NCBI GenBank assembly: GCA_028876655.1
Contig: JAGWRA010000004.1
Coordinates: forward strand, 1-32,492
Source of the DNA: Acidobacteriota bacterium
GTDB lineage: Bacteria > Acidobacteriota > Vicinamibacteria > Vicinamibacterales > CAVVIG01
Length of the DNA: 32,492 nucleotides
Reading direction: 5' to 3'
The translations under genes were made by a program, and so were the position numbers. Shown here piece by piece: positions 1-32,492 of this stretch; the stretch's first letter is position 1; each line of letters starts with the position of its first letter. A model generated the notes under the pieces. That model made no database searches. It was not told the DNA's origin and saw only the letters and a list, made by a program, of their open reading frames with translations.

Positions 1-204
1 ACGCTGATCGAGCGCGAACTGGAGGCGCGCCTCAAGGCGCGCGGCGAGAGCCACGTGGCGCGGGCGGCGGCAGCCGAGGCGGCCGTGGAGGCCGACGAGG
101 ACCGCGCCGCCGCGCCGGCGCCGGTCTTCTGCACGGCCTGCGGCGTGCAGAACGAAGGCGACGCCCGCTTCTGCAAGGCGTGCGGGCACCGGCTGGTGGC
201 GTGA
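1..204 (+). CDS. Zinc-ribbon protein, C-terminal fragment (5' end outside window)
   Basis: The reading frame is open from base 1 and ends in TGA at 202-204, so only the last 67 residues are present. The visible part is a charged helix (ERELEARLKARGE), an Ala/Glu/Asp-rich linker and a zinc ribbon made of two CxxC knuckles (CTACG and CKACG, 13 residues between knuckles). In acidobacterial ccm operons a short protein with a CcmI-like helical region and a terminal zinc ribbon commonly precedes the heme exporter genes, and this fits. The stop overlaps the next start as TGATG, which suggests translational coupling. The metal is presumably Zn. The biochemical role is not known, and a general zinc-ribbon protein unrelated to heme delivery cannot be excluded from a fragment. 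Confidence 0.8.
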   Translation, partial: TLIERELEARLKARGESHVARAAAAEAAVEADEDRAAAPAPVFCTACGVQNEGDARFCKACGHRLVA

Positions 205-1496
205 TGCGGAAGAGCGAGATGTCCACGACGACCCGGTGGCCCGGCGCACGGCCGCGCGCGGCGAGCCGCCTCGTGCTGGTGCTCGGTCTGCTGGCCGGCC
301 TTGCCGCCCTGCTGGCGCCCCCCGCGCGGGCGCAGACGGGGATGCCCGATCCCCGGCAGATGTCCGGCATTCCCCGGCCTGATGACAACACGCCGGATGG
401 CACGGTGGTGGTCCGGGTGATCCGCGGCAGCTTCGCGTACAACGCCGTCGGGCAGCCGGTGCGGCTCGTGGCCGACGACGGGACGTCGAAGACGATCCAG
501 ACGGATCAGGAGGGCCACGCGACCTTCACCGGCTTCGCGCCGGGGGTGTCGGTGATGGCCGAGACGGACCTCGATGGCGAGCACCTGGTCTCGGACAAGT
601 TCCCCTTTCCCCAGAAGGGGGGCGTGATCCTGATGCTGGTCGGGGCGCTGCCGAAGGGGGCGGCCTCCGCCGCGCCGGCGCCGGCGGTGAAGGCCGTGCC
701 GGGCACGGTCGTGCTCGGCCCGCAGTCGCGCATCATCATGGACCCGGGCGACGAGAAGGTCGAGCTCTACTACCTGCTCAGCATCGTCAACAGCCGCAGC
801 GAGCCGGTGCAGCCGCCGGGGACGCTGTTCGTCGACATGCCGAAAGCGGGCGAGGGGACCGCGCTGCTCGAAGGGTCGGACCCGCAGGCGACGCTGTCCG
901 GCAACCGGGTTTCGATTCCCGGGCCGTTCAAGCCGGGCCAGACAATCGTCCAGGTCGGCACGGTGATCCCGGTGACGAGCGGCGCCCTGACGGTGCACGC
1001 CACCCTGCCGATCGCGATGCAGGAACTGGCCGTCGTGGTGCGTCAACTCGACAACGCCACGGTGAAGTTCGCCTCCCCGCAGGCGACGCGGCAGCAGGAG
1101 ATGAGCAACGCGGGCCAGCGCTACATCGCGGCGACCGGTCCGGCCGTGCCGGCCGGGCAGACCATTACGCTGTCGCTGAGCGGGTTGCCGCACCACAGCA
1201 AGGTGCCGGTCACGATCGCGCTCGTGATGGCGATTGTCATCGGGGTCATCGGCGTGTGGGCCGTGGCAACGGCGGGTGGGGCGGTCGACGACACGCGCCG
1301 GCGCCGGCTCCAGGCCCAGCGGGAGAAGCTGTTCGGCGAGTTGCTGCAGATCGAGGAGCAGCATGCGGCCGGGCGGCTCGGCGCCGACCGCTACGCGGCC
1401 CGCCGCGGCGAGACAATGGCGCACCTGGAACGGATCTACGGCCAGCTCGAGGACGAGGGCGTGGCCGCAGGTGGCGACCAGGGGCTGGCGGCGTGA
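204..1496 (+). CDS. Exported beta-domain protein with a single C-terminal TM and cytoplasmic coil, in ccm operon
   Basis: A 430-residue protein. I chose ATG 204 because it overlaps the preceding stop (TGATG); a GTG 24 bases upstream is in frame but less likely. Residues 1-46 form a signal peptide ending in PARAQ. Residues about 60-150 resemble a carboxypeptidase-regulatory-like/transthyretin-type beta sandwich (GTVVVRVIRG, TDQEGHATFTGFAPG). Residues about 175-330 form a second beta-rich domain. A transmembrane helix lies at about 334-358, followed by a basic, heptad-like tail (RRRRLQAQREKLFGELLQIEE to about 425) that recalls the cytoplasmic coil of CcmI-type proteins. Predicted topology is periplasmic domains, one membrane span and an inside tail. 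Lying between the zinc-ribbon gene and ccmA, it is probably an accessory to heme export or apocytochrome handling. That is inference from position only. Confidence 0.85.
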   Translation: MRKSEMSTTTRWPGARPRAASRLVLVLGLLAGLAALLAPPARAQTGMPDPRQMSGIPRPDDNTPDGTVVVRVIRGSFAYNAVGQPVRLVADDGTSKTIQTDQEGHATFTGFAPGVSVMAETDLDGEHLVSDKFPFPQKGGVILMLVGALPKGAASAAPAPAVKAVPGTVVLGPQSRIIMDPGDEKVELYYLLSIVNSRSEPVQPPGTLFVDMPKAGEGTALLEGSDPQATLSGNRVSIPGPFKPGQTIVQVGTVIPVTSGALTVHATLPIAMQELAVVVRQLDNATVKFASPQATRQQEMSNAGQRYIAATGPAVPAGQTITLSLSGLPHHSKVPVTIALVMAIVIGVIGVWAVATAGGAVDDTRRRRLQAQREKLFGELLQIEEQHAAGRLGADRYAARRGETMAHLERIYGQLEDEGVAAGGDQGLAA

Positions 1497-2230
1497 CGGT
1501 CGACTTCGACCGCCTGGTCCTCGACGACGTCACGCGGGTCTTCGAGCGGCGGCGCGCGCTGTCGCACGTGTCGCTGACCTGCGAGGCGGGCGAAATCTTC
1601 GGCCTGCTGGGACCCAACGGCGCCGGCAAGTCGACGCTGCTGTCGATCGTGGCGACGCTGCTGTCGCCGTCGGCCGGCACGGTCCGCTACGGCGACCATA
1701 CGGTCGCGCAGGCCGGCCCGTTGCTGCGGGCCCGGATCGGCCTCCTGGGTCACGACCTCTACCTGTATCCCGAGCTGTCGGCCCGCGAGAACCTGACGTT
1801 CTTCGCCCACCTGTACGCCGTGGAGGACGTGACGACGCGCGTCGGGCAGGCGCTGGAACGGGCGAACCTCGCCGACCGGGCCGACGATCCCGTGTTCGGG
1901 TACTCACGCGGCATGCGGCAGCGGCTGGCGCTGGAACGGGCGCTGCTGCACGATCCGCGCCTGCTGCTGCTGGACGAGCCGTTCACCGGGCTCGACGACG
2001 CCTCGACGCACGCCCTGCTGGATCGGCTCCGGGAGTTCCGGGCGGGCGGCCGGATCATCGTGCTGGCGACGCACGACCTCGATGTGGCCGACGGGATCGT
2101 GGACCGCGTCGGCATCCTGCGCAACGGCCGGCTGCTCGACGCGGGGCGCGGCGGGGAGTCGCTGCGGGCGCGGTACCGCGCGGCCCTGCTGGCGGCCGCG
2201 CCGGCGGGTGGAGGAGGGCGGCCCGCCTGA
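1493..2230 (+). CDS. ccmA: Heme exporter ATP-binding protein CcmA (ABC ATPase)
   Basis: A 245-residue ABC ATPase starting at GTG 1493, which overlaps the previous stop by four bases (GTGA). Walker A is GPNGAGKST at residues 40-48. The signature is a degenerate YSRGMRQR at 137-144, Walker B is LLLLDEP at 157-163, and the H-loop His is H194 (ATHD). The Q-loop region reads GLLGHDLYLYPELSARENL, with His where many ABC ATPases have Gln; this is usual for CcmA-like proteins. In the ccm system CcmA dimerises with CcmB/CcmC at the inner membrane and uses ATP to release holo-CcmE. The adjacent ccmB and ccmC support this assignment over a generic ABC-2 exporter ATPase. No ccmE, ccmF or ccmH is in the window. 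Confidence 0.92.
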   Translation: MTVDFDRLVLDDVTRVFERRRALSHVSLTCEAGEIFGLLGPNGAGKSTLLSIVATLLSPSAGTVRYGDHTVAQAGPLLRARIGLLGHDLYLYPELSARENLTFFAHLYAVEDVTTRVGQALERANLADRADDPVFGYSRGMRQRLALERALLHDPRLLLLDEPFTGLDDASTHALLDRLREFRAGGRIIVLATHDLDVADGIVDRVGILRNGRLLDAGRGGESLRARYRAALLAAAPAGGGGRPA

Positions 2231-2243
2231 GGCCGCGGCAGCC

Positions 2244-2921
2244 ATGTTCTTCCGCACCGCCCTGCTCGTGATGCGCAAGGACCTGACGGTCGAGGTCCGG
2301 AGCCGCGAAATCCTGTACACGACGCTGTTCTTCGCCGTGTCCTGCATCCTCGTCTTCGCGTTCGCCTTCGTGAAGGAGGGCGAGGTGCTCGGGGATGCGG
2401 CGGCCGGCATCCTGTGGATCGCGATCTCGTTCGCCGGCACGCTGGCGCTGGGCCGGACGTTCGAGCGCGAGCGGCACGCCGAGACGCTGCGGGCGCTGAT
2501 GCTGGCCCCCGTCGAGCGGTCGGCGATCTACGTCGGGAAGCTGCTGGGGATCCTGCTGCTGCTGTTCGCGGCCGAGCTGGTGCTGGTGCCGCTGGTCGCG
2601 CTGCTGTTCTCGGCGGCGCTGTTCTCGCGGCCTGTCCTGCTGGTCGGCCTGCTCGCCGCCGGCACGCTCGGCTTCGCGGCGGTGGGGACGCTGTTTGCGG
2701 CCATGCTCGTCCGTGCGCGCAGCCGCGACGTGCTGCTGCCCGTCCTGTTGTATCCGATCACGATTCCGGTCATCATTGCCGGCGTCCGCGGCACGGCGCT
2801 GTTGCTGCAGCCGAACGTCGACCAGGCGATGGTCGTGATGTGGCTGAGCCTGCTGTTCGCGTTCGATGTGGTCTTCCTGACGTTGTCGCTGTGGACGTTC
2901 GAGCCACTGATGACGGATTGA
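2244..2921 (+). CDS. ccmB: Heme exporter membrane protein CcmB
   Basis: A 225-residue polytopic protein with about six hydrophobic segments. The N-terminal RKDLTVEVRSREIL segment and the FERERHAETLRALMLAPVER stretch at about 73-92 match the cytoplasmic amphipathic regions typical of CcmB. I chose ATG 2244, 13 bases after the ccmA stop, because it begins the CcmB-like sequence directly; upstream in-frame sequence is antisense-like. CcmB is the permease-like partner of CcmA. The size fits the family (about 220 residues). It sits in the same operon as ccmA and ccmC. Confidence 0.93.
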   Translation: MFFRTALLVMRKDLTVEVRSREILYTTLFFAVSCILVFAFAFVKEGEVLGDAAAGILWIAISFAGTLALGRTFERERHAETLRALMLAPVERSAIYVGKLLGILLLLFAAELVLVPLVALLFSAALFSRPVLLVGLLAAGTLGFAAVGTLFAAMLVRARSRDVLLPVLLYPITIPVIIAGVRGTALLLQPNVDQAMVVMWLSLLFAFDVVFLTLSLWTFEPLMTD

Positions 2922-2943
2922 CGGACGCGGGGAGAGGGAGACG

Positions 2944-3249
2944 ATGAGGATGTCGAGCCTCGGAAGGACGGTCCGCGGGATGGCGAGCCGGGCCGCGGCG
3001 CTGGCCACGCTGGCCACGCTGCTGCTGGCGGCCGGGCCGGCGTTCGCCCAGGAAGAGGCCCCGCCGGGCATGTCGGCGTTCGCGCCGGTCCAGAACCTGC
3101 CGCCGGCCGAGCGGATGGCGCACGGCGCGCTGTGGGTGGCGGCGTACGCCGTGGTCTGGGTCGGGCTGCTCCTGTTCCTCTGGGTGATCTGGCGGCGGCT
3201 GGCGAAGGTCGACGAGGATCTGCGCCGCGCCGAGAGCCGCCGGAAGTAG
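2944..3249 (+). CDS. CcmD-like small membrane protein, copy 1
   Basis: A 101-residue protein preceded by a GGGGAGAGGGAG purine tract just upstream of ATG 2944. It has a cleavable-looking signal peptide ending in AFAQE (about residue 36), a short periplasmic stretch with the motif PVQNLPPAERM, one transmembrane helix (about 65-82) ending in WRR, and a short charged cytoplasmic helix. The single TM followed by a WxIWRRL motif and a coiled tail is characteristic of CcmD family proteins, which tether CcmABC to CcmE. It is unusual in having an N-terminal signal sequence and in being longer than enterobacterial CcmD. A second, clearly homologous copy lies just after ccmC. Confidence 0.88.
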   Translation: MRMSSLGRTVRGMASRAAALATLATLLLAAGPAFAQEEAPPGMSAFAPVQNLPPAERMAHGALWVAAYAVVWVGLLLFLWVIWRRLAKVDEDLRRAESRRK

Positions 3250-3267
3250 AAGGGAGGCGGGACTGAC

Positions 3268-3927
3268 ATGCGCAGGCTGTTCGGACCTCTGCTGATCCTG
3301 TCGGTAATCCTGTTCGCCGCCGCGCCGGTGCTGATCGCCCAGGCGCCCTACGAGCAGACGATGGGGCTCATCCAGAAGATCTTCTACTTCCACGTGCCGG
3401 CCGCGATGATGATGATGCTCTCGTCGTTCATCTGCGGCATCTGGAGCGCGATCTTCCTGCTGCGGAAGAAACCCGAGGCCGATCGCATCGCGGTCGCGGG
3501 CGGCGAGATGGTCGTCGTCTTCGGGTTGATCGTGCTGGTGACCGGTCCGCTGTGGGCCCGCATCGCCTGGGGGGTCTGGTGGGTCTGGGACGTGCGCCTG
3601 ACCTCGGCCCTGCTGCTCTGGATGATCTTCTGCGGCTACCTCCTGGTCCGGAAGTACGGCGGTCCGGGCGCGGACAAACTCGGAGCGGCGATGGCGATCT
3701 TCGGCATGGCGAACGTGCCGTTCGTCTACATCTCGGTCGACATCTGGCGGACGATGCACCCGAAGACCACCGTCGTCACGACGCTGGGCGAGGGGATGGC
3801 GATTCCGTTCTGGTTCTGCGTGTTCGCCTTCCTGGTGATGTACGCGCTGCTGTTCACGGCGCGGGTGCACCTGGAAGAGCAGCGGGCCCGCGTCGAACAA
3901 CTCTTCCTCGAGGCGGGGGATCTGTGA
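3268..3927 (+). CDS. ccmC: Heme exporter/handling protein CcmC
   Basis: A 219-residue polytopic protein of the CcmC/CcsA heme-handling superfamily, with an AGGGAGG Shine-Dalgarno-like tract upstream. The tryptophan-rich WWD-type motif is WGVWWVWDVR at residues 101-110. Flanking heme-ligand histidines are H42 (YFHVPAAM) and H164 (RTMHPKTT), in the loops expected for CcmC. CcmC binds heme at the periplasmic face and loads it onto CcmE. About six TM segments and the length (family about 220-245) agree. It overlaps the second CcmD-like gene as TGATG. A CcsA of system II is unlikely because that protein is larger and would not sit with ccmAB. Confidence 0.95.
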   Translation: MRRLFGPLLILSVILFAAAPVLIAQAPYEQTMGLIQKIFYFHVPAAMMMMLSSFICGIWSAIFLLRKKPEADRIAVAGGEMVVVFGLIVLVTGPLWARIAWGVWWVWDVRLTSALLLWMIFCGYLLVRKYGGPGADKLGAAMAIFGMANVPFVYISVDIWRTMHPKTTVVTTLGEGMAIPFWFCVFAFLVMYALLFTARVHLEEQRARVEQLFLEAGDL

Positions 3928-4217
3928 TGGTGCCTGTCCTCACGCGTGTGATCCGGCGCTCCTGGCGGTGGAGTGCGGCCGCGGCCGGCGGCCTCCTGCT
4001 GACGGCCGCCAGCGTCCTGGCGCAACCGCCGGCCGGCGCGGCGCCGGACGGATTCGTCCCGATCAGCCAGCTGCCGCCGGCCCACCGGATGCCGGCCGCC
4101 CCGCTGCTGATTGCCGCCTACGCGTTCGTCTGGGTGGCGCTGCTGGTCTATCTCTGGACGATCTGGCGGCGGCTCGGGCGGGTGGAAGGGGAACTGAAGC
4201 AGCTCGAGAAACAGTAG
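3927..4217 (+). CDS. CcmD-like small membrane protein, copy 2
   Basis: A 96-residue protein whose ATG (3927) overlaps the ccmC stop (TGATG). It is a clear paralogue of the small protein encoded just before ccmC. Both have a signal peptide, a FxPIxxLPPAxRM-type segment (here FVPISQLPPAHRM at about 43-55), a transmembrane helix (AAYAFVWVALLVYLWTIW) and a WRRLxxVexeL tail (79-90). In the known family the TM helix and basic tail anchor CcmD in the inner membrane within the CcmABCD complex. Having two different CcmD-like proteins in one operon suggests either a heterodimer or one copy per CcmC face. That is inference. Confidence 0.87.
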   Translation: MVPVLTRVIRRSWRWSAAAAGGLLLTAASVLAQPPAGAAPDGFVPISQLPPAHRMPAAPLLIAAYAFVWVALLVYLWTIWRRLGRVEGELKQLEKQ

Positions 4218-4235
4218 CCTGCACGAGTCAGATCC

Positions 4236-4442
4236 ATGGTGGCCGCACACTTCATCTTCATCCCCGGCGTCCTCGTCATCGGCGTCATCATCGGCTGGAT
4301 CCTAGGGTCCCGGGCCGCCCGTGACGCCTATGCGATGGAATTGCGCCGGCGGGAGGAGCGGGCGGCGCGCCAGAAGGGCGGCGCGGGCGCTAGCGACCGA
4401 CCGACAGACGCCGGGCCAGTACCGCCGGCAACTCGGCATTGA
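4236..4442 (+). CDS. Small single-TM protein after the ccm genes
   Basis: A predicted 68-residue protein starting at ATG 4236, 18 bases after the second CcmD-like gene. It has an N-terminal hydrophobic helix (HFIFIPGVLVIGVIIGWILG, residues 5-24), then a highly charged helix rich in Arg and Glu, and a low-complexity tail. No strong Shine-Dalgarno sequence is visible. Its last 53 bases overlap the 3' end of the convergent phosphoesterase gene, so the tail is probably poorly conserved. Codon use and the clean TM-plus-charged-helix layout look real. Function is not recognised; its position suggests membership in the ccm operon. Confidence 0.62.
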   Translation: MVAAHFIFIPGVLVIGVIIGWILGSRAARDAYAMELRRREERAARQKGGAGASDRPTDAGPVPPATRH

Positions 4443-5130
4443 GGATCGCCGCCTGGGCGGCCTCGACGGGATAGGCGACGCGCCGCAGCGAGACCCGGCC
4501 GGCGTCCGGCTCGACGAACGCGTAGGCGGCGCGCGGATCGCCGTCACGGGGTTGTCCGACCGACCCCGGATTGATCAGGTACCGCACCCCCTCCACCAGT
4601 TCGATCACCAGCCCGTCGCCGTCACGCGGCGCGGTCATCTCCAGGCCCGCAGGTCCGAGACTCCACTGCACGGGCACGTGCGTGTGCCCGAACAGGCACA
4701 GCGGCCGCGCGGCCGTGCGGAGGCTCTGCTGGGCCTCGATCTCGTCGAAGACGTAGAGGTCCTCGTCGTACGGCGAGCCGTGGCAGATCTCGAACCGCCC
4801 GTCGACCGTCTGCGGGCCGAGCGGCAGGTCGGCGAGGTACTGGCGATTGGCCGGCGCGAGGGTCTGCAGGGTCCATTCGGCGGCGATGCGCGCCACCATG
4901 TTGAACGTGTGGGGCGGTTCGAGACCGGCGCAGACCTTGTCGTGGTTGCCGCGGATGACGACCGGTTCGAGGGAGCGGACCCGCTCGACGACCGCGTTCG
5001 GGTCGCCGCCGTAGCCGACGAGGTCGCCGAGCACGACGGTGCGATCGTAGCCGGCGGCCGCGGCGTCGGCCAGGACGGCCTCGAGGGCCTGCAGGTTCGC
5101 GTGGATGTCCGAGAGCACGAGATAGCGCAT
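4390..5130 (-). CDS. Calcineurin-like metallophosphoesterase (YfcE/MJ0936 type)
   Basis: A 246-residue cytoplasmic enzyme of the calcineurin-like phosphoesterase fold. Metal-binding motifs appear in order: DIH (D8, H10), GDLVGYG (D36), GNHD (61-64), CHGSP and GHTHVP. The INPGSVGQPRDGDPRAAY segment is typical of the single-domain bacterial phosphodiesterase subgroup. I prefer ATG 5130; an in-frame GTG at 5136 would add two residues. It lies 11 bases after the aroK stop on the same strand, so it is likely co-transcribed with aroA-aroK, although no functional link to aromatic synthesis is known. The substrate (a cyclic nucleotide, nucleotide or phosphodiester) cannot be told from sequence. Confidence 0.9.
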   Translation of the reverse strand: MRYLVLSDIHANLQALEAVLADAAAAGYDRTVVLGDLVGYGGDPNAVVERVRSLEPVVIRGNHDKVCAGLEPPHTFNMVARIAAEWTLQTLAPANRQYLADLPLGPQTVDGRFEICHGSPYDEDLYVFDEIEAQQSLRTAARPLCLFGHTHVPVQWSLGPAGLEMTAPRDGDGLVIELVEGVRYLINPGSVGQPRDGDPRAAYAFVEPDAGRVSLRRVAYPVEAAQAAILNAELPAVLARRLSVGR

Positions 5131-5141
5131 CAGCACGTCCG

Positions 5142-5642
5142 TCAGGATTCCAGCCAGTCCAGCACGCGCTCGACCAGTTCCTCGATGGGGGCCCGCGAGA
5201 CGTCCAGCCGCAGGTGCGCCTGGCGGTAGGCGAGCAGGCGGCGCTGGTAGAGCTGCTGCAGCTGCTCGCGATCGGCGGCCAGCGGCCGGCGGTTGTCGGG
5301 CGGCAGCCGCGCGATCACCTGTTCGAGCGGGAGGTCGAGCCAGACCACGGCGCCGTCAGCCATGATTGCCGCCCGGTTGTCGGGTTCGGCGAAGGTGCCG
5401 CCGCCGGTGGCGACAACGACGTGGCGCCGTGGCAGCAGGTCGGTCAGCACCTGCCGCTCGACGGCGCGGAAGTACGGCTCGCCCTGCGCGGCGAAGATCG
5501 CGGTGATCGACCGGTGCTCGCGGGCCTCGATCCGGTCGTCGATGTCCTCGACCGGCCAGTCGAGCCGCCGTCCGAGCGCGCGGGCCAGCGTGCTCTTGCC
5601 GGCCGCCATGAACCCGACCAGATAGATCTTGTCCGCTTTCAC
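5142..5642 (-). CDS. aroK: Shikimate kinase
   Basis: A 166-residue kinase that phosphorylates shikimate at the 3-hydroxyl with ATP, the fifth step of the chorismate pathway, in the cytoplasm. The P-loop is GFMAAGKST (residues 10-18), with Ala where many homologues have Gly before the AGK. The shikimate site shows VEDIDDRIE (31-39, acidic pair), R59 in the FRAVE segment and the GGG turn at 80-82. The lid arginines are in NRRPLA (117-122). The start is GTG 5642, overlapping the aroA stop by four bases (GTGA), so translation is probably coupled to aroA, the enzyme of the next step. Length is normal (family about 165-175). Confidence 0.95.
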   Translation of the reverse strand: MKADKIYLVGFMAAGKSTLARALGRRLDWPVEDIDDRIEAREHRSITAIFAAQGEPYFRAVERQVLTDLLPRRHVVVATGGGTFAEPDNRAAIMADGAVVWLDLPLEQVIARLPPDNRRPLAADREQLQQLYQRRLLAYRQAHLRLDVSRAPIEELVERVLDWLES

Positions 5643-6931
5643 GCGCGGAGTCCGTCGAGCGTCTCGAAGAACCCCGGGTACGAGACCGCGACCGAGTCGG
5701 CCCCGGTAATCACCGAGGGGGCCCGGCCGGCGAGCGCCGCGATCGCAAAGGCCATGGCCAGCCGGTGATCGCCCGCGGCGTCGGCCGTGCCGCCCGTCAG
5801 GCCCCCGCCATGCACGTGGAAGCCGTCGGGGAACTCGTCGGCCGCCGCCCCCAGCGCCCGCAGGCCGCCGACCAGCGCGGTGATCCGGTCGCTCTCCTTG
5901 ACGCGGAGCTCGCCGGCGCCATGGACGACGAGGCCGGCACCTACGGCGGCCAGCGCCGCCAGCGCCGGCAGTTCGTCGATGATCGCGGGGACCTCCGCAG
6001 GGGCGATCGTCACCGGGCGGAGGTCGCCGTGGCGCACGCGGATCCGTCCGGTGGGCTCACCGGCATCGGTCCGCTCGACCGTCGGATCGATCCGCGTGCC
6101 GAAGCGCTCGAGGACGGGCAGGATGGCCGTGCGCGTGGGGTTCAGCCCGACGCCCTCGATTTCGATCTCCGACCCCGGGAGCGCCGCGGCCGCCACCAGC
6201 CAGAAGACGGCGGAGGAGAGATCGCCCGGTACGCGGAACGTGCCGCCGGTGAGCCGCTGGCCGCCACGAAGCGCGATGGACAGACCGTCGCGCTCGACGG
6301 CCGCACCGAAGGCCTCCAGCGCCCGCTCGGTGTGGTCGCGCGTGGCGGCCGGCTCGCGCACGGTGGTCCGGCCGCTGGCGTAGAGGCCGGCGAGCAGCAC
6401 GGCGCTCTTGACCTGCGCGCTCGGGACGGCCGGTGCGTACTCGATGGCCTGGAGACGGCCGCCGTGTACGACGAGCGGCGCGTGGCCCTCCTGTGACTCG
6501 ATGCGGGCGCCCATGCGTGTGAGCGGCTCGATGACGCGGCGCATCGGGCGGCTGCTGAGCGACGCATCGCCCGTCAGCGTCGCCGTGAAGGGCTGGCCGG
6601 CGAGCACGCCGGCCAGCAGGCGCATGGCGGTTCCCGAGTTGCCGGCGTCGAGCGGCGCCGCCGGCGAACGAAGACCATCGAGCCCTCGTCCAACCAGACA
6701 CAGCGGTGCCTGGCGGGCGGCCGGCCGGTCGATGGCGACGCCGAGCGCGGCGAGGCAGTGCAGCATCGACGCACCGTCGGCCCCGGGCGCGTAATCGTGG
6801 ATCGTGGATGGACCGTCGGCCAGGGCGGCGAGCAGGGCGTACCGATGGGAAATCGACTTGTCGCCGGGCGGCCGGACCCGGCCGCACGCCCGACGGGCGG
6901 GCTGCACCGCCGTGGCGCTGCGCGAGAGCAT
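5639..6931 (-). CDS. aroA: 3-phosphoshikimate 1-carboxyvinyltransferase (EPSP synthase), class II-like
   Basis: A 430-residue enzyme that transfers the enolpyruvyl group of PEP to shikimate 3-phosphate. I chose ATG 6931 because it gives the usual length and places PGDKSISHR at residues 22-30; a longer open frame upstream is only GC-rich read-through. Other motifs are LDAGNSGTAMR (94-104), SSRPMRR (126-132), the catalytic IIDELP (317-322), RVKESDR (343-349) and SYPGFF near the end. All four signatures used to define class II (CP4-type, glyphosate-tolerant) enzymes are present: GDKS (23-26), SAQVK (171-175), RDHTE (198-202) and NPTR (264-267). A TATAGT box ends only seven bases before the ATG, hinting at a leaderless message. 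Confidence 0.96.
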   Translation of the reverse strand: MLSRSATAVQPARRACGRVRPPGDKSISHRYALLAALADGPSTIHDYAPGADGASMLHCLAALGVAIDRPAARQAPLCLVGRGLDGLRSPAAPLDAGNSGTAMRLLAGVLAGQPFTATLTGDASLSSRPMRRVIEPLTRMGARIESQEGHAPLVVHGGRLQAIEYAPAVPSAQVKSAVLLAGLYASGRTTVREPAATRDHTERALEAFGAAVERDGLSIALRGGQRLTGGTFRVPGDLSSAVFWLVAAAALPGSEIEIEGVGLNPTRTAILPVLERFGTRIDPTVERTDAGEPTGRIRVRHGDLRPVTIAPAEVPAIIDELPALAALAAVGAGLVVHGAGELRVKESDRITALVGGLRALGAAADEFPDGFHVHGGGLTGGTADAAGDHRLAMAFAIAALAGRAPSVITGADSVAVSYPGFFETLDGLRA

Positions 6932-6938
6932 GAAGGCC

Positions 6939-6944
6939 ACTATA
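6939..6944 (-). promoter_or_regulatory. Candidate -10 box of aroA, near-leaderless
   Basis: TATAGT on the - strand (6944 to 6939), seven bases from the aroA ATG. A weak -35 match, TCGACG, lies 18 bases upstream. The expected transcription start is within a base or two of the start codon. This is motif matching only. Confidence 0.4.
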
Positions 6945-6989
6945 CGCCAGAGTCCGGCCGACCGTCGACCGGCCGCGGCGCGCGCGGCG

Positions 6990-7020
6990 TTGGCATTCGC
7001 AGCCGGTCGTCGCATATAGT
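6990..7020 (+). promoter_or_regulatory. Candidate sigma-70 promoter for the RsbW-like gene
   Basis: TTGGCA at 6990-6995 and TATAGT at 7015-7020, separated by 19 bases (longer than the ideal 17). The start would leave a leader of about 100 bases before ATG 7126. It lies back-to-back with the aroA promoter candidate. Confidence 0.35.
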
Positions 7021-7125
7021 AGGGCGTCGGCACGCCGGTGACCGGACCAGCCCGGCCGTCCAGAGGACGGCCCGGGCCGGCGCCGCGGCGGCCGGCCGGA
7101 CGTGACGGGCCCCATCCCTCGACAG

Positions 7126-7605
7126 ATGGCTCAAGACGGCGCACAGGTCATTCGGCTCGAGTTCCTCAGTGCCTTCGAGATGCTGGACTGCGTGCAGGTG
7201 GTCAGCGACCATGTGGGGCGCGCGGCCGGCCTGGACGAGGACGCGGTCCACTGGGTCGGCGTGGCCCTGCGCGAGTCGGTGATCAATGCCATCAAGCACG
7301 GCAACCGTCAGGACCCGGCCAAGCGCGTGTTCATCGAGCTGGCGACGACACATGAGCTGGGCGGGACGGCCGAGCTGGTCATCCGCGTGCGGGACGAGGG
7401 GCTGGGATTCGACCCGGAGACGGTCGAAGATCCCCTCGCACCGGAGAACCTGCTGAAGGCCAGCGGCCGCGGCATCTTCATCATCCGCAACTTCATGGAC
7501 GTCGTCGACCTGTACCGGGTGCCGCAGGGCGGCATGGAGATCCGGATGGTGAAGCGCGTGCACCCGGCCCCGGCCGCGCCGGCCACCGACGACCCGAGGG
7601 CGTAG
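7126..7605 (+). CDS. RsbW/SpoIIAB-type serine kinase or anti-sigma factor (HATPase_c_2)
   Basis: A 159-residue GHKL-fold protein. The N box is ALRESVINAIKHGN (47-60; E50, N54, H58). The G1 box is VRDEGLGFD (88-96) and the G2 box is SGRGIFIIR (113-121). There is no histidine-kinase dimerisation domain and no membrane segment, so it is a stand-alone cytoplasmic ATPase of the RsbW type, which phosphorylates an antagonist on Ser/Thr and/or sequesters a sigma factor. I chose ATG 7126; a GTG at 7102 in frame would add eight residues. No STAS-domain antagonist or sigma factor gene is adjacent, so the partner must be encoded elsewhere. The 3' end is eight bases before the first possible start of the next gene. 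Confidence 0.9.
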   Translation: MAQDGAQVIRLEFLSAFEMLDCVQVVSDHVGRAAGLDEDAVHWVGVALRESVINAIKHGNRQDPAKRVFIELATTHELGGTAELVIRVRDEGLGFDPETVEDPLAPENLLKASGRGIFIIRNFMDVVDLYRVPQGGMEIRMVKRVHPAPAAPATDDPRA

Positions 7606-7639
7606 CACCCGGTTGTCCGTCCCGTCGCACGAGCACGCA

Positions 7640-8476
7640 ATGACCCTGCCCGATCCCCAGTTGCTCGCCACGGCCGTCGAGATCGTCCTGCGCGCCGGCC
7701 GGATTCAGATGGACAGCTTCGGCACCCGCATCCGCGTGGACAAGAAGGGGGCGATCGATCTCGTCACCGAGGTCGACGTGGCGGTCGAGCGGATGTTTCG
7801 CGAGCTGATTGCCACCCGCTTCCCGGATCACGAGGTCCTCGCCGAGGAGCTCGGGACGGCCGGCGACATCGAGCGGCGGCGCGGACGGTACTGCTGGGTG
7901 TTCGATCCGATCGACGGGACGACGAACTACGCGCACGGCGTCCCCGTCTTCTGCGCCTCGCTCGCCCTCGAGCTCGACGGCCAGCCCGTGGTCGCGGCGA
8001 TCTACGACCCGACGCGGAAGGAGCTGTTCACCGCCGAGAAGGGCGGCGGCGCGTACCTGAACGGCGCGCCCCTGCGCGTGTCGTCGACGGCGACGCTGAT
8101 CGACGCGCTGCTGGTCACCGGCTTCCCGTACAACGTGCACGACCGCGTGCAGGAGATCGTCGGGCTGTTCGCCGCCTTCCTCGGCCGCGCGCGGGCCGTC
8201 CGGCGCTTCGGTTCGGCGGCGCTGGACCTCTGCTATGTCGCCGCAGGTCGGCTGGACGGCTTCTGGGAGCAGGACCTGAAGCCGTGGGACATGGCCGCCG
8301 GCGGGCTGATCGTCGAAGAGGCGGGCGGTCGCATCACGGGACTCGACGGCGCGCCCTTCGCCTCCCGTCTCGGCCACGTCCTGGCGACCAACGGCCCCAT
8401 TCACGAAGAAATGCTCGCGGTGATCAGCGCGGCCGGCGTGAGACCCGGCGGCCGTTCACCAAAGCGGACGGACTGA
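7640..8476 (+). CDS. Inositol-monophosphatase family phosphatase (SuhB-like)
   Basis: A 278-residue Mg-dependent phosphatase. Metal-site motifs are LAEELG (67-72; E69/E70), DPIDGTTNY (89-97) and KPWDMAAGGL (214-223), the complete set for the family. K36-K37 and D45 correspond to the conserved N-terminal substrate/metal region. I chose ATG 7640; an in-frame TTG at 7613 would add nine residues. The likely substrate is myo-inositol 1-phosphate or another small phosphorylated polyol or nucleotide (FBPase or PAP phosphatase are alternatives in the same superfamily). It follows the RsbW-like gene on the same strand at short distance, so the two may share a transcript. Confidence 0.93.
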   Translation: MTLPDPQLLATAVEIVLRAGRIQMDSFGTRIRVDKKGAIDLVTEVDVAVERMFRELIATRFPDHEVLAEELGTAGDIERRRGRYCWVFDPIDGTTNYAHGVPVFCASLALELDGQPVVAAIYDPTRKELFTAEKGGGAYLNGAPLRVSSTATLIDALLVTGFPYNVHDRVQEIVGLFAAFLGRARAVRRFGSAALDLCYVAAGRLDGFWEQDLKPWDMAAGGLIVEEAGGRITGLDGAPFASRLGHVLATNGPIHEEMLAVISAAGVRPGGRSPKRTD

Positions 8477-8587
8477 TACCCTCCGAAGACAACGGCCCGG
8501 CGGCCGATCCGATCCCCGTCGCTTTTCCGCTGAGATTCCCGCCTTCGATCTGGCATCGGTCGTGCTCAGGACAGCGATGAGCGTGCC

Positions 8588-8639
8588 GGGCAGCTCGTGC
8601 CCGCCAGCCGTGTCAATCCGGCGTCCCCCGTGGACGCCG
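8588..8639 (+). promoter_or_regulatory. Two hairpins in the leader of the outer-membrane protein gene
   Basis: The 184-base gap before the beta-barrel gene holds two stems close to the start. One is GGGCA/TGCCC with a five-base loop (8588-8602). The other is CGGCGTCC/GGACGCCG, a perfect 8-bp stem with loop CCCGT (8619-8639). The Shine-Dalgarno tract GGGAAGGGAG (8643-8652) follows immediately. They could set mRNA stability or mark a small-RNA target. No promoter is clear in the gap. Confidence 0.4.
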
Positions 8640-8660
8640 TTCTGGGAAGGGAGCCCGCTC

Positions 8661-9359
8661 ATGCTGCGTAAATCGTTCGTGATCGTTCTGGCGCTGGCCG
8701 CCACGCTGGCCCTGCAGGCCCGGCCGGCGTTCGCCGACCAGTGGCTGGGGCTGAATCTCGGGTACTTCGCGACGCGTGGGCAGGACGGGCGGGTGGCCGG
8801 CGACGTCATCGCCGCGAACCGGACGTTCCTGACGTTCAATCCGAACGACCTGCGGAATGCGACCGTGGGCGGCGAGTGGCTCGTCGACCTGAACCGATTC
8901 CTCGAAGCCGGGTTCGGCGTGGGCTACTACAGCGGCACCGCGCCCAGCGTGTACACGAACTACGTGAACACCGACGGCTCGGAGATCCGGCAGCAGCTGC
9001 GCCTGCGGATCGTGCCGATCACGGCGACCGTCCGCTTCCTGCCGCTCGGCAACGACGCCCCGATTCAGCCTTACATCGGTGCGGGTGTCGGGATCTACAA
9101 CTGGCGGTACAGCGAGACGGGTGACTTCGTCGATTTCACCGACTACAGCATCTTCAACGGATCGTTCGCGGCGTCGGGGACCGACGTCGGACCGGTGGTG
9201 CTCGGCGGCGCGCGGATCCCGTTCGGTCCCCTCGCCATCGGCGGGGAGGTGCGCTACCAGAAGGGGACCGGATCCTTGCCGGCGAGCGGAGGGTTCGCCG
9301 GGACGAAGATCGATCTCGGGGGCTACAACTACCTGGCGACGATCCAGCTGCGCTTCTAG
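8661..9359 (+). CDS. Small outer-membrane beta-barrel protein
   Basis: A 232-residue exported protein. ATG 8661 has a strong GGGAAGGGAG Shine-Dalgarno sequence and begins a clear signal peptide (to about residue 25, ending PAFA|DQW). The mature part shows alternating hydrophobic/aromatic strands typical of 8-stranded barrels of the OmpW/OMP_b-brl type (LGLNLGYFATRG, EAGFGVGYYSG, IQPYIGAGVGIYNW, IAIGGEVRYQKG), and it ends in the strand YLATIQLRF with a terminal Phe, the usual BAM recognition signal. No catalytic motif is seen. It is convergent with the next gene and their stop codons interlock (CTAG at 9356-9359). A structural or adhesion role is likely, with specific function unknown. Confidence 0.88.
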   Translation: MLRKSFVIVLALAATLALQARPAFADQWLGLNLGYFATRGQDGRVAGDVIAANRTFLTFNPNDLRNATVGGEWLVDLNRFLEAGFGVGYYSGTAPSVYTNYVNTDGSEIRQQLRLRIVPITATVRFLPLGNDAPIQPYIGAGVGIYNWRYSETGDFVDFTDYSIFNGSFAASGTDVGPVVLGGARIPFGPLAIGGEVRYQKGTGSLPASGGFAGTKIDLGGYNYLATIQLRF

Positions 9360-10936
9360 TCGGGCAGGGGTGGCAGGGTCCGCTTGTAGAGCACGACGCC
9401 CGCCCCGTGGCAGACCGGCGTGAAGCCGTCGAGGAAGTGCGGGTCCTGGCGCGAGAGACGCGCCAGCGGCCCGCCGCCTTCCGCTTTCTCCTCGATCAGA
9501 ATCCAGTTCACGAACGGCCGGGGGTCGTGGAGGGCGGCGAGCCAGATGTCGCCGTTCCCCTCGTGCAGGAAGTCGCGGATCGGGAAGCCGGCGCGGCCGA
9601 GGTCCTGCATGTAGTGGCCGAGGGCCCCCATGCTGATCATGATCTTGCCGCCGTGATAGCCGGCACGCAGGCAGTCGGTGACGTGCTGACGCGGCGCGAA
9701 GTTCGGGCGGTCCCATTGCGCCTCGAGCACCATCGGCGCGCGGGGGTCGAACGGATGGATCTCGAGCACCATCACCAGCAGGGCGGCCACGGCGGCCACG
9801 CGGCGCCGCCGGCCGGCGGCGCCGACGAGCACGCCGATCGCCACCGCCTCGAAGGCGACGAAGGGGACCATGTAGCGGATGCGGAACGGGTGGCCCTTGA
9901 AGAAGGCGTAGCAGGGCAGGGCGGTGGAGGCCGCGAGCGCCACGAGCAGCCAGTCGCGTGCCCGCATCCGTGACACCAGCCCCCGCCCGAGCAGCAGCAG
10001 CCCGCCGGCCGATGCGGTAATGAGCAGCCACAGGCCGCTGATCTGGCGCTCGCCCCAGACCAATTCCGCCAGCGCGACGAGCGGTTTCCCGCGTGCCTTG
10101 TTCTGGGCGACGAAGAACCCGCTGGTCACGAGCCAGTGCCCGACCGTGGCCCGGCTCAGCACGAAGAATCCGAGGATGGCAGCCGTGGGCCAGACGGCCA
10201 CCGCCGCCACGCGCCTGATGGCGACGGGGAGGCGGTCCCCGCCGCGCCAGCGGGCCCAGGCCGCGGCTGTCAGCACGGCCGCGGTGATCAGCCAGGCCTC
10301 GTAGCGTGTCAGGCAGGCGGCCGCGAGCGCCGCGCCGGCCCCGCGGCCGGGTGCGGGGCGAGGGTCGTCGACCCAGTCGTAGAGGAGTGCGACGCCCAGC
10401 AGCGCGAAGCCGAAGAGCAGCGGTTCTTCCATCGGCGTCGACTGCAGGTAGAGCACGTTCGGATTGAGCGCGAAGACGGCCACGCCGAGCCAGGCGGCCA
10501 GCGGCGAGCCGGTGACCCGGACGATGAGGCGGGCCATCGCCCAGGTGGCCAGCGTGAAGGCGAGCACCGAGAAGGCGACGGCCGAGGCGCCGGTACGGTA
10601 CAGCCAGTCGATCTGCACCGGCAGCATGTTGAGGAGGTGGGGCAGGGGCAGCCAGACGGCGCCGATCTGCTGCCAGCCCGGCGTGATGCTGTCGATGATC
10701 CGCCGCGCCACGACGAGGTGGCCGCGCGCATCGTAGTGGCTCAGCGTCAGCCCCTGGAGGTGATAGAACCAGGCGGCACCCAGGCCGAGCAGGCCGGCGG
10801 CGAGCGCAATCAGGCGCGGCGCGCCGACCGCCGATCTCCAGGACGACCACGGGCGATTGCCGATGGGGCGGGCGGGAAGGTCAGGTATAATTTCGCGGGC
10901 CAAGGACCCGATGATACTGCAACTCCGCTGACCCAT
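9356..10936 (-). CDS. GT-C fold polytopic glycosyltransferase (PMT/ArnT-like)
   Basis: A protein of 526 residues with about eleven membrane segments. The first periplasmic loop contains SHYDARGHLVVARRI, with the Asp in the position of the catalytic acid of GT-C (PMT/ArnT/AglB-like) enzymes, followed by a loop with TPGWQQIGAVWLPLPHLLN. GT-C enzymes use polyprenyl-phosphate sugars as donors at the outer face of the inner membrane. The C-terminal region (about 400-526) is a soluble periplasmic domain. The start is uncertain. ATG 10936 collides with the divergent DedA gene's ATG (shared CATG), and a TTG at 10903 may be the true start. Acceptor and sugar are unknown; the neighbouring glycan genes suggest a surface polysaccharide or glycoprotein. 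Confidence 0.85.
   Translation of the reverse strand: MGQRSCSIIGSLAREIIPDLPARPIGNRPWSSWRSAVGAPRLIALAAGLLGLGAAWFYHLQGLTLSHYDARGHLVVARRIIDSITPGWQQIGAVWLPLPHLLNMLPVQIDWLYRTGASAVAFSVLAFTLATWAMARLIVRVTGSPLAAWLGVAVFALNPNVLYLQSTPMEEPLLFGFALLGVALLYDWVDDPRPAPGRGAGAALAAACLTRYEAWLITAAVLTAAAWARWRGGDRLPVAIRRVAAVAVWPTAAILGFFVLSRATVGHWLVTSGFFVAQNKARGKPLVALAELVWGERQISGLWLLITASAGGLLLLGRGLVSRMRARDWLLVALAASTALPCYAFFKGHPFRIRYMVPFVAFEAVAIGVLVGAAGRRRRVAAVAALLVMVLEIHPFDPRAPMVLEAQWDRPNFAPRQHVTDCLRAGYHGGKIMISMGALGHYMQDLGRAGFPIRDFLHEGNGDIWLAALHDPRPFVNWILIEEKAEGGGPLARLSRQDPHFLDGFTPVCHGAGVVLYKRTLPPLPD
10886..10891 (+). promoter_or_regulatory. Candidate -10 box for the DedA-type gene
   Basis: A perfect TATAAT on the + strand, 43 bases before ATG 10935, in a GC-rich context. 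No good -35 is found at 16-18 bases; TTGCCG at 10857-10862 is too far (23 bases). It lies inside the beginning of the divergent GT-C gene if that gene starts at 10936. Confidence 0.35.
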
Positions 10937-11528
10937 GCCGCTCTTCGCATTCTCGATTCAGGGCGCCGCCGCCTCGCTCGGCGGCGTGGGCCTCTTCATC
11001 GTCACGTTCCTCGACTCGTCCTTCCTGTCGCTGCCCGAGGCGGCCGATCTGCTGCTCATCTGGATGGTCGTCCAGCACAAGCCGCGGATGCTGTACTACT
11101 CGTCGATGGCGACGCTCGGGTCGATCGCCGGCTGCTTCGTGCTCTACTACGTGACGCGCAAAGCCGGCGACGCCTTCGTCCGGCGGCGCTTCAAGGCGGA
11201 GCGGATCGAGCGGGGGTTCCAGCTGTTCCAGCGGTACGGCGTCCTCGTCCTGCTGATCCCGTCCCTGCTGCCGCCCCCGTCGCCGTTCAAGATCTTCGTG
11301 CTGCTCGCCGGCGTGGTCGCCATCTCCCCGGTGAAGTTCGTCTCGGCGATCGCCCTCGGGCGAGGCGCGCGCTACTTCGGCGAGGGCCTGCTCGCGCTCT
11401 GGTACGGCGAACAGGCGATGGCCTTCCTCCGGACGCACGGGCTCACGATGTTCCTGGTCGCCACGGTGCTGATCCTGGCGCTGACGTTCGGCCGGCGGCT
11501 GTGGAGACGGCCGCGCGAGGCGATGTGA
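10935..11528 (+). CDS. DedA/VTT-domain membrane protein (YqaA-like)
   Basis: A 197-residue membrane protein of the SNARE-associated/VTT superfamily. The hallmark re-entrant-loop segments are present: the first around FLDSSFLSLPEAADLLL (25-41), and the second around LLIPSLLPPPSPFKIFVLLAGVV (about 105-127), with R/P/K residues typical of DedA proteins. Three to four further TM helices follow. DedA-family proteins transport lipids such as undecaprenyl phosphate or phosphatidylethanolamine across the inner membrane; UndP recycling would fit a glycan locus, but this is inference. The YqaA subfamily is the nearest by length. It starts at ATG 10935 on the opposite strand to the GT-C gene. Confidence 0.88.
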   Translation: MPLFAFSIQGAAASLGGVGLFIVTFLDSSFLSLPEAADLLLIWMVVQHKPRMLYYSSMATLGSIAGCFVLYYVTRKAGDAFVRRRFKAERIERGFQLFQRYGVLVLLIPSLLPPPSPFKIFVLLAGVVAISPVKFVSAIALGRGARYFGEGLLALWYGEQAMAFLRTHGLTMFLVATVLILALTFGRRLWRRPREAM

Positions 11529-11614
11529 CGGACGCCGGTGGCGCGGACGGCCGGGTCGCCCCGCCACGGGCGGCTGGCGTATACTGAGCGCGGGCGCCGG
11601 CCCGCTTCCATCCG

Positions 11615-12607
11615 ATGCAGCCAGACCTGTCCGTCGTCATCCCGATCCGCAACGAGTCGCCCTCGCTGCCGCAGCTGCACCAGGAGCTGCGCGAGGCGCT
11701 GGACGCGTGGGGCCGATCCTACGAGATCATCCTCATCGACGATGGCAGCACCGACGACAGCTATGCCGTGATGGCGGGCCTGCAGGCGGCGGATCCCCAC
11801 CTGCGGGTCATCCGCTTCCGCCGGAACTTCGGCCAGACGGCGGCGTTCGCGGCGGGCTTCGCCTACGCGCGCGGCCGCTTCATCGTCACCTCCGACGGGG
11901 ATCTCCAGAACGACCCGCACGACATCCCGGCGATGGTGGCCGAACTGGAGGCCGGCGGCTACGACATCGTCTGCGGCTGGCGGAAGAGCCGGAAGGACAC
12001 GTTCCTGACACGCCGCGTGCCGTCGATGCTGGCCAACTGGCTGATCTCGCGGGCCACCGGCGTCCGGCTGCACGACTACGGCTGTTCGCTGAAGGTCTTC
12101 CGCGCCGAGGTGGTGAAGTCGCTGAAGCTGTACGGCGAGATGCACCGCTTCCTGCCGGCCATCGCCAGCGAGATGGGGGTCCGGATTACCGAGGTGGTCG
12201 TGAACCACCGGGCGCGGCAGTACGGGAAGTCGAAGTACGGGTTGTCACGGACGGTCCGCGTCATCCTGGACCTGCTGACGGTGAAGTTCCTCCTCAGCTA
12301 CTCGACCCGCCCGCTGCAGATCTTCGGGCTGATCGGGCTGGCGATGGGGGCGCTCGGCACGGGCATCACCGGCTGGCTGGCCTACGTCCGGCTGTTCGGC
12401 GGACAGGCGATTGCCGGCCGCCCGCTGCTGCTGTTCGGCATCCTGCTGATCTTCACCGGCCTGCAACTGGTCACTCTTGGCCTGCTGGCGGAACTGCAGG
12501 CACGCACCTACCACGAATCCCAGGACAAGCCCATCTATACGATCCGTGAAGTGCTCGAGTCGGAGGCGCCGGTGGCGGTCCGTCAGGCCGTCAGCACCCG
12601 GGGCTAG
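11615..12607 (+). CDS. GT2 polyprenyl-phosphate glycosyltransferase (DPM1/GtrB-like)
   Basis: A 330-residue enzyme with an N-terminal GT-A domain and two C-terminal TM helices (about 235-260 and 270-292). Motifs are VVIPIRNE (7-14), IDDGSTDD (41-48), the metal-binding TSDGDLQNDP (92-101) and HRARQYGKSKYG (198-209). This layout matches GtrB/ArnC/DPM1-type enzymes that transfer a sugar from a nucleotide donor to undecaprenyl phosphate on the cytoplasmic face. The product would feed GT-C enzymes such as the three in this locus, and the DedA-type gene just upstream could move or recycle the lipid carrier. A TATACT sequence (11580-11585) precedes the gene but has no good -35. Sugar specificity cannot be read. 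Confidence 0.93.
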   Translation: MQPDLSVVIPIRNESPSLPQLHQELREALDAWGRSYEIILIDDGSTDDSYAVMAGLQAADPHLRVIRFRRNFGQTAAFAAGFAYARGRFIVTSDGDLQNDPHDIPAMVAELEAGGYDIVCGWRKSRKDTFLTRRVPSMLANWLISRATGVRLHDYGCSLKVFRAEVVKSLKLYGEMHRFLPAIASEMGVRITEVVVNHRARQYGKSKYGLSRTVRVILDLLTVKFLLSYSTRPLQIFGLIGLAMGALGTGITGWLAYVRLFGGQAIAGRPLLLFGILLIFTGLQLVTLGLLAELQARTYHESQDKPIYTIREVLESEAPVAVRQAVSTRG

Positions 12608-12633
12608 AAACGCCGGGATCGCGTGGAAACACC

Positions 12634-12663
12634 TTGACTTACGGCCGAGCCACCACGTATTCT
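12634..12663 (+). promoter_or_regulatory. Sigma-70-type promoter of lipoprotein 1
   Basis: TTGACT (12634-12639), an 18-base spacer and TATTCT (12658-12663). One of the best promoter matches in the window, and intergenic. Predicted transcription starts near 12670, leaving a leader of about 144 bases. Confidence 0.6.
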
Positions 12664-12680
12664 TGGGCTACCTCGACCGT

Positions 12681-12813
12681 GTGGCGGGTTTCCCAGCCTC
12701 TGCCACCATTCACGTACTGCTGAGTTCGGCTCGTACTAGTCGGACGGCGGGCAGGTTTTCGTCCCCCCGTTGAGGGAGGAAACTGCCTTGGCTCGTCCTG
12801 TAAGCAGGAGCGC
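12681..12813 (+). promoter_or_regulatory. Structured 5' leader of lipoprotein 1 with start-site hairpin
   Basis: Four potential stems follow one another: GTGGC/GCCAC (12681-12706); GTAC..GAG/CTC..GTAC (12714-12736); a long imperfect stem GGCAG...CTGCC enclosing TTTTC/GGAAA-type pairs (12750-12787); and TCCTG/CAGGA with loop TAAG (12796-12809). The last hides the AGGAG that lies three bases before ATG 12814. I do not recognise a known riboswitch class. The arrangement looks like a translational switch or thermometer, but only sequence pairing supports that. Confidence 0.45.
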
Positions 12814-13980
12814 ATGAAGAAGACCGTCTTTCGCTTCAGTGGAGTGCTGTGTCTGGCCGCCGGCATCGCGGCGTGTTCGTCGAGCCCCTCGAAGCCGTCG
12901 ATCACGCTGACGTCGCCGAAGCTCGTGACGCCGGCTCAGGGCGCGCAGATCGCGAACGCGGCGCAGCCCATTACGCTGACGATTCAGAACGCGACGTCGA
13001 CCGGGTCGACCGCGTTGACCTACACCTTCGAGGTGGCGACCGACGAACAGTTCACCAACGTCGTCTACACCAAGTCCAGCGTGGCGCCCGGCACCGACGG
13101 GACGACCTCGCAGCAGATCGACACCCTGCCGGCCGGCAAGGGGTACTACTGGCGCGCGAGGGCCGACAGCGGCTCGACCACCGGGCCGGTGACCTCGGCG
13201 TTGAACTTCGCGATTGGGCCGGCGGTTACGGTGGGTGCGCCGGCGCTGTCGTCTCCGGGCGTCGGGGCCACGGTCTCGAGCGCCCGTCCGACGCTGACGG
13301 TCACCAATTCGACCACGACCGGGCCTGTCGGCAGTATCACCTACAAGTTCGAGGTCTCGACGACCGACAGCTTCGACAGTCTGGTGGCGAGCGGGACGGT
13401 CGCGCAGAGTTCCGGTCAGACGTCGTACACGCTGACGCAGGACCTGCAGGACAACACCACCTACTACTGGCGGGTAACGGCGACCGACACGACGAACAAC
13501 ATCTCGAGCACCTATTCGGGCGTCGGCAACTTCAAGACCTCGCTGGGGTTCGACCTGAACCAGGTCGTCTATGTCCTCGGACCGAACATCAGTTCGTGGC
13601 CGCAGACCTCGACGATCACGAACGCCTACGCGGACGGCAGCCAGCTCTGCATCTACCACACGAAGCTGGGGGTCTGGCCGACGACGCCGTATCCGTACGA
13701 TCCGAGTGCGACGATCGAAGGGAACCAGTGGGTCTTCGCCAAGATCAACGGCACCTGGTACGGCGGTGCGAGCGATTGGTACCGGCCCGGGCAGGCCTGC
13801 AAGGGCGTGACGGCGCAAAGCATCGGCGGCGACGCCTTCTATGCGTGGGAGCCGCTGAAGTCGTGGGTGCCGCACTCGGGCGAGGTGTTCGGGGTGGCCG
13901 ATACGACGCCGGCCAGGGCGTGGCCCAGCACGAAGACGCTCGACGAGCGGACGGACGTCAAGCTGCTGACGTGGCCCTAG
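12814..13980 (+). CDS. Lipoprotein 1: two FN3/Ig-like repeats plus unrecognised C-terminal domain
   Basis: A 388-residue predicted lipoprotein. The signal peptide ends in a lipobox AGIAAC with lipidated C21. Two beta repeats follow (about 32-135 and 140-245), each containing a YYWR motif (YYWRARA at 111-117, YYWRVTA at 217-223), as in fibronectin-III/Ig-like domains of acidobacterial surface proteins. The C-terminal part (246-388) starts FDLNQVVYVLG, includes WVFAKINGTWYGGASDWYRPGQACK and ends in a short Pro/Trp tail. It aligns with the second lipoprotein's C-terminus and I cannot assign it to a family. A strong promoter and structured leader precede it, and a GC-rich hairpin follows. It probably sits on the cell surface, perhaps binding glycan; that is inference. 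Confidence 0.9.
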   Translation: MKKTVFRFSGVLCLAAGIAACSSSPSKPSITLTSPKLVTPAQGAQIANAAQPITLTIQNATSTGSTALTYTFEVATDEQFTNVVYTKSSVAPGTDGTTSQQIDTLPAGKGYYWRARADSGSTTGPVTSALNFAIGPAVTVGAPALSSPGVGATVSSARPTLTVTNSTTTGPVGSITYKFEVSTTDSFDSLVASGTVAQSSGQTSYTLTQDLQDNTTYYWRVTATDTTNNISSTYSGVGNFKTSLGFDLNQVVYVLGPNISSWPQTSTITNAYADGSQLCIYHTKLGVWPTTPYPYDPSATIEGNQWVFAKINGTWYGGASDWYRPGQACKGVTAQSIGGDAFYAWEPLKSWVPHSGEVFGVADTTPARAWPSTKTLDERTDVKLLTWP

Positions 13981-14021
13981 CGCGCAGCCGTCGAGGCTGA
14001 GAACGTCGAACGAGGAATAGA

Positions 14022-14056
14022 GAGCGCCCCGGAGGCCCGCCGCTTCCGGGGCGCTC
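14022..14056 (+). terminator. Hairpin terminator between lipoprotein 1 and convergent GT-C gene
   Basis: A perfect 12-bp GC-rich stem, GAGCGCCCCGGA (14022-14033) with TCCGGGGCGCTC (14045-14056), and an 11-base loop. No T-tract follows on either strand, so it may act bidirectionally or as an mRNA end-protecting hairpin. Confidence 0.65.
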
Positions 14057-14099
14057 GTGTGTACGACGCCGTTCGACGTCCGTGGTTACGGGAATCCCG

Positions 14100-16811
14100 T
14101 TAATGGAGTTCGATCCAGCACCCGAGCCTGCGATGGTCGGTGCTGCGCGGATCGACAAGATAGGGCTGGAATCCGGCGGAGGTCGAGATGGCGATGTCGG
14201 TCCCAAGCGTCCCGGGGAGACGCGGGATTTCGATCGACCGCTGCTCACCGGGAGTGAGGTGGAGATCGAGGCTCCAGGCGCCGCTCTGCAACCGGACGTC
14301 GTTGGGGACGGGCGCATTGCGGATCAGGAGCTGCGCCGGGGCATCGTTGTCCGGCGCGAGCACGAACTCCGCGGAACCGCCCCCCGCCACCCAGGCGCCT
14401 CCTGCTTCGACATAGGCCTGTCCGCCCATGAGGAAAAGCAGCCCGGGGCCGGATCGGACGGAGCGGCGGGGAACCTGCGTGGCCAGCGGGTCGCTGGGCG
14501 GCCGCTTGCTGAGCGGCTGCAGCCAGACGTGCGACAGGCTCTGCCGGGCAGCCGCGTCGGCGTCGATGATGAGGCCGCGCGGCGTCACCGGCAGGCGGAC
14601 TTCACGCCGCAGGTCCGCCCCTGCGCCGAGCGACGCGAGGTCGACCGTCAGGATCGGCGGCAACTGGCTGTCGATGGCGAAGGCCACGGTCCCCGTGCCG
14701 GGTCGCCAGACGCCGACATCGAGCCGGTAGACACCCGCGGGCGGTGAATACATCGCGACCAGCGGCTGATCTCCAGCAGGAACGTCGGGAAGCACCGGTC
14801 CGAGGCGCAGTTGCGCGGGCAGGGCCTCTACCGGGATGCGGTGCAGGGGCCGGTACTCGAGCGCGATGTCGTGCGTCCCCGGCTCGTAGGCGCGCAGCAG
14901 CGCGATCTGGCCGGCGGCCGGAGTCATCGTCCGATCGTGGTTCATTGGCCAGACGATCGTGACGCCCAGCATGCCGGCCACCGCGGCCGCCACCGGGAGC
15001 GCCGTGGCCACACCGACGCGGCCAGCGCGCCGCTCGGCGAGGGTGAGCGCGACACCCGTCAGCAGGATCGCCCCGAGCCAGACGGCAGCCTGCAGCAGGA
15101 CATCATGGAGGACCGGCGGATCGGTCACGAACAGGCTGGGCAGGGCACGCGGCAGGTTGACGAGCGGGCTCATCCAGAGGAGCCAGTGCGCGAAGCTGTC
15201 GCGGAAGTTGTAGACGAGACTGCCGCCGTCGACGAGCGCGAAGGCCGCCGTCAGTCCCAGGCTGAACCAGAGCGCGAGCAGCCCCAGCGCGCGCGTCGTC
15301 AGGTGGCGGGCGCGGGCGAACAGGAGCGCCGCAGGGACGGCCATCGGCAGCAGGACGGGGACGAGGAATCGGACGGGCGCGCTCGTGCCGCCCCACCACA
15401 TCTGATAGGCGGCGACGACCAGGCTGTAGGGGATCTGGACGACGAGCAGCTCCAGCGTCAGCCGGCGCGAGCGGCGCCAGAGCACCCAGAGGCCAGCGGC
15501 GGCGAAGAGATAGATCGGCGCGTTCGGGAGCAGGCCGAACTGCTGGTCGAACAACAACCCGGGGATGCCCCGGGCCATGTTCGCGATCGACGACTGCGTC
15601 GCGCCGGCGTAGGGCGCGGTCGGACTGGGCGTGCCGTAGATGACGTAGAAGAACGAGAACCAGGCGATCGCGCTGATGACCGGAATCGCCAGGAAGGCCG
15701 CGGCGCGGCGGAGCGCCCCCGGTCGCCGGGCGATTTCGAGCAGCAGGCACAGCGCCAGGCAGCCCGCGATGATGGCGAAGCGCGAGTGCAGCCACGGCAG
15801 GGCGGCCAGCAGCAACCCGCGCAGCGCCCAGCGCCACGTGTCGGGCCATCCGTCGAGCGACCAGGCGCGGCCGAGGCCGACGGCGGCCGCTGGATCCGCC
15901 ACCGACTCGATGAGCGGTAACACCCCGACCAGCACGATGAGCGCACCGGGGCCGTCGGGGAAGATCGTGAAGGTGAGGAAGAAGTACGGGATGGAGAGCG
16001 CGACGGCCGCCCATCCGAACCAGGCGGCCACCGCGTCGCCGGTCAGGGCGTAAGCGGCGCGCCAGATGGCAATGGATCCCAGAGCGGCCAGCAGAACGAG
16101 AAAGATCTTCACGCCCGGATAACCGAAGAGCGCAAAGGCCGGAAGCACCAGGACGGGCAGCCCTGGCGCGTGAATTGAATAGATGTGTCCGTTCAGCCCG
16201 CGATGCAGGTAGTCCGGCTTGAGCACGGTGGGCCAGTACGCGCGGTAGTCACCGCGGCGATGAACGTTGTCGATCTGCAGGGTGTGGTCGATGAGCAGGC
16301 TCTGCGTGATGACGAGATAGTGCGGCTCGTCACCACTTGGTAATTGGCGCGCGATCGTGTGTGAGGCGACGCCCGACAGGATGCCGGCCAGCAGCGCGGC
16401 CACGAGTGAGGCGCGCGCCGGCGTTGTCAGCCAGGCGCGCCACGCGGGCCGGGGGGCGGCAGGCGCCGGCGGGCGGGCCAGCCAGAGGCCGAGCGCGACG
16501 GCCCCCCACACCCAGAATCGTGCCGGACCGGCCCAGACGAAGAAGACCGCCGGGATCCGCCACGGCCACCAGGGGAGCAGGACGATCACGGACGCCAGCA
16601 GCGGGAGCGTGCGGGAGACGGCGTTCCGGCGCCAGCAGACGGCAGCCGCGACGATCGCCAGGGTGAACAGTGCGGCGAGGAGCGCCAGGGAGGGAAGCAG
16701 GCCCAGGCGGGCCGCATCCGGACCGGCCTGGGTGACGGCCATGGTGCCGCCCGAGACCCAGAGGCTGAAAGCCGCAGCGAGGCAGGCGGCCAGGACCAGG
16801 ACGAGGCGCAT
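14100..16811 (-). CDS. Large GT-C type membrane protein with C-terminal beta domains
   Basis: A 903-residue protein. The N-terminal two thirds (1 to about 620) have about 13-15 membrane helices. The first catalytic-type loop is LPSGDEPHYLVITQSLL (about 155-171), a GDE/DE acid pair typical of GT-C enzymes in the PMT/ArnT group. The C-terminal third (about 640-903) is soluble and beta-rich, ending GFQPYLVDPRSTDHRRLG. That final motif recurs at the end of the GT-C protein encoded at 23101-24996. Its likely role is transfer of a sugar from a polyprenyl-phosphate donor onto a periplasmic glycan or protein. A TAGGAT box lies nine bases before the ATG. It sits divergently to lipoprotein 2 and convergently to lipoprotein 1. 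Wzy-like polymerase activity cannot be excluded. Confidence 0.85.
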   Translation of the reverse strand: MRLVLVLAACLAAAFSLWVSGGTMAVTQAGPDAARLGLLPSLALLAALFTLAIVAAAVCWRRNAVSRTLPLLASVIVLLPWWPWRIPAVFFVWAGPARFWVWGAVALGLWLARPPAPAAPRPAWRAWLTTPARASLVAALLAGILSGVASHTIARQLPSGDEPHYLVITQSLLIDHTLQIDNVHRRGDYRAYWPTVLKPDYLHRGLNGHIYSIHAPGLPVLVLPAFALFGYPGVKIFLVLLAALGSIAIWRAAYALTGDAVAAWFGWAAVALSIPYFFLTFTIFPDGPGALIVLVGVLPLIESVADPAAAVGLGRAWSLDGWPDTWRWALRGLLLAALPWLHSRFAIIAGCLALCLLLEIARRPGALRRAAAFLAIPVISAIAWFSFFYVIYGTPSPTAPYAGATQSSIANMARGIPGLLFDQQFGLLPNAPIYLFAAAGLWVLWRRSRRLTLELLVVQIPYSLVVAAYQMWWGGTSAPVRFLVPVLLPMAVPAALLFARARHLTTRALGLLALWFSLGLTAAFALVDGGSLVYNFRDSFAHWLLWMSPLVNLPRALPSLFVTDPPVLHDVLLQAAVWLGAILLTGVALTLAERRAGRVGVATALPVAAAVAGMLGVTIVWPMNHDRTMTPAAGQIALLRAYEPGTHDIALEYRPLHRIPVEALPAQLRLGPVLPDVPAGDQPLVAMYSPPAGVYRLDVGVWRPGTGTVAFAIDSQLPPILTVDLASLGAGADLRREVRLPVTPRGLIIDADAAARQSLSHVWLQPLSKRPPSDPLATQVPRRSVRSGPGLLFLMGGQAYVEAGGAWVAGGGSAEFVLAPDNDAPAQLLIRNAPVPNDVRLQSGAWSLDLHLTPGEQRSIEIPRLPGTLGTDIAISTSAGFQPYLVDPRSTDHRRLGCWIELH

Positions 16812-16882
16812 CAGGCGCCTATCCTACATCACGGCCGGGCCTAAACTTCGCGCGATTTCGGACCGATACGCGGTATTGCACA

Positions 16883-16930
16883 GGCCTTCCGGTCCCTGCC
16901 GCCGCAGAGGGGCGGGCGGGCCGGAGCGCC
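16883..16930 (+). promoter_or_regulatory. Long leader hairpin before lipoprotein 2
   Basis: An interrupted stem of about 17 pairs: GGC/GCC outside, TTCCGG/CCGGAG in the middle and CCC..CCGCC/GGCGG..GGG inside, with a seven-base loop near 16904-16910. It lies 28 bases before ATG 16959. The Shine-Dalgarno tract GGGAGA (about 16950-16955) is outside the stem. No T-tract follows. The divergent gap (16812-16958) holds no clear sigma-70 promoter for this gene. Confidence 0.45.
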
Positions 16931-16958
16931 GCCCGAAGATGCAAGACGAGGGAGAACG

Positions 16959-18278
16959 ATGACCAGGTATTTCCGGCTGCTCGTGCCGGTGGCTGTCGTG
17001 GCCACGGTGGCGGCGTGTACGACCGCCAAGAGTGCGAACCCGCTGAGCCCGTCCGTGGCGGGCCCGATTCCCGGCGTGTCCATCACGGCCCCGAAGGTCG
17101 TGTCGCCCTCTTCGGGCGCCGAGATCGCCGTCTCGGATCAGCCGATCACCCTGAAGGTGCAGAACGCGACGACCAATGGCGTCCGGCCGCTGTACTACAG
17201 CTTCGACGTGGCGAGCGACTCGGCCTTCAGTCACGTGGTCTTTTCGACCGGCAACGTGAAGCCGGGGACCGGCGGGGATACGTCGGTGACGCTGTCGGAC
17301 ACCCTGGGAGCCGAGCAGACCTATTACTGGCGGGCACAGGCGCTCGACGGGGCCAACACCGGGCCCTACATGGCGAGCACGAGCTTCACGGTCTACACGC
17401 CGGTCGTCATCAACGCACCCACGCCTGTTTCGCCCACTGGCGGCACGACGGTCACCTCGACGACACCGGCGCTGGTCGTCACCAACGCCACGCACACCGG
17501 ACCGGCCGGGGCGCTGACCTACACCTTCCAGATTGCGCAGGATCAGGCGTTCAGCACGGGGCTGGTGTCCGGGACGGTGGCGGAAGGGACGAGCCAGACG
17601 CAGTTCACCCCGGCGTCGGCCCTGGCCTACTCGACGACCTTCTACTGGCGCGCGCGGGCCGCCGACCCGTCGCATACGGGCGGCTGGTCGCAGACGGAGA
17701 GCTTCGTGACGCCCGCCGCGCCCACGACCGGCGGCGGGGGCGGGGGCACTGGCGGGGGCGGCAGCGGCGGAGGGAGCAGCGTGCCCGGCGGCTTCGATCT
17801 GAACAGCGTCCAGATCGTCGGCGGCAGCCCCGATATCCGGAGCTGGCAGGTCACGGCGCAGATCACGTCGCTCTCGTTCTCGAACGGGTCGATCAATATC
17901 AACTACACGAAGAACTGCCAGTGGCCGTCGGCCGACATCGGCGGCGGAACGCTGCAGGAGGCGACGATCTGGATCTTCGAGAAGATCGGCGGGCAGTGGT
18001 ACGGCACGGGCGGTGAGCGCCTGCGGCCGTGCCAGACCAGCAAGGATCTGACGAACCCGTCGGACATCGCCACCGGCTGGTTCTACTCGGGACAGTGGGC
18101 GCCGATGACCGGGTACGTGCCGGCCCCGGGCGAGGTGGTCGGCTTCATGGTCACCGACGGGTCGACCCGGGCCGACAACAACGCGCCGGTGCACGAGCGG
18201 TCGGGTGTGGTCCTCGTCGGCTTCCCGGCCAACGGCGTCAGCACGAGCTATCCGCCGTTCCTCTGGCAGGAACCGTAA
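16959..18278 (+). CDS. Lipoprotein 2: paralogue of lipoprotein 1 with Gly-rich linker
   Basis: A 439-residue predicted lipoprotein (lipobox TVAAC, C20). The layout is as in lipoprotein 1: repeat 1 about 41-147 (QPITLKVQNAT, YYWRAQA), repeat 2 about 150-251 (ALTYTFQIAQD, FYWRARA), then a Gly/Ser linker (about 258-274) absent from the paralogue, and a C-terminal domain (279-439) starting FDLNSVQIVGG, with IWIFEKIGGQWYGTGGERLRPCQ and PAPGEVVGF. The QPITL(T/K)(I/V)QNAT strand and FDLNxV...WxFxKIxGxWYG blocks are shared with lipoprotein 1, so the two arose by duplication. A GAGGGAGA Shine-Dalgarno sequence precedes the ATG. Probably outer-membrane anchored; no catalytic residues are recognised. 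Confidence 0.9.
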   Translation: MTRYFRLLVPVAVVATVAACTTAKSANPLSPSVAGPIPGVSITAPKVVSPSSGAEIAVSDQPITLKVQNATTNGVRPLYYSFDVASDSAFSHVVFSTGNVKPGTGGDTSVTLSDTLGAEQTYYWRAQALDGANTGPYMASTSFTVYTPVVINAPTPVSPTGGTTVTSTTPALVVTNATHTGPAGALTYTFQIAQDQAFSTGLVSGTVAEGTSQTQFTPASALAYSTTFYWRARAADPSHTGGWSQTESFVTPAAPTTGGGGGGTGGGGSGGGSSVPGGFDLNSVQIVGGSPDIRSWQVTAQITSLSFSNGSININYTKNCQWPSADIGGGTLQEATIWIFEKIGGQWYGTGGERLRPCQTSKDLTNPSDIATGWFYSGQWAPMTGYVPAPGEVVGFMVTDGSTRADNNAPVHERSGVVLVGFPANGVSTSYPPFLWQEP

Positions 18279-18308
18279 GGCGGCCGGCGCGCGCGCAATC
18301 GGTTCAGA

Positions 18309-18338
18309 CAACGGGCCGGCCCTGGTGCCGGCCCGTTG
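18309..18338 (+). terminator. Hairpin terminator between lipoprotein 2 and convergent flippase gene
   Basis: A perfect 12-bp stem, CAACGGGCCGGC (18309-18320) with GCCGGCCCGTTG (18327-18338), and a six-base loop. GCCGTTTCC follows on the + strand. It lies between two convergent genes and may serve both. Confidence 0.7.
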
Positions 18339-18373
18339 CCGTTTCCAGACCGTGTCAGTGCCGTGTGGTGCGC

Positions 18374-19636
18374 CTACGAGGGCGGCGCCTCTGTGGCCGG
18401 CGCCCCCAGCGTCAGCCCCCACAGCAGGATGGCCACGCTGACGGCCTCGCCGATGACCGTGGCCCACGCCGCCCCGTCGATCCCGAGCCTGGGGATCAGG
18501 TACAGGTTGAAGCCGACGTTGACCGCCAGGCCGACGATGCCCGTCTTCAGCAGGAGCCGCTCGCGGTTGGCTGAAATCGCGATGGCGTGCAGGATCCAGA
18601 TCGCGAAGACGAAGATGGCGCCGGCGGCGAGGATCCGCAGCGCGCTGGCCGCGGGAAGGTAGTCGGCCCCGAACAGCAGCCGCAGGAGCGGCGCGGCGAC
18701 GAACCAGGTGACACCGCCGATGACGACGGACAGCGCCACCGAGGCGGCCACCGCGCGCCAGGCGAGCGTCCGGTGGCCCCGCAGGTCCGTGATGAACAGG
18801 CGTGACAGCCGCGGCGTCAGCACGCCGGCCAGGAGCGCCGGAGCGTACGTGAGCCCCTCGTAGATGCGATAGGCCGCGCTGTACCAGCCGGTCTCGGCGT
18901 TGGTCCGCAGGATCCCGAGCAGTACCGTATCGATGTACGAGTACAGGTTCAGGATGATCATGAAGACGCCGAAGGGGATGGCCGTTCGCTGCAGTTCCGA
19001 CCAGATGGCGCGATCGAACGCCAGGCCGACCGAGCCCATCTTCGCGCGGACGAAGGCAGCCGTGAGCAGCAGGGCGATCACCCGCGAACCGAGGAAGGTG
19101 AGCGCCAGCCCTCGCAGGCCGGCGCCGGCCGCCAGCGCCGTGCAGCCCAGGGCCACCAACAGCAGCCGGTCGAGGCCGACGACGAGACTCTCCCAGCCGA
19201 AGCGCTCGAGCCCCTGGAACACCCCGCGGACCGTCAGCAGGTAGGACCGGAGGACGGACGACCCGCCGAGCAGGTAGCACGCCAGCCGCACGTCGGGCTC
19301 GGATCGCAGCAGCGTGGCGATCGTGGCGAGCACGACCAGCGCCAGCCCGGCCCAGATCAGCTTCAGCCCGAAGGCGTTCGCCAGCACGGAGCCGGCGCGG
19401 GTGCGGTCCCGCGCGACGGCCCGGACCGTCACCTGGTTCAGGCCGAAGTCCATCAACGTTTCGAAGATCGTGGCCAGGGCGAGCGCGTAGGCGAACTTGC
19501 CGTACTCCGCATCACCGAGCGTGCGGCCGGCGACGATGATCAGGATCAGCAGGAGCGCCGCGCTGCCGTTCGTGAGCCCGGAATAGAACAGGTTCCAGGC
19601 GAACGTCCGCCAGTCGCGGTCTGCGGCCGCCGTCAT
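18374..19636 (-). CDS. Wzx-type polysaccharide flippase (MATE/MOP superfamily)
   Basis: A 420-residue membrane protein with about 12 helices. The N-terminal WRTFAWNLFYSGLTNGSAALLLILIIVAGRTLGDAEYGKFAYALALA pattern (a GxxxYGxFxxA-type segment after TM1) is characteristic of Wzx/RfbX O-antigen flippases. It also has the internal hydrophobic repeat of MOP transporters. Wzx moves undecaprenyl-diphosphate-linked oligosaccharide repeat units to the periplasm. It is last of four genes coupled by ATGA overlaps (its ATG 19636 overlaps the GT4 stop). This argues that the locus makes a lipid-linked repeat unit, although no classical Wzy polymerase is seen. Confidence 0.92.
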   Translation of the reverse strand: MTAAADRDWRTFAWNLFYSGLTNGSAALLLILIIVAGRTLGDAEYGKFAYALALATIFETLMDFGLNQVTVRAVARDRTRAGSVLANAFGLKLIWAGLALVVLATIATLLRSEPDVRLACYLLGGSSVLRSYLLTVRGVFQGLERFGWESLVVGLDRLLLVALGCTALAAGAGLRGLALTFLGSRVIALLLTAAFVRAKMGSVGLAFDRAIWSELQRTAIPFGVFMIILNLYSYIDTVLLGILRTNAETGWYSAAYRIYEGLTYAPALLAGVLTPRLSRLFITDLRGHRTLAWRAVAASVALSVVIGGVTWFVAAPLLRLLFGADYLPAASALRILAAGAIFVFAIWILHAIAISANRERLLLKTGIVGLAVNVGFNLYLIPRLGIDGAAWATVIGEAVSVAILLWGLTLGAPATEAPPS

Positions 19637-20850
19637 CGTCCGCCTCCGGCGGCCAGCGCGACGAAGAGATCCGCCGTACGGCCGAAGACGACGGCTTCGT
19701 CGAACGAGCGCTCGACCGTGGCTCGCGCGGCCGCCGCCAGCCGGCCGCGCAGACCGGCGTCGTCGATCAGGCGGCGGAGCGGTGCCGCCAGCCCGGCGGG
19801 ATCCTCTGGCGGGGCGAACAGCGCGTTGTCCTCGTCCGAGAGGTAGTCGCGCATGCCGCCGACGCGCGAGGCCACCACGGCGAGCCCGGTGGCCATCGCT
19901 TCGATGACGGAGATCCCGAAGGCTTCGAAGTGAGACGGCTGGACGAAGATGTCGGCGGCGCGCAGCAGGCGGGCCGTGTCCTGGCGCGGTCCCGTGAAGA
20001 TAACGCGATCCTCCAGCTGGTGCGAGGCGACGAAGTCACGCGCGCGCGGTCCGGCGTCCCAGGCATGGCCGGGCATGTCCGGACCGACGACCACCAGGGT
20101 CGCCTCCGGTCGGTCGACGAGGTTCCACGCCTGCACCAGGTCGAGCACTCCCTTCTCCAGGCTCAGCCGTCCCAGGAAGAGACAGATGGGGCGGCCCGCC
20201 GGCCAGCCCTCCTCCGCCCGGATCCGGTCGCGCTCTCCGGGAAGAGGGGGCCGGAACTCCGCGACGTCGATCGAGTGCGGCATGTAGTGGACCCGCGCGG
20301 GCGGCACGCCACTCTCGAGCGCCTCGCGTTCGATCTCGCGCGAGATGCAGAGGAAGGCGGTCGCCGATCGGTAGGCGGCCGACAGGGGGCGCTTCAGCCA
20401 GCGCGCCAGCCGGCCAGCCGGTGCGATGCGGCAGCGGACGAGGGCGGGATTCCAGTTGGCGCACGACAGCACACCGGTTGTCCCCGCCTGCACGATCACC
20501 GGGCGGCCGAGGAGCCGGCCCGCGGCGAGAGCGGCCAGGCCGATACCGCGGTAGTCGATGCAGCAGATGAGGTCGTACCGCGCGCGGAGCCGCAGCAGCG
20601 CGAGAAAGGCGAAGGGGAGCATCCGCCACTTGCCACCCGGCGAGCGCTCGCCGGCCGGCGGCACCCGCACGACCGGGACGCCGTCGATCACCTCTTCGTG
20701 CGGTGCCCCCGGCCGGACCCGCTTGGTGACGACCAGCACGTCGAAGCCCTGCCGATGGAGGAAGGCGGCGAGACGCCGGGCGTTGGTTTCGACGCCCCCG
20801 AGCACGGGGTGGTAGTAAGTCGTCAGCAGCAGGATGCGCGGGCGGCTCAT
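19633..20850 (-). CDS. GT4 family (GT-B) glycosyltransferase
   Basis: A 405-residue cytoplasmic/peripheral enzyme. The N-terminal Rossmann part has TYYHPVLGGVETNARRLA (11-28), a glycine loop typical of GT4 acceptor domains. The C-terminal domain has FLGRLSLEKGVLDL (225-238) and the E-x7-E motif with E309 and E317 (HFEAFGISVIEAMATG), which binds the nucleotide-sugar donor. I chose ATG 20850, which overlaps the previous stop (ATGA); longer in-frame sequence upstream is antisense-like. It retains the anomeric configuration as in other GT4 enzymes. It probably adds a sugar to the growing repeat unit. Sugar and linkage cannot be determined. Confidence 0.93.
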   Translation of the reverse strand: MSRPRILLLTTYYHPVLGGVETNARRLAAFLHRQGFDVLVVTKRVRPGAPHEEVIDGVPVVRVPPAGERSPGGKWRMLPFAFLALLRLRARYDLICCIDYRGIGLAALAAGRLLGRPVIVQAGTTGVLSCANWNPALVRCRIAPAGRLARWLKRPLSAAYRSATAFLCISREIEREALESGVPPARVHYMPHSIDVAEFRPPLPGERDRIRAEEGWPAGRPICLFLGRLSLEKGVLDLVQAWNLVDRPEATLVVVGPDMPGHAWDAGPRARDFVASHQLEDRVIFTGPRQDTARLLRAADIFVQPSHFEAFGISVIEAMATGLAVVASRVGGMRDYLSDEDNALFAPPEDPAGLAAPLRRLIDDAGLRGRLAAAARATVERSFDEAVVFGRTADLFVALAAGGGR

Positions 20851-21914
20851 CGCGGCAGGACCGTGTGGGTCAGCAGCCACCAGTAGGCCGCGAGCGCGCG
20901 CTCGTAGCTCTGCTTGCCCCAGCGGATGAGGACGTTGCCGGCCAGGTCGTCGCGGATCACGAGCGGATCGGCGCACAGCAGTTCCGCGTCCTGGCGCACG
21001 CGAATGCGCCGGGTGAGGGCCCGGTCGGCCGGCAGCGCCGGGAGCATGGCGATCAGGCCGCCAACGGCGCGGAAGTACGTCTTCCCATGACCCTTCACGA
21101 CGAGCATGGCGAACTGCAGGGGCTCGTGAACGAGCAGCGCGGGCAGGATGGCGAGGAGCGTCCGCACCTGGTAGTTCTTCAGCATGAAGTGCCACCGGTT
21201 GCGGATCTGATAGTAGAAGAGCCACGTGCCGCGCGGACGGCTGTAGTGCAGCAGGACCGAGTCTGGCACCTCCAGGATCTCGTATCCCGCGAGCTTGATC
21301 CGGTGCGAGAAGTCGCCGTCCTCCTTGCCGATGAAGTACCGCTCGTCGAACAGGCCGACCTCGATGGCCGCCTGGCGGTCGAGCAGCAGGCCGCAGGTCG
21401 GCGCGGCGCCGATATCGGCGAGCTGATGCGGGTGGTCGGCGAGCGGCCGATCCAGCCAGGGGTTCACCGCCTCGCAGATGTAGTGGAGACTGCCTCCGGC
21501 GTACTGAATGACGTCGGGACGGCTCTGGTGCACCACGATCGGACTGCCGACCTTCGCGCGCGGATGGGCCCGCATGGCCTCCCGCAGCCGCTGGACGGTA
21601 TCGGGCCGGAGCACGACGTCCGCGTCCATCAGGAACACGTACGGCAGCGGGGCCTCGCGGATGCCGACATTGCGGCCCGGGCTGGGTCCATCGTTCCGAT
21701 CGAGACGGTGCTGCCGGATCTCGGGCCACTCCCGCGCCAGCCAGTCCCCGGTGCCGTCGGTGCTGGCGACGTCGACGACCATGATCCGGGCCGCCGGGCA
21801 GCCGGCCGCCTGCAGCGAGTCGAGCGCCGTCACCAGCCGCTCGCGGGAGTTGTGCGCGACGATGGCCACCGCCACGTCGTCCGGGAAGGGGAGCTGGGCG
21901 GCGGAGGTCATCAT
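20847..21914 (-). CDS. GT2 family (GT-A) glycosyltransferase, rhamnosyltransferase-like
   Basis: A 355-residue enzyme. Motifs are AIVAHNSRERL (17-27), VDVASTDGT (47-55), the DxD-type LMDADVVL (95-102) and IGKEDGDFSHRI (195-206), which carries the ED pair of the catalytic region. A hydrophobic stretch near 255-300 (LLAILPALLVHEPLQFAML) suggests membrane association. This pattern is common in WcaA/RfbF-like and rhamnosyltransferase-type GT2 enzymes of polysaccharide loci. ATG 21914 overlaps the deacetylase stop by ATGA, and its own stop overlaps the GT4 start by ATGA. Donor specificity is unknown. Confidence 0.92.
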   Translation of the reverse strand: MMTSAAQLPFPDDVAVAIVAHNSRERLVTALDSLQAAGCPAARIMVVDVASTDGTGDWLAREWPEIRQHRLDRNDGPSPGRNVGIREAPLPYVFLMDADVVLRPDTVQRLREAMRAHPRAKVGSPIVVHQSRPDVIQYAGGSLHYICEAVNPWLDRPLADHPHQLADIGAAPTCGLLLDRQAAIEVGLFDERYFIGKEDGDFSHRIKLAGYEILEVPDSVLLHYSRPRGTWLFYYQIRNRWHFMLKNYQVRTLLAILPALLVHEPLQFAMLVVKGHGKTYFRAVGGLIAMLPALPADRALTRRIRVRQDAELLCADPLVIRDDLAGNVLIRWGKQSYERALAAYWWLLTHTVLPR

Positions 21915-23050
21915 CGGGTGCGGGCAGGAATGGACCACGAGCGGCCGCGGCGCGGGAGCCGGTAGAGATGTTTGTTGGGGAGGCGCTTCAGCCGGTACAC
22001 CGGATCGCCGGCCCGCACCGCCAGCGCTCCCCGGATCCGGTTCGAGAAGGCCGTCTGGTAACCCGTCGCGCGGAGCGCGCGGAGCGTCACCTCGCCCCCC
22101 ACCCCCCAGGGCAGGCAGATGTGGCGGACGTGTCGCGTGCCGAGGCGCGCGTTCAGGATTTCGCGGCTGCGTCCGAGCTGGTCGATGATGGCGCGCTGCT
22201 GCTCGTCGGCCGTCTCGTACGAGGCTTGCAGCGCCGGCCGGACGAGGGCGGCCAGTTCTCGGCGCCAGCCCGGACGTTCGAAGAACGCCGGGCCTCCGTT
22301 GGCGGCGACATGGGCCATCGGGCGCTGTCGCGCCTCGTCGGGGACGAGGAAGCGGAGGCCGTCGGACATGCGCGACCGCTGCAGGAAGAGCGGGGCGCCG
22401 AGTTCCTCCGGCGCCTGATAGCGCCAGCGGGGGGCTGCCTCGACGAGAGGCCGGCTCAGCCGGTAGCCCGCGGCGTACGCGGGCGTGACGAAGTCCATCA
22501 GGCGGTCGGCGGTGAAGATCATCGCGTGGGAGAGCGTGTGCGACTGTACGTCGACGACGCCGCTGTCGTGCAGCGCCTTCAGCTCGGGCCAGGTCGCAAA
22601 CGGCGTGTCGGACCGGTCGAGCGCGCCCGGCGTCTCGAGGCCATCGTCGATGGTCGGCCGCAGTCCGTCCGCCTCCGTCACCCGTTCGGGGATGGCGTAG
22701 GTGATGGCGCGGAAGCCATACCTCCGCAGCAGCGGGCCGGCGACCGTCCAGAGGCTGGCCCAGGCGTCGTCGAAGCCGAGCGCAACGTGGAACGGACCGG
22801 GATGGACGCCGTCGACGACCAGCCGGGCGATCGCCTCCGAGTCGACGGTCGTGTAGCCGTTCTCTGCGAGGAACTGCAGCTTCGGCTCGAGCTCGGCCGG
22901 CGTCACCTCGTGAAAATGGAACACGGGCAGGAACCCGGCCGGCGACGCCCCGAACAGGAACGCCGGATACCGCCCGGACAGCAGATCGATCAGCCCACGC
23001 ACCGGGCCGCCCCGCTCGTTGAACGGCACCCGCGTCGTGCGTCCGCTCAT
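21911..23050 (-). CDS. Polysaccharide deacetylase (NodB/CE4-like)
   Basis: A 379-residue protein. The N-terminal LPVFHFHEVTP (41-51) matches the conserved first strand of the NodB homology fold. The metal/catalytic motif is LGFDDAW (91-97; D94, D95), a variant of TFDDG, and VQSHTLSH (168-175) gives the HxxxH zinc pair (H171, H175). A later RHICLPWG segment matches the RxPxG/Pro-rich motif in degenerate form. No signal peptide is evident, so it may act on cytoplasmic glycolipid intermediates. I chose ATG 23050. It starts a four-gene chain (deacetylase, GT2, GT4, flippase) with ATGA overlaps. N-deacetylation of a HexNAc in the repeat unit is the likely role; the degenerate motif makes this moderately sure. 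Confidence 0.88.
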   Translation of the reverse strand: MSGRTTRVPFNERGGPVRGLIDLLSGRYPAFLFGASPAGFLPVFHFHEVTPAELEPKLQFLAENGYTTVDSEAIARLVVDGVHPGPFHVALGFDDAWASLWTVAGPLLRRYGFRAITYAIPERVTEADGLRPTIDDGLETPGALDRSDTPFATWPELKALHDSGVVDVQSHTLSHAMIFTADRLMDFVTPAYAAGYRLSRPLVEAAPRWRYQAPEELGAPLFLQRSRMSDGLRFLVPDEARQRPMAHVAANGGPAFFERPGWRRELAALVRPALQASYETADEQQRAIIDQLGRSREILNARLGTRHVRHICLPWGVGGEVTLRALRATGYQTAFSNRIRGALAVRAGDPVYRLKRLPNKHLYRLPRRGRSWSIPARTR

Positions 23051-23088
23051 CGGGATGCCCCTGCACACACCAGCATGAGACTGTATCG

Positions 23089-23094
23089 TATTAT
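23089..23094 (+). promoter_or_regulatory. Candidate -10 box, leaderless start of second C-terminal-beta GT-C gene
   Basis: TATTAT six bases before ATG 23101, so the predicted transcription start coincides with the start codon. No Shine-Dalgarno sequence is visible and no good -35 at 17-18 bases. The 50-base gap to the divergent deacetylase start must hold both promoters. Confidence 0.4.
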
Positions 23095-23100
23095 GTGCGA

Positions 23101-24996
23101 ATGCCGCCGGAGCGCGCACCTGTCGAAATCCTCGATCCGCCGCCCCCCGGCCGCCGTCCCGCCGGACGTCCCGGTGTCCTCGTCGCCCTCATCCTGCTGG
23201 TCCTGACCTGCGCCGCGGCCCTGTCGATCAACGTCGTCCAGACCACCTACAGTCCGAAGGGTGACGAGGCGACCTACGTCGCGATGGCCCTCAGTCTGGC
23301 GCGCGATCACGATTTCTCGTACGACCGCCGGGACCTCGAACGTTTCTACCGGATCTATCGCATCGGCCCGGAAGGGATCTTCCTGAAGCGGGGCAGCCAG
23401 ATGCGGCTGCACGTGGATGGGAGCTGGCCGTTCGTCCATCTGGTCACGGAGCCCGATCCGCTCAACCGGATCTACTTCGGCAAGGCGTTCATCTACCCGC
23501 TGATCGTCGCCCCGTTCGTCTGGGTGTTCGGCCTGAACGGGATGCTGCTGTTCCACATCCTGCTGCTCGCCGCGGTCTGCGCGGCCGGCTACGCGTTCGC
23601 GGCCGCCCAGGCGCCACGGGCGGTGGCGCTGGTGTTCGCGCTGGGGTTCGTCGGCGCGTCGATTGCGCCGATCTACGCGGTGTGGCTCACGCCCGAGATC
23701 TTCAACTTCGCGGCGGTCTTCCTGGCGTACTTCTTCTGGTTCTACAAGGACGTGGCCCCGCCGCGCGCGGCCACCTGGTGGGACCGCCTGCTGTACGGCC
23801 GCGGCAGTGACATCGTGGCCGCGGTCCTGCTCGGCCTGGCGACCTACTCGAAGCCGACCAACGCCCTGCTCGCCGGGCCGGCCGTCCTCTGGCTGTGGAC
23901 GCGGCGGCGCTTCTGGTGGGGCCTGGTCGTCGGCGTGGTGTTCGTGGCGGTTACGAGCGGGTGCTTCGGCGTGAACGCCCTGGTCACCGGCGAGTTCAAT
24001 TACATGGGCGGCGACCGGAAGACCTTCTACGGGACCTTCCCGGACGAGAAGCCGACGGTGACGTTCGACAACTCGGGCATCTCGATGGTGACCAACGATG
24101 CCGACACCGAGAACGTCATCGACACGCCCCACTTCTGGCCCCAGCTGGCCGACAACGCCGGCTACTTCCTGTTCGGCCGCGACGCCGGCTTCGTGCCGTA
24201 CTACTTCCCGGGCGCGGTCGTCGTGCTGCTGTGGCTGGCCGGGATCCGGAAGCGGCCGTGGTGGCAGGCCTATACGCTGCTCGCCGTCGTGGCGTCGGTC
24301 GTCATCCTGCTGATCTTCCTGCCGTACACGTGGGGCGGGGGCGGCGGGCCGCCGGGGAACCGGTACTTCCTGAGCCTCTACCCGGCGCTGTTCTTCCTGA
24401 TGCCGCCGATCACGTCCGTGGCGGCGCCGCTGGTGGCCTGGCTCGGCGGCGCCGCGTTCGTGGCGCCGATGCTGCTGAACCCGTTCGTTGCGTCGAAGGA
24501 CGTCTGGCAGATGACGGAGCACGGGCTCGTGCGCGAGCTGCCCGTCGAACTGACCATGGTCAGCGACCTGCCCATCAACCTGGATCGGACCCGGTCGCAC
24601 CTCTTCTACAGCCAGGATCCGACGATCCTCTTGTACCTGCTGGACCAGAACGCCTGGCCGCCCGAAGTGGGCGGCATCTGGGTGGCGGGGAAGTCGCGCA
24701 GCGACATCATCTTCCGCACGGACCGGCCGGTGGACCACGTGGTCGTCGGTCTCAGGGCGCCGATCGCCGACACCGTGAAGGTGTCAGTCGACGGAGAGTC
24801 CGCACAGGCGGTGATGCGGGCGGGCGTGCCGGCCTCGCTGACCTTCACGCCGGACGGCGTGTACGCCCATCACAGCTACAGCTATCTGCTGCGCGTCTCC
24901 ACGGCCAACGGCTTCGTCCCCGCAATGAGCGATCCCACCTCGACCGACACGCGCTATCTGGGTGTCTTCGTCACGTTGACCGTCACGCTGAAGTAG
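23101..24996 (+). CDS. GT-C type membrane protein with C-terminal beta domain
   Basis: A 631-residue protein from ATG 23101 (an in-frame GTG at 23095 is less likely). After a Pro-rich N-terminus there are about 10-12 membrane helices. The first loop has SPKGDEATYVAMALSLARDHDF (about 51-72), with the GDE acid pair of GT-C enzymes, matching SGDEPHYL in the 903-residue protein encoded at 14100-16811. The glycine-rich loop YTWGGGGGPPGNRY (about 411-424) may line the active site. The C-terminal 120 residues form a soluble beta domain ending GFVPAMSDPTSTDTRYLG, nearly the same motif as in the 903-residue protein. Likely a periplasm-facing transferase using a polyprenyl-linked donor; acceptor unknown. 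Confidence 0.87.
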   Translation: MPPERAPVEILDPPPPGRRPAGRPGVLVALILLVLTCAAALSINVVQTTYSPKGDEATYVAMALSLARDHDFSYDRRDLERFYRIYRIGPEGIFLKRGSQMRLHVDGSWPFVHLVTEPDPLNRIYFGKAFIYPLIVAPFVWVFGLNGMLLFHILLLAAVCAAGYAFAAAQAPRAVALVFALGFVGASIAPIYAVWLTPEIFNFAAVFLAYFFWFYKDVAPPRAATWWDRLLYGRGSDIVAAVLLGLATYSKPTNALLAGPAVLWLWTRRRFWWGLVVGVVFVAVTSGCFGVNALVTGEFNYMGGDRKTFYGTFPDEKPTVTFDNSGISMVTNDADTENVIDTPHFWPQLADNAGYFLFGRDAGFVPYYFPGAVVVLLWLAGIRKRPWWQAYTLLAVVASVVILLIFLPYTWGGGGGPPGNRYFLSLYPALFFLMPPITSVAAPLVAWLGGAAFVAPMLLNPFVASKDVWQMTEHGLVRELPVELTMVSDLPINLDRTRSHLFYSQDPTILLYLLDQNAWPPEVGGIWVAGKSRSDIIFRTDRPVDHVVVGLRAPIADTVKVSVDGESAQAVMRAGVPASLTFTPDGVYAHHSYSYLLRVSTANGFVPAMSDPTSTDTRYLGVFVTLTVTLK

Positions 24997-25007
24997 CCTG
25001 CGCGCCT

Positions 25008-25037
25008 GACCGCACGCGGTCGCCCGGCCGGAGCCGG
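25008..25037 (+). terminator. Possible weak bidirectional terminator, two short hairpins
   Basis: GACCG/CGGTC (25008-25021, loop of four) is followed by CCGGC/GCCGG (25024-25037, loop of four), in the 48-base gap between convergent genes. No T-tract. Low confidence because short GC stems are common here. Confidence 0.3.
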
Positions 25038-25044
25038 CGGCGTC

Positions 25045-26085
25045 TCAGGACGGGCGGCCGGTCGGCGTCGTGGCCCCCACGGGTGACCGCCGGAGCATGT
25101 AGGCCAGCGCCCCGGACAGCGAGAAGAGCATCATCAGCCCTGCCCCCACCAGCGAGACGGCCAGCGCCGAGGACAGCGAGAGCCCGAGGCGCGTGAAGAA
25201 GTAGGAGAAGGCCGCCTCGCGCACGCCGAAGCCGTTGATCGAGACGGGAATCATCTGCAGCAGGAACGAGACAGGGGTGATCACGGCCAGCGCGGCAAAC
25301 GGGATGGGGACGTGCAGCGCGTGCGAGACAGAGGCGTAGTAGACCACGAAGGCCGACTGGACGACGATGGCCGCGGCGAGGCAGCCGACCAGAGCCTCCA
25401 CTCTCGCTCGAAACCGATGCAACGCCTCGGTGATCTGGGCAATGCGCGTCCCGACCCATTCGGCGTGAAAGACCGCCAGCGGGCGGAGCAACCGACCGAA
25501 GCCGTTCGGCGCCATGACGGCCGCGGCAGTGGCGCCGGTCGCCAGGGCGAAGGCAGTCCACAGCCAGCGGGGCCTGATCGGGAGGGTCTGGACGAAGGCC
25601 CCGGCGGCCAGCGTCGAGCCGACGGCGGCAACCATGGTCAGTCCCAGCAGACCCATCGCCCGGTCGACCAGGACGACCGTGGCCGCGAGCGTCTTGGACC
25701 CTGCCGGCCGGGCGGTGTCGGCGATCCGGAAGACGTCACCGCCGATGTTGCTCGGCAGGAAATTGTTGAAGAACAGCGCGACCACGTAGGAGGCGAACAG
25801 GGCCGGACGGCCCACGGGGACCTGTTGTGCCGACAGCAGCAGGCCCCAGCGCCAGACGCCGACGAGGGTCATGCCGAAGTACACCAGCAGGGCCGCGGCG
25901 AGCCAGACCATCGACGCGCTGTGGATCTGCTGCCAGAGATCTCCGATGTTGGTGCGTGCCAGCAGCAACGCCAGCAGGCCGAGGCTGACGACGATCTTGA
26001 TGACCGCCGTCACCCAGGATCGCGCCGGGCGTCCCCCGGGTGGCGGCGCACCCGTCTCGGCGGTCGACAGGTCAGAACGATCCAT
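25045..26085 (-). CDS. LPG-synthase TM domain (UPF0104) membrane protein
   Basis: A 346-residue integral membrane protein with about eight helices. Conserved blocks are FFNNFLPSNIGGDVFRI (about 105-121), VLVDRAMGLLGL (about 138-149) and PVSINGFGVREAAF (about 285-298), which define the flippase-like domain of MprF (lysylphosphatidylglycerol synthase TM region, AglD/UPF0104). There is no aminoacyl-transferase domain, so it is not a full MprF. Stand-alone members occur in polysaccharide and hopanoid loci and are thought to flip lipid-linked substrates. An extended -10 promoter lies about 90 bases upstream. It is separated from the EF-hand gene by a hairpin. Confidence 0.9.
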   Translation of the reverse strand: MDRSDLSTAETGAPPPGGRPARSWVTAVIKIVVSLGLLALLLARTNIGDLWQQIHSASMVWLAAALLVYFGMTLVGVWRWGLLLSAQQVPVGRPALFASYVVALFFNNFLPSNIGGDVFRIADTARPAGSKTLAATVVLVDRAMGLLGLTMVAAVGSTLAAGAFVQTLPIRPRWLWTAFALATGATAAAVMAPNGFGRLLRPLAVFHAEWVGTRIAQITEALHRFRARVEALVGCLAAAIVVQSAFVVYYASVSHALHVPIPFAALAVITPVSFLLQMIPVSINGFGVREAAFSYFFTRLGLSLSSALAVSLVGAGLMMLFSLSGALAYMLRRSPVGATTPTGRPS

Positions 26086-26177
26086 GACGGGTGGTGGAAG
26101 CTTGACGAAGCGGCCGGCGCCCGACGGGGCGGCCTCCGGGCGTCATGCGTGGCTGGACACTCAAGATGGCGTGACGG

Positions 26178-26206
26178 AGTGTACCACGACGATCGGAGGG
26201 AGTCCA
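26178..26206 (-). promoter_or_regulatory. Sigma-70-type promoter of the UPF0104 gene
   Basis: On the - strand: TGGACT (26206-26201), a 17-base spacer ending in TGG, then TACACT (26183-26178), an extended -10. Start predicted near 26171, leader about 85 bases. It begins right after the upstream hairpin. Confidence 0.5.
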
Positions 26207-26207
26207 C

Positions 26208-26234
26208 CGGGAGGTCCGGATCTCGGACCTCCCG
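26208..26234 (-). terminator. Hairpin terminator downstream of EF-hand gene
   Basis: A perfect 11-bp stem, CGGGAGGTCCG (26208-26218) with CGGACCTCCCG (26224-26234), and a five-base loop, 28 bases after the EF-hand stop. No T-tract on the - strand. It insulates the EF-hand gene from the UPF0104 promoter. Confidence 0.6.
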
Positions 26235-26261
26235 ATGGTCCTGCAGGATGGGTGCGGAAGG

Positions 26262-26840
26262 CTAGGAGGTCTCCCCGTTGGGACCGGGATGCGCGCTGTT
26301 GTAGGCGAACCAGGACCAGTTCCACGGCTGGTTGTAGTTCGACCAGTCGGAATTCCGGTCGTCGGGCCGCGCGCCGATGTAGCCGTCGGCGGTCCCCGTC
26401 AGCATCAGGTTGTTCGACGAGTCGAGCTGGTACTGCCCGGGGTGCATGGCGTTCAGTTCCTGATACGCCTTCTGCATCGAGGTCGGATCCGCCGGGTTGT
26501 ACTTCTTCAGCACGTTATAGGCGTCGTACTTCAGCGAGCCCGCCGCCGACTGCGCCCGCGACGCGTCGAAGCCGTAGAACGTGTAGCCGCCATCGGTCGA
26601 CGTCGCCGCCGCGAGCGCGGCCGTCGCGGCCGCCGTCGACTTGGGCGGGGTCGTCGACGTGGTGCTCGTGGCCGACGACACCGAGTTGCTCGACAGGCTG
26701 TCGATGAGCTTGTTCAGGAACTGGCCGAACTCGTCGACCGAGAGCTGCCCGTCCCCGTTGAGATCGAACTGCTGCAGGACGTTCTGCGCGAGCAGCTGCA
26801 CGCTGCTGTTGCTGCCGACCTGCGAGGCCACCGTGGACAT
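26262..26840 (-). CDS. EF-hand protein with Trp/Tyr-rich C-terminal region
   Basis: A 192-residue protein; AAGGAGG lies six bases before ATG 26840, one of the strongest Shine-Dalgarno sequences in the window. Residues 26-38 (DLNGDGQLSVDEF) are a canonical single EF-hand calcium loop with Asp/Asn/Asp at positions 1/3/5 and Glu at 12. Then comes a Ser/Thr/Ala-rich linker (about 52-85) and a C-terminal region (about 93-192) rich in Tyr, Asn, Asp and Trp (NYNQPWNWSWFAYN near the end). No signal peptide or TM is visible, so cell location is unclear. I do not recognise a family for the C-terminal part. A good sigma-54-type promoter lies upstream and a hairpin downstream, so it is probably monocistronic. 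Calcium binding is inferred from the loop only. Confidence 0.85.
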   Translation of the reverse strand: MSTVASQVGSNSSVQLLAQNVLQQFDLNGDGQLSVDEFGQFLNKLIDSLSSNSVSSATSTTSTTPPKSTAAATAALAAATSTDGGYTFYGFDASRAQSAAGSLKYDAYNVLKKYNPADPTSMQKAYQELNAMHPGQYQLDSSNNLMLTGTADGYIGARPDDRNSDWSNYNQPWNWSWFAYNSAHPGPNGETS

Positions 26841-26972
26841 CAATCCTCCTTGCAACCGTCGCGGGATCCCGTCCCGCCGCGTGCGGGCCGTTTCTCCGCC
26901 CGGTCCGCACGTCTGTCGCCCACACGAGAGTCTCCGGGATCGCCCGTGGCGACCGCCGGCACCATCCCATTT

Positions 26973-26988
26973 CGCAAAGCCCGTGCCC
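26973..26988 (-). promoter_or_regulatory. Sigma-54-type (-24/-12) promoter of the EF-hand gene
   Basis: On the - strand: GGGCAC (26988-26983), five bases (GGGCT), TTGC (26977-26974), G. The consensus is TGGCAC-N5-TTGCW, so the GG and GC doublets are correctly 12 bases apart and only the first and last consensus bases differ. The start would be near 26962, giving a leader of about 122 bases. If real, expression needs RpoN and an AAA+ activator. A chance match in GC-rich DNA is possible. Confidence 0.5.
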
Positions 26989-27136
26989 GGCCGCTGAACC
27001 GGGATGGGCACACCGCTTTCACGGAAATGGCGCGATTGCGCCGGTCGGAGCGCCGACAGAGGGTCCGTCCGGGTGGACAACTCGCGCCGAACTCGCGGGG
27101 CGACGCCGCAAGTCCCTCGAAAACCTGTCAGTTACG

Positions 27137-27165
27137 TTGATCTTTCGCCATCGGTCCCATATAAT
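27137..27165 (+). promoter_or_regulatory. Sigma-70-type promoter of the GT4-methyltransferase-epimerase operon
   Basis: TTGATC (27137-27142), a 17-base spacer and a perfect TATAAT (27160-27165). The start is expected near 27172, leader about 54 bases before ATG 27226. The best-spaced promoter in the window. Confidence 0.65.
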
Positions 27166-27225
27166 TCCGCCGTCCGATTCGGCTCATCCTTCGTGGACGC
27201 AGCCCGCTGGCGGGCACACTCCGGC

Positions 27226-28428
27226 ATGCACATTCTGATGATCGCCCCCGAGCCGTTCTTCGAGCCCAGGGGGACGCCGTTCAGCGAGTACCATCGCATC
27301 CGGGCGCTCACCGACCTCGGCCATACCGTCGACCTGGTCACCTATCCGTTCGGGCAGGACGTCGAAATCCCCGGGATGCGCGTGTTCCGCTGCCTGCGGC
27401 CGCCGTTCGTCCGGCATGCGAAGATCGGCCCCTCGTTCGCGAAGCTGCCGCTCGACTTCCTGCTGACGTTCACGGCCCTGCGGCGGGCGCTGACGACGCG
27501 CTACGACGTGATTCATTCGCACGAGGAAGGGGCACTGATCGGGGTGGCGCTGGCGGGGGTGCTGCGGATCCCGCACCTCTACGACATGCACTCGAGCCTG
27601 CCGCAGCAGCTCTCGAACTTCAAGTTCAGCCGATCGCGGCTGCTGCGCCGGGTCTTCGTCGCCTTCGAGCGGCTGCTCATCCGGGCCTCGCGCGTGATCA
27701 TCGTGATCTGCCCGCACCTGGCCGAGACGGTGCACGAGATCGAGCCCGGCGCGCAGGCGGTCCTCATCGAGAATGCGCCGGGGCCCACCGACGAGCCGCC
27801 GACGGCGGAAGCCGTGGCCGGGGTCCGGCGCGAGTTCGGGCTGGCAGCGGCGACCCCGGTGGTGCTCTACACCGGGACGCTCGAGGCCTACCAGGGGCTG
27901 GAGTTGCTGCTCGCGGCGGCGCGTCAGGTGCGGGCGGTCCGGCCCGACGTCCGGTTCCTGCTGGCCGGGGGCAAGCCGGATCAGGTGGCACGGCTCCGGG
28001 ACGAAGCGCGCGCGGCTGGCGTGGACGACGTGCTGCTGCTGGCGGGGCAGCGTCCGGCGCAGGAGATCCCGGCGTTCCTCGAGGCCGCCGACCTGCTGGT
28101 GTCACCGCGCTCGCGCGGGACGAACACGCCGCTGAAGATCTACCAGTACCTGCGGTCCGGCCGGCCGATTGTCGCCACGCGGCTGCTGACCCACACCCAG
28201 GTGCTGAATGATGCCGTCGCGATGTTGACCGAGCCGACGCCCGACGACTACGCGCGCGGCATCCTCACCCTGCTCGACGATCCTGGCCGGGCGCGGGCGC
28301 TGGGACAGCGCGCGCAGGAACTGGCCGACACGAAATATACCTACGCCGCCTATCTGGCCCGGACGCGCGAGGCCTTCGCGCGGCTCGCGCGTCCCGGGGC
28401 ATCCGAGCTGGCCAAGGACTCTGTGTGA
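27226..28428 (+). CDS. GT4 family (GT-B) glycosyltransferase
   Basis: A 400-residue enzyme. The N-terminal domain begins MHILMIAPEPFFEPRGTPFSE (EPRGTP motif at 13-18), seen in a branch of GT4 enzymes from Acidobacteria and Deltaproteobacteria. The C-terminal domain has YTGTLEAYQGLELLL (215-229) and RGTNTPLKIYQYLRSGRPIVAT (297-318). The usual E-x7-E motif is replaced here by a form with Lys304 (PLKIYQY) and no first Glu, as in other members of this branch. I chose ATG 27226 because it begins the conserved strand and lies after the promoter. It starts a five-gene operon and overlaps the methyltransferase (GTGA). Donor and acceptor unknown. Confidence 0.9.
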   Translation: MHILMIAPEPFFEPRGTPFSEYHRIRALTDLGHTVDLVTYPFGQDVEIPGMRVFRCLRPPFVRHAKIGPSFAKLPLDFLLTFTALRRALTTRYDVIHSHEEGALIGVALAGVLRIPHLYDMHSSLPQQLSNFKFSRSRLLRRVFVAFERLLIRASRVIIVICPHLAETVHEIEPGAQAVLIENAPGPTDEPPTAEAVAGVRREFGLAAATPVVLYTGTLEAYQGLELLLAAARQVRAVRPDVRFLLAGGKPDQVARLRDEARAAGVDDVLLLAGQRPAQEIPAFLEAADLLVSPRSRGTNTPLKIYQYLRSGRPIVATRLLTHTQVLNDAVAMLTEPTPDDYARGILTLLDDPGRARALGQRAQELADTKYTYAAYLARTREAFARLARPGASELAKDSV

Positions 28429-29216
28429 GCGCCGCCATCCCTCCGCAGGCCCCGGCCGGCACGGCCGGGCCGGACCACACCGGCCACTACAGCTACACGG
28501 CCTATGCCGACCCGCAGATGGCCGAGAGCTTCGACCGCATCCGCTTCGGCGGTCCGATTGGCGGGCTGCTGCTCGAAACCCAGGAGCGGGTGCTGCTCGA
28601 CTTCCTTGGCGACCTGCACGGCCGCACGGTGCTCGACGTCGGGACCGGCACCGGCCGCGCCGCCCTCACGCTGGCGCGCGCAGGCGCGACGGTCACCGGC
28701 GTCGACGCCTCGCGTGAAATGCTGCGCGTCGCCGGAGCGCGGGCCCGGGCGGACGGGTTGTCGATCACGTTTCAGGAGGGGGACGCGCACGCGCTCGCCT
28801 TTCCCGACGCCTCCTTCGATGCGGCGATCAGCCTGCGGGTCCTGATGCACACCCCCGGCTGGCGCGTCTGCCTGGGGGAACTCTGCCGCGTGGCCCGCGA
28901 CCGCGTCGTCTTCGACTATCCGGCGCTGGCCAGCGTCGCGCTGCTGCAGTCGATCGGCCGGCGGGTGGGCGCCCGGTTCGGGCGGCGCGTCGAGGCGTAC
29001 CGCGTCTTCCGCCATCGGGCGCTCGTGCAGGAGCTGGCGCGGCACGGCTTCGCCGTGCGCCGGGTCCACCGGCAGTTCGTGCTGCCGATCGCGCTGCACA
29101 AGGTGTTCGGGTCCCGGCGGTTCACGGAGGGACTCGAAGCGGGACTGGCGGCGGCGGGGCTGTTGCGGCTCTTCGGGTCGCCCGTCACGGTGGTGGCAGA
29201 GCGATGCAGGTCCTGA
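28425..29216 (+). CDS. Class I SAM-dependent methyltransferase
   Basis: A 263-residue methyltransferase starting at GTG 28425, overlapping the GT4 stop (GTGA). The SAM site is VLDVGTGTGR (motif I, 69-78), then GVDAS (92-96), EGDAHALAFPDASFD (motif II region) and the ISLRVLMHTPGW strand (motif III). It belongs to the Methyltransf_11/25 group. It lacks features of ubiquinone or RNA methyltransferases. In this operon it most likely methylates a sugar or glycolipid, perhaps to cap the glycan, or a polyprenyl-linked intermediate. That is inferred from context. The 3' end overlaps the epimerase start by 13 bases. Confidence 0.9.
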   Translation: MSAAIPPQAPAGTAGPDHTGHYSYTAYADPQMAESFDRIRFGGPIGGLLLETQERVLLDFLGDLHGRTVLDVGTGTGRAALTLARAGATVTGVDASREMLRVAGARARADGLSITFQEGDAHALAFPDASFDAAISLRVLMHTPGWRVCLGELCRVARDRVVFDYPALASVALLQSIGRRVGARFGRRVEAYRVFRHRALVQELARHGFAVRRVHRQFVLPIALHKVFGSRRFTEGLEAGLAAAGLLRLFGSPVTVVAERCRS

Positions 29217-30184
29217 TCACCGGCGCCACCGGGTTCACGGGGGGGCATCTCGCCCGGACGCTGGCGAGCCGGGGCTATCGCGTGCGAGCGCTCGTGCGGC
29301 AGCCCGCACGCGCCGAGGATCTGGTCGCGGCCGGCGTGGAGACCGTCGCCGGGGACTTCGCCGACCCGGCCGCGCTGCGGCGCGCCGTGGCCGACTGCGA
29401 CGTCATCTACCATCTGGCCGCGGTCTACCGGCAGGCGGGCATTCCGCCGGGAACCTACCGGGCCGTGAACACCGAGGCCGTCGGCGCGCTGATGACCGCG
29501 GCGGCGGACGCCGGCGTCCCGCGGTTCGTCCATTGCAGCACCGTGGGTGTCCACGGCGACATCGAGCGGCCGCCGGCCAACGAGGAGGCGCCGTTCCGGC
29601 CTGGCGACGTCTATCAGGAGACCAAGCTCGCCGGCGAGCGGCTGGCCCGCGACGTCGCGGCCCGCACGGGGATCGAACTGGTGATCGCGCGGCCGACCGG
29701 GATCTACGGCCCCGGCGACCGCCGGCTGCTGAAGTTGTTCCGCGGCGTGGCGCGCCGGCGGTTCGTGACGCTCGGGCGCGGCGAGATCTACTACCATCTG
29801 ACCTACATCGCCGACCTGGTCGAGGGGTTCCGGCTCTGTGGCGAGGCCCCGGGCGTGGCCGGCCGGACCTACATCCTCGCGGGCGGGGAAGTGACGACGC
29901 TCAACGAGCTGGTGCGGCTGATCGCCGAGGAAGCCGGCGTCCGGCCGCCGCGGCTGCACCTGCCGGTCTGGCCGTTCTGGCTGCTCGGCGCCGCCTGCGA
30001 GGCGGTCTGCGTCCCGCTGCGGATCGAGCCGCCGATCTACCGCCGGCGTGTCGACTTCTTCACGAAGAGCCGGGCCTTCGACATCAGCCGTGCGCGGGCC
30101 GAACTCGGGTACGCGCCGGCCGTCGATCTCCGCACCGGCGTCCGGCAGACCCTCGACTGGTACCGGCAGGCAGGCTGGCTGTAG
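29204..30184 (+). CDS. NAD(P)-dependent epimerase/dehydratase (extended SDR)
   Basis: A 326-residue extended short-chain dehydrogenase. The cofactor loop is GATGFTGGH (7-15), with the active-site set Ser/Thr (S112-T113 in CSTVGVHG) and YxxxK (Y137, K141 in YQETK). The GIYGPGDRR segment (167-174) is typical of nucleotide-sugar epimerases and of the dihydroflavonol/hopanoid HpnA branch. HpnA-like proteins of similar length also occur near glycan and hopanoid genes, so the substrate could be a nucleotide sugar or a lipid-linked intermediate. It is within the GT4 operon, with a 13-base overlap upstream and a three-base gap downstream. Confidence 0.9.
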   Translation: MQVLITGATGFTGGHLARTLASRGYRVRALVRQPARAEDLVAAGVETVAGDFADPAALRRAVADCDVIYHLAAVYRQAGIPPGTYRAVNTEAVGALMTAAADAGVPRFVHCSTVGVHGDIERPPANEEAPFRPGDVYQETKLAGERLARDVAARTGIELVIARPTGIYGPGDRRLLKLFRGVARRRFVTLGRGEIYYHLTYIADLVEGFRLCGEAPGVAGRTYILAGGEVTTLNELVRLIAEEAGVRPPRLHLPVWPFWLLGAACEAVCVPLRIEPPIYRRRVDFFTKSRAFDISRARAELGYAPAVDLRTGVRQTLDWYRQAGWL

Positions 30185-30187
30185 ACG

Positions 30188-30949
30188 ATGGCCGATCGCG
30201 AGATTCCCAAGGCGCAGGAGCAGCTGTTCGACGCCGGACAGTCGATGCGGGCGAAGTACGCGCGGCTCGTCGTGGGCGACAGCCGCTGGCGCGCGATCCT
30301 CCGCTACGAGTTGGCGATGCTCGTGAGCCAGGCCACGCCGGGGGCGCTCGGCCTCGTGCTGCGCAAGCGGCTGTACCGGGGGTTGCTCGGCGCCTGCGGG
30401 CGGAACGTCATCTTCGGCCAGAACGTCGTCCTGCGCCATCCCGGGAAGATCCGCATCGGCAGCAACGTCGTCATCGACGACAACTGCCTCATCGACGCCA
30501 AGGGCGACGACAACCAGGGCATCACCATCGGCGACGGCGTCTTCGTCGGGCGCAACACGATCCTGTCCTGCAAGAACGGCGACATCGAAATCGGCGCGGG
30601 CGCGAACCTGGGCTTCAACTGCGAGGTCTTCTCGGCGAGCCGCGTGTCGATCGGCCCGGACACGCTGCTGGCGGCCTACACGTACGTCGTCGGCGGCGAT
30701 CACGACTTCTCGGATCCCGACGCCTCGGTCCTGTCGCAAACACGGCACTCGGCCGGCGTGACGGTCGGCGCCGGCGTCTGGACGGGCGCCGGTGTGAAGA
30801 TCCTCGACGGCACGGTGATCGGCGATCACGCCATCGTCGGGGCGGGGGCCGTCGTCCGCCAGGCGGTGCCCGAGCGGGCGATTGCGGCCGGTGTCCCGGC
30901 CCGGATCGTCGGCCGGCGCGGGGAACGGAAGGACGCGCCGGCTTCATGA
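30188..30949 (+). CDS. Hexapeptide-repeat (LbH) acyltransferase
   Basis: A 253-residue protein. After an N-terminal helical region (about 1-65), residues about 72-240 form a left-handed parallel beta-helix with hexapeptide repeats (IRIGSN, ITIGDG, IEIGAG, VSIGPD, VTVGAG, TVIGDH). Residue H172 in VVGGDHDFSDPD (about 168-178) could be the catalytic His of the WbbJ/NodL-type family. The C-terminus ends AAGVPARIVGRRG, the usual coenzyme-binding end (GxPAkxi). It probably O- or N-acetylates a sugar of the glycan, which would pair logically with the polysaccharide deacetylase of the - strand operon. It overlaps the next GT4 gene by ATGA. Confidence 0.92.
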   Translation: MADREIPKAQEQLFDAGQSMRAKYARLVVGDSRWRAILRYELAMLVSQATPGALGLVLRKRLYRGLLGACGRNVIFGQNVVLRHPGKIRIGSNVVIDDNCLIDAKGDDNQGITIGDGVFVGRNTILSCKNGDIEIGAGANLGFNCEVFSASRVSIGPDTLLAAYTYVVGGDHDFSDPDASVLSQTRHSAGVTVGAGVWTGAGVKILDGTVIGDHAIVGAGAVVRQAVPERAIAAGVPARIVGRRGERKDAPAS

Positions 30950-31986
30950 GCCGGATCGCCGTCGTCACGTCGAGCCCGCCGTTCGTCGAGGGCGGGCACC
31001 TGGTGATCGCGCGGGCGCTGGTCGAGGCGCTGCGGGCGGCGGGGCACCAGGCCGGCGTGGTGGTGACGCCGCAGAACCGGTTCGGACGCCAGGCGGCGGC
31101 CTACGTGGCGACCTGGCTGACCGACGTCGGCCAGTCCCCTGACGGTCCAATCGATCAGGTCATCAGCCTGCGCTATCCGAGCTACGCCGTGCGGCATCCG
31201 CGGCACGTGTGCTGGCTGAACCACACGATGCGCGAGTACTACGATCAGTGGCCGCGCTTCCGCGCGACGCTGTCGTGGAAGGCCGGCGTGAAGGAGCAGG
31301 TGCGGCGACGGCTGATTCACGCCGCCGACGGCCATCTGCTGCGCCGCCACGTCACGCGGCTGTTCGTCCAGTCCGAGACGATCCGGCAGCGCGTCGACCG
31401 CTGGCTGCACGTCCCCTCGGAGGTGCTGTACCCGCCGCCGCCCCCCCGGCCGTATCGCTGCGACGGCTATGGAGACTATCTCTTCGCCGTCTCGCGGCTG
31501 ACCCGGCTGAAGCGGTTCGACCTGCTCGTGCGGGCGCTGGCCGAGCCGGCCGCCGCCGGCGTCCGCTGCGTGATTGCGGGTGACGGGGAGGAGGCGCCCC
31601 GGCTGCAGGCGCTCATCGGCGAGCTCGGCCTGGGCGACCGGGTGCAGCTCATCGGCCGGATCGACGATGCGGCGATGCTCGACCACCTGGCGCGATGCCG
31701 CGCGGTCTGCTTCCCGCCGCTCGACGAGGACTACGGCTTCGTCACCGTCGAGGCGTTCGCCGCGCGCAAGGCCGTCGTGACCTGTCGCGACAGCGGAGGA
31801 CCGGCCGAGCTGGTGGAGGACGGGCGGAGCGGCTTCGTCTGCGAGCCGGCGCCGGCGAAGCTGGCGGCGGCGCTGGGGACGCTCGCCGGCGACCGGGCCA
31901 CGGCCGAGCGTCTCGGCGCGGGCGCGGCGGCGCGGGTCGCGGATCTCACGTGGGAACGCGCGATCGGGACGCTCCTGCTCGTGTAA
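30946..31986 (+). CDS. GT4 family (GT-B) glycosyltransferase
   Basis: A 346-residue enzyme starting at ATG 30946, overlapping the acyltransferase stop (ATGA). Motifs are PPFVEGGHLVIARAL (11-25; N-terminal glycine loop), SRLTRLKRFD (183-192; K189 contacts the donor phosphates) and E-x7-E with E261 and E269 (DEDYGFVTVEAFA). A proline run (PPPPP, about 163-167) separates the two domains. It is slightly short for GT4 (usually 360-400). It ends the five-gene operon; ttcA follows after 24 bases. Confidence 0.9.
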   Translation: MSRIAVVTSSPPFVEGGHLVIARALVEALRAAGHQAGVVVTPQNRFGRQAAAYVATWLTDVGQSPDGPIDQVISLRYPSYAVRHPRHVCWLNHTMREYYDQWPRFRATLSWKAGVKEQVRRRLIHAADGHLLRRHVTRLFVQSETIRQRVDRWLHVPSEVLYPPPPPRPYRCDGYGDYLFAVSRLTRLKRFDLLVRALAEPAAAGVRCVIAGDGEEAPRLQALIGELGLGDRVQLIGRIDDAAMLDHLARCRAVCFPPLDEDYGFVTVEAFAARKAVVTCRDSGGPAELVEDGRSGFVCEPAPAKLAAALGTLAGDRATAERLGAGAAARVADLTWERAIGTLLLV

Positions 31987-32010
31987 ACTGTCTGGGACAG
32001 CGGACGATTC

Positions 32011-32492
32011 ATGGCCTACCGCAGCGATCTCGAGACCCGCATCGCGAAGAAGACCACCCGCGGGATCACCGACTTCAACCTGATCGAGGATGGCGACCGC
32101 ATCATGGTCGGCCTCTCGGGCGGCAAGGACAGCTGGGCGCTGCTGCAGGTGCTCGACGTGCTGCGGCAGCGGGCGCCGGTGCGGTTCTCGGTCGTCGCCG
32201 TGAACGTCGATTCCGGGTGGAAGGACTACAAGCACGGCCTGATCGCCAGCACCTGCGAGGCCAGGGGGTGGGAGTACCGGATCGAGCACACCCAGATCGG
32301 CGAGGTGATGGACGATCTGCTCGCCGCCAATGCGACGCCCTGCTCGCTCTGCGCCCGCCTGCGCCGCGGCGTGCTCTACCGGATCGCGCGGGAAGTCGGC
32401 GCCACGAAGATCGCCCTCGGGCATCACGCCGACGACTTCATCGAGACGCTGCTCCTGAACCTGTTCTTCGCCGGGGCGCTGAAGGCGATGCC
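32011..32492 (+). CDS. ttcA: tRNA 2-thiocytidine biosynthesis protein TtcA (3' end outside window)
   Basis: The first 160 residues of a PP-loop ATPase. The ATP-binding motif is SGGKDS (36-41) and the Fe-S/thiolation cysteines PCSLC (C111, C114) are in place. LGHHADDFIETLLLN (136-150) is typical of TtcA. TtcA thiolates cytidine 32 in a subset of tRNAs using a [4Fe-4S] cluster. The gene runs off the window end at base 32492. A TAAACT box (31984-31989) overlaps the end of the previous gene. No functional link to the glycan genes is known, so this marks the end of the locus. Confidence 0.93.
   Translation, partial: MAYRSDLETRIAKKTTRGITDFNLIEDGDRIMVGLSGGKDSWALLQVLDVLRQRAPVRFSVVAVNVDSGWKDYKHGLIASTCEARGWEYRIEHTQIGEVMDDLLAANATPCSLCARLRRGVLYRIAREVGATKIALGHHADDFIETLLLNLFFAGALKAM

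Follow-up and report, generated by a model that had tools for sequence, protein, structure and literature searches.

A C-terminal domain common to paired lipoproteins of an Acidobacteriota polysaccharide cluster and to phages

Two paralogous lipoproteins encoded within a polysaccharide cluster of an Acidobacteriota bacterium end in a domain of ~146 amino acids that defines an unnamed family with no entry in Pfam, NCBIfam, or PHROGs. This C-terminal domain (CTD) occurs across the Acidobacteriota, a phylum of common but poorly studied soil bacteria, and the same module is carried by phages. The sequences further show that CTDs have been exchanged between the two positional types of lipoprotein while the N-terminal repeats stayed in place, and the CTD is probably a recognition module that would bind a component of the cell envelope.

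A lipoprotein pair within a variable polysaccharide cluster

The window, the whole 32.5-kb contig that was analysed (32,492 nucleotides), contains the genes for LP1 (12814–13980, + strand; 388 amino acids) and LP2 (16959–18278, + strand; 439 amino acids) on either side of P0003 (14100–16811, − strand), which encodes a 903-amino acid GT-C-type membrane protein with 12 hydrophobic segments, and all three open reading frames are intact. The description of LP1 and LP2 in the earlier note as a paralogous lipoprotein pair is borne out by a signal peptide and lipobox in both (LAAGIAAC in LP1 and VATVAAC in LP2, ending in the Cys-terminated IAAC and VAAC) and by 37% identity over 396 columns (E = 9e-68), extending from the first repeat into the CTD. 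Both carry two repeats, as the earlier note had it, though the YYWR motif it assigned to them reads FYWR in one of the four, and both possess the C-terminal motif FDLNxV...WxFxKIxGxWYG...RP. The CTD occupies 13549–13977 (+ strand) in LP1 and, following a Gly-rich linker, 17793–18227 (+ strand) in LP2, with profile matches of E = 6.4e-55 and E = 3.2e-53, respectively. When searched against its own genome (4.19 Mb in 281 contigs), the CTD query retrieved the CTD of its partner (E = 3.5e-16) and no second match, placing the likeness of the two far beyond chance.

The repeats of LP1 exceed the Pfam cut-offs for PhoD_N (48.2 bits, cut-off 30; E = 1.6e-12) and Ig_Rha78A_N (29.7 bits, cut-off 27.4), and those of LP2 score just under the cut-offs for the same families. 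A model of full-length LP1 (AlphaFold, pLDDT 86) matched mostly tandem FnIII chains in the PDB, and the repeats of both proteins are accordingly predicted to be FnIII/Ig-like. Matches of LP2 to antibody sequences in the PDB were set aside as an artefact of its Gly-rich linker, which resembles scFv linkers, and a match to a TnpA model was judged to be due to chance.

The cluster surrounding the pair keeps the order rsbW-suhB-OMP-GTC526-DedA-GT2-[LP1]-...-[LP2]-flippase-GT4-GT2-deacetylase-GTC633-UPF0104-GT4-methyltransferase, as determined by comparing the genes of the window with the loci that hold a CTD. On the LP1 side, the conserved flank consists of genes for a DedA-family protein and a GT2 (10935–12607, + strand; the GT2 by Pfam Glycos_transf_2, DedA by sequence reading), and on the LP2 side of genes for a flippase, GT4, GT2, and polysaccharide deacetylase (18374–23119, − strand; Polysacc_synt, Glycos_transf_1, Glycos_transf_2, and Polysacc_deac_1), with order conserved in both. 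Pfam backs the assignments of both GT2s, the flippase, both GT4s, the deacetylase, the UPF0104 gene (LPG_synthase_TM), and a hexapeptide transferase, while the remaining names were assigned by reading the sequences; GTC526 and GTC633 had no Pfam match. A small open reading frame inside the cluster (26262–26999), also present in a locus from the same genus (L074), contains an EF-hand-like stretch, FDLNGDGQLSVDEF. Within the gap between LP1 and the convergent P0003 lies a GC-rich hairpin (14022–14056; 15 bp stem, −34.6 kcal/mol, z = −4.9), and a second occupies the gap between LP2 and the flippase gene, likewise convergent (18309–18338; 12 bp core stem, z = −3.8). The GC-rich hairpins reported to close each lipoprotein gene are thus both real and strong, and are ordinary 3′-end hairpins given their place between convergent genes and the lack of a T run 3′ of either. 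No Rfam families or tRNAs were found in the window.

P0003 does lie on the opposite strand between the two lipoproteins, though the proposal that the three genes form a conserved module centred on the GT-C gene was not supported by the neighbourhood survey. The nearest relative, from the same genus (L074, and L003, a contig of genome G024), has the lipoprotein pair without P0003, with a GT2 gene in its place. P0003-like genes occur within 4.5 kb of 11 of the 33 CTD copies located in the cluster (5 genomes), and in several genomes devoid of the CTD (L117–L122) they adjoin the GT2 gene. These distributions indicate that the pair and the GT-C gene belong to the same variable cluster but do not constitute a separate unit. 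The linkage of the pair is with the polysaccharide cluster as a whole, and what stands of the proposed surface module is the pair itself, which is conserved in the glycan locus as a surface-type element and is not defined by the GT-C gene. P0003 weakly resembles the putative glycosyltransferases LA_3751/LA_3752 (NCBIfam NF047440) over residues 198–506 only (E = 1e-8; 34.6 bits, below the cut-off of 200), and differs from them in bearing a long C-terminal extramembrane part.

The CTD family in Acidobacteriota and phages

Using the LP2 CTD as the starting query against 162 genomes of the order, with surroundings fetched and the profile iterated to convergence, 73 copies were recovered from 25 genomes (1–5 per genome). 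The CTD was present in 25 of 193 genomes of the class and in 12 of 396 genomes of a phylum sample, four of the 12 belonging outside the class. A lipobox-type start was identified by pattern scan in 43 of the 73 members, and many that lack one have truncated or extended open frames. The CTD is positioned at the free C-terminal end (tail ≤30 amino acids) in 66 of the 73. The conserved positions (profile numbering) are W18, T21, WP44–45, GxW68–70, P111, GE114–115, G118, ER136–137, and the last P, with the aromatics W18, W44, and W70 near-invariant.

The earlier note had failed to recognise the domain, and neither did the databases: none of 69 members, each scanned singly, matched a Pfam or NCBIfam family above noise, and PHROGs gave only a weak match, for LP2. 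Matches of the CTD profile to HLA class II and ricin B (E = 0.005–0.9) were judged to be due to chance, no defence family matched the CTD, and a literature search found no published work on the domain. Structure prediction for the CTD of LP2 with eight sequences returned a confident beta-sandwich (AlphaFold, pLDDT 85.3, pTM 0.84), for which the best PDB fold matches were FnIII-containing chains. The likeness to FnIII/Ig-like domains is weak (E never <0.001, TM about 0.4) and is not accompanied by a sequence match; the CTD, at about 145 amino acids, is also larger than the usual FnIII domain of roughly 100. There was no Pfam match to carbohydrate-binding modules, and the fold search returned a single CBM9 structure (TM 0.29) and no carbohydrate-binding family with a good score.

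More than half of the family lies outside the glycan cluster, which holds 33 of the 73 copies (from 18 of the 25 genomes); the other 40, some amid housekeeping genes, indicate that the CTD is used more widely than the glycan locus. LP2-type CTD lipoproteins recur amid open reading frames resembling peptide deformylase, NUDIX, and ABC-ATPase genes (L076, L078, L080, L081, L083, L086, and L088). At four loci (L046:8767–10743, L055:8338–10409, L062:2381–4422, and L072:8353–10320) a CTD lipoprotein is followed immediately by an open reading frame with the appearance of an outer-membrane beta-barrel, and at L089:8491–10390 a CTD protein with no obvious stalk lies directly 3′ of a lytic transglycosylase (SLT_2) gene. 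A prophage origin for the bacterial copies with a short N-terminus was rejected, as the neighbours in L089 and L077 are ordinary chromosomal genes.

A scan of IMG/VR with the CTD subfamilies identified the domain on four phage contigs, all confirmed by the bacterial profile (E = 3e-23 to 3e-41), while there was no match among 50,697 named phage records or among named plasmid records. At L111:4878–6065, a tail protein is encoded upstream and the CTD gene follows a holin-like membrane open reading frame (identified by eye) and a weak match to Hydrolase_2/endolysin; its product combines a signal peptide and a Pro-rich linker with a hydrophobic segment at the C-terminus. At L115:4998–5576 the CTD is joined to a coiled coil, and the gene is preceded by a P22-type coat protein and then holin-like and hydrolase-like open reading frames (by eye), such that L111 and L115 share the order holin-like, hydrolase-like, CTD protein. 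The CTD at L112:761–1492, with a Pro-rich linker and coiled coil, lies beside an integrase, and that at L114:1057–1554, on a contig of 35% G+C, is two genes away from a head-tail adaptor.

Exchange of C-terminal domains between lipoproteins

A tree of the N-terminal repeats separates LP1-type from LP2-type positional clades with 99.8% support, which is not an independent test, since the first repeat tree was itself the source of the group names; the split nonetheless points to an ancient pairing of LP1 and LP2 whose positions have been maintained. This split is rejected by the CTDs of those proteins (lnL difference of 108, AU p = 1e-4), which reject more strongly a grouping of three proteins that are close by their repeats (L054, L087:6121, and L037; lnL difference of 205, for a group picked after seeing the trees). 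Individual pairs are discordant in both directions. Between L054 and L087:6121, identity is 64% for the repeats and 21% for the CTD; between the neighbouring genes L087:11354 and L087:12783, in one genome, it is 16% for the repeats and 74% for the CTD. These comparisons show that CTDs have been exchanged between the positional clades, and chimeric assembly is unlikely to account for all of the cases because in many genomes the exchanged domain sits inside a single open frame. In genomes without the CTD, three lipoproteins of the cluster possess another C-terminal domain (L118:3755–4891, L120:5708–7039, and L121:9798–10967). This domain had no Pfam match in L118 and L121 and no match in a PDB sequence search of L121; its resemblance, by eye, to a lectin-like jelly roll is only a lead.

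Possible functions of the pair

That the CTD is probably a recognition module follows from its swapping between proteins, its occurrence across the Acidobacteriota, and its carriage by phages. LP1 and LP2 may plausibly bind, anchor, or carry the product of the transferase, as the earlier note had suggested. The explanation tentatively favoured here is that each protein would consist of a lipid anchor and a stalk of two FnIII-like domains, exposed at the cell surface, with the CTD beta-sandwich as an exchangeable ligand-binding tip. The likeliest ligand would be an envelope glycan of the cell itself, one that the genes of the conserved cluster produce or export, and the pair may hold or organise this polymer at the surface, as envelope lectins do elsewhere. 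A stalk with a tip of changeable specificity is expected to give the pattern seen here, in which repeats keep to their two positional clades and CTDs move between them. The positional pair is kept in the glycan cluster, between the GT2 and flippase genes, in several families, and the tip model is further favoured by the free C-terminal placement of the CTD, its near-invariant tryptophans, the alternative domains of L118, L120, and L121, and the phage copies; the glycan ligand itself is suggested by the cluster, the conserved aromatics, the phage copies, and the alternative tips. Against an envelope glycan as the ligand are the 40 copies outside of the cluster and the lack of a well-scoring carbohydrate-binding family in the fold search. 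A common role could be proposed with Wzi, described as an outer-membrane lectin for the assembly of group 1 capsule in E. coli (PMC3791409), as envelope proteins of glycan loci that hold polymer. No homology is claimed, Wzi being an 18-stranded beta-barrel (PMC3791409) and LP1 and LP2 lipoproteins with beta-sandwich domains.

The exchange of CTDs between stalks, the several copies per genome, and the occurrence on four phage contigs near structural, integrase, or lysis-type genes would also suit a tip that recognises ligands outside of the cell (other cells or soil polymers) or that is a target of phage–host conflict, with phages binding or masking the same ligand or excluding rivals. Such a role seems somewhat unlikely given that the pair is stably linked to glycan genes of the cell itself and that neither named phage records nor defence families gave a match. 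A broader scenario, in which phages captured a module common to bacterial surface lipoproteins to bind, mask, or compete for an envelope ligand and bacteria keep swapping tips, as in a surface-glycan arms race, is considered unlikely. The constant position of the pair between the GT2 and flippase genes in several families could instead mean that LP1 and LP2 assist the assembly or export of the glycan, in the periplasm or the outer membrane, as structural components of the machinery and not as proteins that bind the completed polymer, but the wide exchange of CTDs and the copies elsewhere are ill-suited to a dedicated machine part, making this rather unlikely. Lastly, P0003 adjoins both lipoproteins in the window and their repeats are Ser/Thr-rich, as could be the case if LP1 and LP2 were substrates glycosylated by the GT-C gene product; with the GT-C gene absent between the same-genus pair and from the vicinity of 22 of the 33 in-cluster copies, and present in genomes lacking the CTD, this is very unlikely.

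Together, these findings link an unnamed domain to a conserved polysaccharide locus and reveal its modular exchange, as a putative tip, between stalks that stay stable, along with its presence in phages. If the tip binds the glycan made by the locus, it would provide a means of studying how surface polymers are held by the Acidobacteriota and what the phages of these bacteria recognise.
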